A DNA stretch of 64,000 bases. It comes from Mycobacterium florentinum (GTDB taxonomy: Bacteria; Actinomycetota; Actinomycetes; Mycobacteriales; Mycobacteriaceae). A program made the translations under genes and the position numbers. Under the pieces are notes generated by a model. The model worked only from the letters and a program-made list of their open reading frames with translations. It searched no databases and was not told the DNA's origin. Positions 1 through 64,000 of the stretch are shown piece by piece; positions within the stretch are counted from its first letter, which is position 1, and each line of letters starts with the position of its first letter. The stretch spans positions 3,720,001 to 3,784,000 of the forward strand of contig NZ_AP022576.1 in the NCBI RefSeq assembly GCF_010730355.1. The letters run 5' to 3'.

Positions 1-878
1 CGCTGCTCGACAACCAGGTCGGATTGGCCGACGTCAAACGCGCGGTCGCCGAACTGGAAGATCAGATCGAGGTGCGGGCGCTGCGACTGGCGGCGGGGCT
101 GCCGGTGGCCAACCAGACCAACCACATGCTGTTGGTCGGTCCGCCCGGCACCGGTAAGACCACCACCGCCGAGGCGCTGGGCAAGATCTACGCCGGGCTG
201 GGCATCGTGCGGCATCCGGAGATCGTCGAAGTCAAGCGGGCCGATTTCTGCGGAGAGCACATCGGCGCATCGGGACCGAAGACCAACGAGCTGATCAACC
301 GGTCGCTGGGCCGCATCCTGTTCATGGACGAGTTCTATTCGCTGGTCGAACGCCACCAGGACGGTCGGCCGGACATGATCGGCATGGAGGCGGTCAACCA
401 GCTGCTGGTCGCGCTCGAGGTGCACCGGTTCGACTTCTGCTTCATCGGCGCGGGATACGAGAAGGAAGTCGACGAATTCCTCACCGTGAACCCGGGTCTG
501 GCGGGCCGGTTCAACCGCAAACTGCGATTCGAGTCCTATACGCCCGACGAGTTGGTGGAAATCGCCGTCCGCTACGGCAAACCGCGTGCCACGGTTCTCG
601 ATCCCGCGACCGCCGAGGCGCTGAAAGCCGCGTGCGCGACGCTGCGCGGCTATCGTGCGCCCGATGGCCAGCACGGCATCGACGCCATGCATAACGGTCG
701 GTTCGCGCGCAATGTCGTTGAGCGCGCGGAGCGGCTCCGGGACTCGCGGGTGGCCGCACAGCATCGCGTCGACAAAGGGTCGGTGACGGTGGAGGATCTG
801 CAAACGCTACGTACCCAGGACGTCGTTGCGGCGGTGAAGGACGCGTGTGCGGAAAAGCATGTGCCGATAGTGCTTTGA
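1..878 (+). CDS. eccA2: EccA2-like ESX AAA+ ATPase, C-terminal part (5' end outside window)
   Basis: The reading frame is open from base 3 and ends at 876-878, so only about the last 291 residues are visible. They form a CbxX/CfqX-type AAA+ domain with Walker A GPPGTGKTT near the start and Walker B-like LFMDEFYSL. EccA proteins are cytosolic ATPases that act with EspG chaperones on PE/PPE and Esp substrates. A separate, complete eccA1 lies at 25856-27577, so this copy belongs to the neighbouring ESX system. Its place just upstream of mycP1 on the same strand matches eccA2 (Rv3884c) of ESX-2. No other ESX-2 gene is visible. The paralogue assignment rests mainly on position. Confidence 0.8.
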   Translation, partial: LLDNQVGLADVKRAVAELEDQIEVRALRLAAGLPVANQTNHMLLVGPPGTGKTTTAEALGKIYAGLGIVRHPEIVEVKRADFCGEHIGASGPKTNELINRSLGRILFMDEFYSLVERHQDGRPDMIGMEAVNQLLVALEVHRFDFCFIGAGYEKEVDEFLTVNPGLAGRFNRKLRFESYTPDELVEIAVRYGKPRATVLDPATAEALKAACATLRGYRAPDGQHGIDAMHNGRFARNVVERAERLRDSRVAAQHRVDKGSVTVEDLQTLRTQDVVAAVKDACAEKHVPIVL

Positions 879-1018
879 TCAGGCACTAACCGCTCGCGAA
901 TTTGCTCGGGCCCCCGGTGGCCAGCGTTGCGGGAAACGCGTTGTCCCCGCGGCCGAAAAGCTTAAGATGCACGCAGGCCCGCGACCGGGACAGTGCGGTC
1001 ACGAAACCAGGCTGACGA

Positions 1019-2380
1019 ATGGAGCGTCCGGCGGTGCACCGTATCTTCCTGATCACGGTGGCATTGACGCTAGCCATGGTCAGTGCACCTCCCGCCGTAG
1101 CGGTTGCGCCGCCCTTGATTGACTCGACGGCGGTACCACCCGATGTGACGGGTCCCGATCAGCCGCTCGAACAGAAGCGCGTCTGTAAGGCGCCGTTGTC
1201 GCTGCCCGGCACCAATTTCCACGATGCGCCATGGCCGAATACCTACCTCGGTGTCACGCAGGCCCAGAAGTTCGCGACCGGCGCGGGAGTCACGGTCGCC
1301 GTGATCGATACCGGGGTGGACGCCTCACCACGGGTCCCCGCGGAGCCGGGTGGCGACTTCGTCGTCAAGGACGGCAACGGGCTCTCCGACTGCGATTCGC
1401 ACGGGACGCTCACCGCGTCCATCATCGGCGGGCGTCCCTCGCTGACGGACGGCTTCGTCGGTGTCGCGCCCGATGCGCGGTTGGTCTCGGTGCGCCAGAC
1501 GTCGGAGGCGTTCGAGCCGAAGGATTCCCAGCCCGATACAGGCGACCCGAACGCCACGCCGGCCGCGGGCTCCGTCCGCAGCCTGGCCCGCGCGGTGGTG
1601 CACGCCGCGAATCTGGGCGCCGGCGTGATCAATATCAGCGAGGCCGCCTGTTTCAAGGCCAAGAAGCAGGTCGACGAGACGACCTTGGGCGGAGCGCTCA
1701 ACTACGCGGTCAACGTCAAGGGCGCGGTCGTCGTCGTCGCGGCCGGCAACGTGGGTGGGGATTGCCAGCAGAATCCGCCGCCCGACGCGTCCATTCCCTC
1801 CGATCCCCGCGGTTGGCAAGGGGTTCAGACGATCGTCACCCCCGCGTGGTACGCGCCGCTGGTGCTCACCGTCGGGGGCGTCGGGCAAAACGGAGCGCCG
1901 AGCGAGTTCTCGATGCACGGACCATGGGTGAGCGTGGCGGCGGCCGCCGACAACGTGATTGCGCTCGGCCCCGGCGGCGACCCGGTGGATGCGTTGTCGG
2001 GCAAGGAGGGTCCGGTGCCGATCGCCGGGACCTCGTTCGCCGCGGCGTACGTGTCCGGTCTGGCGGCGCTGGTGCGACAGAAATTTCCCGACCTGACGCC
2101 GGCTCAGGTCATGCACCGGATCATCGCGACCGCGCGCCACCCCGGCGGCGGGGTCGACGACTCCGTCGGCGCGGGCATCATCGATGCGGTCGCCGCGCTC
2201 ACCTGGGACATCCCACCCGGTCCGCCGGCGCCGGTGGATCCGGTCAAAGCGATTCAAGCCCCGGTGCCCGTGCCGGGCCCCGATCACGGGCCGATCGATG
2301 CTGTCACGATGGGGGTCATGAGTTTGATCGTCGCGCTGGGATTGGCCGCGTTGGTCGGGCGAGCCCTGAAACGGCGCTGA
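1019..2380 (+). CDS. mycP1: MycP1 mycosin, membrane-anchored subtilisin-like serine protease of ESX-1
   Basis: This is a 453-residue subtilase. A hydrophobic signal segment at about residues 8-30 leads to an extracytoplasmic catalytic domain with the triad D97 (VIDTGVD), H128 (DSHGT) and S339 (GTSFAAA) and the oxyanion Asn N244 (AAGN). A proline-rich linker and one C-terminal membrane helix (about 428-447) followed by RRR anchor it in the membrane. Mycosins are needed for ESX complex stability, and MycP1 cleaves EspB, encoded here at 9880. The gene is followed after 8 bp by eccE1, as in other ESX-1 loci. The ATG at 1019 places the signal peptide at the N-terminus. Confidence 0.95.
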   Translation: MERPAVHRIFLITVALTLAMVSAPPAVAVAPPLIDSTAVPPDVTGPDQPLEQKRVCKAPLSLPGTNFHDAPWPNTYLGVTQAQKFATGAGVTVAVIDTGVDASPRVPAEPGGDFVVKDGNGLSDCDSHGTLTASIIGGRPSLTDGFVGVAPDARLVSVRQTSEAFEPKDSQPDTGDPNATPAAGSVRSLARAVVHAANLGAGVINISEAACFKAKKQVDETTLGGALNYAVNVKGAVVVVAAGNVGGDCQQNPPPDASIPSDPRGWQGVQTIVTPAWYAPLVLTVGGVGQNGAPSEFSMHGPWVSVAAAADNVIALGPGGDPVDALSGKEGPVPIAGTSFAAAYVSGLAALVRQKFPDLTPAQVMHRIIATARHPGGGVDDSVGAGIIDAVAALTWDIPPGPPAPVDPVKAIQAPVPVPGPDHGPIDAVTMGVMSLIVALGLAALVGRALKRR

Positions 2381-2388
2381 CGAAGCTC

Positions 2389-3789
2389 ATGCGATCACTA
2401 CGACTCCGGTTCAGCAGCGGTCACGTGATGTGGACGGCTGCCCTCGCGCCGCTGTGCATCCTGCTGTTCATGGGCACCCGATACCACTGGGCCGGCCCGA
2501 CGCTGGTGGCGATCGGCGCTGTGGTCGCGACCGTCACCTTCCGCGGCCGGCGTCTCACCGGCTGGGTGGTGGCGATGTTCGCCTGGCTGTTGCGACACCG
2601 CAGGTCTCCCGAACTCCCCTCGGAGGCCGAGGTCGGTGCCACCGTCCTGCCCGGCGACCACGTGGCCGTGCGCTGGCAAGGCGACGATCTGGTCGCGGTC
2701 ATCGAGCTCATTCCGCGGCCGTTCACCCCGACGGTCGTAGTCGACGGGAAGGCCAACACCGACGACGTGGTCGACACTCGGCTGCTGGAGCAGTTGCTTG
2801 CGGTGCACTGTCCCGATCTGGAGGCCGATGTCGTGTCGGCCGGCTTCCGGGTCGGCAACACGGCATCCGCGGAGGCGCGCAGCCTGTATCAGGAAGTGAT
2901 CGGCCGTGATCCGGCGCCGGCCTACCGCCGGACCTGGATTGTGATGCGCGCCGATCCACGGCGCGCTCAGGCGTCGGCCCGGCGTCGCGATGAGGGGGCC
3001 AAAGGGATCGCCCGCTACCTGGTGGCGTCGACGACACGGATCGCCGACCGGCTGGCCAGCCATGGTGTGGATGCCGAATGTGCGCGCAGTTTCGACGATT
3101 TCGACCACGCCACCGAGATCAGCTTCGTGCGGGAGAAGTGGTCGAAGATCAAGGGGCAGGACAACTTCACCGCCGCCTACATCGCACCCGGCGGCCCGGA
3201 TGTGTGGTGGTCGGCGCCCGCCGATCACACCATCACCCGGGTCCGCATCGCCGCGGGGCAGGCGCCCCGGTCCACGGTGCTGCTGACCACCGCCGACAAG
3301 CCGAAACGGCCGCGCGGGTTTTCGCGGGTATCCGGTGGCCAGCGTGCCGCGCTGCAGGGCCAGACCGTCGTCTCCGGCCGTCACTGGCAGCTGCCGATCG
3401 GGTCGGCGGGCGTACTGGTGGGCGAAACGGCGAGCAAGTATCCGGTCTACATGCCGTTCGACGATGTCGACGCGAGCATCAACCTGGGTGATGCCCGCGC
3501 CTTCATGCAATTCGCCGTCCGTGCGGCGGCCGCGGGCGGAACCGTAACGCTCGCAGCGCATTTCCAGGAATTCGCCGACCTGATCGGTGCGGAGGTCGGG
3601 CCGGAGTCGAAGGTGGCGTGGCCGCACGCGACGACCTATCTGGGCCGGCATTCCGGCGTGGACCGGGTAATCCTGCGCAACAACGTCATCAGTACGCCAC
3701 GACACCGCCAACTGCCGATCCAGCCGGTTACCCAGCCCGACGAAAGCCGCTACCTGGCCGCGCTTCCGGGTCGCCGGGACCGCTCCTGA
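2389..3789 (+). CDS. eccE1: EccE1, ESX-1 core membrane component
   Basis: The product has 466 residues, close to the roughly 462 I recall for the M. tuberculosis protein. Two hydrophobic segments near the N-terminus (about residues 12-28 and 32-50) are followed by a large soluble domain with the conserved EccE1 stretches GDHVAVRWQG, IELIPRPFTP, RRTWIV and ATTYLG. EccE sits at the outer edge of the ESX inner-membrane complex (EccB-C-D-E). The frame stays open upstream through mycP1, but the ATG at 2389, 8 bp after the mycP1 stop, gives the family-like MRSLRLRF start. A decayed duplicate of the 3' end of this gene lies at 9682-9873. Confidence 0.93.
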   Translation: MRSLRLRFSSGHVMWTAALAPLCILLFMGTRYHWAGPTLVAIGAVVATVTFRGRRLTGWVVAMFAWLLRHRRSPELPSEAEVGATVLPGDHVAVRWQGDDLVAVIELIPRPFTPTVVVDGKANTDDVVDTRLLEQLLAVHCPDLEADVVSAGFRVGNTASAEARSLYQEVIGRDPAPAYRRTWIVMRADPRRAQASARRRDEGAKGIARYLVASTTRIADRLASHGVDAECARSFDDFDHATEISFVREKWSKIKGQDNFTAAYIAPGGPDVWWSAPADHTITRVRIAAGQAPRSTVLLTTADKPKRPRGFSRVSGGQRAALQGQTVVSGRHWQLPIGSAGVLVGETASKYPVYMPFDDVDASINLGDARAFMQFAVRAAAAGGTVTLAAHFQEFADLIGAEVGPESKVAWPHATTYLGRHSGVDRVILRNNVISTPRHRQLPIQPVTQPDESRYLAALPGRRDRS

Positions 3790-3937
3790 CGGTCCCGGCC
3801 CAGCGAGCCTGGATGCCAAGATGAACAGGGATTTAACTGCATTCGTGGTGCGGCGCGCCGCCTTACACTAAGAGTCTGCGTGGCCGAGGCACTCGCCCAG
3901 GCAGGCCAGCGATCCCCGACGCAAAGGATGATCTGAC

Positions 3938-4285
3938 GTGCAACCACACGAGCATCCGCAGGCCACTGCGGTGATGGGCGAATTCAAGAAATTCAGCGAC
4001 GTCCTCGAGGGCGCCTTGAAGCAGAGGGGCACCGGCTCCTTCACCGCCAAGGACGAAACCGAGACGGTCGAGGTGGTCATCAACGGTGACATGTGTGTGA
4101 CGCAGGTAAACATCGAGGACGGCCTGTTGCGGCGGGGCGCCGAGACGGTGCAGGAGCGCATCAACGAGGCGCTGATGAGGGCGAACGCCGAAGCGTCGGC
4201 GAGCATCGAGGCCAGCCAGCTGGCGACCTTCGAAAAGCTGACCGAAATCGTCGACTCGCTGCAGAAGATCACCGGGGAGGACTAG
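3938..4285 (+). CDS. espL: EspL, YbaB/EbfC-like ESX-1 associated protein
   Basis: This 115-residue protein has the same length as the EspL I recall. It shows the YbaB-type core GSFTAKDETETVEV, VINGD and IEDGLL followed by an amphipathic helix rich in Ala and Glu. EspL is a small cytosolic ESX-1 protein that stabilises EspE, EspF and EspH in M. marinum. The start is GTG at 3938, preceded by AAAGGATG. In M. tuberculosis espL lies between espB and espK. Here it follows eccE1, and the espB-espK gap (11350-11501) holds no copy, so the gene has moved relative to espB. Confidence 0.85.
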   Translation: MQPHEHPQATAVMGEFKKFSDVLEGALKQRGTGSFTAKDETETVEVVINGDMCVTQVNIEDGLLRRGAETVQERINEALMRANAEASASIEASQLATFEKLTEIVDSLQKITGED

Positions 4286-4335
4286 GCGAGACGACGTTCG
4301 GCTGCGGGCTAGCGTTCAGGGGATACGGTCAACCG

Positions 4336-4663
4336 GTGCAGCTGTTCGTCGTGGGGCCGCCGAGGTGCGGGCTGACCACCGGCACCGAGCGCAGGAAATG
4401 GCCGACCCGGCCGGCCCGCAGGCGGTCATGAGCGAAATCGCCGGCCCCTGCGCGATCTGGGGCGAGAAGAACCCGAGGTATGCGATGAAGCTGGACATCC
4501 CGCGGCGATGCTTACCCGACGCAATCGTGGCATTCGTTCTGCGCGATCCGCGTGAGGTCGTCAACTCCTGCACCATGCGCTTGCGCCCCGGGACCGCATC
4601 GACTCCGACGATCCAGCCTGGCCGCAGGTCGACGAGCTCGCACAGCGCTTCGGTTCCAACTGA
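4336..4663 (+). pseudogene. Decayed sulfotransferase-family gene
   Basis: Three consecutive coding-like pieces lie in different frames. The first (from GTG 4336) reads QLFVVGPPRCGLTT, like the 5'-phosphosulfate-binding loop of sulfotransferases (usually GxPRSGTT). The second reads WGEKNPRYAMKL and AFVLRDPREVVNSC, like the 3'-phosphate motif. The third, 4583-4663, reads DRIDSDDPAWPQVDEL and ends in TGA. The whole is about 110 codons, whereas the family usually has 250-350, so most of the middle is gone and at least two frame changes remain. The assignment rests on the two cofactor motifs. It directly precedes the GT9 pair. Confidence 0.6.
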
Positions 4664-4669
4664 ACGGGT

Positions 4670-5701
4670 TTGAGAAGCGTGCTCAACGATTTGTTGCAGG
4701 CGGAAAACCCCGCGGTCTGTTTCGTCACCAATGTCGGCGACGCCGTAATGGCGCTGCCAACGTTGCGCGCGCTGGGCGAAATGTTCAGCTCCCCAATCAC
4801 ATTGATCTGTCCCAAGGCCGCATTCGACCTGTGCTTCCGGGAGGTAAGCCGTCGGCTGGTGGATGTCACCGGGCTTCCCCTGACGGGTCCGCCCCCACTG
4901 CCGGGACGACCGGAGCGGCCTCTCGATTACGAGGCACTGGCCTCAGAGATCGGTCCCGTCGACGTCTTCATCGACACATTGCCGTGGAGTTCGTTGTCGA
5001 GCGTGCTTATTCGTCCGCTGCTGCAACGCCTGGCACCCGCGACGAGTATCGGGTTCTCCGCCGGTGTTTACGACGTCGTCGTCCCCAAGGGGGAGTGTCA
5101 CGCCGCGGACCTGACGTTCAAGCTGGCACAGCTATTCGACCCGTCGCTGCGCATCGAGAACTACGCGCAGCCGCTCCCCATACCCGCGACCGTGCAGGAG
5201 CAAGCCCGATCGGCCCGGGCCGCGGCTCCCGCCGGGGCCAAGGTGCTCGTCGTGCACGCGGACAGCAATTGGACGGAGAAGTGCTGGCCGGTAACCAGAT
5301 TCATCGATCTGCTGGACCGGTTCTTGTCGCGCCACCCCGAGTTCGTGGTCTGGGTGGTCGGGATGGGCTACGAGGAGCTCAACGTGGGACGCCACGGTGA
5401 TCGCGTCTTCGCGCAGCTCGGGCTGCCGCTCGACCTCACCATGGGCCTGGTCGCAACCGCAGACCTTTTCGTCGGGATAGATTCCAGCATGCTGCACGCC
5501 GCCGATCTGGCGCGGGTGCCGGGCGTCGGGCTTTTCGGCCCCACGCGCGCCGCGACATGGGGGTTCAGGTTTGCGCCGCATCGTCACGTCGAAATGAGCA
5601 CCATGGCCGATATCACCGTGGAGGCGGCCCTGGATGCGATGGAAGAGCTCGTCGATCGGCGTGATGGCGATGTGCTGCGACGCCACGGCCCGGCCGTTTA
5701 A
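4670..5701 (+). CDS. Family 9-type glycosyltransferase (heptosyltransferase-like), copy A
   Basis: The 343 residues have the two-domain GT-B plan of glycosyltransferase family 9. The N-terminal domain carries TNVGDAVMALPTLRAL, as in the GD-L-PTLRAL motif of WaaC/WaaF-type enzymes. The C-terminal domain carries VVHADSNWTEKCWP and GIDSSMLHAADLARVPGVG followed by LFGPT, the nucleotide-sugar site. GT9 members normally transfer heptose to LPS, which mycobacteria lack, so the acceptor is unknown. The start is TTG at 4670 or GTG at 4679; no strong ribosome site is visible. It begins 6 bp after the sulfotransferase relic and is followed by a close paralogue. Confidence 0.8.
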   Translation: MRSVLNDLLQAENPAVCFVTNVGDAVMALPTLRALGEMFSSPITLICPKAAFDLCFREVSRRLVDVTGLPLTGPPPLPGRPERPLDYEALASEIGPVDVFIDTLPWSSLSSVLIRPLLQRLAPATSIGFSAGVYDVVVPKGECHAADLTFKLAQLFDPSLRIENYAQPLPIPATVQEQARSARAAAPAGAKVLVVHADSNWTEKCWPVTRFIDLLDRFLSRHPEFVVWVVGMGYEELNVGRHGDRVFAQLGLPLDLTMGLVATADLFVGIDSSMLHAADLARVPGVGLFGPTRAATWGFRFAPHRHVEMSTMADITVEAALDAMEELVDRRDGDVLRRHGPAV

Positions 5702-5725
5702 GCTCTCGCTGGAGGTTGGTCGGGT

Positions 5726-6769
5726 TTGAGCGAGATCACTGTTCTACAAGGTGGGCGCAGGTCAAGCGTCGAGCCCGACATGCTTGCCGGCCTGCTGCGG
5801 GCACGCACCCCGGCGGTGTATTTCTCCACGCTGATCGGGGACGCGCTGCTGACGCTGCCGACGCTGCGGGCGCTGGCCGAAATGTTCACCGCCCCAATCA
5901 CGTTGATCTGCCCCAAGATCGCCTTCGACCTTTGCTTCCACGCGGTCAGCCCCCGCCTGATCGACATCACCGGTATCGCCCCCGGCGGACCTCCGATCGG
6001 GCGGGAAGCAAGTCAAACCCTCGACTACGACGCCCTGGTGGCCGACATCGGCGCCGTAGACGTCTTCATCAACGCTGTCCCGTGGGACGTCCCGTCGAAC
6101 CTTTTCATTCAGCCCCTGTGGCGCCGCCTGGCTCCCACCACGAGCATCGGTTTCCCGACCGACGACGACTACGACATCATCATCCCGAGAGATCTGCCGC
6201 ACGCGGCCGACCTGACCTTCAAATTGGCCCGGCTGTTCGATCCGTCGCTGCGGCTCGAAAGCTACGACCAGCCAGTGCCTCTCGCGCCGTCCGTGCAACA
6301 CGCGGCACGCTCCATGCGCGCCGCCGTGCCCGCCGGGGTCAAGGTGCTGGTGGTGCATGCCGACGCGGGCTGGACGGAGAAACGATGGCCGGCAACCAGA
6401 TTCATCGACGTGCTGGACCGCTTTTTGTCGCGCCACCGCGACTTCGTGGCCTGGGTGGTGGGGATGGGCGACGAGGAACTCAATGTCGGGCGTGAGCGCG
6501 ATCGCGTCTTTCCCCATCTCGGGCTGCCGCTCGACCTCGCGATGGGCTTGGTCGCGCACGCGGATCTGTTCCTGGGTGTCGACTCGGCGATGCTGCACGC
6601 CGCCGATCTGGCGAAGGTGCCCGGCGTCGGCCTTTTCGGGCCGACCCGCCCTGAACTGTGGGGTTTCAGATTCGGGCCGCACCGGCACGTCGATAGGAGC
6701 TCCATGACGGAGATCACCGTGGAAGACGTGCTCGACGCGATGGAAAGCCTTGTCGCAGAGCATGTCTAA
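5726..6769 (+). CDS. Family 9-type glycosyltransferase (heptosyltransferase-like), copy B
   Basis: This 347-residue tandem paralogue is, by eye, roughly two-thirds identical to copy A over its whole length. It keeps the GT9 features: IGDALLTLPTLRAL, FDLCFHAVSPRL, VVHADAGWTEKRWP and LGVDSAMLHAADL followed by LFGPT. The start is TTG at 5726, 10 bp after GGAGG at 5711-5715. The same CGGGTTTGAG context occurs at the start of copy A, so the duplicated unit included the start region. It overlaps the DUF4254 gene by 8 bp, which suggests translational coupling. Substrate and acceptor are unknown. Confidence 0.82.
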   Translation: MSEITVLQGGRRSSVEPDMLAGLLRARTPAVYFSTLIGDALLTLPTLRALAEMFTAPITLICPKIAFDLCFHAVSPRLIDITGIAPGGPPIGREASQTLDYDALVADIGAVDVFINAVPWDVPSNLFIQPLWRRLAPTTSIGFPTDDDYDIIIPRDLPHAADLTFKLARLFDPSLRLESYDQPVPLAPSVQHAARSMRAAVPAGVKVLVVHADAGWTEKRWPATRFIDVLDRFLSRHRDFVAWVVGMGDEELNVGRERDRVFPHLGLPLDLAMGLVAHADLFLGVDSAMLHAADLAKVPGVGLFGPTRPELWGFRFGPHRHVDRSSMTEITVEDVLDAMESLVAEHV

Positions 6770-7385
6770 CCGAAGCGACGGGCCGCGGCGCCCGTATGAC
6801 GGCGTCGACCTCGGCGCGCTCGGTGGTTCGACGAATGAAGATCTTGTCGCCGCGGTGCGCCAGTTCTACGACATCGCCATGTTGTGGCACCGGGAGGAGC
6901 CGCCAGATTCCCCGGATCGCGGGGACATTGCGGCGAAGGCACTGCACCTGCATGCGCTGAACTTTGCGCTGTGGCATCACGAAGACGCCGTCCGCCGACC
7001 GGGCGCCGACGACCATGAGGTGGCTCTCCAGAAGCGGCGCATCGACAATGTCAACGCGCTGCGAAACGCGGCCATCGAAGACATCGACGCCGGCCTGCTT
7101 GATGGCGTGGAGCTGAATCCAACCGCACCGCTGCACACCGAAACTCCCGGCACCATCGTCGACCGGCTATCCGTTCTTGCGCTGCGGATTGTGCACACGA
7201 ATCGTGCGGACCGGCCCGGTGCCCGCCTGGCGGTGCTCGACGAGCAGTACGCCGATCTGTTCGGCGGGCTTGAGCAGTTTCTCGCGCGCCTGCTGGCCGG
7301 AGAGGTCCGCTTCAAGGTGTACCGGCAATTCAAGTCGCCGGCCCAACGTAACTACTGCGATTTGTTCGAGGAGCGCGATCAATAG
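6762..7385 (+). CDS. DUF4254 family protein
   Basis: This 207-residue, mostly helical soluble protein resembles the DUF4254 family. Visible stretches are LHALNFALWHHEDAVR, KRRIDNVNALRNAAIEDID, TETPGTIVDRLSVLALR and a C-terminal YRQFKSPAQRNYCDL. I know no established biochemical role. DUF4254 genes tend to sit beside glycosyltransferases in bacterial glycan clusters, which fits here: it overlaps GT9 copy B by 8 bp (ATG 6762, GT9 stop 6767-6769). Its 3' end overlaps the convergent GT2-like gene by 7 bp. The family call is from motif memory. Confidence 0.7.
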   Translation: MSNRSDGPRRPYDGVDLGALGGSTNEDLVAAVRQFYDIAMLWHREEPPDSPDRGDIAAKALHLHALNFALWHHEDAVRRPGADDHEVALQKRRIDNVNALRNAAIEDIDAGLLDGVELNPTAPLHTETPGTIVDRLSVLALRIVHTNRADRPGARLAVLDEQYADLFGGLEQFLARLLAGEVRFKVYRQFKSPAQRNYCDLFEERDQ

Positions 7386-8155
7386 GCCGCGGCCGCCCAC
7401 CATCGCGTCCAGTCGAGGTACGGGTCCTTGTGTCCTTCGTACTGAAGATGAAGTGCCAGTGACGGTATCGGGGTGAAGAGGGCAACCTGCTCGCGCCAGA
7501 TCGTATTGATGGTCGATGCCTCGAAGATGTGGTGCTCTTGGCCGTAGGGCGTGCTCGAGTGTCGGGCAAGCAACTCGAAGAGCTCCCAATTTCGTCCCAG
7601 CGTCTCGAGCTCTATCCAGCATGTGTTGGTGGTGTGCGTGTTCGTCCGCCAGTGCCGCTCGGTGCCGTATACGACTCGGCAGTCCTCCCGGCTGAATATC
7701 GGGTGCCGATAGTTATCCGGGTCGTCATAGGGGTGCAGTGCTACTTCCCGGCCGCCCAGTTTGTCCCGGAGAAGCTTGTGTACGTCGAACATCTCCTGGA
7801 TCGCCGACGGGGTGTGCAAGTAGTCGTCCTCGACGAGATAGACGAGCTCGCGCGCATCGTCGCGCGCCCTGGAGAATGAGGCTAGGCAGGACGCGTTGTA
7901 TCCCCGGTCATCGAGCGCGATGAATTCGACCGGGTGGTCGCAGGTTTCGAGTATCCGGTGCAGGGTCGGCAGCACCTCGGGGGACGAGTGATCGTCGAAG
8001 ACCCGCAAGATGATGTCGCCCTCCGCGCGATTGATCGACGTGACGAGCGATTGCGTACAGCGAAGCATGACTTCGCTCTTCGGTGCATCGACATAGCGCT
8101 GCCCACCGTGCACGTTGATCTCGGAGTGGGTCTGAAGGTGAATGTCGAGTTTCAT
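7379..8155 (-). CDS. GT2-like glycosyltransferase
   Basis: The 258 residues read as a GT-A fold glycosyltransferase. An N-terminal nucleotide-binding region contains INRAEGDIILRVFDDHSS and FIALDDRGYNASC, followed by ELVYLVEDDYLHTP, where EDD occupies the place of the metal-binding DxD motif. The rest (HWRTNTHTTNTCWIE, YGQEHHIFEAST) is a plausible acceptor domain. No signal peptide or membrane helix is seen. ATG at 8155 overlaps the stop of the upstream TauD-like remnant in a 4-bp ATGA, so the two were one operon on the minus strand. Donor and acceptor cannot be read from sequence. Confidence 0.72.
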   Translation of the reverse strand: MKLDIHLQTHSEINVHGGQRYVDAPKSEVMLRCTQSLVTSINRAEGDIILRVFDDHSSPEVLPTLHRILETCDHPVEFIALDDRGYNASCLASFSRARDDARELVYLVEDDYLHTPSAIQEMFDVHKLLRDKLGGREVALHPYDDPDNYRHPIFSREDCRVVYGTERHWRTNTHTTNTCWIELETLGRNWELFELLARHSSTPYGQEHHIFEASTINTIWREQVALFTPIPSLALHLQYEGHKDPYLDWTRWWAAAAY

Positions 8156-8427
8156 ATCGTCACCTGTCGCAGGACCGGAGCAGCATCGTGCGAAAGACCG
8201 CGGACCAATCCGAGTCCGAGCCGCGGATACCCGAGGTTATCTCCATGAGCAGCAACCGTTCTAGGTTCGTGGACGTGGTGAGTCACCCTGAGCTGCAGCA
8301 GCGCTGCGCGCAGCCGATCCACCACGCTCGGGTCGAGATCGCCGCCGAGGCGCACGCCATCGATGCGCGCGCCAATGTGGGTGCCCAATTGGGTGACGGT
8401 GAGGGCGATTTCCGCCGGCCTTACCAT
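8152..8427 (-). pseudogene. TauD/TfdA-type dioxygenase, internally deleted remnant
   Basis: The 91-codon frame begins at ATG 8427 behind a strong AGGAGGGA site. Its first 38 or so residues (LTVTQLGTHIGARIDGVRLG, then a Leu/Ala helix) match the N-terminus of the Fe(II)/2-oxoglutarate dioxygenases of the TauD family. The last residues, PVLRQVTI, resemble the usual C-terminal RVLRRVTI. Family members have about 280-300 residues, and the HxD...H iron-binding motif region is absent. The best reading is a large internal deletion that left both ends; the short middle part is not recognisable. It cannot be an active oxygenase. Confidence 0.5.
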
Positions 8428-8618
8428 CGCGGTGGTCCCTCCTGAATACGGGCGTCTCCGGTGGCGCGTGATGCGGGTGCTGCATTGACGCACATGCGCG
8501 TGGCGATGCGAAATATACCCATCCGTACCTCTTCGGGCGGCATATCGCGATTCGCCAGACAACCGTGGCCATTGCGGATGGCGTTCGTGCTGACCACATA
8601 GTTCGCTAGCCGACCCAA
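8421..8618 (-). CDS. Small unknown ORF upstream of the TauD-like remnant
   Basis: This frame of up to 65 codons (TTG start at 8618, with the frame also open further upstream) ends in TAA at 8421-8423. It overlaps the TauD-like start by 7 bp, the spacing of coupled genes. The composition looks coding, with stretches such as LANYVVSTNAIRNGHG, PPEEVRMGIFRIATRM and CVNAAPASRA. I do not recognise the family. It may be the C-terminal remains of a longer gene cut off where fkbM now starts on the other strand at 8634. Confidence 0.35.
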   Translation of the reverse strand: MGRLANYVVSTNAIRNGHGCLANRDMPPEEVRMGIFRIATRMCVNAAPASRATGDARIQEGPPRW

Positions 8619-8633
8619 TGTTAGTGTTACGCA

Positions 8634-9353
8634 ATGGGTTTGTATTGGATCGCGAACCGCGCCGAAAAGGAGGTGGAGAACTACCGTTCCGAGTCGGAGT
8701 GGCGGCGCAAATTCGTGAGCGAACTCAAATCCCGCCGAGTCGATGTCGTGCTCGATGTCGGCGCTAATTCAGGGCAATACGCCGGCCGCCTTCGCGAGGC
8801 GGATTTCGACGCCCGCATCGTCTCGTTCGAACCCCTCTCCGAGCCATTCGCCCGGCTGCGGCGCAGCGCCACGAAGCTCCCGCCCTGGGATTGCCGGCAG
8901 TGTGCCCTCGGCGATTTCGACGGGGCGGTCTCGATGAATGTCGCGGGCAACGCCGGCGAGAGCAGCTCCATCCTGCCGATGCTGCAACGACATCGGGACG
9001 CGTTCCCCAGGGCAAATTACATCGGCACCGAAGACGTGACCGTGTCCCGGCTCGACTCGATTGCCGCCGAGGTCCTGGTGCCGAGCGAGGTGGCGTTCCT
9101 CAAAATCGATGTGCAGGGGTTCGAGAAGCAGGTGATCGACGGTGGCCTAGCGACGATCGGCGAGCGTTGCGTCGGCGTGGAATTGGAGCTGTCCTTCGAA
9201 CCCTTGTATGACGGCGGAATGCTGATTCAGGAGGCGCTCGACCGCATGGATTCTTTGAGTTTCATGTTAAAGGGATTGGTGCCCGGCTTCGTGGATATGC
9301 GCACCGGCCAAGTGCTGCAGGCCGATGGCGTGTTTTTCCGCGGCGACGATTGA
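8634..9353 (+). CDS. FkbM-family SAM-dependent methyltransferase
   Basis: The 239 residues show the FkbM methyltransferase pattern: SAM-binding motif I VLDVGANSGQYAGRL, acidic motif IVSFEPLSEPFARL, and motif LKIDVQGFEKQVIDGG followed by VELELSFEPLY. These enzymes usually O-methylate sugars or polyketides, and mycobacterial relatives sit in glycolipid (LOS/GPL) clusters. It is the last intact gene of the inserted cassette and is transcribed away from the small ORF, TauD-like and GT2 genes. ATG at 8634 has no obvious ribosome site. Its presence beside three glycosyltransferases suggests methylation of the sugar they transfer; that link is inference. Confidence 0.85.
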   Translation: MGLYWIANRAEKEVENYRSESEWRRKFVSELKSRRVDVVLDVGANSGQYAGRLREADFDARIVSFEPLSEPFARLRRSATKLPPWDCRQCALGDFDGAVSMNVAGNAGESSSILPMLQRHRDAFPRANYIGTEDVTVSRLDSIAAEVLVPSEVAFLKIDVQGFEKQVIDGGLATIGERCVGVELELSFEPLYDGGMLIQEALDRMDSLSFMLKGLVPGFVDMRTGQVLQADGVFFRGDD

Positions 9354-9681
9354 CGTCGGGTCGAACCGCACCGACATCGGGACAACTCACCCCCGCCGAA
9401 ATCGCGGTCTTACCGAATGGACCGCGGGTGAATGACCGGGGATCGGAGTTTAACCGCCGATGTCGGCGAGCTGAATCGGATACCGCTCGGCTCAGAGTGT
9501 CTCGTCATCTCGGAAAATTGCTCTGTGAAACCGCAAGAGCCGCAACGATCGGGTGCAAAAATCGGTGCACGGCGGCCCTGTTTGGTGGATTACGATTGCA
9601 CTCGATCGTGGTCGGAGCGCCCATCGCACCGTCCGCATGTCCTCGCAAGACGAAAGAGGTGGTCAGTGATGACACCGCATC
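9354..9681 (+). other. No gene seen; cassette-to-espB boundary region
   Basis: These 328 bp between fkbM and the eccE1-tail relic hold no frame with recognisable protein motifs. The ORFs that cross it change composition along their length and have no family-like stretch. The segment probably contains decayed DNA and part of the espB promoter region. Confidence 0.5.
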
Positions 9682-9873
9682 TTGCTGCCAGGCGGGACGG
9701 TCACCCGGTCCGGTCGCCTGGGATCGCGACGTCCGGCGATGTACCCGCCGGGCGAGCAAGCGATCTTGCGGCACAACACAATCGGCATTCCGCGAGTTCG
9801 TCGGTTGCCGATCGGGCCGGCGCCGGCAGGAAATGAACTCCCGAATACAGGGCCTTGGGCACAAGGAGAATGA
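9682..9873 (+). pseudogene. Decayed duplicate of the eccE1 3' end
   Basis: One frame ending in TGA at 9871-9873 contains PGGTVT and then AILRHNTIGIPRVRRLPIGP. The intact EccE1 here has AGGTVT and VILRNNVISTPRHRQLPIQP at the corresponding places near its C-terminus. The M. tuberculosis protein, as I remember it, has ILRHNVIGTPRHRQLPI, even closer to the relic. The roughly 40 residues that should lie between the two motifs are shortened and unrecognisable. The stop is 6 bp from the espB start. In the usual gene order eccE1 directly precedes espB, so this looks like the ancestral eccE1 tail left behind when the cassette came in. Confidence 0.62.
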
Positions 9874-9879
9874 GCCGAA

Positions 9880-11349
9880 ATGACGCAGACGGTAAACGTC
9901 GAATACCAAGAACTCATGGCGCGAGCCGACGAAATCGAGGCGGCGCTCCCGAAGATGCCCGTGGGCAACCCGCAGGCGCCGTGCGCTCTCTCATTTGTCC
10001 GCGATGCCGCCGTACAAATCGCGATCAACGCCGACTCGTTGCGGCTGTACGTCCAAGCGTGCCAGCGGGAGTGGAGTTCGCTGGCGAAGTCCCTGCGGAA
10101 CGCGGCCAAGGCGTATGAGGAAGCCGACGAGGGTGCGGCCGAGGACATCAACGCCATCAACATGGACGGGACGTCCGGCTCCTCGGCGAAGGTGTCCGCC
10201 AACGACAAGGTCTCGCTGATGTGCGACCCGGACTACATCCCGGCTCCGCCACCGCCGCCGCCGCCACCACCGCCGTTTCAATACCCCTACTACGAGGTGA
10301 GACAGGCGGCGACAGACATCGAATCTCCCGACCAGGGGACGGCGTTTCGGGCGTTTGCCGCGGAGTGGAACAGCTACCAGCTGAAATTCCAGCAGCTGGC
10401 CTATCGGTTCCGGCCGTTCGTGAACTGGGAGGGTGACGCGAGGGCACAGGTCGAGTCGAATTTCACGTCACAGAAGCAGTGGATATTCGGCATGGTCACG
10501 CAGTTCACGACGCTGGCCAGACAGGCCCAATTGGTCGCTGACGCGCACAAAAAGGTCAAGGCCACCACCCCCGTCTACGACTCGGAGACCTACTCGCAAG
10601 ACGGCGAGCATCCGACGTCTTACGAAGTACGGCAGTGTGACTATTGGTACAAGTACTACGTCGAACACAAGAGTCCGTATACGTACATGGCTCTGGACTG
10701 GTACAAGACTTTGCAGACAAAGTCGGAGACCGCGTTGGCGACCTATATGTCGGCCGCTCAAATTCCCCTGGCGCCGGCAAATCCGACCGCACCATACGGC
10801 GCGTATGTCATACCCGATCCGGCCGATGTTCCGGACGTTCCGGACCTTCCTGACGGATCCCTGCCCACCGATCCGTCGGCCAACATGCCGATGATGCCCA
10901 CCATGCCGACGCTGCCGTCCGGGATGGGCGGTACACCGCAAACACCGCCGACCCCGGATGCCCAGGCGCTGGTGGACAAGGCGATGCAGAAGCAAGGCCT
11001 GGGCAAGGGCGGCGCCGGCGGAATGAAGCCGGCCTCGGTCGGCGGAATGGGCGGAATGCCCAAGATGCCACTGCAAGGCGCCACCGGAGACGGCGAAGCG
11101 TCGTCACGCCCGGCCGCGGCAGCGGGCCCGGGGCCGGCGACAGCGGGCCTGGGCAAAGGGCTTCCCGGCGTCGGCGGAGCGGGCGGCGGTATGGGCGGCA
11201 TGCCGATGGGCGGGCAGGGCGACAAAGGCGGCGGGAAGGGCAAGCGCATACCGGGAGCCGACGAGGACGCGCTCTACACCGAGGAGCGGGCGTGGACCGA
11301 GGGCGTCATCGGTAATCGTCCGCGCAAGGGCCCGGCCGAAAAACAATGA
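9880..11349 (+). CDS. espB: EspB, secreted ESX-1 substrate
   Basis: The protein has 489 residues. The helical PE/PPE-like N-terminal part contains the export motif YEEAD (AKAYEEADEG, YxxxD) and NWEG (WxG-type turn). The C-terminal half is rich in Gly, Pro and Met and ends in the EspB-typical YTEERAWTE and VIGNRPRK. EspB is secreted by ESX-1, processed by MycP1 and forms ring-shaped oligomers. An unusual run of ten prolines interrupts the linker between the two helical parts at about residues 122-134. ATG 9880 follows AAGGAG at about 8-10 bp. espK follows after 152 bp; espL is not between them. Confidence 0.92.
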   Translation: MTQTVNVEYQELMARADEIEAALPKMPVGNPQAPCALSFVRDAAVQIAINADSLRLYVQACQREWSSLAKSLRNAAKAYEEADEGAAEDINAINMDGTSGSSAKVSANDKVSLMCDPDYIPAPPPPPPPPPPFQYPYYEVRQAATDIESPDQGTAFRAFAAEWNSYQLKFQQLAYRFRPFVNWEGDARAQVESNFTSQKQWIFGMVTQFTTLARQAQLVADAHKKVKATTPVYDSETYSQDGEHPTSYEVRQCDYWYKYYVEHKSPYTYMALDWYKTLQTKSETALATYMSAAQIPLAPANPTAPYGAYVIPDPADVPDVPDLPDGSLPTDPSANMPMMPTMPTLPSGMGGTPQTPPTPDAQALVDKAMQKQGLGKGGAGGMKPASVGGMGGMPKMPLQGATGDGEASSRPAAAAGPGPATAGLGKGLPGVGGAGGGMGGMPMGGQGDKGGGKGKRIPGADEDALYTEERAWTEGVIGNRPRKGPAEKQ

Positions 11350-11501
11350 CTCAAAGCGACCGGTCGTCCGCAGTCGATGCGTACGTTTTGGTCGCCTACG
11401 TTCGCGAATTTTGCCGCAGTTAGCCTGTCCCGACCTCGATTACGCTTATTAACCATGATGTCTGGCATGCAGCACGTCCCGCGTTGCGAGAGGAGTAGCT
11501 G

Positions 11502-13718
11502 ATGGGCCTCGCAAAGCCGACGGGGGGATATGCCGCGCAGATGATCGATCCGGGCGGTTGGCCGGATGTCGATGAGCAGGCCTTTTACGACCGGGCCCAG
11601 CAGTACACGCAGGTGCTGCGACAGGTCACCGACGTTTTGGAGGCCTGCCAGTCTCAGCGGTCGGAAATCTTCGACGCGGGTATCTGGTCGGGCAGCGCCG
11701 CGGGTGCCGCCAACACGCAGCTCGGGACGCTGATCGACGGTTTGGTGACGCTGCAGAACGGGCTGGCCACCGTGATTACCTGGCACAAGTATGTGGCCCG
11801 GACGATCGTGCAGGCCAAGTCGGACGTCACCGACAACGTTGTCGAGGCTCATCGGACGATCGCGACGCTGGAGAAGGACACCAGCATGGACGACGCCGAA
11901 CGCATCCAGCAGATCAACACCGTGGTGACCACGACGCACGGGGCCAATGTCAGCATCGTCGACGGCACCGCCGCCCAGATCTTGGTGAGCAAGGCCTGGA
12001 AGCCGCCGGCCAACGCGCTGCAGGAGCTGCTCGACCAGAAGGCGCCACCGCCGGTCACCATCCCGGACGGTCCCGTCGCGCCGCCATCCCCGGGTCCGAG
12101 GCCCACGCCGCCGGGCGGTGGAGGATTCAAACCACCCGTCACCCCGGGCGGTGGGGGAGTCACACCTCCGACCCCAGGTGGTGGTGGGCTCACACCGGTG
12201 ACGCCTCCGCTCGATGGCGGCGGTCTGCAGCCGCCGTCCCCGCTTGGGCCGCGGCCGACGCCTGCGCCGCCCAGCCCGGCGGTGCCGGGCGGCGGATCGC
12301 CGGCGCCCCTGGGCCCGGCGGCTCCGGCAGTGCCGTTGACTCCGGCGGCCGGGCTGCCACAGGCCGGTGCCGGTCCGTCCGGCGGCCCCAAGGGAGTGAC
12401 ACCCGCGGCCGCGTCGGGGCCCGGGGTGATGCCGGCATCTGTGGCGCCGAGCGAGGAATCGGCAGCCGCGCATGCCGGCGGGGCCGGCGTGCCGACCGGG
12501 CCGATGGGGGCCGGCGGATCGAGTGGTGGCAGCGGCGGACCGGGCGGAAGGTCGGCCGCACCAGTCGGGGAGAAGTCCGGCGACAAATCGGCCAGTGCGC
12601 GACCGGCATCCAGCAGCCGTCGCACGAACCAGAGCAAGCCCCGTGCGCAATCGATGCATCCAGGCGCGGAGGTCGCGGAAGCCATTGTGTCGACGGCAGC
12701 GGTGATCCCGGTTTCGGCCGCACGGCTCGAACGCGACGCGCGCGCCGATGCCGCGAAGGCTGACGCGGCGCGCCGCGCCGGGCCCGATGCGCTGCAATTG
12801 GCGCGCCGCATCGGTGCCGCGCTGAACGCACCAGACGTTGCCGGCGGAACCGACCTCGGCTTCTTCTGGGTGACCGGGGTGACCGCCGAGGGCGCGATCG
12901 TGGTGGCCAACAGCTATGGGCTGGCCTACATTCCGGACGGGGTGGAGTTACCGGAGAAGGTCTATCTGGCCAGCGCCGACGAAACGATCCCCGCCGGCGA
13001 GCGGGCACGCTGGGCCACGTACCCGGTGCTGGCGGTGCAGGGCTGGGCGGCCCACCACGAAATGGAACTGCGGGCCGTGATCGGCACCGAGGCGCAGTTG
13101 GCCAATTCCGACGCCGGGGTGGCGACGATTGTTCTGCAGCCGGACGACATTCCGGAAACGGGCGACATGATCGGCCGGCCCCGGCTGGCGGTTGTGGATT
13201 CCGAGGCGGCGGAAAGGTTGGCGGCGACGCCCGACACACGCCTGGCCGACCTGCTGCCGCCTCCCCCGGAGGGCGCCGGGCCGGCACCGGAGCCGCAGCT
13301 CGCGCCCGAGCCCGAGCGTGCGCCCGAGCCCGCCGAAGTGGTGGATCCCCAGGCGGCGGCCGTGCTTCTACCGCCGGGCGTGGGGTCGAAGCAAATGGCG
13401 GAGTTGCTCGCCCAGATGCCGGTTCCGGGAGCCGATGCCGGTGCACCGGCTGCCGCTGGACCGTCCGACGATCGGTTCATGCTGTGGTTCGAGTTGATGA
13501 AGCCGATGGCCAGCGACGCGAGCGGCCGCCAGGCCGCGCACCTGCAGGCCTTCCGGGCCTACGCCGCGCACGCCGAAGAGGTCCTGCTACGGGAAGCGCA
13601 CACCACGGTCGACCCGGCGGATCAGCGCAGCGCGGTCGCCGACTGGATGTACTGGAAGTACGTCGCCGAGCTGCTCAACGCGGCGCTGGCGCAAGCGCCC
13701 GTCTTGGCCCCGGCGTAG
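11502..13718 (+). CDS. espK: EspK, ESX-1 secretion-associated protein
   Basis: The product has 738 residues. The N-terminal helical domain (about 1-190) includes [17 protein letters not shown] and a WSG turn at W62 as in WxG-type proteins. A Pro/Gly-rich stretch (about 190-390, with repeated GGGG-PP blocks) and a C-terminal alpha/beta domain (about 430-738, [13 protein letters not shown]) follow. EspK binds the C-terminal part of EspB and is thought to escort it to the secretion machine. ATG 11502 follows GAGAGGAG. The gene converges with espJ. Confidence 0.9.
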
Positions 13719-13752
13719 TAGCGCGGTACGGGTCAGCGGTACGAGCCGACGC

Positions 13753-13766
13753 CGGGCGAAAGCCCG
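13753..13766. terminator. Short GAAA-loop hairpin between convergent espK and espJ
   Basis: CGGGC-GAAA-GCCCG forms a 5-bp GC stem closed by a GNRA-type tetraloop in the 70-bp gap between the two stop codons. There is no T-run. It could end transcription from both sides, but the stem is short. Confidence 0.35.
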
Positions 13767-13788
13767 ACGCTCAAGGGCGCCCAGGCGG

Positions 13789-14520
13789 TTACAGGCCGAT
13801 CTCTGACTGAGTCGTTCCCGGGCGCGCGCCGGCCGCTGGCTCGACGGGAGCGCTGCCGGAGCCCGGTGTGCCCGACGCGGCGCCCTCCTTCGTCGTGGCG
13901 TCGACCAATCGCGACTCGGCGGCCGGTGCGTCGTCCGGGTTCGTGGTGTCGTCCTTTTTGGTGTCGTCGGCAAGCTTCGCCGGCGCCGCGCCCGCGTTTC
14001 CCATGCCGCTGCCGGCCTGCTGGGCGGTCGACATGACGGTCTGCAGGCCCTGGGTGAGAGGTTGCACCGCCTGTGACATGGCAGAGAGCTGATTGAGATT
14101 GCTCGGTACCGCCGGCTGCGGCTTTTTGTCGGGCTTCTTGCCGTCGTCGGGCTTCTTGTCAGCGGTCTCGGCACCCAGCAGGTTGGGCGCCGCGCCGGCC
14201 GGCTGGTCCGTCGCACCGGGTTCGGAAGCCGCCAGGAACTGGACCTTGCCGACGTTCTCGCCAAGCCGTTGGTCGGTCTGGGCGTACATGTCGGCGGCGG
14301 TGACCATTTTCGATCCCGTATTGGTAAGGGCGGCTTGCGCTTCCGGCAACCCCTTAACCACGGGCGACTCGATTATCGGCAACGTCTCGTTGATCGCCGC
14401 CGACACGGAATCCGCTCCGGTCGCCGACATCGGCGGCGGAGCGGCAGGCAACTGCTGGTCGCGAACGGCCACTCCCGCAGCTTTGAGACGAGCAGGATCA
14501 ACCACCAGTGATTCAGTCAT
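13789..14520 (-). CDS. espJ: EspJ, ESX-1 secretion-associated protein
   Basis: The 243-residue protein matches EspJ at its N-terminus (SLVVDPARLKAAG, ESPVVKGLPEAQAAL) and carries DMYAQTDQRLGENV, which contains a YxxxD export motif after a helical hairpin. The rest is a low-complexity Ala/Pro/Asp/Lys-rich tail. EspJ is an ESX-1 substrate of unclear function. It is the last gene of the minus-strand run esxA-espI-eccD1-espJ, 108 bp after eccD1. ATG 14520 is preceded by a purine-rich AGGGACTG. Confidence 0.85.
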   Translation of the reverse strand: MTESLVVDPARLKAAGVAVRDQQLPAAPPPMSATGADSVSAAINETLPIIESPVVKGLPEAQAALTNTGSKMVTAADMYAQTDQRLGENVGKVQFLAASEPGATDQPAGAAPNLLGAETADKKPDDGKKPDKKPQPAVPSNLNQLSAMSQAVQPLTQGLQTVMSTAQQAGSGMGNAGAAPAKLADDTKKDDTTNPDDAPAAESRLVDATTKEGAASGTPGSGSAPVEPAAGARPGTTQSEIGL

Positions 14521-14628
14521 CGTTGCAGTCCCTTTGCGTGCGCGGCCATCAGACAGATTTTACCGAAGGCGCCGCATGCCCAAGTGCAGCAATATTTCTC
14601 GGCATCCGGCATGCACTGTCCATCTTTC

Positions 14629-16197
14629 TCAGAATTGGATATTGCGAACTGTGTCGTAAACACCGGTTATCCAGAGCAGCAAGGGAACGATCGCCGCGAC
14701 CACCGCGCCGTCGAACAATTCCAATGACCGCTTCATCACCGGCGTAATACGTCGAACCCCGGCGGCCGCCGCGACCACCGCTAGTGCAACCAGGGCCGCG
14801 ACCAACAGAACGACCACGAACCAGCGAGCGCTCTGCGGATACCAGATGCTCAACCGGATGGTCACCCCGATCGGGATGGCGACCGTGGCCGCCAGCAACG
14901 ACCACGCACACCAGGGCTCGGCGTACAGACGCGACCTGAACGCGCACATCATCGTCACCAGTCCCGCCACCACCAGGCTGTGCACGAAGAAGTGTCCCCG
15001 TACCAAGATCCCGATGACACCGGCAACCAGAACCAGGGTGCCCGCCGTGATGAAACCGATCAGCAGCTGTTTGGCCACCTGGCTGCGCTCGGTGAGCCGC
15101 GCGGCCGAATCGGGCACCGACGCGATGATGGCCTGCCAGGTCCGCGTTTCTTTGTCTTCGGGCGCCTCTTCGCCGGCAATGGGATCGAGTAATTCCTCGT
15201 GTTCGACGGTCTCGCCGGGAGCCGGAATGGGCGGCAGGGCGATCCGCGCGAAGACGACGGTCAACTTGGCGGCGTTCGTCACGGTGAACAAGCCGAACAC
15301 GATCGCCAGGGCCGGAACCCATTGCTGCCAACCGTATCCGTACGCGAAGGCCGCCGCGGTGAGCGTGAGAGACGTGACCGCGGCAAACGACGCAAGCTCG
15401 GTACGGTGGCGAGGGCCGCCGCGCGTGATCAGCGTCAGGAACAAAACGGCCGCAGCGCCGGCGGCGAGCTGTGGCGGCCCAAACGAACTCGTCATTCCGC
15501 GTGGCCGCGGGATGGCCATCGCCACGGCCACCACGATCAACGGGAACGCGGTCGCCAGCAGGCTCTCCGACAAGTTCGGATTCCGGTAGAACTTGTTGGC
15601 GGCCCAGCTGCCCATCAGGACAAGCAATCCCGCAGCGCCCAACCCGATCGGCCACCACATGTGGTGGCCGTTGGCCACCCACGCCACGGCCCCGATTCCG
15701 GTCATTGCCATCGTCACGACCGGAATTGCCACCCCGACAAAACGATTCAGTGCCGCCCGGTCGAACTCCGGCGATTCGTCAAGCACCGCGATCGCGTCGA
15801 TGACGTCCTCGACGAGCGGGCGGTACCGTTCGGTGCGGCTCACCGACACCAGGGTGAGCAGCGACCCGTCGACGACGACCGCGTCATCGAGGGATTGGTC
15901 GGCTTGCAGCGGCGGGGCGCCCGGGCGGGCAAACGTCCACGCGCCTTGCGCGGCGAAGTCGAAACCGGCGAGAACGTCCGCGGGTGTTTCGCCCAGGATT
16001 TCCGCCACCACCGCGACCGTGTCGTCGATATAGGTTTCGATCGGTGCCGTCGACGGCAGCACGACATCGGTCATCCGTCGGCCGGTGAGGATCGTTACCC
16101 GCGTGGTCGAGGGCTTGGCGGGGGCAGCGCCCGGGGCGGCCGGAGCGGCCGCGGCTCCGGCACCGGCAGCAGAATCAGTGGCGGTGGGCGCGCTCAA
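14629..16197 (-). CDS. eccD1: EccD1, ESX-1 multi-spanning membrane channel component
   Basis: The product has 522 residues against about 511 in M. tuberculosis. An Ala/Pro-rich N-terminal extension leads to a ubiquitin-like cytosolic domain (TRVTILTGRRMTDVVLPS at about residues 32-49) and then about eleven transmembrane helices (from VGVAIPVVTMAM near residue 153 to the C-terminus). EccD dimers form the bulk of the membrane part of each ESX protomer. The start ATG at 16197 overlaps the espI stop by 4 bp (ATGA), so translation is probably coupled to the espI ATPase half even though espI is split between frames. Confidence 0.93.
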   Translation of the reverse strand: MSAPTATDSAAGAGAAAAPAAPGAAPAKPSTTRVTILTGRRMTDVVLPSTAPIETYIDDTVAVVAEILGETPADVLAGFDFAAQGAWTFARPGAPPLQADQSLDDAVVVDGSLLTLVSVSRTERYRPLVEDVIDAIAVLDESPEFDRAALNRFVGVAIPVVTMAMTGIGAVAWVANGHHMWWPIGLGAAGLLVLMGSWAANKFYRNPNLSESLLATAFPLIVVAVAMAIPRPRGMTSSFGPPQLAAGAAAVLFLTLITRGGPRHRTELASFAAVTSLTLTAAAFAYGYGWQQWVPALAIVFGLFTVTNAAKLTVVFARIALPPIPAPGETVEHEELLDPIAGEEAPEDKETRTWQAIIASVPDSAARLTERSQVAKQLLIGFITAGTLVLVAGVIGILVRGHFFVHSLVVAGLVTMMCAFRSRLYAEPWCAWSLLAATVAIPIGVTIRLSIWYPQSARWFVVVLLVAALVALAVVAAAAGVRRITPVMKRSLELFDGAVVAAIVPLLLWITGVYDTVRNIQF

Positions 16198-18028
16198 CGA
16201 CGTTCACTCCTGTCGAAATCGTCGGACAGTGCGGCGGCTAGTTCCAGGATCTTACGCTTGTAGATGGGGTCGAGCAGGCCTAACTGGATCTCCGTACCGG
16301 CCGCGATGTGCTTGTCCCAGGGCAACACGATGACCCGTCCGGCTCGAACGTACTGCTCGAATTGCTGGGATAGTTCGGCGACAGCGATGTCGGTATCTCC
16401 CGGCGACACATGGTTGATCACCACGCACGCGCGGCTCAGTAGCGCCTGGTGGCCGTGATTGCGCAACCAGTCGATCGCGACCGCGGCTTGCCGGGCGGCG
16501 TCGATCGACGCGCTGGTCACGATCACCGCGGCGGACGCCGTCGAGAGCACCCCACGCGTCACCGGGTCGAACAGGCCTGCCCCGCAGTCGGCCAGGACGA
16601 GGTTGTAGAACTTCGACACCGCATCGGACGCGTAGTGCCAATCAGCTTCGCTGAATGCACGCCGTGCCGTGCTGTAGTCCTCTGCCGGAAGTACTTCCAG
16701 ATTGACCGCATTCGCACTGGTATGCGCACGGACATCGTTGTAATGCGTTAAGTCCTTGTCGGCCAACAGGTCTGCGATGGTTGCATCAGACTGGCGCCCG
16801 GCCCGGTCGGCGAGGTTTCCGCAACTCGCATCGGCATCGAAAGCCAGAATCCGATCGCGCCGGACCTGGGCGTAGACCGAGCCCAGGGAGACCGTCACGG
16901 TCGTCTTCCCGACTCCGCCCTTCAGACCCAACACCGCGATCTGATACGAACCGCGGGGGCTACGGCGGATTCGATCCCGTAGGTCCAGGTCGTATTTCTC
17001 GTCGCGAGACAGGCCCACGTTGATGCGCGTCAGCTTGTGGACCCAGCGCCGCCAACCCCGGCGCGAAACCATCCGGGTCGCAGACTTCTTCGCGGGCTTG
17101 ACCGCGATGCGGGAAGTCGCATCCGCGACGGGCTGCTCACCGGGCGGGTGGGCGGGGCCGAATCCGGTTGCACCGCAACGCGTTGAGTGGGCGGTAATTG
17201 CGGTGCGCGGCCGGTTGGCCCCGGGGGAGTCGGACGCGGGCGTGGCGGCGGAGCGGGTTTCCCTCGGCGCTTGTCCGGGTTGGGCCCATGGCCGTGCGCA
17301 GGGTTGCCGGTGGGGGCGCGTCGGGTCTCGGCGACATCGCGCGGGCGCGCGCGGCGCGCGGGTGGGGGAGGGGCCGCCGGCGGGACGGGTTCGATCGGCG
17401 GTGGTTTGGGCCGGGTCGGTGGTGGCTGGTTGTTCCAGTCGACCGGCATGGGCGGCCGTGGGGGTTCGGGCCGGGCCGGTGATGGTTCGGCCCGGGCCGG
17501 TGGTGGTTGGTCCTCCCAGTCGACGGGCATGGGTGGCCGCGCGTGGCCATTGGGCACCGGTGGGCTCACCGGCATCGGTGCGGCACTCGTGTCGAAGCCG
17601 GAATCCAGATCGAAGTCCGGTCCCGCCTCCGGAATTTCGGTTCCGTCAGGGTGCGCGAAGAGCTCGTCGTAGCTGACCGGCATCGGGGGTCGCGGTGGGC
17701 CGGGCGGCGCCGGTGGTGGTTGGGTCGCGTCGACCGGCATTGGGGGGCGGTGGGTTTCGGGCCCGGCCGACGGCGGGTCACCCGGGTGCACCGGCATGGG
17801 TGGCCGCTGGGGTTCAGGCCGGGCCGGCGCAGGCGGTTCGGTCCAGTCGACGGGCATCGGAGGGGGCGCCTCGGCGTTGGGCTTGGGCATTCCCACCGGC
17901 ATAGGCGGTGCAGCAGCGGGCGCATCGACGTCGAACCCGGCATCGATATCGAAACCCGAATCCGCCGTCGCATCCGGTATTTCGCCCCCCGCGGGCGGCT
18001 GAAAGAGCCGGTCGTAGTCGGCCCCCAT
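16194..18028 (-). CDS. espI: EspI, proline-rich MinD/ParA-like ATPase, apparently frameshifted
   Basis: The gene is split. The N-terminal half starts at ATG 18028 (MGADYDRLFQPP) and is proline-rich with about eight PMPV repeats. The C-terminal half lies in another frame and carries the EspI ATPase: WVHKLTRINVGLSRDEKYDL, Walker A GLKGGVGKTT, FDADASCGNLADR, LADCGAGLFDP, and the end LAAALSDDFDRSERR. The change of frame falls near 17141-17160, in a C-rich run; adding one base there would join ...PTRP to GEQPVADATSR and restore one protein of about 610 residues. EspI normally has about 666. It modulates ESX-1 when ATP is low. Genuine mutation and sequence error cannot be told apart here. Confidence 0.8.
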
Positions 18029-18056
18029 GAGAACCTCTCAGAAAATCAATTCAGAT

Positions 18057-18120
18057 GCCGAAACACGAGAAGAGGCGAGTTCTCCCGTCAGGTTGAACTC
18101 GCCCGATCCCGTGTTTCGGC
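18057..18120 (-). terminator. Two-tier stem-loop between esxA and espI
   Basis: An 11-bp perfect outer stem (GCCGAAACACG 18057-18067 with CGTGTTTCGGC 18110-18120) surrounds a 9-bp perfect inner stem (GGCGAGTTC 18074-18082 with GAACTCGCC 18095-18103), with 6-nt internal loops on both sides. It starts 13 bp after the esxA stop. There is no long T-run. It probably ends or attenuates transcription after esxBA, or protects the esxBA mRNA 3' end, lowering espI-eccD1-espJ expression. Confidence 0.65.
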
Positions 18121-18132
18121 GTTGTTTGCGTT

Positions 18133-18426
18133 CTAACCGCCGAACATGCCGCTGACACCGTGCTCGGTGCTGGCCATCGCCGCACTGGCCTCGGTGATGG
18201 TGTGCGACAGGGACTGCAACGAGTTGTTGAGTTCGTCCGACTTAGTCTGCCAGTCGTTCTGCACGGCCTGGTAGGCCTCCGAACCGCTGCCGCCCCACGC
18301 CTCGGCGAGCTTGGCGAGCGACTGCTTTCCTTCGTCGAGAAGACCTTGAACGGTCTGCACCGATGCCGCGATGGAGCTCGCACCGGCCTCGATGCCGCTG
18401 AAATTCCATGACTGAGCTTCCGACAT
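18133..18426 (-). CDS. esxA: EsxA (ESAT-6), WXG100 ESX-1 substrate
   Basis: The 97-residue protein forms a helix-turn-helix with the WXG motif at W44-G-G46 ([15 protein letters not shown]). It shares with ESAT-6 the stretches [20 protein letters not shown] and [13 protein letters not shown]. It is exported as a 1:1 dimer with EsxB and has membrane-damaging activity in pathogens. It has no YxxxD/E motif of its own. The C-terminus is two residues longer than in M. tuberculosis. It lies 43 bp after esxB. Confidence 0.97.
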
Positions 18427-18469
18427 GATTTTTCTCCGTTTCTTTCTAAAGCTGAGGGGATGGGTGGGC

Positions 18470-18781
18470 TCAGAAGCCCATGTTGCCGGCGGTCGACTGC
18501 AGGTTGGAAGCCTGCTCTTCGTTCGCGCGCTGGTACTGGACGCCGGCCTGGCTGATCTTCTCGTGAATGTCGGTGAGCGCCTTGATCTGCGCGTTGCCCG
18601 CCTCTTGGAAGCGTTGCAGCGCAGACTGCGCCGCCGAGCCGGCCTGACCGGTCCAGTGGCTCGCCAATTCGCTGCCGGTGTGCTCTACGCCCTTGATGAC
18701 ACCCTGAAGCTCGCCACCGATCCGGTCGAAGTTCCCGGCCTCGGCGCTGAGGGTACTGGCATCAGTTTTCATCTCTGCCAT
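18470..18781 (-). CDS. esxB: EsxB (CFP-10), WXG100 partner of EsxA
   Basis: The 103 residues have the WXG motif at W43-T-G45 ([13 protein letters not shown]) and the C-terminal tail that docks on EccCb1, ending NMGF. In CFP-10 the export motif is Y-S-R-A-D. Here the codons give Y-Q-R-A-N-E-E, so the fifth position of YxxxD/E is Asn and the acidic residue follows one place later. The rest of the helix (QAGVQYQRA) is conserved. ATG 18781 has an AGAAAG-type site. esxB follows PPE68 by 88 bp and precedes esxA. Confidence 0.96.
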
Positions 18782-18869
18782 GTTGAACTACTTTCTGTGT
18801 GCTCTGTCCTCGCCAAGTGATGGCAAGTCTTCCGGCCCGGGCGGCCGGGAAGTCTGTTGTGGTGGACGG

Positions 18870-20117
18870 TCACCAGTCGTCTCCGTCGTCGATGCCGTGT
18901 AGCTCGTCGTAGTGAAGGTTGGTGCCTTCTTCCTCTTCGCGCGCAAGCGCCACCGGAGCTGCCAGACCCGGCTTGGCGACGGCGCCGGAGTGCGCACCGG
19001 CGCCGGCGCCGAGCGGCGCGGAGCCAGCTCCCGCCGACGAGCCTGCCCCGGCGCCAGCTGGCGCGAGGGCCGCCCCGGGCTTGTCGAGCAACTCGCTGAT
19101 CATCGAAGTGCGGGGCCCGCTCAGACCGGAACCCGGAAGTGTCTCCGCGTGCATCAGTCCCATGCCGACGCTCGGGCCCGAGCCACCCAGCAGCGGATGC
19201 GACGACAAGGGCGGTGCCCCGATCAGGCCGAGCTGTGCTCCGTCCTTACCGAGTCCGCTGCCGAGACTGCCGCCGCCCACCGTGAGGCCGTCGCCCAAGG
19301 TGGAACCGCCCATACCGCCGGACTGACCGGCCATGGATGTCAGTTGCTCCAGTGGCTGCATGAGCTGCTGCATGGGTCCGCTCAGCTGCCCGAGCCCGCC
19401 CATGAACTGCGAAACCTGTTCCAGCCCAGAGGGTGTGGGAGTGAGGTCGCCCGCGTCGTCGGCGGCGTCCTTGGCCGCCGCGAGCAGTGTCGTCGGCGCA
19501 CTCGTGAGCCCGGCGTCGGACTCGGAGGCCACCTGGGACAGCATGCTCACTGCCCCGGCCGTCTCCGCCTCAGCAGCCGCGTCCATTCCGGGGGCGAGGA
19601 TCGGCGTCATCTCGGGAAGCGGCTCGAAGACGGTGTTGGCGGCGGTTTCGGCGGCGTAGATGTCCATGGCGCCACCGGCCTGGTTCCACATTCGGACGAA
19701 ATAGTCCGTTTCGTGGAATCCGATCGGCATCGTGTTGATACCAAAGAAATTGGTGGCCATCAGGACGGTAGTGGTGATCCTGTTCGTCGCGATCTCCGGC
19801 AGCGACGGCGTCATTCCCAACGCCTTCATGTACGCGGCGGCCTGGGCCCCGGCCTGCATGCCGCGCTTGCGCGCGGCCAGTGCGGCAGTCTGCAGCCACG
19901 ACACCATCCGCGCGGATGCGGCCGTAGCACGCTCGCTGCCGGTCCCGGTCCACGCTCCCGAGAGAGCGGTCATGCTCGCGGCCAACTCGGCGGCCTCGGT
20001 CTCGAGACTGGTGGCCAGCGCCTCCCACCCCGCGGCGGCCTGGAGCATCGGCGCAGGACCCGCGCCGGCCATCAGCCGTGCGGTGTTCAGCTCCGGTGGC
20101 ATAGCGTGCCACAGCAT
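18870..20117 (-). CDS. PPE68: PPE68, PPE-family protein of ESX-1
   Basis: The 415-residue protein begins MLWHAMPPELNTARLM, with the PPE signature, and has the WxG turn AWTGTGSERA near residue 61 and the EspG-binding tip helices after it. A Gly/Pro/Leu-rich tail ends in acidic DDGDDW. PPE68 normally pairs with PE35, co-translated just upstream, and binds EspG1 (28218-29096) in the cytosol. No PE gene precedes it here. ATG 20117 follows GGGAGA. The frame is open 28 codons upstream but without PPE-like sequence. Confidence 0.92.
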   Translation of the reverse strand: MLWHAMPPELNTARLMAGAGPAPMLQAAAGWEALATSLETEAAELAASMTALSGAWTGTGSERATAASARMVSWLQTAALAARKRGMQAGAQAAAYMKALGMTPSLPEIATNRITTTVLMATNFFGINTMPIGFHETDYFVRMWNQAGGAMDIYAAETAANTVFEPLPEMTPILAPGMDAAAEAETAGAVSMLSQVASESDAGLTSAPTTLLAAAKDAADDAGDLTPTPSGLEQVSQFMGGLGQLSGPMQQLMQPLEQLTSMAGQSGGMGGSTLGDGLTVGGGSLGSGLGKDGAQLGLIGAPPLSSHPLLGGSGPSVGMGLMHAETLPGSGLSGPRTSMISELLDKPGAALAPAGAGAGSSAGAGSAPLGAGAGAHSGAVAKPGLAAPVALAREEEEGTNLHYDELHGIDDGDDW

Positions 20118-20397
20118 GCTCTGTCTCCCTTGGTCGCGAGGTATGTAGTGGGTTAGCTCTTGCGGTCTGCTGTTACGAAAAAGTTTCGCTCGCGAAGACA
20201 ATGTCGGGTGGGTTGCATTTTGCGTGACCCTTCTCGAATCGCACGTGAACGAGTATCAAATCCTGAGTGAACGCAAACCATTTCTGTCGCAGTAAAAATC
20301 CTAATCGCACAGAGCAGTCCCCGGCGCGGTTTATCGCGTTTCGCTTCCGGCTCCTGTAATGAGCGTTGGGATAATCCTAACCGCCCGCCCCAGGTGG
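20118..20397 (-). promoter_or_regulatory. AT-richer noncoding gap where PE35 is expected
   Basis: These 280 bp separate eccCb1 (stop at 20398) from PPE68. ESX-1 loci normally hold PE35 (about 99 codons) here. No frame has a PE motif, and the base composition is clearly lower in GC than the neighbours. The segment probably carries a promoter for PPE68-esxB-esxA. I cannot place the -10 element reliably. Confidence 0.55.
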
Positions 20398-22152
20398 TCA
20401 GTGCACCTCTTCTGGAGGGTCGATGTAGGCGGCCTGGATGACGTCCTTGCCGTCCGGCGAGACGAGAATACCCTGGCCAGGGGGCCTACGCTTGACCTGA
20501 AATTCCCTCGAGGGGAAGTCGGCCTTGTCGCCGGAGAGGAGCAGGGTGGGAGATCCCGCACCGTAGGCGGCGCCGACGAACTTGTCCATGGTCGACTTAT
20601 ACGCGTGGCTCATTTGGCAGGTCACGATGATGTGCAATCCGATATCCGAAGCGGCCGGTAACAATGGAGCCAACGGCATCATTGGCGGCATCCCTCCGGA
20701 AGCACCGACGATCATGTGCCAATCGTCGACCAAAAGCACCAGATCGAATCCCGTCCACCATGACCGCGACCGTAACTGAGAGGCGGTCAGATCGGCCGGC
20801 GGTAACCGCTTTTGTAGGTTAATCGCGAGCGCTTTGATCGAATCGTCCAGCGACTGGGCATTGCGGTTGATCGCGCCCGCGGCGAGCAGGTGCGTCTCCG
20901 GCACCGCGTCCAGTAGTCCGGACCGATAGTCGGCCAGCATGAAGCGCACTTGGTCGGGGCTGTTGCGGGCGCAGATCGCGCGGGCGATTGCGTGGGCAAT
21001 GGTTGTCTTGCCCGACTTGGCCGCACCGAAAATCAGGATGTGGTTCGCCGCGTACAAGTGGGCGTAGGCCGGCGTGAGGTCGGTCTCGCGGATGCCGACC
21101 GGAATCGTCCAGCGCGTGCGGTAGTCGGATTCCGGCCCGGGCGGGTTCGGGTCGAGTTCGTACAGATGGATGCGCTCCGGCAGCACCCTGACCCGGGGTG
21201 CTTCCTCGGTGGTGTGCGACGCAATGTGGTTGACCGCGACCGTGATTGCCTCGACCAGGCCCTCGGTGCTGTGCACGCCGTCGAGGCGGGGCGCACCCAT
21301 CATCAGGTGGTGCTTCTCGATCGACATTCCCCGGCCCGGTCGGTTCGCCGGGATATCCCGGGTGGCGCGGTCCAGTTGGGTGTCGTTGACGTCACCGAGC
21401 CGGAACTCGATCTTGGTACCGAGGTAGTCGCGGACTCGCGACTTCAGTTCCGTCCATCGCGGCGTGGTGATGATGGTGTGGATGCCGAACGACAGGCCCT
21501 GCGCCGCCAGCGTTTGGACGTTTGCTTCGAGGTCGGGAAACTCACCGACGAAGGCCGGCCATCCATCGATGACCAGAAAGACATCGCCGAACGGGTCGGC
21601 GGCCACGGGCTGGTTCGGATCCGCGCGCAACTGTCGGTACATCGCGATCGAGCCCACCCGATGCTCCTTGAAGGTGGCCTCTCGTTGCCGCAGAACGGCT
21701 TGCACCTCCGCGATCACGCGCATGACCCGGTCGGGCTCCGATCGGGTTGCCACCCCGCCGACGTGCGGCAGACCGTCGAGATACATCAACCCGCCGCCGC
21801 CGAGGTCGATGCAGTAGAACTGGACCTGCCGCGGTGTGTGGGTGACAGCGGCCGACAGCATCAGGGTCTGCAGCAGCGTCGACTTTCCGGTCTGCGGCGC
21901 ACCGCCAATGCCGATGTTGCCGCCGCCGCCGGAAACGTCTACGCCCCAAGGCTCTTGGAGATGCCGGCGTGGCTCGTCCATGATCCCCAGCGGGAAGTAC
22001 AACGGTTGCAGGTTGGCGCGCTGGACGAGTTCGTCGACCGGAGTCGGATTGGTCAACGGCGGCAGCCACATTTTGTACGCACGCGACTCCGTGGTGCTGA
22101 GTTGGTCCAGCACCACCTCGCTGAGCGGTTTGCCCTTCGACTCCACACTCAT
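20398..22152 (-). CDS. eccCb1: EccCb1, FtsK/SpoIIIE-type ATPase subunit of ESX-1
   Basis: The 584 residues hold two FtsK-like ATPase domains with Walker A motifs GAPQTGKST (about residue 85) and GAAKSGKTT (about 375). EccCb1 binds the C-terminal tail of EsxB and, with EccCa1, powers secretion. In ESX-1 the EccC protein is naturally split into Ca and Cb, unlike other ESX systems, so this is not a frameshift. The start overlaps the eccCa1 stop by 4 bp (22149-22152), indicating coupled translation. Confidence 0.95.
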
Positions 22153-24410
22153 GCCGGTATCTCGTCCTCAAGATCGTCGAGGATCGGCGCCGCGGTGAAC
22201 GGCCGGATTTGCACACCCCGGGGACCAGGGCGCGCGCCGTCCACGCTTTCGGCCTCGCCGTTGGTTTCGGCGTGTACCGGGGGGACGTAGGTGGCGCCGG
22301 TGTACAGCGTGCTGAACTTGATCGGGTCCTCCATGCCGACCCGCAAGAACCCGACACCACTTTCCTTGTTGGTGATGTACTGCGCCTCCGGCGTTCCGAT
22401 CACCGACTTAGATTCATGAGAGCTGGTGGTGCGCAGCGCGATCCGGTAGGTGAGGTTGGGCTCCAATTTGTCGATGCGCGCCCCACCGGTCTGCAGCGAC
22501 TGTGTGGCGAGCAACAGATGCACCCGCAGCGAACGCCCCACTCGGCAGATCCGGTCGAAAAGCCCGACGAAGTCCGGATGGCTCTGCAGCAACTCGGCGA
22601 ACTCGTCGACGACAACGAAAAGCGTTGGCAGCGGCTTGAGATCGGCGCCGCGCTCGCGGTATTTCTCGTACTCGGCCACACCGGAGAGCGCCCCCGTTGC
22701 ACCGACTTGCAAACCGGCCTGGCGCAACAGATTCTGCCGACGGTCGAGCTCGCCCGTCAGCACCTCACCCATGCGGCCGACCAGTTCGGCTTCCTCGGCC
22801 ATGTTCGTGATGACCGCGGCGGTATGCGGGAGGTTCTCCATGCCCAGGAACGTCGAACCACCCTTGAAGTCGGTCAGCAGGAGGTTCACCTGATCCGGAT
22901 GGTGCAGTGAAACCAGCGACAAGATGAGGGTGCGCAAGAACTCGGACTTCCCCGACCCGGTGGTCCCGATGAGCATGCCGTGGGGCCCGGCGCCGAACTC
23001 GGCACCCTCTTTGATGTCCAGAGTCATGATCTCGCCGGTCTTGAGTTGGTGACCAAACGGGATCTTGAGCCGATCAAGGTCTTTGTCGGCGAACATCTTC
23101 CAGCGTGCCGGTGTGATGTCCTCGACGCTCTTGGCGCCGACCAGCTGATAAAACTCGGTCGCCACTTTCTTCTTGGGGCCGCCGGTGCTGGCCTTCTTGT
23201 CGAGGATGGTTCCGGTGATCGACCACCCCGCCAGCTTTCTCGCGACGCGCGCGGCCTGCCGGGCTGTCATGTGGTCGGTGCTCGCCGTCACCTGCCGGAA
23301 TTGCTGGCCGGGCAGTCGGTCGTCGGCCGTCCCGTCCGCGGCCACCCGGATCCGGTAGTTCGATCCGCGGTGGTTGCCCAGCGTGAATACCGTGACTCCG
23401 GCCCTGCCGTCGGGCGGGACCCCCGCCTTGCCGCCGGTCAGATCCACGACGACGACGTAGGGTCCGCCCGGCGTCGAATCGGGTGAGTGCGGACCGCGCG
23501 CGGCGAGATCGGACAGGCTTTCCGGGTGGGCGGAAATCATCCGAACCGGCCCGGCCGCGTCGGTGTCGGTCGGATGCTGTACGTGCGGTAGCCATTTCAG
23601 CCAGGACCACTCCGGATCGTCCGGGGTTTCGGTGAGCACCCGGATCGCCAGCAGGTCCGGCGGATGGAACACCGCCAGGTGACAGATCATCGCCGTCAAC
23701 AATCCGGCGGCCCCCGCCGGATCGCCACCAATGGCGATTGTCGGAAATGTCCTCAGCTGCAGCAGTTTCGGGCAATCGTGGATAAGGCCATGGGTGCGCA
23801 AGAACTTGACCGCCCACATGTTGGCGACCGGCTCCAGATAGGGCTGAGGTGCGGCGGTCGGACCCGCCAGCTCACCGCCGACCGACGGCTTCATCAGCCG
23901 GTCGACCGCCGGCTGGTCGCCGATCCCGATGCGGGTGGCGGCGTAGAAGTCGGCATTGGCCGGGCGTGACCACTGCCGGGGGGTGCCGATGATCGACAGC
24001 AGATCGTCGGGATGGGGTGCGTGATAGCTGAAGAAAGCCACCTGCGCTGTGGCGGACGACGTCACCCGCGGGCGAAGTCCGGCCAGATACCGCAGGTACT
24101 CCTTGCGGTCCGCGTTGATCTCGGGCACCTTCTTGCCGCCGCCGCCACCACTGGCGCCCACCATGCTCAACGACATCATGATCATCATCAGCGGCGTCAT
24201 CATCATGTACGGGGACAGCGCCTTGGTGCCGGTGAACACCATGATGCCGATCATGCCGAGCATGCACACACCCATGACGTAGGGCATGACCCGCTGGATG
24301 AAGCTGGGTGGGACGTCGACACCGAGGTCCTCGGGTGGTACGACGGCGATCTCGCCCGGGGTCAAGCGAGGGCCGCGGGTGACCGATGGGGTGAACTTTC
24401 TCGTAGACAT
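22149..24410 (-). CDS. eccCa1: EccCa1, membrane-bound FtsK-type ATPase subunit of ESX-1
   Basis: The product has 753 residues. After a basic N-terminus ([20 protein letters not shown]) come two close membrane helices (about residues 41-90, met-rich [12 protein letters not shown]) and an ATPase domain with Walker [10 protein letters not shown] and the DEF Walker B region [10 protein letters not shown]. It anchors the EccC motor in the membrane with EccB1. I chose ATG 24410, which overlaps the eccB1 stop by one base (TGATG); the frame is open 42 codons further upstream without family-like sequence. Confidence 0.95.
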
Positions 24411-25852
24411 CAACCTGCTCCGGGCGCTGCGGGCATTTTTCGCGGGCTCGGGTCGGCGGGCAGGGTGTCGTGTTCCAGCAGGGCGGCCTCTTTCGACAGC
24501 ACCGGTCCATCGACCAGTAATCGAATGATCTCCCACGGAGCGGGTTTTGGCGACTGCAGGCCCAGCGAGGCGGCGGCCTTCGGGTCGGATATCCCGTATC
24601 GCACCCCTTGCGGGTCGACGTAGTACAACGATTCGCCATACCGGGGATCCGGGGACTGCAACTGCACGTACTTTCCACCGTCGATGTAAACCGTTGCCGG
24701 GCCCTGGATCTGCTTGATGCCCTGGCTCATCATCGTGGTCGGGATCGGTAGGTGCCGACCGGTCACCACCGCGGTCCTGGGTGTCTGCTCACCGGGCTTG
24801 CGTTCCCACGTCCAGCACAACACCGGTTCGTTCGGCCGGTTGACGATCTTGATCGATTGGTCGGGCAGGGGCGAGTTGTACACCCGTTCGGGGATTCTGA
24901 CGACCAGGCTCGATACCACCGACGGCGGCTCGACCAGCCCGTGCGACTGAATCGCGCGCAGCGCCACCGCGGTGTTGGCGTTGATCGGTGCGACGCCGTC
25001 GGGCAGCACCACAAAGTACTGCGGCCCGGATTGCGCATGGATCTGGAATACCGACCCGATCACCAGAAAGTCAGGCAGCCCAAGGGTATTGGGGGCGCCG
25101 TCGTCCGGGATCGGGCTCAGCTGCCAGGATCCGCCGTCGGGCAGTGCGTTGAACACGGCGGTCGACAGCGGGCTCGGCTTGGCGTTCACGGGTATGCCCA
25201 CCGCCGAGGTGAGAGTTCGGTCGGACAGATCGGTGGCGTGCCGCCCGGTCGACGTGATGATCCAGTCTTTGCCTTGGTAGTAGGCCAGCAGCGCCTCGTT
25301 GGGTTGCAGCGCATCGACCGAGGAGTCCAGCGACAGCGGCATCGCGATCACCGAAGTCTGCACGGTGGGATTGATGGTCTCGGCCTTGGTGACGGTGTCG
25401 CACAGCGCCCAGACCGACGACGAATCCGACGAGACCGGGGTGGCGTACGGGGCGCCCGGGATGCCGACCGTCTGGCCCCGGGGGAACTTGGCCAGCTCGG
25501 CGGATTTCACGACGGTCGGCTCGGCCGGATTGCCGAGCATCAGCCGCGCCGAAGTCAGGTTGTAGACCGGGTGCAATTGGCCGGACACCATCAGATACAG
25601 CTGGTTGGTGGAGCGGTCGACGAACAAGTTGCCGCCGGCGAGTTTGCCCTGTGGCTTGAAGTACGCCATCGCCAAGGCGCCCACCAATATCACCACCGAG
25701 ATCACAATGCCCAGCGCGGCCGACCGCCCGTAGAAGGACAACGGATCGTCGAACATCCGGGTGTCGCGGCGAACGATGGCATGCTCCAACCGCCGGAGCA
25801 GAAAGCGCCAGCCACTCACCTGGACTTTGGTGGTAAGCCGGATGCCCGCCAT
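24410..25852 (-). CDS. eccB1: EccB1, ESX-1 core membrane component
   Basis: The 480-residue protein has a short cytosolic N-terminus with the EccB start ([16 protein letters not shown]), one transmembrane helix at about residues 48-70 ([17 protein letters not shown]) and a large periplasmic repeat domain. It shows the typical [22 protein letters not shown] and CWTWERK stretches; the two Cys are those that form a disulfide in EccB structures. EccB proteins line the periplasmic centre of the ESX hexamer. The ATG at 25852 lies 3 bp after the eccA1 stop. Confidence 0.95.
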
Positions 25853-25855
25853 GCG

Positions 25856-27577
25856 TTACTCGGTAATGGCGAGCCGTGCGTGCACCGAGGCCACCGCTTC
25901 CGCCATGTCCTCGCCGTTGATCTCGCGCAGGAAGTCGGCGTCGAGCTCTTCGAAGTCGACCGCCTGGGTCAGCCGCATATCGCGGTATTGTTCTGCGGCC
26001 TCGACCATTTGCCGTGCGTAGCGTCCGTTGCCCGCGATGTCGATGCCGGCCTTGCCGCGCACCGTCCGCTGGCTCAGCAGCTTCGCCGCCTCCAGCAGGT
26101 TCTCGGCCGCTTCCACGCTCAGCACCGAGTCGTTGTTCTTTGCGATGACTTTTGCGATTTCGAGAATCTCCTCGGGGGAGTAGGAGTCGAATTCGATACG
26201 GGTGGCGAACCGGGACCGCAGTCCTTCGTTGGTCTCCAGCAGTCTATCGATGTCGTTGCTGTAGCCGGCGATGATCACCACAAGACGGTCACGGTCGTTT
26301 TCCATCCGGGCCAGCAGCGTGTCAAGCGCCTCTTGCCCGAACGGGTCGGACCGACCTTCTCGTTCCTGAACGAGCGTGTAGGCCTCGTCGATGAACAGCA
26401 CACCGCCCAGGGCGCGGTCGATCGTCTTGGCGGACTTGACCGCGGACTGCCCTTCGTATTCGGCGACGAAATCCTTACGTGCCGTCTCGATGAGTTTCGG
26501 TTCCTGGATGACGCCCAAACCCGCCAGGATGTTGGCGACCACGCGCGCGATCGTCGTCTTACCGGTACCCGGCGGCCCGGTGAAGATCATGTGCTTGCTC
26601 GCCTGCGCGACTTTCATGCCGCGCGCGGCACGAACCCGCGCCATCTGGGTCGCGGCGCGGTATCGCTCGACTTGGTCCTTGACCCGGGTGAGCCCGATCT
26701 GCCGGCGCAGCTCGGTTTCCGCTTCGGCGAGCAGCTTTTCGCGACCCGAGGTGTCGGCCACGACGCTGCCCGCATCCCAGGGGTCGGTTCGGGCTGCGAT
26801 CTGCTCGGAGCTGGTCGTTGCCAGGCGGTAGGACGGATCCTTCAGTGCCGCAGTCACTTTGGGGCTGGGGTGGGTGGTCTGCAGCCACTCCAGCAGGGCT
26901 AACGCAGCTTCCTCGTTCCCCTGGCTGCGGCGGGTCATCGCCAAAAACCAGGCGATGGCCTGTGCACACGCTTCACCGGCGGGTGAGGAGTTCGCCTCGG
27001 TCAGGCGGCGCTCGGCTTCCGTGAACAAACCGAGGTTGGCCGCGGCGACCCCATGCGCGACGCCGGCCGCAGCGGCCAGAAAGGCGTCCGGCCACTTGCC
27101 GGCGGCCCGGACTTCGTCGATGACCTCGGTCCAGCGCTGCCCTTCCCCGTAGATCACGGCCTTGGTCCACGACAACAGGTGTTCGGCACCGGCGCTCGGA
27201 CTGGCCTCGACGGCTTCCATGGCATCCGCGTAGTTGCCCTGTGCCGCTTCGTTCACCGCGAAGCCGATGGTGATCGCCAACGGCGAGTTGACCGGATACG
27301 TGATGTCGCCGTAGAGGCCGCCGATCGGAACCCGGGCGCCCAGGGCGTTCATCGAGATCTGGGCAGATCCCGACAGCTGCCCGAAGTGCTTGCGCGAGTA
27401 CCAGGCCCGGAACAGGGTCACCCGGTCGTTGTCACCGCACCGGATGCGGCCGACCCATGCGTCGCAAACGGTCTCGTCGCAATTCGTGATCTCGGTGAAC
27501 AGGTCCAGCGCCCGCGACTCCGAGACCGGCAGCATGCCGACCGCACTTTCGAACAGGCCGGCCAGATGATCGCTCAT
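25856..27577 (-). CDS. eccA1: EccA1, cytosolic AAA+ ATPase of ESX-1
   Basis: The product has 573 residues, as in M. tuberculosis. The N-terminal half is a helical TPR-like domain (to about residue 270). The C-terminal half is a CbxX/CfqX AAA+ domain with Walker A GPPGTGKTT, Walker B LFIDEAYTL and the arginine-containing GLRSRFATRIEFDSYSP. EccA1 interacts with ESX-1 substrates and chaperones before export. The start overlaps the espH stop by 4 bp (ATGA), and eccB1 follows after 3 bp, so espH-eccA1-eccB1-eccCa1-eccCb1 is one coupled unit. Confidence 0.96.
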   Translation of the reverse strand: MSDHLAGLFESAVGMLPVSESRALDLFTEITNCDETVCDAWVGRIRCGDNDRVTLFRAWYSRKHFGQLSGSAQISMNALGARVPIGGLYGDITYPVNSPLAITIGFAVNEAAQGNYADAMEAVEASPSAGAEHLLSWTKAVIYGEGQRWTEVIDEVRAAGKWPDAFLAAAAGVAHGVAAANLGLFTEAERRLTEANSSPAGEACAQAIAWFLAMTRRSQGNEEAALALLEWLQTTHPSPKVTAALKDPSYRLATTSSEQIAARTDPWDAGSVVADTSGREKLLAEAETELRRQIGLTRVKDQVERYRAATQMARVRAARGMKVAQASKHMIFTGPPGTGKTTIARVVANILAGLGVIQEPKLIETARKDFVAEYEGQSAVKSAKTIDRALGGVLFIDEAYTLVQEREGRSDPFGQEALDTLLARMENDRDRLVVIIAGYSNDIDRLLETNEGLRSRFATRIEFDSYSPEEILEIAKVIAKNNDSVLSVEAAENLLEAAKLLSQRTVRGKAGIDIAGNGRYARQMVEAAEQYRDMRLTQAVDFEELDADFLREINGEDMAEAVASVHARLAITE

Positions 27578-28191
27578 TTATCGGCGCTGTAACGCGCGGC
27601 AAAGACCTCGGCCTGTGCCGTCTCGGCCTGTTCCTCCGTCGGTAACCGCATCCCGGTCTCCACGAAGTCACGCAGCAACTGCGCGCTGTCCAATCCCATG
27701 TCACCGAGTTGCTGCAGCCCGGCGTTATCGGCCGCGCTGTCCATGACGTAGGTGCGCTGTCCGGCCAGCCCTTTTTGCCGGGCGAGCTCGGCCAGGACGA
27801 TGATCTCGTCCGCGAGCTCGGCTTCGGTCAGGTTGGTCGCGGTCGGCGACAGCGTGACCCGGTGAGTCCGGCCGTCGATGAGCGCCGACACCGAGACCGT
27901 CTCGGGAGGGTTGGTCACGGTGAACTGCTGGACGCCGTCCTCTTCGTCCCCTTCGTCGTCGGAGGGCTCGGTCGTGGCGGCGATGGCCTCGAGCTCGGTG
28001 TCGGCCTGTTCGGGCTCGGTCGGTGTGAACGCGTCCAATGCCTCGACGTGCGACTCCTCGTCGACATCGGCGGCGGAGAAGTCGAGGGCGTCCGCGTGTT
28101 CGCGCCCGTCGTCGTCGGATCCGGACTGGTGGGAGGAGAAGTCCAAGGCGGAGAGATCGTCGTGCTCATCATGCTGGGACATGGGATCCAT
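27574..28191 (-). CDS. espH: EspH, acidic ESX-1 associated protein
   Basis: The 205 residues start with a strongly acidic, repetitive part (LSALDFSSHQ, DALDFSAADVDEE) like EspH. A folded C-terminal part follows with VSVSALIDGRTHRVTLSP, ELADEIIVLAELARQKG and EEQAETAQAEVFAARY. EspH is cytosolic and needed for stability or export of EspE and EspF in M. marinum. The start is ATG 28191 or ATG 28182 (MSQHDEHDD); the latter has better spacing to AGAAAG. It follows espG1 by 26 bp. Confidence 0.85.
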   Translation of the reverse strand: MDPMSQHDEHDDLSALDFSSHQSGSDDDGREHADALDFSAADVDEESHVEALDAFTPTEPEQADTELEAIAATTEPSDDEGDEEDGVQQFTVTNPPETVSVSALIDGRTHRVTLSPTATNLTEAELADEIIVLAELARQKGLAGQRTYVMDSAADNAGLQQLGDMGLDSAQLLRDFVETGMRLPTEEQAETAQAEVFAARYSADK

Positions 28192-28217
28192 CTTTCTGAA
28201 TTGGGTTACGGCAGAAA

Positions 28218-29096
28218 TCAGCCTCGGTGCGAGGCATTGGTGTGGTCGGCGTGCTCGGACTCGTCATCAGAAGTCTGATCCAGCCAGGCGCGCGACGGGA
28301 GGAATTCCAGCAAACCGTCCAGTGTCCGCTGCAGGTTTTCTTGGCTGCCGGATAGAAAACTTCCGTATAGCTCGCCGTGGACGCGGCGGGGCAGCGACAC
28401 CAACCTGCCCAGCGGCGAGTCGAGGACGCCCGCCGCGACCTGGGTCTGGGTGTAAGTGCCGCCGGGGTGGCGCTCACCGGCGATGATCTCCACCCAGCTA
28501 TCCGGGTTGCCGACGATCTCGGCGTAGACGCGGGCCGTGGCCGGCGCGACGCCGAGACCGGCCAGCTGCGCCGCCGTGGTGCATTCGGCCAGTTCGCTTG
28601 CGACAGCGGTCAGCGGTTCGACGTTGGCCGGCGTCGCCGGGCCCAGCACGGCGGTCACCATGCCCGCCAGACCGACTTGCGCCGCCACCAGTTGCAGCGC
28701 GATCAGCTCGCCGTGCCGCGCGGCTATGACATGACGATCGCCCTTGCGGCACACCGCAAAACGCACCATCACGCCGCCGGCCACGTCGTTTCGCCACCAC
28801 CGGCCTTCCAGGGTCCGGTCCGGCCTGCTGAGTGTGTCGACGATTGCCGCCACCGTCGGGTGGACCTGGCCCAATTCGTTCAGCACGCTTTGCGCGGTGA
28901 GGTCGCGCTCCACCTGCTCCCAGACGAGTTTGCGTAAGTCGTCCTGCGGGATGTTCTGCCGGATCCCCAGTGCCGCGGGGAATTCGATCAGGTGCAGCCG
29001 GTCGGCGATCACCAGCATGCCGTCGATAGTCACCTCGACGCCGACGACGTCATCGACAAGACCGGCGCGGCCGGCACCGAGGGGACCGGACATCAT
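28218..29096 (-). CDS. espG1: EspG1, PE/PPE-specific chaperone of ESX-1
   Basis: The 292 residues show the EspG family pattern: VDDVVGVEVTIDGMLVIADR at the start, then QDDLRKLVWEQVERDLTAQ, GRWWRNDVAGGVMVRFAV and a C-terminal GRLVSLPRRVHGELYGSF. EspG proteins bind the tip of the PPE partner in PE/PPE dimers and keep them soluble before export. The client here is presumably PPE68, whose PE35 partner is missing. ATG 29096 overlaps the espF stop by one base (TAATG); an ATG at 29093 is an alternative. Confidence 0.9.
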   Translation of the reverse strand: MMSGPLGAGRAGLVDDVVGVEVTIDGMLVIADRLHLIEFPAALGIRQNIPQDDLRKLVWEQVERDLTAQSVLNELGQVHPTVAAIVDTLSRPDRTLEGRWWRNDVAGGVMVRFAVCRKGDRHVIAARHGELIALQLVAAQVGLAGMVTAVLGPATPANVEPLTAVASELAECTTAAQLAGLGVAPATARVYAEIVGNPDSWVEIIAGERHPGGTYTQTQVAAGVLDSPLGRLVSLPRRVHGELYGSFLSGSQENLQRTLDGLLEFLPSRAWLDQTSDDESEHADHTNASHRG

Positions 29097-29413
29097 TATT
29101 TGTCGAGCAGTTGCTTGTTGAGGTTGCCAGCCAGTTCGCTGTCGACGCCCTCGTACGCCGCCTTGGCGCTACGCAGCTTCGCGGCCATCAGGAGGCTGGC
29201 GTCTCCCAGGGCCTTGCCCGCGGTCTTGCGGATGCCCTCGATGGTGTCGAAGGCCCCATTGGAGCACCCGCTGATGACGCCGTGGTTAAGCCAGCAGTTG
29301 CTTCCGGTGCCGTTCAATGCGTCGGCGGCAGCCTGGGCATCCTTCTGCGCCGCTTCCTGTTTGGTCGCCAGCGTCTCGAGGATCGCCGGTGAGACGAGTA
29401 GGTTATTTGCCAT
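29096..29413 (-). CDS. espF: EspF, EspC/EspF-family small ESX-1 substrate
   Basis: The 105-residue helical protein starts MANNLLVSPAILETLATKQE, typical of the EspC/EspF (DUF2580) family, and contains AAYEGVDSELAGNL with the export motif YEGVD (YxxxD). Unlike most relatives it has two Cys in the central turn (SNCWLNHGVISGCSNGA). EspE-EspF pairs are ESX-1 substrates equivalent to EspA-EspC. ATG 29413 follows AAGGAGA at 8 bp. It lies 73 bp after espE. Confidence 0.85.
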   Translation of the reverse strand: MANNLLVSPAILETLATKQEAAQKDAQAAADALNGTGSNCWLNHGVISGCSNGAFDTIEGIRKTAGKALGDASLLMAAKLRSAKAAYEGVDSELAGNLNKQLLDK

Positions 29414-29486
29414 TGGTCGGTTCTCCTTAACGTTTGATTTGTGCGTTATGGCGTTGGCCCGCTGCGTATTTCACGGACGGGTGATA

Positions 29487-30842
29487 TCAGACGACGCGCT
29501 CGCGGCCAGCTCCGGCCGGGGCCGCGGCGGGGGCCGCGGCGTCGACGGGTGCACGCTCGGTGCCGCCGTCTTTACCGGCTGCGGCGCCGGCCGCGGCTCC
29601 TGTTTCACCGTCCTTTTTCGCGTCGTCTTCCTTATTCTTGTCCTCGTCGTCCTTGACGTCGCTGACGTCGTGCGCCGCGACCGGGGCAGCGGCGGGAGCC
29701 GAGCCCTTTGCGGATTGGGCGAGCGACTGAATCTGTTGCATTCCCTGGCCGAGGGTCTGGCCGACCTGGTTCAGGCCCTGGGACGCCTGCCCGATCTGAG
29801 CCAGGCTGGGCGGCGTGAACGCCGCCGGGGCGGGCGTCTTGTCGCCCGTCTTGGTCGTGGTGTCCTTCTTGGTGTCGGTGGTCTTCGCGGCGGCGGCTTT
29901 GTCGCTCGAAGATTCCAGCAGCGCCTTCTGCTCCGGCGCAACCTTGTCGCCCGCCGCGGCGGCCAACTTGTTGACACTCGGCGTAGCGGACGCGAAGGAG
30001 TAGTCCGTCAGACCGTCGGAGACGGCGCGGAAGCCGGACAGCTTGGACGAGGTGTCCGAGGCAACCTTGCCCTGGATCCTGCCGAAACTCCCCGCCAGTT
30101 GCGCCGTGACATCCTTGCCCAGCTGGACGTATTGCTGGCCCAGGGTCGCGCACTGGTTGGAGATGCCCATCGAACTCGACAGCGTGAGCATCTCGACGAC
30201 GAAGACCGCCGCGCAGCACGCGAAGGCAGCAATGATCTGCCACGCCTGCGAGATGCCCGGGCCCGCGATCGGGATCAGGTACATCGCCAGGGCAATACCC
30301 GCGGCGGCGGTCAGCACGGCCACGTTGACCGTGCAGCACAGGTGCGCCTGCTTGACCTCGCCGGCCTGCTTGCTGAGGTAGCCCTTCAGGGTCTGGTCGT
30401 ACGTCTTGAACTTGTCGACGAAACCCTTGAGCGTGTTGACCTGGCCGATGTAGGCCGTCGCCGCGTCGCCGCTCCAGTCCCGCGGATCCGGAATGCTCGC
30501 GGGGTCCAAATCTTTGAGGAACAGGTTGAGTTTGTCCGCGGCGGTGGAAACGGCCGAACCCGAGTTGGGCGTTCCGAATCCGTTAAGCAGGTCCACGATC
30601 GTGACGGCCAGCGCGGCAGCGTCGACAATGGCCGTCGGCGTCGGCAGCGCCTTTGTTCCGCTATCCTTCAACGCCTTTGCTAGAACGGCGTTCTGCTTAC
30701 CCGCGTAGATCATCCCTTTACCGAGGATCGTGGCGGCGCTCGCACCAAGGTTGGCCCAGTCGCCAGCCGAGGCGGCCGTAACACCAGATCCAAAACTCTT
30801 CACACACGTCGCTAAATCTGTTGCACCGTTTAGCCAAGCCAC
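29487..30842 (-). CDS. espE: EspE, ESX-1 substrate
   Basis: I take GTG 30842 as the start (VAWLNGATDLATC, 451 residues), because AAGGGA lies 9 bp before it; a TTG at 30860 would add six residues. The N-terminal half contains DWSGDAATAYIG and a hydrophobic hairpin with a Cys pair (HLCCTVNVAVLTAAAGIALA, then FACCAAVFVVEML). The rest is a long helix and a Lys/Asp/Ala-rich low-complexity tail. EspE resembles EspA and is an abundant cell-surface ESX-1 substrate in M. marinum. It leads the espE-espF-espG1-espH-ecc operon. Confidence 0.88.
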   Translation of the reverse strand: MAWLNGATDLATCVKSFGSGVTAASAGDWANLGASAATILGKGMIYAGKQNAVLAKALKDSGTKALPTPTAIVDAAALAVTIVDLLNGFGTPNSGSAVSTAADKLNLFLKDLDPASIPDPRDWSGDAATAYIGQVNTLKGFVDKFKTYDQTLKGYLSKQAGEVKQAHLCCTVNVAVLTAAAGIALAMYLIPIAGPGISQAWQIIAAFACCAAVFVVEMLTLSSSMGISNQCATLGQQYVQLGKDVTAQLAGSFGRIQGKVASDTSSKLSGFRAVSDGLTDYSFASATPSVNKLAAAAGDKVAPEQKALLESSSDKAAAAKTTDTKKDTTTKTGDKTPAPAAFTPPSLAQIGQASQGLNQVGQTLGQGMQQIQSLAQSAKGSAPAAAPVAAHDVSDVKDDEDKNKEDDAKKDGETGAAAGAAAGKDGGTERAPVDAAAPAAAPAGAGRERVV

Positions 30843-31053
30843 GTCGGTGTTTCCCTTCAAGCTCGCAGATCCTGTGCACCGATCCTGTGCACGGTAGAAC
30901 GAGCCTAACAGCGCTCAGAACAGGTCCAGTGCACGAGTTTTTCGGTTAGGCAACAGCTTCCACCACCCAGCGCTGGGGCGCCACGGTAAACATTGCGGCA
31001 AAGTTGCCGAAAAGCAAACAATGGAATTGACGGTGGCCCGGGACTCGCCGAAA

Positions 31054-32172
31054 TCAGTCGATGTGGCCTATCAGCGTTTCGATCGCGGCCGTTACGTACG
31101 CGGGCAAAGGCTCCTCATCCTCCGCGCGCACGATCATTTCTTCGTCGACGCCGGCAGCTTGCGCAATTTCCAGCGGGGAAAGGTTAGCCCGGCGCCGGGC
31201 GGCGTACAACCGCTGCGCCAGCGGTGCATCCGGTGCGTTCGCTCCGAGCGTCATCAATTCGTCGCGGTGCCGGCGAACGGCGCTGAGTGCGTTGATTAAC
31301 TCCGGGGTAATTTGACTGATCCTGGTCGCCCGGACGGCAATCGCTTCGAGTTGGCGCAAATCGGCGAGGATGGGCGCCGCGCGCTCGGTGAACTCGGGGT
31401 CCCCGGCCGGCGGCAATGCGGAGATGGCCAGGCTGCACCCGTCCACGGCGGCGACGACCGCCTGCGCGATCAGCGACGCCGCGCCGTCAGCCGCCGGATT
31501 GTCGGCCGCCGCGGGACCGTCGACCGCCGCGGCCTGCGGGTTGGGGTCATCGGCGACCGCTTCCCCGTGACGGATCCGATCGATGGTTCCGGCGGGCCAC
31601 TGCAGGACTTCCTCGAGCTTGGCGCGGGTCCGTTCGCGCGGCCAACTGCGGCCCTTTTCGAAGGCGATCAGCGCGCCGGCGTTGATGATCCCGTCCGCGG
31701 CGAGGCTGCGCTGGCTGATGTCGAGCTCTCGGCGGCGGGCGGCGGCTGCGGCTCCGGCGCGAACCACGCCCGGATCCAGATCGTTTGGTGCGATGTTGTC
31801 CCCCTGCTCATCGGAATCGTCAACCTGTTGTCGGTCAACGGATTTCGGCGGCCTGACGACTTCAAACGTCAGGACTTTCCCCGCGGTGGGGTCCCCGAAT
31901 CGGACGATTGTCTTGTCGGTGACCGTCACGGAGGTCGTTCGCAGTCCGTCGACGAACATGCCAGTCGGGCTGCTGTCGACGATGCGCCACTGCCCATCGG
32001 TGGCTTCGGCGCGCAAGTGCTCCTGCGAGATCTGCGGATCATCGATCCGCACACCGGCCTGAGGTTCTCGGCCGATGCTCACCACGCCGCGCCCGGGCTC
32101 GATCGCGTGCGATGTGTCGCCGCTGTGCACGACCAGCAGAGCCGGAGGGGCAGTTGACGCGGCGCTGGACAT
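31054..32172 (-). CDS. FHA-domain protein with helix-turn-helix segments (Rv3863-like)
   Basis: The 372 residues start with a forkhead-associated domain (about 10-105): VSIGREPQAGVRIDDPQISQ, EHLRAEA and SSPTGMFVDG, with the Gly-Arg, Ser-x-x-His and Gly features that bind phospho-threonine. Next is an XRE-like helix-turn-helix (RRRELDISQRSLAADGIINA, FEKGRSWPRERTRAKLEE) and, at the C-terminus, a second one (RRRANLSPLEIAQAAGVDEE). This suggests a regulator that reads Ser/Thr kinase signals. It sits beside espE and whiB6, where Rv3863, one of the few mycobacterial FHA proteins, is found. Its targets are unknown. Confidence 0.8.
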   Translation of the reverse strand: MSSAASTAPPALLVVHSGDTSHAIEPGRGVVSIGREPQAGVRIDDPQISQEHLRAEATDGQWRIVDSSPTGMFVDGLRTTSVTVTDKTIVRFGDPTAGKVLTFEVVRPPKSVDRQQVDDSDEQGDNIAPNDLDPGVVRAGAAAAARRRELDISQRSLAADGIINAGALIAFEKGRSWPRERTRAKLEEVLQWPAGTIDRIRHGEAVADDPNPQAAAVDGPAAADNPAADGAASLIAQAVVAAVDGCSLAISALPPAGDPEFTERAAPILADLRQLEAIAVRATRISQITPELINALSAVRRHRDELMTLGANAPDAPLAQRLYAARRRANLSPLEIAQAAGVDEEMIVRAEDEEPLPAYVTAAIETLIGHID

Positions 32173-32617
32173 CGTCGGTGATTCCTCGCTCGATTTTCAT
32201 GTGGCGGCGGGCTATCCGCCATCAGGATTCTAACTGCTGCACACGTCAAAATCTATCGCGCCGCTACAGTTCTACATCAAGTTGTTACGGAACCAACCCG
32301 GCCACGGCCCCTCGAGGCAACCGGGCCGCAACCGCATCACCGCTACAGTTTGTCGTCGACCGTCGCGCAGGCGGACGGGACTCGCCGCGGGTGCGCGCAT
32401 ATGGCCAGTTCAGCCCCAACATTGAGGCATCGTTCCGCCGCTGTTCTCCACCAGTTAAACCCGGTGAAGCCTCCGGCGCGTGGAATAGCCACCGAAGCGC
32501 CTGCGTACGGCCGCGATCGATAAGTAGAGCATCAAACTGTTGCATTGCGACAGTTATTGCGATACCCTTTCGAGTCATAGGACGCAGAACTGCAACGCTT
32601 TCTGGAGGAACGTAGCG
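32173..32617. promoter_or_regulatory. Divergent promoter region of the FHA-HTH gene and whiB6
   Basis: This 445-bp noncoding, AT-richer segment separates the minus-strand FHA-HTH gene from plus-strand whiB6. An 11-bp direct repeat CCGCTACAGTT occurs at 32261-32271 and 32340-32350. The related words AACTGCTGCA and AACTGTTGCA occur near both ends. In M. tuberculosis the whiB6 upstream region is bound by EspR and PhoP; I cannot assign those sites here. Confidence 0.5.
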
Positions 32618-32896
32618 ATGACCGCAACTCTGTACAACATCCCGTTGGGCGCGTGCACCCAGGACCCCGACCGCTGGACGACGGCCCCCGACGCCGAGGC
32701 CAAAGCCCTGTGCCGGGCTTGCCCTCGCCGGTGGCTGTGCGCCCGCGATGCCGTCGAGTCAGCCGGTGCGGAAGGACTGTGGGCCGGCGTCGTCATCCCC
32801 GAGTCGGGCCGCCCGCGCGCGTTCGCGCTGAACCAGTTGCGCTCGCTGGCCGAGCGCAACGGATACCCGGTGCGCGAGACGGCCAAATCGGCCTAG
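32618..32896 (+). CDS. whiB6: WhiB6, iron-sulfur cluster regulator of ESX-1 genes
   Basis: The 92-residue protein has the four cluster cysteines C13, C32, C35 and C41 (GACTQDP, LCRACPRRWLC) and the WhiB turn GLWAGV, then a basic tail (RAFALNQLRSLAERN). WhiB6 senses redox or NO through a 4Fe-4S cluster and controls ESX-1 genes. I place the start at ATG 32618 because GGAGGA at 32604-32609 sits 8 bp before it. A longer frame begins at 32540, and the M. tuberculosis protein, as annotated, is longer (116 residues). The shared upstream residues FWRNV are encoded by this ribosome site itself. Confidence 0.93.
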   Translation: MTATLYNIPLGACTQDPDRWTTAPDAEAKALCRACPRRWLCARDAVESAGAEGLWAGVVIPESGRPRAFALNQLRSLAERNGYPVRETAKSA

Positions 32897-33008
32897 CCCC
32901 GATCTTCCTGAGGCGTCCGCAGTAGAGCAACGTCCGGGATCCGGTGTGGAAGCAGTTGCGCAGCTCCGTCTTTGGAGCGCTTCAATCGGATAGTCCGGAC
33001 CGGCGACA

Positions 33009-33044
33009 GACAGCGCGAGAACCATCCAAGGTTCTCGCGCTGTC
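33009..33044. terminator. Strong bidirectional intrinsic terminator after whiB6
   Basis: A perfect 15-bp stem (GACAGCGCGAGAACC 33009-33023 with GGTTCTCGCGCTGTC 33030-33044) encloses the 6-nt loop ATCCAA. On the plus strand it is followed by TTGCGTT. It lies 112 bp after whiB6 and 16 bp from the end of the convergent nitroreductase gene, so it can serve both. Confidence 0.88.
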
Positions 33045-33059
33045 TTGCGTTGCGGGGTG

Positions 33060-33509
33060 CTACGGCGAAACGGCCGGGTCGAATCGGAAAACGGCGAGCC
33101 GGCCCGCCAGCGCCTCGAATTCGTCGGAAGTTCCGTCGCGCACCATTCCCGAGCGCTTCGCGAACGACACCCCAACCGGGACCTTTTTGGGGAACTCCCG
33201 CAACACCGGGCGCGCCTGCTCGGCGGTCAGCTCGATGATGCTGACCTCCCTGGATCGTCGGCCCCGGGCCAGCGTGCCGGTACCCGCGGCGCGGGCATTC
33301 GCCGCCCAGTCCGCGCCCGGGTAGCCCGCGACGACGTAGAGGCCGCCCTGAAATTCAAACGGTGTCATCGGGGTGCTGCGTGGTTGACCCGACTTCCGGC
33401 CGGGCACCGTGAGCACCATGGCGGGGCCGGTCGGTATCCCCAGTCTCTGCACCGCCATCATCATTTTGTTCATGGGCTTGAGGTAGCGCGGCGGCTGTGG
33501 TTCGGACAT
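33060..33509 (-). CDS. Deazaflavin (F420)-dependent nitroreductase-family protein
   Basis: The 149 residues match the Ddn family split beta-barrel: VLTVPGRKSGQPRSTPMTPF (cofactor phosphate region), GGLYVVAGYPGADWAANARA and REVSIIELTAEQARPVLREF. Family members bind F420 and reduce quinones or nitro compounds in actinobacteria. It lies 23 bp after the NmrA-type gene on the same strand and probably shares its promoter. This gene and its two neighbours are not in the H37Rv neighbourhood as I remember it. Its actual substrate is unknown. Confidence 0.82.
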   Translation of the reverse strand: MSEPQPPRYLKPMNKMMMAVQRLGIPTGPAMVLTVPGRKSGQPRSTPMTPFEFQGGLYVVAGYPGADWAANARAAGTGTLARGRRSREVSIIELTAEQARPVLREFPKKVPVGVSFAKRSGMVRDGTSDEFEALAGRLAVFRFDPAVSP

Positions 33510-33532
33510 TTCGGACTCTCCTATCTCCGGAT

Positions 33533-34369
33533 CTAGTTCGCGTACAGGTCGCGGTGCTCAGACACCCATTGCGCGAAGGACTGTGGCGCTCGGCCGAGGA
33601 TCTTCTCGGCGTCGTGCGTGACAAGCGCGGGGTGGTCCAGCGTCTCGGCGAGCATCGCGGTGTAGGCGTCGCCGAACTCAGCGCCGAAACCCAGGTCGAT
33701 GAAGCGCTGCCGCACCGCGTCGGCGGGTATCTCCCGGTACTGCAGCGGGCGGCCCAGCACGGCGCCGATGACGTCCACGAGTTCGGAGTTGGTGAGCGCC
33801 TGGGGCCCGGTCAACGGAACCCGCTGACCGACAAGCTCATCGGTGAGCAGGGCGCGCGCCGCGACCGCGGCGATGTCGCTCTCGACGATCGGTGCGGTCG
33901 ATGCCGCCGCGTACGGCCCGGCCACCACATCGCCGGCCCGGATCTGGGCGGCCCACATCCCGGCGAAGTTCGTCGCGAACACCGTGGGCCGCAGGCTCAC
34001 CCACGCCAGACCCGAGTCGACGGCGAGCCGCTCGACCTCCCGGTTACGGTCGCCGCGAAAGCGCGACGGCTGTCGCGAGAAGTCGTCGTCTGCGTTGATC
34101 GCCGACAGCGCAACCAGTTTGGTGACTCCGGCGCCGCAGGATTCGGCGACGACCCGCGCGAGGCTGTCACCGAGCGCGCGGGAGTTCAGGAATACCGCAG
34201 CTGCTCCCGGCAGCGCTTCGGCAACGGTGCCGAGCACCTCGACGCCGGAGGGAAACCGGGCGCTGCTCGGGGTGCGGGTGATGGCGCGGACCCGGGCGCC
34301 CGCGGCGACAAGTTCGGCAACAAGGGGGCGCCCGACATTGCCGGTCGCTCCGGTTACGACGATGGTCAT
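33533..34369 (-). CDS. NmrA/NAD(P)H-binding atypical short-chain dehydrogenase
   Basis: The 278-residue Rossmann protein starts MTIVVTGATGNVGRPLVAEL, the TGATGxxG dinucleotide motif, and lacks the usual YxxxK catalytic pair, as in NmrA-like proteins. It also has ALTNSELVDVIGAVLGRPLQ, typical of these oxidoreductase-like sensors. ATG 34369 follows AGGAGGAAA. It is divergent from the sigma factor gene at 34478. ECF sigma genes of the ECF41/SigJ/SigI type are often linked to such epimerase or oxidoreductase genes. Confidence 0.82.
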   Translation of the reverse strand: MTIVVTGATGNVGRPLVAELVAAGARVRAITRTPSSARFPSGVEVLGTVAEALPGAAAVFLNSRALGDSLARVVAESCGAGVTKLVALSAINADDDFSRQPSRFRGDRNREVERLAVDSGLAWVSLRPTVFATNFAGMWAAQIRAGDVVAGPYAAASTAPIVESDIAAVAARALLTDELVGQRVPLTGPQALTNSELVDVIGAVLGRPLQYREIPADAVRQRFIDLGFGAEFGDAYTAMLAETLDHPALVTHDAEKILGRAPQSFAQWVSEHRDLYAN

Positions 34370-34423
34370 GATGTTTCCTCCTGGAAGTCGAAGATCTTCA
34401 TCAACGACGGGTGCGGAGCAGGG

Positions 34424-34451
34424 AAAGTTACAGTCGGAGTCAGGTAACTTT
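34424..34451. promoter_or_regulatory. Palindrome in the divergent promoter of the sigma factor and oxidoreductase genes
   Basis: AAAGTTAC (34424-34431) and GTAACTTT (34444-34451) form perfect 8-bp inverted arms 12 bp apart, in the 108-bp gap between divergent genes. The layout fits an operator for a dimeric regulator, or a -35 element (GGTAAC) read by an ECF factor. No cognate regulator is identified. Confidence 0.55.
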
Positions 34452-34477
34452 TTCCGGCCCCAGATCGTCGGTATTTC

Positions 34478-35362
34478 ATGAACCAGTCGCAGCCCCCAAC
34501 CGACCAGCTCGCCGATGCCTGGCGCCGGCACCGGCCCTATCTGGTCAATCTCGGATATCAAATCCTCGGCGACGTGGGCGACGCCGAAGATGTTGCGCAA
34601 GAGGCATTCCTGCGGTTGTCCCGCACGGGCCCCGACGAGGTCGACGACATCCGCGGCTGGCTCACCGTCGTCACCAGCCGGCTCTGCCTCGATCAGGTGC
34701 GCTCGGCACGAACGCGCTACGAGCGACTGAGCGATCCCCACCATGGCGACCCGGGCGCCGACGTCGCCGAATCGCGCAGCCTAGACCCGGCGGATCGGGT
34801 CACTCTTGACGACGAGGTCCGCACCGCGCTGATGGAAGTGTTGCGGCGGCTCAGCCCCGGCGAACGGGTCGCGTTCGTGCTGCACGACGTGTTCGGCGTC
34901 CCGTTCGACACGATCGCCGAAACGGTGGGGCGCCCGGTCGGTACCTGCCGTCAGCTGGCGCGGCGAGCGCGCTCGAAATTCACTGCGGCACAGCCGAAGC
35001 ACAGTGATGTAGCCCCCGCCGAGCACCAGCTGGTCACCGAGAAATTCATCACCGCCTGTGCCAACGGCGACATCGCCGCGCTGACCGCCGTCCTGGATCC
35101 GACGGTCTGGGGTGTGGGCACCGTCCTTGCCGACCCGCCGCCCCCGCCGCAGATCAACCATGGTCCGCATGCGGTGGCCACCAACCTGATGCGCTATCTG
35201 GGGCCGGGAGTCACGCTGGTCAGCGGTCCCGCCGGGCAGGCGGTGGTGCTCGCGTTCGCCGAGCGCCGGCTGTTTGCCGCCATTGTGCTGACCATCCGCG
35301 GCCCGCTGGTCAGCAAGATCGAGGCGATCGCCGACCCGTCGGCCCGGATTGCGGCCAGCTGA
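34478..35362 (+). CDS. ECF-type RNA polymerase sigma factor with SnoaL-like C-terminal domain
   Basis: The 294 residues include sigma region 2 (RPYLVNLGYQILGDVGDAED, VAQEAFLRL, IRGWLTVVTSRLCLD), region 4 (RLSPGERVAFVLHDVFGVPF, IAETVGRPVGTCRQLARRAR) and a C-terminal SnoaL/NTF2-like domain (from about residue 185, VTEKFITACANGDIAAL). This architecture is that of SigI/SigJ-type ECF factors, where the extension replaces an anti-sigma factor. SigI of M. tuberculosis is the closest protein I recall. No anti-sigma gene is adjacent. It is transcribed divergently from the NmrA-like gene and probably controls it. Confidence 0.87.
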   Translation: MNQSQPPTDQLADAWRRHRPYLVNLGYQILGDVGDAEDVAQEAFLRLSRTGPDEVDDIRGWLTVVTSRLCLDQVRSARTRYERLSDPHHGDPGADVAESRSLDPADRVTLDDEVRTALMEVLRRLSPGERVAFVLHDVFGVPFDTIAETVGRPVGTCRQLARRARSKFTAAQPKHSDVAPAEHQLVTEKFITACANGDIAALTAVLDPTVWGVGTVLADPPPPPQINHGPHAVATNLMRYLGPGVTLVSGPAGQAVVLAFAERRLFAAIVLTIRGPLVSKIEAIADPSARIAAS

Positions 35363-35373
35363 GGCGCGAAGCG

Positions 35374-36600
35374 TCAGCCCTCGTGGCCGCTCGGCCGGGA
35401 GCCGGGCGCACGGTCGGGGCTCGCGCCGAAAAACCCGGCGATCATCGCGGTGGCCTCCAGTAACTTGCGCCGCGTGGGGCCGGCCATCTCGTGCGTCACG
35501 TCGATGACGCCGCCGGGGCGCAGATGGGGGTCATACGGCACCTCGACCACCGGCTGTCCGTGGTCGACGAACTCGCGGGCGAGCTGCGCCCGGGTGCGCT
35601 TGTCGGCGTGCCCGTCGGAGTCGTTTAGCACCACGATCGTGTGGTTCAACAACTCGGTCATGCCCTGATCCGAGAGCCATTCCATGGTCCGGGCGGCCGC
35701 GGATGCCCCATCGGCCCACGGCGAGGACACCACGATCAGGGCATCCAGGTCGCGCAGCACTTCCTGGGTGACCGGTGAGTCCATCGTCGAGCCGCAGTCG
35801 ATGACCGAGATCGTGAAATGGCGGTCCAGCCGCGACGCCGCTTCGCGGTAAATCGCGGGATCGAGCACCCGGCGCGGACCGGACGCCGGTTCGCCGGCCA
35901 GCACGTGCAGGCCGACCGAATTGCGGCCCACCCGCTCGGCCACATCGGTGAAGGTCTCGAGGTTCTTGTCGGCGGTCAGTTCCCAGAACGAACTCGTCGA
36001 GCGCGGATCGATCCGGCTGCTCAACCGGCCGAAGGCGGTATCGGCGTCGATCGCCACCACGTGGTCTTGCCCGCGGCGGAGCTCGGCGAACAGCGATCCG
36101 ACACTGGCGGCGACGGAGGTTTTTCCGACCCCGCCCTTTCCCACCACGCCGACCTTGTGGTTGCCGCGGAAACCGGTCCGGATGGCGCTTTCGAATTGGG
36201 CGTCTTGGCGTTGTGCGGGCGACGGACCCAGCTTGACGAGGCCGAAGGTGAGCAGCCGCAGGATGCGTCGCCAACCGGTGTCGGGGAGGTCGGCCGCCGT
36301 GATCGACACGAGGGCGGCGTCGGGCGCCGGTGGCGCGGTAACGGGCGCGGGGGGCGCAGCCGGCCGCGGCGGGGGAGGCGGAAACGACGGCGTCGGGACG
36401 GGTCGCGGCGGGGGAGGGGAAGCGGCGTGTTGCCGCGGCGGGGGAGGCGGAAACGACGGCGTCGGGACGGGTCGCGGCGGGGGAAATGCCGCGGGCGACC
36501 CGCTTCGGTGACCCGCGGAGCGGGGCTGGGGCGGGGCGGCGGGGGTGCTGGGCCGGTCGGGCTGCAGACGGTCCCGCAGGAATTCGTCGCGCTCGTTCAT
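35374..36600 (-). CDS. MinD/ParA-like ATPase with proline-rich N-terminus (Rv3860-like)
   Basis: The 408-residue product has a Pro-rich N-terminal third followed by an ATPase domain with Walker A GKGGVGKTS, AIDADTAFGRLSSR and VIDCGSTMDSPVTQEVL. The plan and several motifs are those of EspI, so it is a paralogue encoded outside the core. By position it matches Rv3860. I chose ATG 36600 because GAGGAG precedes it; an upstream frame to 36678 is less likely. A 53-bp DNA repeat encodes two copies of PPPRPVPTPSFPPPPPR. Role unknown; family members position or regulate ESX machinery by inference only. Confidence 0.82.
   Translation of the reverse strand: MNERDEFLRDRLQPDRPSTPAAPPQPRSAGHRSGSPAAFPPPRPVPTPSFPPPPPRQHAASPPPPRPVPTPSFPPPPPRPAAPPAPVTAPPAPDAALVSITAADLPDTGWRRILRLLTFGLVKLGPSPAQRQDAQFESAIRTGFRGNHKVGVVGKGGVGKTSVAASVGSLFAELRRGQDHVVAIDADTAFGRLSSRIDPRSTSSFWELTADKNLETFTDVAERVGRNSVGLHVLAGEPASGPRRVLDPAIYREAASRLDRHFTISVIDCGSTMDSPVTQEVLRDLDALIVVSSPWADGASAAARTMEWLSDQGMTELLNHTIVVLNDSDGHADKRTRAQLAREFVDHGQPVVEVPYDPHLRPGGVIDVTHEMAGPTRRKLLEATAMIAGFFGASPDRAPGSRPSGHEG
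36363..36484. repeat. 53-bp perfect direct repeat within the MinD-like gene
   Basis: The copies at 36363-36415 and 36432-36484 are identical over 53 bp and offset by 69 bp (23 codons), so the reading frame is kept. They encode the repeated proline-rich block PPPRPVPTPSFPPPPPR. Such a repeat can expand or contract by slippage without breaking the protein. Confidence 0.85.
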
Positions 36601-37251
36601 GGGCTCCTCGGTGCCGGGCGATCGATCGTCGCGCGTTGGGCCGGCCGCAGGGGTGATACCCGACCAGTATCTCCGCACGCTCCCCTAATTAGTACCGCGC
36701 AAACTCGGTGCGCACTAATGCGGTGCCGGTGCGGCGGCGTAGGCCCCCACCGGGCGCGCCGGCTGGGGTTACGGGCGGTATTGCTGCCACGCCTTATCGT
36801 GATCCGCGGCGCGGATGCGCGGGGTGCATTGTGATTCCGGCCATCTTGGCGTTCCGTGAGACCGGGGCCACAGCAAACCCAAGGAGACGGTCGACCCAGC
36901 GAGCGGCCGGTCCGGTCTGCGCTGCCGCGGGCGGAGTGTCGGGTGTTTAGGCGCGTTTCCCCGCGTTATCGGGCGCGACCTGCAGCGAATTTACGTTGCC
37001 GCTATCTGCCGGGTTAGACTTGGTCAAGTTGGCATGTCAGGCGGTTTTTGTCATATCGTTTTACGACTTGTCGAGACCGGGTACACGCCACCGTTCAGCG
37101 CCGCACGGACGATTCCCCAATCGGATCATTTTCCGCCTGGGAGACAGCCTATCGACAAGACCGAAGGGGTCAGCCCGCAACCTCTGGGTGCGGCCCCGTC
37201 GGAGCCACAAAAACGGCCGTGTAGCAGGTTCTGGTGAAGAGGCAGGTGCAT
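36601..37251 (+). promoter_or_regulatory. Long noncoding region upstream of gltB
   Basis: These 651 bp hold no convincing gene. The part from about 36960 to 37130 is AT-richer (TTTTTGTCATATCGTTTTACG) and probably contains the gltB promoter; the last 120 bp would be a leader. I see no clear GlnR site or known riboswitch. Confidence 0.45.
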
Positions 37252-40200
37252 ATGACGCCCAGGCGCGTTGGGTTGTACAACCCCGCGTACGAGCACGATT
37301 CGTGCGGGGTAGCCATGGTCGTCGACATGCACGGGCGACGCAGCCGCGACATCGTCGACAAGGCAATCACCGCACTGGTCAACCTCGAACATCGTGGCGC
37401 CCAGGGCGCCGAGCCGCGCAGCGGTGACGGCGCCGGCATCCTGATTCAGGTCCCGGACGCCTTCCTGCGCGAAGTCGTGGACTTCGAGCTCCCCGCGCCG
37501 GGCAGCTACGCCACCGGTATCGCGTTTCTGCCGCAGTCGTCCAAAGATGCCGCGGCCGCCTGCGCCGCGGTGGAGAAGATCGCCGAATCCGAGGGCCTGA
37601 CGGTCCTTGGCTGGCGCAATGTGCCCACCGACGATTCGTCGCTGGGCGCGCTGTCCCGCGACGCGATGCCCACCTTCCGCCAGGTCTTCTTGGCGGGCGC
37701 CTCCGACATGACCCTGGAGCGCCGCTGCTACGTCGTACGCAAGCGCGCCGAACACGAACTCGGTACCAAAGGTCCGGGCCAAGACGGTCCCGGCCGCGAA
37801 ACCGTGTATTTCCCAAGCTTGTCCGGCCGGACGATGGTCTACAAGGGCATGCTCACCACGCCGCAGCTCAAGGCGTTTTACCTTGACCTGCAAGACGATC
37901 GGATGACCAGCGCGCTGGGCATCGTGCACTCCCGGTTCTCGACCAACACCTTCCCGTCCTGGCCGCTGGCGCATCCGTTCCGGCGTATCGCCCACAACGG
38001 TGAGATCAACACCGTCACCGGCAACGAGAACTGGATGCGTGCGCGCGAGGCGCTGATAAAGACCGACGTCTTCGGCTCGGTCGACGACCTGGAGAAGTTG
38101 TTCCCGATTTGTACTCCGGGCGCCTCGGACACCGCGCGTTTCGACGAGGCGCTGGAACTGCTGCACCTAGGCGGGCGCAGCCTGCCGCACGCGGTGCTGA
38201 TGATGATTCCCGAGGCCTGGGAACGCAACGAGTCGATGGACCCGGCACGGCGCGCCTTCTACGAGTACCACGCATCGCTGATGGAACCGTGGGACGGCCC
38301 GGCGTCGATGACGTTTACCGACGGCACCGTCGTGGGCGCCGTGCTCGACCGCAATGGCCTTCGCCCGTCCCGCATTTGGGTCACCGAGGACGGCCTGGTG
38401 GTGATGGCCTCGGAGGCGGGTGTCTTGGACCTGGACCCGTCGACGGTGGTCCAGCGGATGCGCCTGCAACCGGGCCGGATGTTCTTGGTGGACACCACCC
38501 AGGGCCGCATCGTCGCCGACGAGGAGATCAAGGCCGAGCTAGCTGCCGAGCACCCGTACCAGGAGTGGCTCGACAAGAACCTCGTTCCCCTCGAATCGTT
38601 GCCACAGGGCGAGTACGTGCGGATGGCGCACGATCGACTTGTCATGCGGCAGTTGGCTTTTGGTTACACCTACGAGGAGCTCAACCTGCTGGTGGCGCCG
38701 ATGGTGCGCACCGGCGCCGAGCCGATCGGGTCGATGGGCACCGATACCCCGGTCGCGGTGCTGTCGCAGCGTCCCCGGATGCTCTACGACTACTTCCACC
38801 AGCTGTTCGCTCAGGTGACCAACCCGCCGCTGGACGCCATCCGCGAAGAGGTGGTGACCAGCCTGCAGGGCACCACCGGCGGGGAGCGCGACCTGCTCAG
38901 CCCGGACGAATACTCGTGCCACCAGATCATGCTGCGACAGCCGATTCTGCGTAACCACGAGCTCGCCAAGCTGATCAACCTGAATCCGGACGACAAGGTC
39001 AACGGTCGTCCACACGGCATGCGCTCCAAGGTGATTCGCTGTCTGTACCCGGTCGCCGAGGGTGGCGCCGGGCTGACGGCCGCGCTGGAGGAGGTGCGCG
39101 CGCAGGCATCGGCCGCGATCGCCGATGGTGCCCGGGTCATCATCCTTTCCGACCGCGATTCCAACGAGCAGATGGCGCCGATACCGTCGCTGCTCGCCGT
39201 CGCCGGGGTGCACCACCACCTGGTGCGGGATCGGACCCGCACGCATGTGGGTCTCGTCGTCGAATCCGGCGACGCCCGCGAGGTGCACCACATGGCGATG
39301 CTGATCGGCTGCGGCGCGGCCGCGGTCAACCCGTACCTGGCGTTCGAGTCGATCGAGGACATGCTCGACCGCGGCGTCATCGACGGGATCGATCGCGACA
39401 AGGCGCTGAACAATTACGTGAAGGCCGCCGGCAAGGGCGTGCTGAAAGTCATGTCCAAGATGGGTATTTCGACGCTGGCCTCCTACACCGGCGCCCAGCT
39501 GTTCCAGGCCATCGGGATCTCCGAGGACGTGCTCGACGAGTACTTCACCGGGCTGGTCTGCCCGACCGGCGGCATCACGCTGGACGACGTCGCCGCCGAT
39601 GTCGAGGCGCGCCACACGCTGGCCTATCTGGACCGGCCGGGCGAGCGCGCGCACCGCGAACTCGAGGTGGGTGGGGACTACCAGTGGCGCCGCGAGGGCG
39701 AGTACCACCTGTTCAACCCGGAGACCGTGTTCAAGCTGCAGCACGCCACCCGCACCGGCCAGTTCAAGATCTTCAAGGAGTACACCCGCCTGGTCGACGA
39801 CCAGAGCGAGCGGATGGCGTCGCTGCGCGGACTGCTGAAGTTCCGCGGCGATGTGCGCCCCCCGGTTCCGCTGGACGAGGTCGAACCGGCCAGCGAGATC
39901 GTCAAACGGTTCTCGACCGGAGCGATGAGCTACGGCTCGATCTCCGCCGAGGCGCACGAGACGCTCGCGATCGCGATGAACCGGCTGGGCGGCCGGTCCA
40001 ACAGCGGTGAGGGCGGCGAGGACGTCAAGCGATTCGAGCCCGACTCCAACGGGGATTGGCGCCGCAGCGCGATCAAGCAGGTCGCGTCCGCGCGGTTCGG
40101 CGTCACCTCGCACTATCTGACCAACTGCACCGACATCCAGATCAAGATGGCCCAGGGCGCGAAGCCCGGTGAGGGCGGCCAACTTCCGGGGCACAAGGTG

Positions 40201-41835
40201 TACCCGTGGGTGGCAGAGGTCCGGCACTCGACGCCCGGTGTCGGTCTGATTTCGCCGCCGCCGCACCACGACATCTACTCGATCGAGGATCTGGCGCAGC
40301 TGATCCACGACCTGAAGAACGCCAACCCGTCCGCGCGGGTGCACGTCAAGCTGGTCTCCGAGAACGGTGTGGGCACCGTCGCGGCGGGTGTGTCCAAGGC
40401 GCACGCCGACGTGGTGCTGATCTCGGGCCACGACGGCGGCACCGGTGCCACGCCGCTCACCTCGCAGAAGCACGCGGGTGCGCCCTGGGAGCTGGGGCTG
40501 GCCGAGACGCAGCAGACCTTGCTGCTCAACGGATTACGCGACCGGATCGTCGTCCAGGTGGACGGACAGCTCAAGACCGGACGCGACGTGATGATCGGTG
40601 CGCTGCTGGGCGCCGAGGAATTCGGTTTCGCCACCGCCCCGCTGGTCGTCGCGGGCTGCATCATGATGCGGGTATGCCACCTCGACACCTGCCCGGTCGG
40701 TGTGGCCACGCAGAACCCGGTGCTGCGGGAGCGCTTCGCCGGCAAGCCGGAGTTCGTGGAGAACTTCTTCATGTTCATCGCCGAAGAGGTTCGGGAGTAC
40801 ATGGCGCAGTTGGGCTTCCGCACCTTTAACGAGGCGGTCGGCCAAGTGGGCGCGCTGGACACCACACTGGCGCGCGCGCACTGGAAGGCGCACAAGCTGG
40901 ATCTGGCCCCGGTGCTGCACGAGCCGGAGTCCGCGTTCATGAACCAGGACCTGTACTGCAGCTCGCGTCAGGACCACGGTCTGGACAAGGCGCTGGATCA
41001 GCAGTTGATCGTGATGAGCCGCGAGGCGCTGGACTCCGGCAAGCCGGTCCGGTTCTCCACCACCATCAGCAACGTCAACCGCACGGTGGGCACCATGCTC
41101 GGCCACGAGCTGACGAAAGCCTATGGCGGCCAAGGCTTGCCGGATGGAACGATCGACATCACCTTCGACGGGTCCGCCGGCAACAGCTTCGGCGCCTTTG
41201 TGCCCAAGGGCATCACGTTGCGGGTGTACGGCGACGCCAACGACTACGTCGGCAAGGGTCTGTCCGGCGGCCGGATCGTGGTGCGCCCGTCCGACAATGC
41301 GCCGCTGAACTACGTTGCCGAGGAAAACATCATCGGCGGCAACGTGATCCTGTTCGGCGCCACCAGTGGGGAGGCCTTCTTGCGCGGCGTGGTCGGTGAA
41401 CGGTTCGCGGTCCGAAACTCCGGCGCCCATGCCGTGGTTGAGGGCGTCGGCGATCACGGTTGCGAGTACATGACCGGTGGCCGGGTGGTGATCCTCGGAC
41501 CGACCGGCCGCAACTTCGCGGCCGGTATGTCCGGCGGTGTGGCGTACGTCTACGACCCCGACGAGCAATTGGCGCTGAACCTGAACACCGAAATGGTGGA
41601 CCTCGAGGCCCTCGATTCCGATGACGTGGAGTTTCTGCACGGCATCATCCAGGCACATGTCGATGCGACGGATTCCGCTGTCGGCCAGCGGATCCTGGCC
41701 GACTGGCATTCCCAGCAGTGGCATTTCGCCAAGGTGATGCCCCGGGACTACAAGAAGGTGCTGGAGGCGATCGCACAAGCGGAACGTGACGGCGTCGATG
41801 TCGACAAGGCGATTATGGCGGCGGCGCATGGCTGA
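37252..41835 (+). CDS. gltB: Glutamate synthase (NADPH), large subunit
   Basis: The 1527-residue enzyme transfers the glutamine amide to 2-oxoglutarate. The N-terminal class II amidotransferase domain would be exposed at Cys18 (HDSCGVAMV) after removal of a propeptide. The central and FMN-binding domains ([33 protein letters not shown]) follow, then the 3Fe-4S cysteines [12 protein letters not shown] and a C-terminal beta-helix. I use ATG 37252 ([16 protein letters not shown]), which gives the same length as in H37Rv; a start at 37234 would add six residues. It overlaps gltD by 8 bp. Confidence 0.97.
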
Positions 41836-43294
41836 TCCGAGTGGCTTCCTCAAGTACCCGCACCGGGAGCTGCCGCAACGCCGGCCCGTCCCGCTACGGC
41901 TGAAGGACTGGAACGAGGTCTACCAGGAGTTCAACGACGACACCCTGCGCGAGCAGGCGACCCGTTGCATGGACTGCGGTATTCCTTTCTGTCACAATGG
42001 CTGTCCGCTGGGCAACTTGATTCCGGAATGGAATGACCTGGTGCGCAGGGGACGTTGGCGCGATGCTATCGAGCGACTGCACGCCACCAACAACTTCCCC
42101 GACTTCACCGGCCGGCTATGTCCGGCGCCGTGCGAGCCGGCGTGCGTGCTGGGCATCAACCAGGATCCGGTCACGATCAAGCAGATCGAGCTGGAGATCA
42201 TCGATCACGCCTTCGACGAGGGCTTCGTCGAGCCGAAGCCGCCGACGAAGCTCACCGGCAAGACGGTGGCCGTAATCGGTTCGGGCCCAGCCGGATTGGC
42301 CGCCGCCCAGCAGCTCACCCGCGCGGGACACAGCGTCACCGTTTTTGAGCGGGCCGATCGCATCGGCGGACTGCTGCGCTACGGCATTCCGGAATTCAAG
42401 ATGGAGAAGCGCGTCCTCGACCGGCGACTCGACCAAATGCGGGCTGAGGGAACCGAATTCCGGGCCGGTGTCAACGTCGGAGTCGACATCACCGCCGAAC
42501 AGTTGCGCGCCGATTTCGACGCAGTGGTGCTGGCCGGCGGCGCGACCGACTGGCGTGATCTGCCGATCCCGGGCCGGGACTTGGACGGTATCCACCAGGC
42601 GATGGAATACCTGCCGTGGGGTAACCGCGCGCAGGAGGGCGACGACGTGCTGGGCCCCGACGGGCAGCCGCCGATCACCGCCAAGGGCAAGAAGGTCGTC
42701 ATCATCGGCGGCGGCGACACCGGAGCCGACTGCCTGGGCACCGCCCACCGGCAGGGTGCCGCCAGCATCCACCAGTTCGAGATCATGCCGCGGCCGCCGG
42801 AGACCCGCGCCGAGTCCACGCCGTGGCCGACCTACCCGCTGATGTACCGGGTCTCGTCCGCGCACGAAGAGGGCGGCGAGCGCGTGTTCTCGGTCAACAC
42901 CGAGGAGTTCGTCGGCAAGGACGGGCACGTGACCGCGCTCAAGGTTCACGAAGTGACGATGCAGGACGGCAAGTTCATCAAGGTCGAGGGCTCCGACTTC
43001 GAGCTCGAGGCGGATGTGGTGTTTCTGGCGATGGGCTTCGTCGGACCGGAGAAGGCGGGTCTGCTCACCGACCTCGAGGTGAAGCTCACCGACCGCGGTA
43101 ACGTCGCGCGCGGCGCCGATTACGAGACCTCGGTCCCCGGCGTTTACGTTGCCGGAGACATGGGCCGGGGCCAGTCGCTGATCGTCTGGGCGATAGCCGA
43201 GGGTAGGGCCGCCGCGGCGGGTGTGGACCGGTATTTGATGGGGTCAACCGCGCTTCCGGCTCCCATCAAGCCGACGGCCGCACCGCTTCAGTAG
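41828..43294 (+). CDS. gltD: Glutamate synthase (NADPH), small subunit
   Basis: The 488-residue subunit supplies electrons to GltB. The N-terminal cysteines [17 protein letters not shown] and CPAPCEPAC hold 4Fe-4S clusters. FAD binding is at [22 protein letters not shown] binding at [13 protein letters not shown], and the C-terminal FAD motif is [23 protein letters not shown] 41828 lies inside the gltB stop region (ATGGCTGA), so translation is coupled. The end at 43294 is followed by 433 bp without a clear terminator. Confidence 0.97.
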
Positions 43295-43727
43295 TCACAC
43301 TAGTCACACCAGAAACACGCCGGTATTCGCTCGGCGAGTCGCCAGCAGTTTGCCAGGATGCGGGTGTCTAATAACGACTTGTGTGCTTCGTCACAACGGA
43401 GTCACGGTTGAGCAGAACGATCGCAGGAGTGGTCACTGTGCATGTGAACCCAGTACCTCGTTCGCGGGTGGGGCGAATGGCCTGGTCATTGTTTCGGCAC
43501 CCCGTGAAGAGTCGCGAGTTTCCCGCAAAGCAAGAGCGCCTGGTCACCGCCCAGGAGCTGTTGCTTTTCGGGGCCTAACAACCCAATTTTCCAACCTACG
43601 ATTCCGCGCCGGGTGGGCGGTGTGTTTGCTCTGCGGCAAGCACCGGGCATGCCGCCGCGCCAGACACGTAATCCACAGCCGACGTAGCTGCCGGAACCGG
43701 AATATTCCCGCCGCATAACCTGTCGAT
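43295..43727 (+). other. Intergenic region between gltD and the MFS gene
   Basis: This is 433 bp with no large gene. It contains only the small candidate ORF listed separately at 43438-43578. The rest shows no hairpin or motif that I can name. Confidence 0.4.
43438..43578 (+). CDS. Candidate small protein, 46 residues
   Basis: GTG 43438 follows GCAGGAGTGG at a normal distance. The peptide is basic, with a short hydrophobic part (VGRMAWSLFRHPVKSREFPA) and an end LVTAQELLLFGA. No family is recognised. The good ribosome site supports it, but length and lack of known homologues leave it uncertain. Confidence 0.3.
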   Translation: MHVNPVPRSRVGRMAWSLFRHPVKSREFPAKQERLVTAQELLLFGA

Positions 43728-45155
43728 GTGGTCGTGGGGCGTCGTTGGCTGGTTCTGGCGATCCTGGCGGCGGGGGCGTTCATGGCCCAACTCGACCTGT
43801 TCATCGTCAACATCGCGCTGCCCTCGATAGCCCGCAGTTTCTCGGGCGCATCGCTGTCGTCAATGTCCTGGATCGTCACCGGTTACGCGATTGTCTTCGC
43901 CACGCTGCTGGTACCGGCGGGGCGGCTGGCCGACCACTACGGACGCCGTCGGGTCTTCCTCGCCGGCATCGCCGTCTTCACCGCAGCATCTGCGACGTGC
44001 GCCTGCGCGCCGGTGCTGGGGGTCGCTATAGCCGGTCGGGTGCTGCAGGGCGTCGGCGCCGCGATGATGGTGCCGGCGTCGCTGGGTCTGCTGTGGCCGC
44101 TGTTCGCCAAGCATGAGCACAACCGGATCGTCGGCATCTGGGCAGGCGTGGCCGCGGTGGCGGCATCATTGGGACCGACCCTGGGTGGACTCCTCGTCGG
44201 TATCGACTGGCGATGGATTTTCCTGATCAACCTGCCCATCGGGGCCGCGACCTTTGTCGCGGGCCTGGTCTACGTGCCCGAGGTGCGCCTACCGAGCAGC
44301 TCCGGGGGAGTCGATCCGACCTCCGTTCTCGCGCTGCTGTTGGCGGTGTCCGCGCTGACATTGGTCACCGTCGAGGGCGGGCGCTGGGGCTGGTCCAGCA
44401 CCAACACGTTGGTTGGTCTCACGGTCGGCGTGGCGGCGACGGTGGCGACCGTTTGGCGGGCACTCGTTGCGCCCCGCGCGATCATCGAGGCCACGTTGTT
44501 CGGCGTCCGCCCGTTCGCCGTGTCGTCGGCGGCACTGTTCATCTTCTTTCTCGCCCACGCGTCGTGGATGCTGATCAATGTGCTGTTCCTGCAGGGCATT
44601 TGGCATTACAGTCCGGTTCGCTGCGGCCTGGCCGTATCGGTGGGCCCCATCACCGCTGCAATCTTCGCGCCCACCAGCGGCCGAATCGCGGACCGGATAG
44701 GCCGACGGCTCACGGCCACCATCGGATGCCTCGCTTTCGCGGCGGGGGGCGCCTACTGCAGCGTGATGGTCCCCGCCGGCCATACCTACCTGGCCAGCTT
44801 TGTTCCGGGCATGGTCTTGGCCGGCATCGGGTCGGGTTTGACTCAGGCGCCGTTGTACGCGGCGGCCAGCGCGCTGCCCGACCACCGGGCGACCACCGGA
44901 AGCGCCATGCTGAACATGTCGCGCCAGATCGGCAGCGCCTTCGGGGTGGCCGTGCTGGTATCGCTACTGAGTGCAGTTCCGGTGGGACTCGGGGGATTTC
45001 GACACGGCTGGGAGTTCGTCGGGATCTGCTGTGCGGTGGCGGCTGCCGTCATCTTCTTCGGCAACGCGCCCGAACGCTATGTCAGCAACCCCGAATCCCG
45101 GATCGCCTCGGCCAGAGGCTCCAGCACGGCCGGGTCGTGCGGCGGGGGCAGATAG
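43728..45155 (+). CDS. MFS drug-efflux-type transporter (EmrB/QacA family)
   Basis: The 475-residue protein has about 13-14 transmembrane helices. It shows the family motifs FMAQLDLFIVNIALPSIA (motif D1), LADHYGRRRVFLAG (motif A), LQGVGAAMMVPASLGLL and GGLLVGIDWRWIFLINLPIG (motif C region). Such transporters export drugs or lipids by proton antiport. The start is GTG 43728. Its last 79 bp overlap the convergent oxidoreductase gene, and the last 20 or so residues (SARGSSTAGSCGGGR) look like read-through sequence. It is not part of the H37Rv neighbourhood as I remember it. Confidence 0.87.
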   Translation: MVVGRRWLVLAILAAGAFMAQLDLFIVNIALPSIARSFSGASLSSMSWIVTGYAIVFATLLVPAGRLADHYGRRRVFLAGIAVFTAASATCACAPVLGVAIAGRVLQGVGAAMMVPASLGLLWPLFAKHEHNRIVGIWAGVAAVAASLGPTLGGLLVGIDWRWIFLINLPIGAATFVAGLVYVPEVRLPSSSGGVDPTSVLALLLAVSALTLVTVEGGRWGWSSTNTLVGLTVGVAATVATVWRALVAPRAIIEATLFGVRPFAVSSAALFIFFLAHASWMLINVLFLQGIWHYSPVRCGLAVSVGPITAAIFAPTSGRIADRIGRRLTATIGCLAFAAGGAYCSVMVPAGHTYLASFVPGMVLAGIGSGLTQAPLYAAASALPDHRATTGSAMLNMSRQIGSAFGVAVLVSLLSAVPVGLGGFRHGWEFVGICCAVAAAVIFFGNAPERYVSNPESRIASARGSSTAGSCGGGR

Positions 45156-45925
45156 ACGATTCCCAGGTCCAGCCCCTCGGCCCCCAGCCCGGCCGCGGTC
45201 TCGATGACCTCCGCGAAGTTGTGGTCCGGCCCCAGGCGAAGGTGGGCCGACAGGGTGATTTCCTTCGGGTCGCGTCCGATGTCCGCGCAGCGCGCCGCCA
45301 GCACGTCGCGCTTGCGGGCGAACTCCTCGGGTGTCCCGCCGGCGAAGTTCCAGTGCTGGGCGTAGCGCGCGGTGAGCGGCAGTGTGCGCTTCTCTCCACT
45401 GCCGCCGATGCAGATGGGCGGGTGTGGGCGCTGCGGTCCCTTGGGTTCGTTGCGGGCGTCCTTGAGCTGGTAGTACTTGCCGTCGAAGTTGGTGGTCTCC
45501 TGGCTGAGCAGGCTGATCAGCACCTGACAGGCTTCCTCGAACCGGTCGAACCGCTCCCTGATGCTGCCGAGTTCGATGCCGTAGGCGCCGGACTCCTCCT
45601 CGTTCCAGCCGGCTCCGATCCCGAGTTCGAGCCTGCCGTCGGAGATGATGTCGACAGTGGCGGCCATGTTCGCCAGCACCGCGGGGTGGCGATAGTGGAT
45701 GCCGGTGACCAGGGTGCCCAGCCGCAGCCGCTTGGTGGCCTGCGCCAACGCGGTCAGGGTGGTCCAGCCCTCCAGGCACGGGCCGGTGCTGTCGGAGAAG
45801 ATCGGGTAGAAGTGGTCGAACGTCCACCCGGACTCGAAGACGTCGATGTCGTCGGCGGCCTGCCAGACCGCGAGCATGCCGGCCCAGGTGGTGTTTTGTG
45901 GTGAGGTTTTGAACGCGAATCGCAT
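45077..45925 (-). CDS. LLM-class F420-dependent oxidoreductase
   Basis: The 282-residue protein is a luciferase-like monooxygenase-fold enzyme of the F420 group: GWTFDHFYPIF, WTTLTALAQATKRLRLGTLV, VDIISDGRLELGIGAGWNEE and PPICIGGSGEKRTLPLTARY. These enzymes move hydride between F420 and diverse alcohols or alkenes. The substrate cannot be inferred. ATG 45925 lies 42 bp from the divergent membrane-protein gene. Its 3' end overlaps the MFS gene by 79 bp. Confidence 0.88.
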   Translation of the reverse strand: MRFAFKTSPQNTTWAGMLAVWQAADDIDVFESGWTFDHFYPIFSDSTGPCLEGWTTLTALAQATKRLRLGTLVTGIHYRHPAVLANMAATVDIISDGRLELGIGAGWNEEESGAYGIELGSIRERFDRFEEACQVLISLLSQETTNFDGKYYQLKDARNEPKGPQRPHPPICIGGSGEKRTLPLTARYAQHWNFAGGTPEEFARKRDVLAARCADIGRDPKEITLSAHLRLGPDHNFAEVIETAAGLGAEGLDLGIVYLPPPHDPAVLEPLAEAIRDSGLLT

Positions 45926-45967
45926 GACACCGACGCTAGTCGAAATTTATGAAGCGCAACTAAACTC

Positions 45968-46408
45968 GTGCGGACGATGATTGTTGCTCTCGGGATCGAC
46001 ACCAAGATCACCCTGCTATCCGCCGGCCTGATCTTTTTGCTCGCACTGGTTCTCGGGGTCTGGAAGTACCGGCAGATCATGACGTCGGAGGACCACCGGG
46101 CGCATCCTTACGTCGACATCGCCCATCGGGCCGCGTTGCTGTATTCGTTCGCGACCCTGTTGCTCGCGGCGTTCGTCGAACTCAGCGCCTGGCCTGCCTG
46201 GGTCAACCTGGCGGCGGCGATGGTCGTCGTGTTCTTCTTCGTCGCGGCGATCGCGGCCTACATCGAACACGGCGCGCGGCGCGACACCGTCAACCAATTC
46301 GAGCGGCCGGTGCGGGGGACCCGGGTGCTGATGGCCATGCTGATCGTCGGCGAGATCGGTGGTTTCGGGGTGGTTTTCGCCGGGTTCATCGCCGGGCAGT
46401 TGTGGTGA
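45968..46408 (+). CDS. Small four-helix membrane protein (Rv3857c-region)
   Basis: The up to 146-residue protein has four hydrophobic helices (ITLLSAGLIFLLALVLGVWK, AALLYSFATLLLAAFVEL, VNLAAAMVVVFFFVAAIAAY, VLMAMLIVGEIGGFGVVFAG) joined by short loops with conserved-looking His residues (EDHRAHPYVDIAHR). No known family is certain. The start is GTG 45968 or ATG 45977. It lies 75 bp before the PHP gene and may be co-transcribed with it. Confidence 0.75.
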   Translation: MRTMIVALGIDTKITLLSAGLIFLLALVLGVWKYRQIMTSEDHRAHPYVDIAHRAALLYSFATLLLAAFVELSAWPAWVNLAAAMVVVFFFVAAIAAYIEHGARRDTVNQFERPVRGTRVLMAMLIVGEIGGFGVVFAGFIAGQLW

Positions 46409-46483
46409 ACGTGGGGGTTTGGCGGTGACCTGCGGCGCCCGGCTTCGCCGCGCTTGCAGTCACCGCGCAGGCACACTAGAGCC

Positions 46484-47491
46484 ATGGACCCGGTAGCCGC
46501 GCTTCGGCAGATCGCCTACTACAAGGACCGGAGCCGCCAGGACCCCAAACGCGTCATGGCGTATCGCAACGCCGCCGACGTCGTCGAGGGCCTCGACGAC
46601 GCCGAGCGCGAGCGCCACGGGCAGGCCAACAGCTGGCAGACGTTGCCGGGCATCGGGCCCAAGACCGCGAAAGTCATCGCGCAGGCGTGGGCCGGCCGCG
46701 AGCCCGATGCGCTGATTGAATTACGAGCTGAGGCAACCGATCTGGGCGGCGGCGAGATTCGCACCGCGTTACGCGGCGATCTGCATCTGCACTCGAATTG
46801 GTCGGACGGGTCGGCGCCGATCGACGAGATGATGGCCACCGCGGCTGCCCTGGGCCACGAATACTGCGCGTTGACCGATCACTCGCCGCGGCTGACGATC
46901 GCCAACGGCCTGTCGCCGGAGCGGTTGCGCAAGCAGCTCGACGTGATCGACGGGTTGCGGGACAAGTTCGCGCCGATGCGCATCCTCACCGGCATCGAGG
47001 TCGACATTCTCGACGACGGCAGCCTGGATCAGGAGCCCGAGTTGCTGGAGCGCCTCGACGTCGTCGTGGCCAGCGTGCACTCCAAACTGTCGATGGATTC
47101 GGCGGCGATGACGCGTCGGATGGTGCGCGCCGTCTCCGATGGGCACGCTGATGTGCTGGGTCATTGCACCGGCCGGCTGGTTGCCGGCAACCGCGGGATC
47201 CGACCCGAATCGAAGTTCGACGCCGAGAAGGTCTTCACCGCTTGTCGCGACCACGGCACGGCGGTGGAGATCAACTCCCGCCCCGAACGCCGCGACCCGC
47301 CGACCCGGCTGCTGAATCTGGCTTTGGAAATCGGCTGCGTGTTCAGCATCGACACCGACGCGCACGCGCCCGGCCAGTTGGATTTCCTGGGTTACGGTGC
47401 CCAGCGCGCGCTGGACGCCGGTGTCCCGGTCGACCGGATCGTCAACACCTGGCCGGCCGACAAGCTACTGGCGTGGACGGGATCCAACTGA
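46484..47491 (+). CDS. PHP-domain metal-dependent phosphoesterase (Rv3856c-like)
   Basis: The product has 335 residues, the length I recall for Rv3856c. An N-terminal helix-hairpin-helix part (WQTLPGIGPKTAKVIAQAW) is followed by a PHP domain with its metal ligands in LHLHSNWSDGSAPIDEM, CALTDHSPRL, ILTGIEVDIL, VASVHSKL, GHCTGRLV and IDTDAHAPGQ. The combination matches the C-terminal half of bacterial family X DNA polymerases without the polymerase core, so a role in DNA end processing is possible. ATG 46484 gives the natural start MDPVAALRQIAYYKD. Confidence 0.85.
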   Translation: MDPVAALRQIAYYKDRSRQDPKRVMAYRNAADVVEGLDDAERERHGQANSWQTLPGIGPKTAKVIAQAWAGREPDALIELRAEATDLGGGEIRTALRGDLHLHSNWSDGSAPIDEMMATAAALGHEYCALTDHSPRLTIANGLSPERLRKQLDVIDGLRDKFAPMRILTGIEVDILDDGSLDQEPELLERLDVVVASVHSKLSMDSAAMTRRMVRAVSDGHADVLGHCTGRLVAGNRGIRPESKFDAEKVFTACRDHGTAVEINSRPERRDPPTRLLNLALEIGCVFSIDTDAHAPGQLDFLGYGAQRALDAGVPVDRIVNTWPADKLLAWTGSN

Positions 47492-47500
47492 GCGCGACGG

Positions 47501-47530
47501 CCGAGGCCCGCACCGCTTCGGGCGCCTCGG
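47501..47530. terminator. GC-rich imperfect hairpin between the PHP gene and dinB
   Basis: CCGAGGCCCG (47501-47510) pairs with CGGGCGCCTCGG (47519-47530), leaving an 8-nt loop and one small bulge. It sits 9 bp after the PHP stop, between convergent genes. No T-run. Confidence 0.45.
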
Positions 47531-47597
47531 AGAACCAGCAGCAGCGTCGTCACCAGGATCGCGGCTTTGTCCGGCAGCGCGAAGCAGCAGAAAATGC

Positions 47598-48797
47598 TCA
47601 GTCTGGAAGTCGCGGCATTTCCATACCCACGTCACGGCCGATCAACACCCCGCGAGTCAGGGCAGCTTTGCCGAAGCGCGCACGGACCTGGTCGACCGCG
47701 GCGTCTACCGCGAGAGTCTCGCCGTGCAGCGGCAGCATCAGCTGCTGGGCGCCGCTGCGATCGATGCCCGACACCGCGAAACCGACCAGTGTTAATCCGC
47801 GTTGAGCGATCGCGGGTGCGGCCGACGCGACCAGCTGCCGGGCAGCGGCCAGGATGGGCTCCGTCGACGACGTCGCCCACGGCAAGGTGTGTGACCGGGT
47901 GGCGCGGGTGAAGTCGTCGAACCGTAAGCGCAGCACCACGGTGCGACCCGTGCGGCCGGCGGCCCGCATCCGGGCCGTGATGCGGTCGATCAGGTTGACC
48001 ACGACCGCATCGATCTCGTTGGGCGACATACGATTTCCGGCGCGGCCCAACGCCCGTTGGGCCCCCACCGACCGGCGGCGAACTCCGGTGTTGACCCGGC
48101 GCCGATCGACGTTGCGTGACAGCGCATACAGCTGGCGGCCCATGGCGACGCCCAGCAGCGAGGCCAGCGTCGACTCGCTGAGCTCGGCGACATCGGCCAC
48201 CGTCGTGATGCCGTAGCCGTGCAGCTTGCCGGCGGTCACCGCCCCCACACCCCACAACCGCCGCACCGGCAACGGCCGCAGGAATGCCAGCTCCCGATCG
48301 GGCGCCACCAGCAGCAGACCGTCCGGCTTGGCCTCCTGGCTGGCGACCTTGGCCAGGAATTTGGTGCGCGCGATGCCGACGGTGATCGGTAGGCCGACCC
48401 GATCCCGCACGTCGGTTCGCAGTCGTTCCGCGATCTGGACCGGCGTGCCGGAGACCCGGCGCAAGCCGCCGACGTCGAGGAACGCCTCGTCGACCGACAG
48501 CGGCTCCACGATCGGTGTGGCGTCCCGGAACACCTCGAAGACCGCCTCGCTGGCGTGCGAATAGGCCGACATGCGCGGCGGCACCACGACGGCATCGGGG
48601 CACAGGCGCACGGCCTGCCGGCCGCCCATCGCGGTGCGCACGCCGTATGCCTTTGCCTCGTAGCTGGCGGCTAGCACGACACCACCGCCCACGATGACGG
48701 GGCGACCGCGCAGTGTCGGATCGTCGCGCTGTTCTACGGACGCGTAGAACGAGTCCAGGTCCGCGTGCAGGATGGACGCATCACACCGCACGAACAT
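47598..48797 (-). CDS. dinB: Y-family DNA polymerase IV (DinB)
   Basis: The 399-residue enzyme has palm motifs ILHADLDSFYASVEQ (catalytic Asp) and PLSVDEAFLDVGG (catalytic Asp-Glu), the helix-hairpin-helix VRRLWGVGAVTAGKLHGYGI and the little-finger domain. It lacks an evident beta-clamp peptide at the C-terminus. I chose ATG 48797; the longer upstream frame has no family-like sequence. The M. tuberculosis locus has no polymerase between Rv3856c and ethR, but M. smegmatis dinB3 lies next to ethR as I recall, so this is probably the DinB3 orthologue. Confidence 0.9.
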   Translation of the reverse strand: MFVRCDASILHADLDSFYASVEQRDDPTLRGRPVIVGGGVVLAASYEAKAYGVRTAMGGRQAVRLCPDAVVVPPRMSAYSHASEAVFEVFRDATPIVEPLSVDEAFLDVGGLRRVSGTPVQIAERLRTDVRDRVGLPITVGIARTKFLAKVASQEAKPDGLLLVAPDRELAFLRPLPVRRLWGVGAVTAGKLHGYGITTVADVAELSESTLASLLGVAMGRQLYALSRNVDRRRVNTGVRRRSVGAQRALGRAGNRMSPNEIDAVVVNLIDRITARMRAAGRTGRTVVLRLRFDDFTRATRSHTLPWATSSTEPILAAARQLVASAAPAIAQRGLTLVGFAVSGIDRSGAQQLMLPLHGETLAVDAAVDQVRARFGKAALTRGVLIGRDVGMEMPRLPD

Positions 48798-48820
48798 ATG
48801 TTCGCACGCGGGTATGACAC

Positions 48821-49462
48821 CTAGCCGGATTGGCCGTAGATGCTGCTGAGCCAGATGTGAGTGAGGGTGTCGACGACTCGCTCGGTCTCGACCGCCGGGG
48901 TTTCGGCCGACAGCGCGGCCATCATCGTGCGTTCGTTCATCTGGTTCAGCGACGTTGCGAGGTCCGAGGCCGGGATGTTGTCCGGCGCGGCGCCGCGCTC
49001 CCGCTCGGCGGTGATCATGGCGGCCGTTTGGTCGATCCATTTCTGCATGAATCCCGACCACAGCGATCGCAGCTCGGAGCTGGTGGCCAGTGCCTCGGTG
49101 GCGGTGCGGGCCACCGCGCGGTGCGTCGCGAATTCGGTGAAGAACGCCTTGATGCCGTTGCGCCACACCCGGCGTGGGTCCGCCGGAAGCCGCATCACCG
49201 CACCGTCGAACTCGGAATCGGCTCGCGCGATCACCGGCTCGAGCAGCGACAGCAGCACGGCTTCCTTGGACTTGAAATAGAAGTAGAAGGTCGGACGCGA
49301 GATGCCGGCGCCTTTGGCCAGGTCGTCGACCGAAATGTCGGCCAGCGAACGCTCTTCGAGCAGCCGCTCGGCGGTCGCGAGGATCGCCTGCTCACGGTCA
49401 TCGCCTGATGGGCGCATGGAGCGGCGGCCGCGCAGGGCGCGAGTCTGGCCGGTGGTTGTCAC
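48821..49462 (-). CDS. ethR: EthR, TetR-family repressor of ethA
   Basis: The roughly 213-residue protein matches EthR over its DNA-binding part (RPSGDDREQAILATAERLLE, LADISVDDLAKGAGISRPTF, YFYFKSKEAVLL) and its C-terminus (LATSLNQMNERTMMA, VVDTLTHIWLSSIYG). EthR represses the divergent monooxygenase gene ethA and so affects activation of ethionamide. I use GTG 49462 (VTTTGQTRALRG), closest to the known length; ATG 49480 or 49495 are possible. The region between the two genes holds the operator. Confidence 0.92.
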   Translation of the reverse strand: MTTTGQTRALRGRRSMRPSGDDREQAILATAERLLEERSLADISVDDLAKGAGISRPTFYFYFKSKEAVLLSLLEPVIARADSEFDGAVMRLPADPRRVWRNGIKAFFTEFATHRAVARTATEALATSSELRSLWSGFMQKWIDQTAAMITAERERGAAPDNIPASDLATSLNQMNERTMMAALSAETPAVETERVVDTLTHIWLSSIYGQSG

Positions 49463-49491
49463 GCCCGTTACTTTACACATGGTCGATGATT

Positions 49492-49526
49492 TCAACAGTG
49501 TGTTGACTAGCTCAACACTGCGTTGA
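49492..49526. promoter_or_regulatory. EthR operator: two tandem inverted repeats
   Basis: TCAACAGTGTGTTGA (49492-49506, 6-bp perfect arms) and TCAACACTGCGTTGA (49512-49526, 5-bp arms) start 20 bp apart, two helical turns. They lie 14 bp before the ethA start. The layout resembles the M. tuberculosis ethA-ethR operator, which binds several EthR dimers. Confidence 0.82.
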
Positions 49527-49539
49527 TAGCGTGACTCTC

Positions 49540-51009
49540 ATGACTGAGCACCTGGACGTCGTCATAGTGGGCGCCGGCATCTCCGGCGTGAGCGCGGCCT
49601 GGCACCTGCAGGACCGCTGCCCGACCAAGAGCTACGCGATCCTGGAGCGCCGCGACGATCTCGGCGGCACCTGGGACCTGTTCAAATACCCGGGCATCCG
49701 GTCCGACTCGGACATGTTCACACTCGGGTTCCGCTTCAAGCCGTGGCGCTCGGCCAAGTCGATCGCCGAGGGCGCCGACATCAAGGCCTACATCAAGGAA
49801 GCCGCGGTCGAGAACGGCATCGATCGGCACATCCGCTACCGCCACCGTGTCGTGGCCGGCGATTGGTCCGACGCCGACAACCAGTGGACCCTGACCGTCG
49901 AGAGCGACGGCCAACAGAGCGAGATCACCTGCTCCTTCTTGTTGGCCTGCACCGGTTACTACAACTACGACGAGGGATACTCGCCGACGTTCCCCGGCGC
50001 CGAGGACTTCGGCGGCACCATCGTCCATCCGCAGCACTGGCCGGAGGGCCTCGACTATGCGGGCAAGAAGATCGTCGTGATCGGGTCCGGCGCGACCGCG
50101 ATCACCCTGATCCCGGCGCTGGTGAATTCCGGGTCAGGCCATGTGACGATGCTGCAGCGTTCGCCGACCTACATCGGCTCCTTGCCCGGTGTCGACCCGT
50201 TCGCGGTGCGGGCCAACCGGCTGCTGCCGGAACGCTTGGCGCACATCGCAAATCGGTGGAAAGCTATCATCTTCAGCACCTTCCAGTACCAGCTGGCCCG
50301 TAAACGCCCCGCCTACATGCGCAACCTGCTGATGACGATGGCGCAGCGACGCCTGCCGAAGGGCTACGACGTGGAGAAGCACTTCGGGCCGAGTTACAAC
50401 GTGTGGGACCAGCGGCTGTGCCTGGCTCCCGACGGCGACTTCTTCCGGGCCATCCGGCACGGCAAGGCCGACGTCGTCACCGACACCATCGAGCGGTTCA
50501 CCAAAGACGGAATCAAGCTGTCGTCGGGTGAGGAACTGCAAGCCGACATCATTGTCACCGCAACGGGTTTGAACATGCAATTGCTCGGTGGGGTGCAACC
50601 CACCCGCAACGGCGAGGCCTTCGACATGACGTCGTTGATGACCTACAAGGGCCTGATGTTCTCCGGCGTGCCGAACTTCGCCATCACCTTCGGATACACG
50701 AACGCATCCTGGACTCTCAAGGCCGACCTGGTCTCCGAATTCGTGTGCCGCTTGCTGAATTACATGGATGCCAACGGCTTTGACAACGTGGAGCCGCAGC
50801 ATCCCGGCAAGGATGTCGACGAACTGCCGTTCATGGACTTCAGCCCGGGCTACCTGCTGCGGTCGGTGCACTTGCTGCCCAAGTCGGGATCGCGTGAGCC
50901 GTGGCGGCTCAAGCAGAACTATCTGCTCGACATGCGCACGATCCGCCGGGGCAAGGTCGCCGGCGAGGGCCTGCGCTTCGCGAAAAAGCGTGCGCGAGTA
51001 TCGGTTTAG
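49540..51009 (+). CDS. ethA: EthA, Baeyer-Villiger monooxygenase
   Basis: The 489 residues start [20 protein letters not shown], the FAD-binding GxGxxG. They contain the BVMO fingerprint [11 protein letters not shown] (FxGxxxHxxxW) and the second dinucleotide motif [16 protein letters not shown]. The enzyme inserts oxygen into ketones and in M. tuberculosis activates ethionamide and related thioamides. ATG 49540 is 14 bp after the palindromic operator. The end overlaps the convergent rraA by 4 bp. Confidence 0.95.
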
Positions 51010-51485
51010 GAGCTGACGACGACGATACCGTCGTCGTCGCTATAGGCGATCTCTCCGGGCGTGAACGTCACGCCACCGAGGCTGACCTCGACGTCGCGCT
51101 CGCCGACGCCGCTCTTGCCGCTCTTGCGGGGATTGGTGCCCAGCGCCTTGATGCCGATGTCGATGCCGCGCAATGCGGCGGCGTCACGCACCGCGCCGTT
51201 GATCACCAGCCCGGCCCAGCCGTTGGAGCGGCCGAGTTCGGCGATGAGATCCCCGACCAGCGCGCTGTGCAGCGAGCCGGCGCCGTCAATCACCAGTACC
51301 CCGCCCGCACCCGGTTGTGACAGCACGGATTTCAGCAGAGCGTTGTCTTCGAAGCAGCGCACGGTGCTGATCGGTCCGGCGAACTCGGTACGGCCGCCGA
51401 ACTGGCGGAACTGAAGATCACAGCTGCGTACGTCGGGCCCGATCCGGTCGACGAGATCGGCCGTCGCCTCGAACGACACACTCAT
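51006..51485 (-). CDS. rraA: RraA-family protein (formerly annotated MenG)
   Basis: The 159 residues match the RraA/aldolase-like family: [40 protein letters not shown] and [20 protein letters not shown] followed by NPRKSGK. RraA of E. coli inhibits RNase E; several homologues are 4-hydroxy-4-methyl-2-oxoglutarate aldolases. It was long called menG in mycobacteria, but it is not a methyltransferase. ATG 51485 overlaps the hns stop by one base (TGATG). Confidence 0.9.
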
Positions 51486-51931
51486 CAGCGGCGCCGCAGT
51501 TGCCGGATCAGCAGGATCGCGAGCAGGCTCAGCGCGATGGCGACCACCAGCGGCAACGACGACTGGCCGGATACCGACTGGGGAATGTTCGCGGAGACCG
51601 GGTTGTTGGCGCCGTCCACGGTGGACTTCGCCTGTGCTGCGGCATCTCTGGCGGCAGCAGATATTTCACCATTGGGCTCGATGCGGGGCTGTGGATCCTG
51701 CTGCGCCTGTGGCGGTTTGGGCGGTGGCGGCGCGGGGCTCTTAGCGGGAGCCTTCTTCGCGGGCGCCTTCTTGGCCGGAGTCTTCTTTGCGACGGCCTTT
51801 TTCGCGGGAGCTTTTTTGGCCGGTGCTTTCTTCGCGGGAGCCTTTTTTGCGGCCTTGGCGGGAGGCGTCTGCTCCGGCGGCGTCGCCGCGCCGTTGGATT
51901 CGCTGTTGGGTTGATCCTGAGGGTCTGCCAT
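51485..51931 (-). CDS. hns: Membrane-anchored Lys/Ala-rich nucleoid-associated protein (Hns, Rv3852-like)
   Basis: The 148-residue protein has an acidic Pro/Gln start, then seven or so PAKKA-type repeats resembling eukaryotic H1 or HupB tails, a proline-rich linker ([13 protein letters not shown]) and a C-terminal transmembrane helix ([17 protein letters not shown]) ending in RQLRRR. The mycobacterial protein called Hns binds DNA and sits at the membrane. ATG 51931 gives [12 protein letters not shown]; a longer frame to 51979 is less likely. It is coupled to rraA. Confidence 0.88.
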
Positions 51932-52037
51932 GCGGCCGCTCCTTTGCGCGCTTCTCTCGGCCCTTGCTAGCGCCACCAAAAGTTACTCGGACCCCATCAT
52001 GCCAGCACCGCTGATCGCGCCTTCCCGACCAGGCCGG

Positions 52038-52550
52038 TCAGGGCTTGCGGCGCAGACTCCACAACAGGCCGGCGCCGACGATCGCGACGGCCACCGCGGC
52101 GAACGGCCAGACCGGGATGCCGTGGCCGGCGTCGCTGGTAGCGGCCGCGGGCCCCGGGGTGCCGGTACCGGCCACCGTCAGGCGAAACGACCAGGACCCG
52201 GACACCACATGGCCATCGGCGGACGTCACCCGGTAGTTCACCGTGTAGGAGCCCGTCGGTCCCAGTGGGCGCAGCGCGATGCCGACGACCGCGCCCTGCA
52301 CCGTGGTGTCACCGGTGGACCAGACGTTGCCGTCCGGTCCGATGACCGTCATGGCCGCGAAGGTGGTCTGCAATCGCTCGTTGAAGGTCGCGCTGACCCG
52401 GCCCGGACCGGTCGCGAGAACCGCACTGTCGGCGGGGTCGGACGACACCCGGGTGGCATGCGCCGAGGCGACTTGTGCGGTCAGCGTCGCGGTCGACAGT
52501 AGGGCGGCGAGCAGCAGGCCCGCCCACGCGGCGACGGCCGGCCGCCTCAT
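52038..52550 (-). CDS. CopC-domain copper-binding protein, exported
   Basis: The 170 residues comprise a signal peptide (AAWAGLLLAALLSTATLTAQ, cleavage likely before HATRVSSDPADS), a CopC beta-sandwich (LATGPGRVSATFNERL, SYTVNYRVTSADGHVVSGSW) and a C-terminal membrane helix (VWPFAAVAVAIVGAGLLW) ending in RRKP. The N-terminal His after the signal peptide and the DGH motif are CopC copper ligands. It overlaps ycnI by 4 bp (ATG 52550), a pair common in copper handling. Confidence 0.87.
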   Translation of the reverse strand: MRRPAVAAWAGLLLAALLSTATLTAQVASAHATRVSSDPADSAVLATGPGRVSATFNERLQTTFAAMTVIGPDGNVWSTGDTTVQGAVVGIALRPLGPTGSYTVNYRVTSADGHVVSGSWSFRLTVAGTGTPGPAAATSDAGHGIPVWPFAAVAVAIVGAGLLWSLRRKP

Positions 52551-53218
52551 GTCCTGGGGCGGCGGACCAGCACCAGGGCGATCCCGAGCGCGGCCACGAC
52601 CAGGGCGGCTCCGCCCAACACCCGCGCGATGTTGTCCCCCGACGTCGGTGCGCCGCCGTGGTCGGTGGGCATGCCCGCATGGTGGTGCTCGTGCGGGGCG
52701 GCCGACCCGGCGCCGAGTGTCAGCATGGGCGCCGGATGCTCGGGCTCGTCGCCGCCGGGCAGCGGCTGCTGGTCCCATTTGACGACCGACCCGTCGGCAT
52801 AGGTCTGGGTGGCCGGGAAACTGACGGTGTCGGTGTCGGGCAGCTTCACCGAGATCCGGAACAGCGCGAACTGGTCGGCGCCAATCCCGCCGCCCGGCGC
52901 CGCCGTCCAGGTCACCGAGTGGACGACGCCGGATGCCGCATCCCGGTCGAGCTTCGCCGTCCACCCGGGCATGGCCTCGGTGCGCGCGGACGCGACATCG
53001 GGAAGCGTGACGGTCAGCGCCGTGGTTGCGGCGCCCTTGTCGGATTCGTTGGGCACCTGAAAGGTCACGATCGCCATGGCACCGCGGGACGCGTTGTCGG
53101 CGCTGGCATGGACGTGCGCCCACGCCGGTGCGGTCACGCTCGCCGCGCCGACGTAAAGCGCTGCTGCAGCGGAGACGACGATCAGGGCGCGCGGAATCCA
53201 CCGGTCGCGAAATGGCAT
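52547..53218 (-). CDS. YcnI/DUF1775 copper-binding protein, exported
   Basis: The 223 residues have a signal peptide (about 1-34, ending APAWA) directly before HVHASADNASRGAMAIVTFQ, the mature His that binds Cu(II) in YcnI. The DUF1775 domain follows (GWTAKLDRDAASGVVHSVTW, FALFRISVKLPDTDTVSFPA). A His-rich segment (PHEHHHAGMPTDHGG) and a C-terminal membrane helix close the protein. It lies between the DUF6474 gene (14 bp) and copC (4-bp overlap). Confidence 0.88.
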   Translation of the reverse strand: MPFRDRWIPRALIVVSAAAALYVGAASVTAPAWAHVHASADNASRGAMAIVTFQVPNESDKGAATTALTVTLPDVASARTEAMPGWTAKLDRDAASGVVHSVTWTAAPGGGIGADQFALFRISVKLPDTDTVSFPATQTYADGSVVKWDQQPLPGGDEPEHPAPMLTLGAGSAAPHEHHHAGMPTDHGGAPTSGDNIARVLGGAALVVAALGIALVLVRRPRT

Positions 53219-53232
53219 GTCAGAACCTACTT

Positions 53233-53889
53233 TCAGGTCAATCCGAGCCGAGCCATCAGATCTGCTTCAATGCCGTCGAGTTGCGACGAGATCGCCGAGT
53301 GCGCCGCGCGCCGGCGTGCGGCCGGCATGTTCTCCGCGGCGGCGACGGCTGCCGACAGATCGGCGAGACGCTCGGAGATGGCGGCGACGAACTGCTTGGT
53401 CTCGGCGTCCTTCGGCTTCTTGTCTTGCACCATTCGCAGGGACTTTTCCGAGCCCGCGATCCGCGCCGACAGCTGGGCGCCGTGCCCGGAGAACTGGCCG
53501 ATCTGCGCCAGCGGAATCCCGAGTTGGTCCGCGCGGCGCTGGTCGATCACCGCGCGAGCGGCCATCGCCGCCCGGTAGATCACCGGCGTCAGGATCGGCG
53601 CCAGCAGTCGCGACACCGTCAGCACCCGCCGGATCCGGGTGGGCGACAACATCTTGCCCTCGCGCGCCGCCTTGAGTTCGGTCTCGGCGACCTTCAACGC
53701 GGCGCGGTCGCTGTCGCGCTGCGATTTGAGCTGGGCCTTGAGGGCCTTGTCGGCCGCTCGGCGATCGTCCCTGAACCGGCGCGCCTGGTTCTTGGCGGTG
53801 AGCTTGGCTTCCAGCTTGGCGCGGGCCTTGATCGCACGGGCTTCGGCACGACGCGTGGCGCGAGTCTTTCGCTTGCGAAACAGGCCCAT
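53233..53889 (-). CDS. DUF6474 family protein (Rv3850-like)
   Basis: The product has 218 residues, the length I recall for Rv3850. A highly basic coiled N-terminal half (KTRATRRAEARAIKARAKLE, KALKAQLKSQRDSDRAALKV) is followed by a less charged helical part (LLAPILTPVIYRAAMAARAV, LADLSAAVAAAENMPAARRR). No enzymatic motif is visible. It heads the minus-strand run with ycnI, copC, hns and rraA. Function unknown. Confidence 0.8.
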   Translation of the reverse strand: MGLFRKRKTRATRRAEARAIKARAKLEAKLTAKNQARRFRDDRRAADKALKAQLKSQRDSDRAALKVAETELKAAREGKMLSPTRIRRVLTVSRLLAPILTPVIYRAAMAARAVIDQRRADQLGIPLAQIGQFSGHGAQLSARIAGSEKSLRMVQDKKPKDAETKQFVAAISERLADLSAAVAAAENMPAARRRAAHSAISSQLDGIEADLMARLGLT

Positions 53890-54011
53890 TCCCGGCCGCC
53901 TCCCGGTGTCTCGTGGACTATCGCTGTCGCGTGTACGCGATCCGTGGAGCCAACCCTAATCGGAACGGGCCGACGGCAGCCCAACAGGTCGGGCTGCGCC
54001 CGAGCGAGCGG

Positions 54012-54410
54012 CTAGGCGTCGAGGTGTTCAGCGCGGCGCAGTTCGTCGACGCGCGCGACGATGTCCTGCTGGGCCTCCGTCGACAACCCCGCGGCACGCA
54101 GTGCGATGCGGCGCACACCGTCATCGCGCATCGTGGACATCCAGACCAGCTCTTTGTCGAGCTTCTCGTAGTACTCGTCGTCGGTGAAGTAGGCCGACTT
54201 GATACGGAAGAAGTTGGCCAGGGCGGCCATGGTCGCCGACGACGGGTTCGTGCGATTGCCGGAGCGTAGCTGCGACAGGTAGGGAGCCGACATCGTGATG
54301 CCCTCCGCCTTGAGTGCCGCGATTACCTCCGCAGAGGTGTGCGGCCCGCGCCCGGGTGGATACACCGTGTCGAACAAGCGGTTCAGGCGGGCGGAAAACG
54401 TCGTGCTCAT
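54012..54410 (-). CDS. espR: EspR, nucleoid-associated regulator of ESX-1
   Basis: The 132-residue protein is nearly the same as M. tuberculosis EspR by memory. It has an XRE-type helix-turn-helix (HTSAEVIAALKAEGITMSAP, YLSQLRSGNRTNPSSATMAA) and a C-terminal dimerisation region (YYEKLDKELVW, DELRRAEHLDA). EspR activates the espACD operon and binds widely, also near ESX-1 and whiB6. I use ATG 54410 (MSTTFSARLNRLFD); an earlier ATG at 54425 would add five residues. The upstream region is AT-rich. Confidence 0.96.
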   Translation of the reverse strand: MSTTFSARLNRLFDTVYPPGRGPHTSAEVIAALKAEGITMSAPYLSQLRSGNRTNPSSATMAALANFFRIKSAYFTDDEYYEKLDKELVWMSTMRDDGVRRIALRAAGLSTEAQQDIVARVDELRRAEHLDA

Positions 54411-54865
54411 CGATATGACCTCCACTGGGCTGTAGAAGTGAAACTATTACCTAAGTGTATTTGCTGACCATGGTACCGAGTGTTTGAGTCCGCAACCAGG
54501 TGCAAACGGGGGTGGGTTCGCTGGTGGCGGCCCTGGGGTTCGCTGAATCCACACCTGACGAGCGTCCAACTAAATGACGACAGTGTCCATAATCCGAACA
54601 AAACTCACAGGTTATCCGCAGAAAGCAAGTCTGGTGTTCGGGTGCTTCCGCGATGCGGGGATGGGTGACGCCGCGGCTCGCCGGATGGTGTCGGGCGGAT
54701 ATCTCGCAACGGACTAGTAGAACAATCCTATCGAAAGCCTACTTTGCTGCCCGGTCTGATTTTGGTCGCGATAAGAGGGGAAGGGTGCAGCAAACAGCCC
54801 TCAGAGATACCTCTGGGGGCGACTGCCGGGCTCGGCCGGCTTGCGCGGACGAATGCCGCTGCACC
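54411..54865 (-). promoter_or_regulatory. Noncoding region between the GDT1-type gene and espR
   Basis: This is 455 bp without a convincing gene. The part next to espR is AT-richer (AACTATTACCTAAGTGTATT on the plus strand) and probably holds the espR promoter and autoregulatory sites. A single DnaA-like word TTATCCGCA occurs near 54613. Confidence 0.45.
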
Positions 54866-55561
54866 TTAGACGGTTTCCGGCGACCTCCCTGCCAACGAAG
54901 CTTCGGTGCGGCGCCGTCGCAGAGTTTGCGCTGCCGCCGCGGATACGGCGGCCAGCGCCACCGCCACAACGACCGCGATGGCCGCCGATCGCCATCCCAG
55001 CGCGTTGTCGAACAGCATCCACAGGCCGAAAATTCCGAACAGCACGCCGGCCACCATGTGCAGCAGCCGCTGGGGCAGGCGGCGGTGGAGCAGCATTCCG
55101 GCGCCAATCGCCAGCGCGTCGGCAATGACCATGCCCAAGGTGCTACCGATCCAGACACCGACCCAGTCGTGATCGCTGGCCAACGTGACCGTCGCCAAGG
55201 TCGTCTTGTCACTCAGCTCGGCGAGGGCGAATGACGCCACCACGGTCAGCAACGCGAAGCGGGGCTCGGGCGCGTTGGCGACCTCTTCTTCGTCGGCGGT
55301 GCCCTCTCGCCACGCCCACCCGGCGAAGATCAGGAACGCGATCGCGGACGCGAAGGCTAGCGGGCGTGCCGGCAGGGCGGCGCCGAGGAAGTGGCCGATC
55401 GTCACCGACACCCCGTGCGCCCCGAACGCGGCAATCGTCACCCCGGGCAGCACCACCCACCATCGGAAGCGCAACGCATAAGTCATCGTGATGAGCTGGG
55501 ATCTGTCGCCGAGCTCGGCAAGGAAGACAACGCCAAGACTCAAGAGTGTGGCGGAAAGCAT
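54866..55561 (-). CDS. GDT1/TMEM165 (UPF0016) family cation transporter, probably Mn2+
   Basis: The 231-residue membrane protein has two copies of the family signature, FLAELGDRSQLITMTYALR in helix 1 and ALAELSDKTTLATVTLASD after the central loop, with six or seven helices in all. UPF0016 proteins (MneA, SynPAM71, yeast Gdt1) move Mn2+ or Ca2+ by antiport. ATG 55561 follows AAAGGT. The manganese riboswitch directly upstream points to Mn2+ efflux. By position it corresponds to Rv3848. Confidence 0.88.
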   Translation of the reverse strand: MLSATLLSLGVVFLAELGDRSQLITMTYALRFRWWVVLPGVTIAAFGAHGVSVTIGHFLGAALPARPLAFASAIAFLIFAGWAWREGTADEEEVANAPEPRFALLTVVASFALAELSDKTTLATVTLASDHDWVGVWIGSTLGMVIADALAIGAGMLLHRRLPQRLLHMVAGVLFGIFGLWMLFDNALGWRSAAIAVVVAVALAAVSAAAAQTLRRRRTEASLAGRSPETV

Positions 55562-55611
55562 TTGGGTGACCTTTCGACGGGTCGTCGGCAACCGCTGTGG
55601 TCGTCGAACAC

Positions 55612-55715
55612 CGGTCGAAGGTCTCGCCCACCGATCCTTCGGGACCGGTTCGCCGGCCGGGCTGTTCGCCAGTATGTCGACGCGACGATTCGGGGCTACT
55701 CCCCTTCGCTAACGG
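55612..55715 (-). ncRNA. yybP-ykoY manganese riboswitch
   Basis: Read on the minus strand, the leader contains the two hallmark conserved pieces of the yybP-ykoY class: GAAGGGGAGTAGCCCC (ending at 55692) and, about 65 nt later, GGGCGAGACCTTC (55629-55617). Helical segments (GCCCGGCCGGC, CCGGTCCCG) lie between them. These riboswitches bind Mn2+ and turn on Mn2+ exporters. The next gene, starting 51 bp downstream, is a UPF0016 protein, a classic regulon member. Confidence 0.85.
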
Positions 55716-55815
55716 TCTCAGGGTAGCGGGCAAATCCGGGGCACACCAGACGGCAGAGAAGTTCGGACGCCCGTATCCCTGGATTCGGGGGTCGAACTAA
55801 ACCGTTCGAATTCCC

Positions 55816-56349
55816 TTATGCCGCAAGCAGCATGGCCAGAATCGCGGTGTCGGGATGGCTGATGGGATCGACACCGACGCGGCTCACCATCGACGTGATG
55901 GTGCCGTCGGCTTCCGCCTCGACCCACGCCGCCCGGTGCTCTAATCCCAGATACGGCAATCCCGGCAGCAGGACGCATCCCGACGCCGCTCCACTGCATT
56001 CCGGAAGCGACGGCGTGGTCTCTGACGGGGGATGCAGCATGAGCAGTGCCGGAGGTTGGTGATCCGCGAAATAACCTGGCTGGATTGCTGATTCGCCGAA
56101 TACCGTACCCTCGGCCAGCACCAGGCCGACGGTGTCCGGTTGGGGCTCGTCGGGCAATTCTTCGCGGGCGCCGAATACTGTTGTGGTGGAAAGTAATCCG
56201 GGCAATGATGCGACCCGTACGGCAACCATCAGCAGCTGCGCCCATTCCTTGGTCGAGTCGGGCCAACGGCCGGAGATGACAAACCCTTTGAGGGCACCAC
56301 GAGCATGGAAGGGAGCAACCCCTATCGGCTGGCCTGACCCAGTTTCCAT
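55816..56349 (-). CDS. Conserved hypothetical protein (Rv3847-like)
   Basis: The 177-residue protein has the length I recall for Rv3847 and sits in the same place next to sodA. It has no signal peptide or membrane helix. Visible stretches include FVISGRWPDSTKEWAQLLMV, CVLLPGLPYLGLEHRAAWVE and a C-terminal ISHPDTAILAMLLA. No catalytic motif is evident. Its mRNA is probably separate from sodA because a strong hairpin lies between them. Confidence 0.75.
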   Translation of the reverse strand: METGSGQPIGVAPFHARGALKGFVISGRWPDSTKEWAQLLMVAVRVASLPGLLSTTTVFGAREELPDEPQPDTVGLVLAEGTVFGESAIQPGYFADHQPPALLMLHPPSETTPSLPECSGAASGCVLLPGLPYLGLEHRAAWVEAEADGTITSMVSRVGVDPISHPDTAILAMLLAA

Positions 56350-56499
56350 CTCGACCTCCGCGCGACGTCGTCGTCCGAATTAACCACGCTGGTAGCTCGA
56401 ATAGTTAAGAATGCCTGCGGTTTAGGTGCGTTGCAACTCGACACGACCAACTCGCGCTGACCTTTCCTGAAGCGAGCCGACCGGAGCGGGCTAAAGGTA

Positions 56500-56528
56500 G
56501 GGGCGCCACGCGATCCGCGTGACGCCCC
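56500..56528 (-). terminator. Strong hairpin downstream of sodA
   Basis: GGGGCGCCACGCG (56500-56512) pairs with CGCGTGACGCCCC (56516-56528) over 13 bp with one mismatch and a 3-nt loop. It lies 18 bp after the sodA stop. The minus-strand transcript continues with TACCTTTAGC, so the T-run is weak but the stem is very stable. Confidence 0.75.
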
Positions 56529-56545
56529 GGCCCTACGAGATGGAA

Positions 56546-57169
56546 TCAGCCGAAAATAAGCCCTTGGGTCTTCGAAGTTGCAGCCGCGTAACGCGATTGC
56601 ACGTCTGCCCAATTGACGACGTTCCAGAACGCCTTGACGTAGTCGGCCTTGACGTTCTTGTACTGCAGGTAGAAGGCGTGCTCCCACATGTCGACCTGCA
56701 GCAGCGGGATGATGCCCAGCGGGACGTTGGCCTGCTGGTCGTAGAGCTGGAAGGTCAGCAGCCGGTCGCCGAGGGTGTCGTAGCCGAGCACCGCCCAGCC
56801 CGAGCCCTGCAAGCCGTTGGCGGCCGCGCTGAACTGAGCCCGGAACTTGTCGAACGATCCGAACTGCTCATCGATCGCGGCGGCGAGGTCGCCGGTCGGC
56901 TTGTCGCCACCGTTCGGCGACAGGTTCTTCCACCAGATCGAGTGGTTGACGTGGCCACCCAAGTGGAACGCCAGGTTCTTCTCGTTCAAGAAGATCGCGG
57001 CGTGGTCGTCCTTGCCGCGGGCCTCTTCGAGTTTGGCAATGGCGTCGTTCAAGCCTTTGACGTAAGTCGCATGGTGCTTGCTGTGGTGGATTTCGTTGAT
57101 CTGACCGGAGATGTGTGGTTCCAGCGCTGCGTAGTCCCAGTCCAAGTCGGGCAGGGTGTATTCAGCCAC
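56546..57169 (-). CDS. sodA: Superoxide dismutase [Fe/Mn]
   Basis: The 207-residue enzyme matches the M. tuberculosis SodA in length. Metal ligands lie in [14 protein letters not shown] (first His), [10 protein letters not shown], and the signature [12 protein letters not shown] (Asp and His). It removes superoxide and is exported without a classical signal peptide. The start is GTG 57169 ([13 protein letters not shown]), 4 bp after GGAAT; upstream in-frame codons to 57223 are not family-like. Confidence 0.97.
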
Positions 57170-57334
57170 GGCATTCCTTTCCTCGATGATCGTCTTAGCG
57201 TGCATTCGCACGGAGTCCGCCACGCGACAGGCTCAGCGTAATCAACCCTGCTCCATGACAGCACGCGCCGCAAGGACGGCCTTTAGCGGCCGGTAAGTCG
57301 GGTACCCGCTGGGCGTGGTTTCAGGAGGAAATAA

Positions 57335-57490
57335 TCAAGACAAAACGATGAGGGCGAGAACCGCGAGCAATGCCAACGCGATCAGGCCGGCACGCAAGGC
57401 GGCGATGCTGTAACTGTGGTTCCAGGCAGGCGATCCGGAATACGAGTTCGACGCGGCCGGGGTACCCGGACCGAACGAATGCATCGCCAT
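57335..57490 (-). CDS. Small single-helix membrane protein, 51 residues
   Basis: ATG 57490 gives MAMHSFGPGTPAASNSYSGS followed by PAWNHSYSIAALRAG and a C-terminal transmembrane helix LIALALLAVLALIVLS. GAAAGG lies about 7 bp before it. The longer frame upstream has a different, Arg-rich composition and is probably not translated. No family is recognised. It may be a small envelope stress peptide, by type only. Confidence 0.5.
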   Translation of the reverse strand: MAMHSFGPGTPAASNSYSGSPAWNHSYSIAALRAGLIALALLAVLALIVLS

Positions 57491-58053
57491 CAATCGCCTT
57501 TCACCGGTCGGCCACCTCGGTCGAGTGAGGTGAGTCACAACATTTTTCGTGATGGCGATCATAACCCCTTGTGATGGGGTTGAAAAATGTCTGCCGCGAC
57601 AACGCGTTGAGCTGCGGATTCGTTTTGGCGATTGCCGGTGAGGATCGGGTCGGGATTCAGCAGTGACCGTGTTCCGATGGGGCGGGTCCGATCGCTGTGC
57701 ATGGGGGCGGTCCATTCGCTCGACTGCTCGTCCGGCCTGTCGATGGCGTGGCAAAAATGCCCAGCGTTATCCACAGTTGGTGCCAGGGTTAACCGCTAGT
57801 TGCTGATTGATTGCGTCTGTACCCCTACCGCCCATGTGGATAAACCTGTGGAAACTGTGGATAGTCATGAAGTAGCTGTGACCCGCGTAACAGGTGCCGA
57901 TCCGCGATGCCGAACGCGGATAGCTACCCGCAGCGGCGCGGTTTCGCGAGCCCGCAAACCCGCGGGGCATCGTCGCTTTTCAGGGGGCCGCGTCGGGTGG
58001 TGCGGTGGTTGCGTTGCCGTGGCCCGCATCGTCGCCGGGGCTACGCTGGTCCG
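57491..58053. other. Long noncoding region with DnaA-box cluster
   Basis: These 563 bp between the small membrane protein and the DUF4328-type gene hold no frame with family-like sequence. The part from about 57760 to 57890 is AT-richer and contains the DnaA-box-like sites listed separately. Confidence 0.6.
57767..57864. promoter_or_regulatory. Cluster of four DnaA-box-like 9-mers
   Basis: TTATCCACA (57767-57775) is a perfect DnaA box. On the other strand orientation lie TGTGGATAA (57835-57843, perfect), TGTGGAAAC (57847-57855) and TGTGGATAG (57856-57864), the last two differing at one or two places. Four sites in 98 bp in a GC-rich genome is far above chance. No replication gene is adjacent. 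Confidence 0.7.
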
Positions 58054-59103
58054 GTGATCCAGACGTGCTCCCAGTGCGGCACTCGGTGGAACGTGCGCGA
58101 ACGCCGGCGCGAGTGGTGCCCCCGCTGTCGTGGCGCGCTGCTGGCACCGTTGGCGGATGCGCCGGCGGCCGATCCCCGCTGGAGTACGCACGCCAGCGCG
58201 CCGGCGCCCGCTCGTCCGGTCGCGCCGCAACGCACTGTGCCGCGGTTGCCACCGGGCTTCCGCTGGATCGCGGTGCGCCCGGGCGCCGCACCCCCCGCGC
58301 GGCGCGGCAGGCGCGAGCTGGGCCCCACACCCCGCTACGCGGTGATCCCGCGTTGGGGATTGACCGACCGCGTCGAGCAGGCCTCCGCCGGCGCCGAAGG
58401 GTCGTCGGTACCGGTTCCGCCGTCGGCCGCTGTGGTGCGCCTGGTGCTGTTCATCAGCGTGCTCGCGCTGGGCGGAGCGGCACTGGTGTACGTCGCCCGG
58501 TATGTGCTGTTGGTGTACAACCGCAAGACCTTGCTCAACTCGCTGGTGGCGGCCGCGGCGGACTGGTTGGGGGACTTGGCCAGTGTGGTGGCACTGGCGG
58601 CGCTGATCGCCTCTGGCGTGTTTCTGATCCGGTGGCTGATCGCCCGGCGGGCCGCCGTGTTTTCGCATTACGGGCTGGCCGATCACCGTTCCACCGCCGC
58701 GTTGTGGGCCGGCTGCGTCGTGCCGCTGGCCAATCTGTTCTGGGCTCCGGTCTACGTCATCGAGCTGGCCATCCTGGAAGATCACTACAGCCGGGTGCGC
58801 CGAACCATTCTGGAGTGGTGGATCGCGTGGATCTTCAGCTACGCGGTGTCGATCTGGGCCATCGTCACCAGCTTCGCCACCGACCCGCAGGGCATCGCGA
58901 ACAACACCGTCCTGATGGTGTTCGGCTACCTGTTCGCCGCGGCGACGCTGGCCGCCGTGGCCCGGGTTTTCGAGGGATTCGAACGCAAGCCCGTCGCACG
59001 GCCCGCGCATCGCTGGGTCGTGGTGACCCCAGATCTCCCGGATCGGCCCGGCGAGTCCGTCGCTGCTCCGGTTGAGTTGAAGGGGGAGGAACCGGCAGCA
59101 TAG
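58054..59103 (+). CDS. DUF4328 membrane protein with N-terminal zinc ribbon (Rv3843c-like)
   Basis: The 349-residue protein starts with a zinc ribbon (QTCSQCGTRWNVRERRREW then CPRC, two CxxC pairs), a Pro-rich linker, and about six membrane helices of the DUF4328 type (LVLFISVLALGGAALVYVAR, WWIAWIFSYAVSIWAIV). The start is GTG 58054; upstream in-frame sequence to 57907 is Arg-rich and overlaps the AT-rich region. glpQ1 begins 4 bp after its stop, so the two form an operon. Function unknown. Confidence 0.8.
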   Translation: MIQTCSQCGTRWNVRERRREWCPRCRGALLAPLADAPAADPRWSTHASAPAPARPVAPQRTVPRLPPGFRWIAVRPGAAPPARRGRRELGPTPRYAVIPRWGLTDRVEQASAGAEGSSVPVPPSAAVVRLVLFISVLALGGAALVYVARYVLLVYNRKTLLNSLVAAAADWLGDLASVVALAALIASGVFLIRWLIARRAAVFSHYGLADHRSTAALWAGCVVPLANLFWAPVYVIELAILEDHYSRVRRTILEWWIAWIFSYAVSIWAIVTSFATDPQGIANNTVLMVFGYLFAAATLAAVARVFEGFERKPVARPAHRWVVVTPDLPDRPGESVAAPVELKGEEPAA

Positions 59104-59107
59104 GGGA

Positions 59108-59932
59108 ATGACGTGGGCCGACGAGGTGGTCGCCGGGCATCCCTTTGTCGTTGCCCATCGTGGCGCCTCGGCGGCACGCCCCGAACACACCCTGGCCGCG
59201 TACGACCTCGCGCTCAAAGAGGGCGCCGACGGGGTGGAATGCGATGTGCGGCTGACCCGCGACGGCCATTTGGTGTGTGTGCACGACCGCCGGCTGGACC
59301 GAACCTCGACCGGCGCCGGTCTGGTCAGCACCATGACGCTGGCCCAGCTGCGCGGGCTCGAATTCGGCGCCTGGCACGACAGCTGGCGGCCCGACGGCAC
59401 CCACGGTGACACCAGCCTGCTGACGCTGGATGCCCTGGTATCGCTGGTGCTCGACTGGAACCGTCCGGTGAAGATCTTCATCGAGACCAAGCATCCGGTC
59501 CGGTACGGCTCGCTGGTCGAAAGCAAACTGCTGGCGCTGCTGCACCGCTACGGCATCGCCTCGCCGGCGTCCGCCGCACGGTCACGCGCGGTGGTGATGT
59601 CCTTCTCGGCCGCGGCGGTCTGGCGAATCCGGCGAGCGGCACCGCTGCTGCCAACGGTGCTGCTCGGCCGGAATGCTCGGTACCTGACCAGCAGCGCGGC
59701 CACCGCCGTCGGGGCCACCGCCGTCGGGCCTTCGATCATTGCCCTGAAGGACTATCCGCAGCTGGTGGATCGCGCAGCCGCTCAGGGCCGGGCCGTGTAC
59801 TGCTGGACCGTCGACGGGTACGACGACATCGACTTCTGCCGGGACGTCGGGGTGGCCTGGATCGCTACCAACCACCCCGGCCGCACGAAGACCTGGCTGG
59901 AAAACTCGCGGACCCTCGACGGCAGGGGTTAG
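59108..59932 (+). CDS. glpQ1: Glycerophosphodiester phosphodiesterase
   Basis: The product has 274 residues, the length of Rv3842c. It shows the GDPD motifs VVAHRGASAARPEHTLAAY, GADGVECDVRLTRDGHLVC (Glu and Asp ligands) and VHDRRLDRTSTG, with later IETKHPVRYG and the C-terminal VDGYDDIDFCRDVGVAWIAT. It hydrolyses glycerophosphodiesters to glycerol-3-phosphate and alcohol. No signal peptide is seen, so it is cytosolic. Its end overlaps the convergent bfrB by 4 bp. Confidence 0.94.
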   Translation: MTWADEVVAGHPFVVAHRGASAARPEHTLAAYDLALKEGADGVECDVRLTRDGHLVCVHDRRLDRTSTGAGLVSTMTLAQLRGLEFGAWHDSWRPDGTHGDTSLLTLDALVSLVLDWNRPVKIFIETKHPVRYGSLVESKLLALLHRYGIASPASAARSRAVVMSFSAAAVWRIRRAAPLLPTVLLGRNARYLTSSAATAVGATAVGPSIIALKDYPQLVDRAAAQGRAVYCWTVDGYDDIDFCRDVGVAWIATNHPGRTKTWLENSRTLDGRG

Positions 59933-60486
59933 ACCGGCGAGACGAGGTGGCCGCCCGCGGCCGGTGGCGCACTCGCGCTGATGGCCTGGGTGCCGACCTC
60001 GCGGGCGACGAAATTCTCCAGATCGAACAGGTTGGCTCCGGCGCGATCGGACACCGTCACGAGGGTCTTCATCACCGCTACCTCTTCGACCTGCTCCTGC
60101 AGGAACCACTGCATGAACTGTTCGCCGAGGTAGTCGCCCTCGTCGCGGGCCACCCGGGCCAGCTGGGTGATCTGGTCGGTGACCAACCGTTCCTGCTCGA
60201 GAGCCAGGACCAGCGCGTCGCGTGGCTGGTCGAATCGATTGCGCACCGCGTCGATGCCCGCGATCTCGACCGGCACGTCACGGTCGAGCAGATGCTGCAC
60301 CAGCATCATCGCGTGGTTGCGTTCCTCGAGCGCGCGCCCGTAAAAATGCTTCGCCAATTGTGGCAGCTCGGCGGCGCTAAAATAAACGGCAATCGCGACG
60401 TATTGCTGGGAGCTGGTGAATTCGTGAGAAATCTGTTCCTGGAGTAATGAGTGGAACTTAGACTTCGGGGCATCGGTTTCGGTCAT
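59929..60486 (-). CDS. bfrB: BfrB, ferritin
   Basis: The 185-residue ferritin (181 in M. tuberculosis) has the four-helix-bundle ferroxidase residues in EQISHEFTSSQQYVAIAVYF, RALEERNHAMMLVQHLL and EQVEEVAVMKTLV. It lacks the heme-binding Met of bacterioferritin, and its C-terminal tail (ASAPPAAGGHLVSPV) is that of mycobacterial BfrB. It stores iron. In M. tuberculosis bfrB is activated by iron-loaded IdeR. A possible degenerate IdeR-like palindrome lies 110 bp upstream. Confidence 0.95.
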   Translation of the reverse strand: MTETDAPKSKFHSLLQEQISHEFTSSQQYVAIAVYFSAAELPQLAKHFYGRALEERNHAMMLVQHLLDRDVPVEIAGIDAVRNRFDQPRDALVLALEQERLVTDQITQLARVARDEGDYLGEQFMQWFLQEQVEEVAVMKTLVTVSDRAGANLFDLENFVAREVGTQAISASAPPAAGGHLVSPV

Positions 60487-60595
60487 GTCGGCAGCTTAGC
60501 GCAGGTAGAAGGGCACCGCCAAGAGCGTGTGACGAGGTTCAAGAAAAGCTCTTAGAACTGTGTCGACGCCATTTGTTCAGACCAGGTTACCAAAG

Positions 60596-60610
60596 TATAG
60601 AAAGCCTATA
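60596..60610 (-). promoter_or_regulatory. Possible degenerate IdeR-type palindrome upstream of bfrB
   Basis: TATAGAAAGCCTATA has perfect 5-bp arms (TATAG/CTATA) around AAAGC. It only loosely fits the IdeR consensus, but the bfrB promoter of M. tuberculosis carries several weak IdeR boxes at this kind of distance. Confidence 0.3.
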
Positions 60611-60665
60611 TCTCGTCGCGTGTATTTCGGGAATTGCGTTGCACATTAGCGCCTGGAAATCAATA

Positions 60666-61898
60666 TCAGTTCCCGTCGAGCGCGGCTGCGGGCACCGCGG
60701 AGTCGGCGGCCAGCGCCTCGAAAAGCTTGCCCGCCACCTCGTGATTCCAGACCACCACCGACCCGGCGCTGTTGCTGGTGAAGTCGCCGATCGGAACGGT
60801 CAGCGTGGTGGTGGCGCCGTGCAGCGCCGAGCCCAACCGGGCCAGGTCCCACACGTGATCGCCGTCGTCGACCGTCAGCGCGTCGGCCGCGGCGTGCGGC
60901 ACCGCGTACCAGCGCCACGGATTGAGCCACACCGACGGGCTGGCGGCGCGGTCCAGCAGCGCCGAGATGAACTGCCGCTGGTTGACCATCCGGTCCAGAT
61001 CCGCCCGGGGAGTGTCGCGGGTGCGGACGTACCCGAGCGCGCCGCGCCCGTTCAGCTTCTGACAGCCGGCGGGCAGGTCGATGCCGGCCAGCGGGTCGTC
61101 GATCGGCGCGGTCGGGCAGACGGTGATGCCGCCCAGGGCGTCCACCAGGACCGCGAACCCGGCGAATCCGATTTCGGCGTAGTGGTCCAGACGCAGTCCG
61201 GTGGTCTGCTCGACCGTTTGGGTCAACAGCGGCGCCCCGCCGATCGCGAACGCGGAGTTGATTTTGTCCTTGCCGTGTCCGGGGATCGGCACGAACGAAT
61301 CGCGCGGTATCGACACCATCGTCGTCGGCGTGCTCGACCCGAACGCGGGAATGTGGATCAGCAGGATGGTGTCGGTGCGACTGCTACCGACATCGCCTCC
61401 GGTGGCCAGACTGTCCTGTTGCTCGGCCGACAGGCCTTGCCGGCTGTCCGAGCCGACGAGCAGCCAGTTGGTGCCGCGGCCGGGCCCGGGCCGATCGGCG
61501 TAATTGGTCAATACCGGTTTGCGATGCAGCGTCGTGTCCAGCCATAAGCCGCCGCCCAGGACACCGGCGACGGCCAGCAGCAAACCGATCAGCAGCGTCG
61601 ATGCGATGACGCGGCCCCAGCGGCGCTTCTTGCGCTTGCGGTGCACGCCCGGCAGGTCCGATGGCGGCGTTGACCGGTCGCGTGGACGCGCCCGTGGTCG
61701 CGGCTTTTCCCGCGGCGCCACGTGGCTGGGGACGGCCTTACCGGCGGGGACCGGCGGCGCGACCCGGGGCAGCGGCACGGTCTCGTCGGTGGGCGACGGC
61801 ACCGGCTCGCCGTAGCGGTGCAGCACGGGCGGCGGCTCGCGACGCGAATCCCATGGCGGGACCGGTCGTCCGCGGTGTGGTGATCGGTCGCCGCTCAC
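60666..61898 (-). CDS. LytR-CpsA-Psr family cell-wall ligase
   Basis: The 410-residue protein has a Pro/Arg-rich cytosolic start, one membrane helix (about 96-120, VIASTLLIGLLLAVAGVLGG) and an extracellular LCP domain: NWLLVGSDSRQGLS, SRTDTILLIHIP, TTMVSIPRDSFVPI, KINSAFAIGG and GYVRTRDTPRADLDRMVNQR. LCP enzymes attach arabinogalactan or other glycans to peptidoglycan. The start is GTG 61898. By position it corresponds to Rv3840, which I recall as a short 137-residue ORF, so the full-length gene is kept here. Confidence 0.9.
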   Translation of the reverse strand: MSGDRSPHRGRPVPPWDSRREPPPVLHRYGEPVPSPTDETVPLPRVAPPVPAGKAVPSHVAPREKPRPRARPRDRSTPPSDLPGVHRKRKKRRWGRVIASTLLIGLLLAVAGVLGGGLWLDTTLHRKPVLTNYADRPGPGRGTNWLLVGSDSRQGLSAEQQDSLATGGDVGSSRTDTILLIHIPAFGSSTPTTMVSIPRDSFVPIPGHGKDKINSAFAIGGAPLLTQTVEQTTGLRLDHYAEIGFAGFAVLVDALGGITVCPTAPIDDPLAGIDLPAGCQKLNGRGALGYVRTRDTPRADLDRMVNQRQFISALLDRAASPSVWLNPWRWYAVPHAAADALTVDDGDHVWDLARLGSALHGATTTLTVPIGDFTSNSAGSVVVWNHEVAGKLFEALAADSAVPAAALDGN

Positions 61899-61943
61899 CC
61901 GGCTAACTTACGTGCCCCACTCGGCACCGCGCGGCGCGCCCGG

Positions 61944-62732
61944 CTACGGGCGGGCGCGCAGGCCGTTGATGAACGGGCAGCCCATCAGCACGCGAATGGC
62001 CTGGCTCAACCCGGTCATGTCGTCTACCGGCTTGTGGAAGGGCAGCCGGATGTCGTGGTCGTCGCCGTCGCTGCCCTCAACCCGGAACCGCACGCCGTAG
62101 CGGTCCAGCCCCAGCGGGCGGACGTGTCCGCGCCGCAGCGGCGCCGGTAGCCGGGACACCAGGCGGGCGACCACGTCGCCGTGCGCGTTGTCCAGGTGCC
62201 ACAGCAGGCTCGACTCGATGTCGCAGAACGGATCGGGCCGGGCCGCGAGCAGGTCCTCGATGCTGACGGGCTCGGCGCCGGTGGCGTCGGTAACCACGAC
62301 CGACGCGATCTCGAGACGCATCAGTGTGTACCGATCCTCGCCGGGGGTCGGCGCCATGCATTTCGGGGTATCGACCTGCAGTAGCGCCGGATGCGGGCAC
62401 TCGCTGGCGATCACGTCGAGGGTGGGGTTGATCTCGGCGGGTGGGATCCGGCGCAGGTGGCCGCGGACCCACACCAGCGAACGGACCGGTTCCCGCAGCG
62501 GGAGCGGCGCGTAGTCGGTCAGTTCGAGCAGTGCCTGGGATCCGCAGACCCGGCCGTCGGTCGCGCGGTCGCTGGGAAGCGCGACGGCGAAGGATCCGTC
62601 GTGCAGCAGGTGGTGCACCGGCGTGGGCACCGGGTCCTCGCGCTCGACCGCAAGCAGGGCACCGCCGGCCCGGGCACAGGCGCTGCGGATGCGTTCGGCA
62701 GTCGTCGGCGCGGCGCTGGTCAGCGGTAACAT
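61944..62732 (-). CDS. DUF2470 / HugZ-like iron-regulated protein (Rv3839-like)
   Basis: The 262 residues combine a split-barrel-like N-terminal part (GALLAVEREDPVPTPVHHLL, GSFAVALPSDRA) with a C-terminal DUF2470 domain (LLWHLDNAHGDVVARLVSRL, LGLDRYGVRFRVEG). The pair occurs in HugZ-type heme-binding or heme-degrading proteins, but activity is unproven. Rv3839 is induced by iron limitation. ATG 62732 follows GAGGAGA, and an IdeR box lies 16 bp upstream. Confidence 0.85.
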   Translation of the reverse strand: MLPLTSAAPTTAERIRSACARAGGALLAVEREDPVPTPVHHLLHDGSFAVALPSDRATDGRVCGSQALLELTDYAPLPLREPVRSLVWVRGHLRRIPPAEINPTLDVIASECPHPALLQVDTPKCMAPTPGEDRYTLMRLEIASVVVTDATGAEPVSIEDLLAARPDPFCDIESSLLWHLDNAHGDVVARLVSRLPAPLRRGHVRPLGLDRYGVRFRVEGSDGDDHDIRLPFHKPVDDMTGLSQAIRVLMGCPFINGLRARP

Positions 62733-62747
62733 CGTTCTCCTCGATCC

Positions 62748-62766
62748 TTAGGTAAGCCTAAGTTAA
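62748..62766 (-). promoter_or_regulatory. IdeR iron box
   Basis: TTAGGTAAGCCTAAGTTAA closely follows the IdeR consensus TTAGGTTAGGCTAACCTAA. It sits just upstream of the DUF2470 gene in the 92-bp divergent gap to pheA. Iron-loaded IdeR would repress the DUF2470 gene. The sequence continues with CTTAG, so a second overlapping half-site is possible. Confidence 0.88.
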
Positions 62767-62824
62767 CTTAGATCGAAGGTCGAAGCAAGGCCCCTTTTTG
62801 ATCGAGGCCACTAGGGTTGTCATC

Positions 62825-63778
62825 GTGGTCGGCATCACTTACCTCGGTCCGGAAGGCACCTTCACCGAGGCGGCGCTGTTGCAGATGATGTCCGCCGACT
62901 TGATCCCCAACCAGCATCTGGGCCCGGTCCGGCGGACACCGATCGAGAGCACGCCCGCGGCGCTGGAGGCGGTCCGCAACGGGGACACCGACTACGCGTG
63001 CGTGCCGATCGAGAACTCGATCGACGGCACCGTGGTGCCGACCTTGGACAGCCTGGCCAACGGATCGCCGCTGCAGATTTTCGCCGAGACGACGCTGGAC
63101 GTGGCGTTCAGCATCGTCGTGAAACCCGGCGGCAACGCCGACCAGGTCCGGACGGTGGCGGCCTTTCCGGTGGCCGCGGCCCAGGTGCGCCGCTGGCTGG
63201 CCGCCAATCTGCCCCGCGTCGAACTGAGGCCGGCGTACTCCAACGCCGACGCCGCCCGGCAGGTCGCGAAGGGAGAGGCCGACGCGGCGGTGACCTCGCC
63301 GCTGGCCGCCACCCACTGGAAGCTCGAGGCCCTGGCCGAAGGCGTGGTCGACGAGGCGAACGCGCGCACCCGCTTCGTGTTGGTGGGCCTGCCCGGACCG
63401 CCGCCGGTGCGCACCGGCGCCGACCGCACCTCGGTGGTGTTGCGGATCGAGAATGCGCCGGGCGCGCTGCTCGCCGCGCTGGGCGAATTCGGTATCCGCG
63501 ACATCGACCTCACCCGAATCGAATCGCGGCCGACCCGAACCGAACTCGGCACCTACCAGTTCTTCGCCGACTGCGCGGGCCACATCGACGACGACGCCGT
63601 GGCCGAGGCACTCAAGGCGCTGCATCGTCGTTGTGTGGATGTGCGGTATTTAGGTTCCTGGCCCACGGGCCCGGCCGCGGGCATCGGGCCGCCACCACCC
63701 GACGAGGCGTCGCGCTGGCTGGCGCGGCTGCGAGAGGGTAAGCCTGAGCAGGCCGATGCATCCGGCGGGGGGATTTGA
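62825..63778 (+). CDS. pheA: Prephenate dehydratase
   Basis: The 317-residue enzyme makes phenylpyruvate in phenylalanine synthesis. It has the periplasmic-binding-protein-like catalytic domain (TYLGPEGTFTEAALLQM, VPIENSIDGTVVPTLDSL, and NARTRFVLVG with the catalytic TRF), then an ACT domain (PGALLAALGEFGIRDIDLTR, ESRPTRTELGTYQFF) for Phe feedback. The start is GTG 62825 (VVGITYLGPEG); the longer frame from 62798 runs into the IdeR region. The next gene begins 3 bp after the stop. Confidence 0.95.
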   Translation: MVGITYLGPEGTFTEAALLQMMSADLIPNQHLGPVRRTPIESTPAALEAVRNGDTDYACVPIENSIDGTVVPTLDSLANGSPLQIFAETTLDVAFSIVVKPGGNADQVRTVAAFPVAAAQVRRWLAANLPRVELRPAYSNADAARQVAKGEADAAVTSPLAATHWKLEALAEGVVDEANARTRFVLVGLPGPPPVRTGADRTSVVLRIENAPGALLAALGEFGIRDIDLTRIESRPTRTELGTYQFFADCAGHIDDDAVAEALKALHRRCVDVRYLGSWPTGPAAGIGPPPPDEASRWLARLREGKPEQADASGGGI

Positions 63779-63781
63779 ACG

Positions 63782-64000
63782 ATGAGTGGTCGGTTGGTGC
63801 TGCTTCGGCACGGCCAGTCCTTCGGCAACGTCGAGCGCCGGCTGGATACCCGGCCGCCCGGGACGGACTTGACGCCGGCCGGGCGCGATCAGGCCCGGGC
63901 GTTCGCACTCGACGCCACCCGGCCGGCCCTGCTCACGCACTCGGTGGCCAGCCGGGCGTCGCAGACGGCCGCGGTGATCGGTGCCGCGGTCGACGTCGCT
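63782..64000 (+). CDS. Histidine phosphatase / phosphoglycerate mutase family protein (3' end outside window)
   Basis: The first 73 codons are visible: MSGRLVLLRHGQSFGNVERR, with the catalytic RHG motif (phospho-His), followed by LTPAGRDQARAFAL and HSVASRASQTAAVIG, the usual SRAxQTA helix. Members are phosphatases or mutases; the substrate is unknown. It corresponds to Rv3837c by position and is coupled to pheA by a 3-bp gap. Confidence 0.9.
   Translation, partial: MSGRLVLLRHGQSFGNVERRLDTRPPGTDLTPAGRDQARAFALDATRPALLTHSVASRASQTAAVIGAAVDVA

What the first reader, a model, noticed from the sequence alone, without database searches (positions are those of the whole stretch)
4286..9681. Glycan-modification-type cassette inside the ESX-1 locus
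About 5.4 kb between espL and espB holds three glycosyltransferases (two GT9-type, one GT2-type), a DUF4254 protein, an FkbM methyltransferase and relics of a sulfotransferase and a TauD dioxygenase. The set is that of a glycan or glycolipid decoration cluster. I know of no ESX-1 locus with it. Either it is a glycolipid island that landed here by chance, or it makes a glycan linked to ESX-1 substrates or the cell surface near the machine. The second idea is speculative; the gene content and place are seen directly.
Basis: partly seen in the sequence, partly recalled or inferred. Interest (0 to 1): 0.88.

Follow-up and report, generated by a model that had tools for sequence, protein, structure and literature searches.

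The report
Sugar-transfer module travelling with EspB
A block of sugar-transferring genes sits inside the ESX-1 protein-export locus of this mycobacterium and some of its relatives and keeps turning up in the same gene clusters as the exported protein EspB, which suggests, but does not yet prove, that these bacteria sugar-coat proteins before exporting them.

Summary
In detail: between espL and espB lie two GT9 genes, DUF4254, a weak GT2-like gene, FkbM, and remnants of a sulfotransferase and a TauD gene. It is neither unique nor a chance island. In 396 sampled genomes of the genus, DUF4254 occurs in 29 and this GT9 in 29 (28 shared). In all 29 the GT9 lies in Esp/ESX gene clusters: 26 in ESX-1, one (G203) as a whole cassette with espB-espK-espL but no machinery in 58 kb, one beside EccC/EccB, and seven (six in addition) in a machinery-free Esp substrate cluster. 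GT9 and DUF4254 are fused in 36 of 120 listed homologues. The window holds a reduced form; M. triplex has five further open cassette genes. The kept genes are under purifying selection. Best reading: a cytoplasmic glycosylation module for ESX-1 Esp substrates, most likely EspB, with GT9-DUF4254 as core and exchangeable tailoring enzymes. No glycan, donor or acceptor has been shown, and the association may date from one event, because GT9-linked EspBs fall in one clade.

The parts
3938..4285 (+). espL (YbaB/EbfC-like), the EspL copy before the cassette
   Evidence: PF02575 6.7e-8; same place in relatives
4336..4669 (+). remnant of sulfotransferase 1, shortened by internal losses; open (261 aa) in M. 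triplex L034:7082-7867. Start approximate
   Evidence: Sulfotransfer_3 4.7e-6 on ORF 4365-4673; separated blastn blocks to relatives; open copy PF13469 4.7e-17
4670..5701 (+). GT9a glycosyltransferase
   Evidence: PF01075 1e-9; dN/dS 0.16 against M. triplex; GT9a clade 100/99
5726..6769 (+). GT9b glycosyltransferase, 20 bp overlap with the DUF4254 ORF
   Evidence: PF01075 1.7e-11; dN/dS 0.13; homologues fused to DUF4254
6750..7385 (+). DUF4254 protein, predicted all-helical, likely partner of GT9b
   Evidence: PF14063 4.3e-32; AlphaFold2 pLDDT 84.5, pTM 0.79; dN/dS 0.26
7379..8155 (-). GT2-like protein
   Evidence: weak PF00535 E 0.0035; found in 21 of 396 genomes, each copy beside DUF4254; dN/dS 0.12
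8156..8633 (-). scar of a deletion of about 3.2 kb relative to M. triplex: end of an unknown gene (218 aa there) and start of TauD; sulfotransferase 2 and DUF6065 gone
   Evidence: blastn blocks to L034 11333-11449 and 14651-14918; gene content of L034
8634..9353 (+). FkbM-family methyltransferase
   Evidence: PF05050 3.3e-20, TIGR01444 2.6e-28; dN/dS 0.21
9354..9879 (+). FkbM-espB intergenic stretch, no gene recognised
   Evidence: most of it aligns at 74-78% to L113, L114, L033, L034, L115, L116
9880..11349 (+). espB (PE-PPE fold substrate), proposed acceptor; positions Y138 H223 Y248 W256 Y260 W274 and linker T98
   Evidence: PF21856 4.9e-40, PF18625 2.4e-21; comparison with other EspBs
11502..13718 (+). 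espK; directly beside the GT9 in 6 of 7 second clusters
   Evidence: tblastn maps; the name is by position and recall

Best explanation
The cassette is a substrate-modification module of ESX-1. A soluble GT9-DUF4254 pair (GT9b with DUF4254, and the duplicate GT9a) transfers the first sugar or sugars to an Esp substrate in the cytoplasm, most likely EspB of one clade, before ESX-1 exports the folded protein. GT2 extends the glycan, and FkbM (in relatives also sulfotransferases, TauD and DUF6065) tailors it, so that the final structure differs between species. Shown: gene content, conservation, linkage to esp clusters with espB at separate genomic places, GT9-DUF4254 fusion, purifying selection, lack of strongly hydrophobic segments. 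Inferred: that the acceptor is a protein, that it is EspB, that transfer precedes export, and the order of steps. The donor is unknown.
For: 1) In all 29 GT9-bearing genomes of 396 the listed GT9 copies lie in Esp/ESX clusters. 2) Seven of seven extra copies lie in a cluster with espB and espL (six also with espK, directly beside the GT9); EspA/EspE, EspC and EspB families are confirmed by Pfam in the four genes of L178, L181 and L182 that matched; no eccA, B, C, D, E or mycP match in the 18-19.5 kb read. 3) In G203 the cassette itself (sulfotransferase, GT9, DUF4254, GT2) lies with espL, espB, espK and espJ but no machinery match in 58 kb. 4) Of 55 EspB rows, the 31 counted as GT9-linked are all in one clade of 36. 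5) Esp clusters L129, L138 and L139, whose EspBs are outside that clade, show no GT9. 6) GT9 against EspB across genomes: 28 of 61 with EspB at E<=1e-30, 1 of 335 others. 7) GT9+DUF4254 fusions in 36 of 120 listed homologues. 8) GT9 is the commonest family beside DUF4254 in other phyla, 19 of 93 neighbours scanned. 9) Best PDB fold matches are GT9 3tov, WaaF and WaaC; TibC, which glycosylates exported proteins, also matches. 10) No lipid-carrier transferase, flippase or polymerase recognised in the scanned window and M. triplex cassette genes. 11) The two genomes with DUF4254 but no EspB match are decayed or rearranged: the M. helveticum DUF4254 has an in-frame stop; G230 has no GT9 match and an ESX-1 remnant.
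Against: No chemical evidence. The association may trace to one event, so genome counts are not independent. 'Linked' is loose: in six of seven second clusters espB lies 3.6-5.1 kb from the GT9, with espK next to it, while four second EspBs in cassette-bearing ESX-1 loci lie 5.2-9.5 kb from a GT9 and fall outside the clade. Five EspBs inside the clade have no GT9 in the stretch read. 33 of 61 EspB genomes lack GT9. GT9 relatives with known roles are mostly LPS enzymes. HldE, which makes ADP-heptose, was found in 2 of 10 genomes checked, not in this one. No acceptor repeat is visible in EspB. The EspB residues named were picked after the fact. The second clusters have no DUF4254 match, and the fusion model is not confident in its domain arrangement (pTM 0.58).
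Confidence: 0.5

Rival explanations
1. Same module, but its acceptor is another Esp/ESX protein, such as an EspE/EspF-type or PE/PPE protein or EspK, EspB being only a neighbour.
For: In six of seven second clusters the GT9 is directly beside espK, and these clusters also hold EspA/EspE- and EspC-family genes and espL. EspL stabilises EspE, EspF and EspH in M. tuberculosis (PMC6319747, abstract start in listing). In M. helveticum and G230 the DUF4254 lies near a PPE-like ORF (by eye; no NCBIfam match) rather than espB.
Against: In 24 of 26 ESX-1 cassettes and in G203 the module lies between eccE1/espL and espB (one flank unseen in G001), and linkage follows one EspB clade.
Confidence: 0.22
2. 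The genes make a glycolipid or cell-surface glycan and are merely co-inherited with ESX-1.
For: GT9, GT2, FkbM and sulfotransferases are typical of such clusters (recalled); DUF4254 neighbours in other phyla are largely glycosyltransferase and polysaccharide genes.
Against: The GT9 recurs in espB clusters outside ESX-1 and was not listed away from Esp/ESX genes in 396 genomes; no lipid, transport or sugar-nucleotide gene was recognised in the scanned cassette genes.
Confidence: 0.2
3. A neutral insertion at a permissive site between eccE1 and espB.
For: Another insertion occurs at that junction, about 8 kb in L140; sulfotransferase 1 and TauD have decayed in the window.
Against: dN/dS 0.12-0.26 for the kept genes, recurrence at other esp clusters, GT9-DUF4254 fusion.
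Confidence: 0.05

Closest known systems
Bacterial autotransporter heptosyltransferases (TibC/AAH)
   Same: A GT-B sugar transferase that modifies an exported protein (PMC4358343, passages); TibC is among the fold matches (E 1.6e-5)
   Different: TibC has a beta-barrel, thumb and iron-finger and its acceptor is a type V autotransporter. Here there is a DUF4254 partner, tailoring genes and type VII secretion; HldE was not found in this genome
Serine-rich-repeat adhesin glycosylation clusters (accessory Sec; Gtf1/Gtf2, Gtf3, dGT1, GalT2, Gly)
   Same: Stepwise O-glycosylation by enzymes of one gene cluster (PMC5207161 abstract and outline), intracellular before export (PMC7948813, abstract start in listing)
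   Different: Other enzyme families (recalled), Sec-type export, and Ser-rich repeats, which EspB lacks
LPS heptosyltransferases WaaC/WaaF (GT9)
   Same: GT9 family and fold
   Different: Scores far under the curated equivalog cut-off (about 40 against 185 bits); mycobacteria have no LPS (recalled)
Mycobacterial protein O-mannosylation (PMT, Rv1002c)
   Same: Protein glycosylation in mycobacteria (PMC7053730, passages)
   Different: A different enzyme, not linked to a type VII locus (recalled)

Membership tests
CAZy GT9 / PF01075 | Profile match above Pfam cut-off and heptosyltransferase-like GT-B fold | tested here: met
   38.5 and 44.4 bits against 22; Foldseek best hits 3tov, WaaF, WaaC on the fusion homologue P0044, not on the window protein itself
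CAZy GT9 / PF01075 | Conserved GD.....P, K.W and D....H motifs | tested here: met
   G38 D39 P45, K219 W221, D286 H291 invariant in 35 fusions; both regions align only weakly to 3tov. Catalytic roles are recalled
LPS heptosyltransferase I-III | NCBIfam equivalog cut-off | tested here: not met
   41.8 against 185.3 bits at best
Autotransporter heptosyltransferase (BAHT) | N-terminal beta-barrel, iron-finger | tested here: inconclusive
   The modelled fusion has alternating strands and helices and a helical C-terminal part; no direct test for the iron site
Autotransporter heptosyltransferase (BAHT) | ADP-heptose donor | tested here: inconclusive
   HldE in 2 of 10 genomes, not this one; GmhA-like hits in 9 of 10, none above cut-off, none in M. 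triplex
DUF4254 (PF14063) | Profile match above cut-off | tested here: met
   111.4 against 27 bits
GT2 (PF00535) | Profile match above cut-off | tested here: not met
   17.7 against 23.3 bits; called GT2-like only
Dedicated protein-glycosylation locus | Glycosyltransferase encoded in the cluster of the exported protein, recurrently | tested here: met
Dedicated protein-glycosylation locus | Glycan on the protein | not testable with these tools
   Needs mass spectrometry

The most novel reading that the evidence does not exclude
A type VII secretion system with its own protein-glycosylation system: GT9-DUF4254 glycosylates EspB (perhaps in the PE-PPE linker near T98, recognised through an aromatic patch), and swapping of tailoring genes gives each species a different glycan on an exported protein.
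Probability: 0.38. Interest if true: 0.92.

Novelty: new variant of a known kind. Interest (0 to 1): 0.76.

Why it matters
ESX-1 is among the most studied bacterial secretion systems, yet the listings of my ten paper searches showed no report of dedicated glycosylation genes in it (capped lists, passages read in six papers and an outline with abstract of a seventh). If right, species differences in EspB function and antigenicity may be written in sugars, and DUF4254, of unknown function and named in one paper of the library (not read), gains a testable role as a partner of GT9 enzymes in several phyla.

Tried and rejected
Assembly join: rejected (single contig; recurrence). Mobile island: no integrase or transposase recognised among the scanned cassette ORFs; tetranucleotide distance is mildly high (54 of 59 windows lower) and not decisive. 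Heptose as donor: not supported for this genome. DUF4254 function by fold: no PDB match at E<=0.001. DUF4254-GT9 packing: fusion model pTM 0.58, not used. Promoters and RNA families: no promoter-like site, terminator-like sites fewer than in shuffles, no RNA family above cut-off. Ser/Thr-rich acceptor tail in EspB: not found; tail composition does not separate the groups. Unknown 218-aa protein of L034: no family above cut-off. M. smegmatis esx1 self-identity gene as a parallel: the paper has no hit for 'glycos' or 'EspB', not pursued.

Rows dropped and limits: the EspB comparison used 55 rows after dropping nine loci that were fragments, duplicates or shifted (L033, L035, L038, L041, L124, L126, L143, L146, L179). 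The GT9 tree dropped the broken or short rows listed, besides loci left out beforehand. Alignment A1 left out L027 (in-frame stop), L031 (cut) and the duplicate copy L032. A4 used 35 of 36 fusions. The neighbour scan used 93 of 130 listed ORFs, from 31 of 59 non-mycobacterial loci. Seven EspB positions passed my filter; I left E80 out of the 'sextet'. These positions and T98 were chosen from the same alignment on which they are counted, so the counts are descriptive and the Fisher value for the sextet is not an independent test; the genome-level Fisher values ignore kinship. The EspB search scored at most three candidates per genome, the GT9 search at most five.
Full report
What is there. Between espL (3938-4285) and espB (9880-11349) the window encodes GT9a, GT9b, DUF4254, a GT2-like protein on the other strand and an FkbM methyltransferase, with remnants of a sulfotransferase and of a TauD gene. 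The GT9b and DUF4254 ORFs overlap by 20 bp in different frames. The window is part of one 6,219,859-bp contig.

Reduced, not ancestral. In M. triplex (L034) the same place holds a longer set: sulfotransferase 1, GT9a, GT9b, DUF4254, GT2, an unknown 218-aa gene, sulfotransferase 2 (26.5 bits, just under the Pfam cut-off of 27), DUF6065 (4.7e-88), TauD (9.4e-52), FkbM, espB. Relative to it, one deletion of about 3.2 kb in the window runs from the unknown gene into TauD, and sulfotransferase 1 has lost internal parts. Other loci lack FkbM or GT2, or have only GT9 and DUF4254 of the set (L044, L050, L051, L120, L121). The core is thus GT9 plus DUF4254, with additions that come and go.

Distribution. 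In 396 genomes of the genus, DUF4254 is found in 29, GT9b-like GT9 in 29, 28 shared, and the GT2 in 21, each copy beside DUF4254. Of the 29 DUF4254 genomes 27 have an EspB match at E<=1e-15; these are the 27 cassette genomes. In 26 of them ESX-1 machinery genes lie alongside: 24 between eccE1/espL and espB (in G001 the contig ends before espB; in G392 the cassette is split over two contigs) and two just before mycP1 (L050, L051). In the 27th, G203, the cassette lies with espL, espB, espK and espJ, and none of the ESX-1 or EccB/EccC queries matched in 58.5 kb around it. Seven cassette-free ESX-1 loci show eccE1 and espB about 100-180 bp apart (L134, L135, L137, L141, L142, L144, L147); L136 and L140 have longer gaps with other content. 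Named carriers include M. triplex, M. ahvazicum, M. europaeum, M. nebraskense, M. scrofulaceum and M. sphagni.

The second cluster. Seven genomes carry a GT9 in another place, in one of them (G076) broken and the only GT9 listed. All seven lie in a cluster with espB and espL. In six the direct neighbour is espK, with espB 3.6-5.1 kb away; in L177 espB itself is the neighbour (0.3 kb) and no espK was matched. EspA/EspE, EspC and EspB families are recognised among the genes scanned. No eccA, B, C, D, E or mycP query matched there. By contrast, the 20 stretches L128-L147 around other espB copies show no GT9 match. This moves the weight from the machine to its substrates.

Exceptions. M. helveticum (G165) and G230 have DUF4254 but no EspB match. 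In M. helveticum the GT9 is beside EccC and EccB genes, and DUF4254, which has an in-frame stop, is on another contig near a PPE-like ORF. G230 has no GT9 match, DUF4254 near a similar ORF, and an ESX-1 remnant with a short mycP1 match followed by espK and espJ matches. That these neighbours are ESX-2 is my recollection of the sequences, not a test.

GT9 and DUF4254 work together. They are one polypeptide in 36 of the 120 listed GT9b homologues. In other phyla GT9 is the commonest family among DUF4254 neighbours, 19 of 93 scanned. DUF4254 is predicted all-helical (pLDDT 84.5) with no significant relative in the PDB by sequence or fold. The fusion model matches GT9 enzymes best (3tov 2.6e-11), then WaaF and WaaC, and TibC at 1.6e-5, but its domain arrangement is not confident.

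EspB. A tree without the six columns below puts all 31 EspBs counted as GT9-linked (25 cassette, 6 second-cluster) and five EspBs from GT9-bearing genomes without a nearby GT9 in one clade (100/98); 19 others lie outside, among them four second EspBs that sit in cassette-bearing ESX-1 loci 5.2-9.5 kb from a GT9. Six aromatic or histidine positions are all kept in 22 of 25 cassette-linked, 6 of 6 second-cluster, 0 of 6 unlinked EspBs of GT9-bearing genomes, 0 of 4 second EspBs in cassette loci and 0 of 14 EspBs of GT9-negative genomes. A Ser/Thr at window position 98 is kept in 30 of 31 linked EspBs and in 22% of 18 EspBs of GT9-negative genomes and second copies; position 344 behaves similarly (90% and 33%). 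These positions were found by looking for such contrasts, and clade membership alone may explain them; they are leads for an acceptor or docking site.

Selection and cell biology. dN/dS against M. triplex is 0.16 (GT9a), 0.13 (GT9b), 0.26 (DUF4254), 0.12 (GT2), 0.21 (FkbM), against 0.18 for espB and 0.11 for eccE1. None of the five has a 19-residue stretch above 1.6 on the Kyte-Doolittle scale (highest 1.55), so they are probably cytoplasmic. ESX-1 exports folded proteins (PMC4769845, abstract start in the listing), so modification before export is plausible.

Donor. HldE was found in 2 of 10 genomes checked and not in this one; GmhA-like proteins in 9 of 10, all below the curated cut-off, none in M. 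triplex. 'Heptosyltransferase' should not be taken literally.

Literature. Ten searches listed no report of such a cassette; the lists are capped and one listed paper on ESX-1 and lipooligosaccharide genes of M. marinum (PMC13354803) was not read. A study of ESX evolution has no occurrence of 'glycos' (PMC4791881). Glycosylation of PPE68 has been reported (passage in PMC3227618), and one study counts twenty glycosylation events on ESX components of the tuberculosis complex (passage in PMC6393673), so ESX proteins may carry sugars by other routes.

Conclusion.

Noticed in passing
G000:C1:3691500-3729000 (L172, L127): Upstream of the window only EccD-, MycP- and EccE-like matches were seen beside eccA2, and by eye no EccB or EccC ORF in the 19.5 kb before; this genome's ESX-2 may be partial.
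   Followed up: partly
L142 (G261): Tandem espB-espL-espB-espL after eccE1, which could explain an espL copy on each side of espB in some cassette loci.
   Followed up: no
L140 (G026) 9710-17750: About 8 kb of unrelated genes, PPE- and polyprenyl-synthase-like by eye, lie between eccE1 and espB: the junction takes other insertions.
   Followed up: no
L037 and L038: M. numidiamassiliense assembly has two copies of the whole ESX-1 cassette region with equal match identities, inverted about 175 kb apart on one contig; duplication or assembly effect.
   Followed up: no
L039, L043, L044, L120, L121: A second espL follows espB in these loci; no such copy was matched in the window's stretch.
   Followed up: partly
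L122, L184, L185 (G203): Whole cassette with espL-espB-espK-espJ and no ESX machinery match in 58.5 kb.
   Followed up: yes
L166, L167: In other Mycobacteriales DUF4254 is followed by a kinase-like ORF and, by eye, a GT9-like ORF.
   Followed up: no
L128, L129: Two further espB paralogues in the window's own genome, without GT9, one beside espK.
   Followed up: partly
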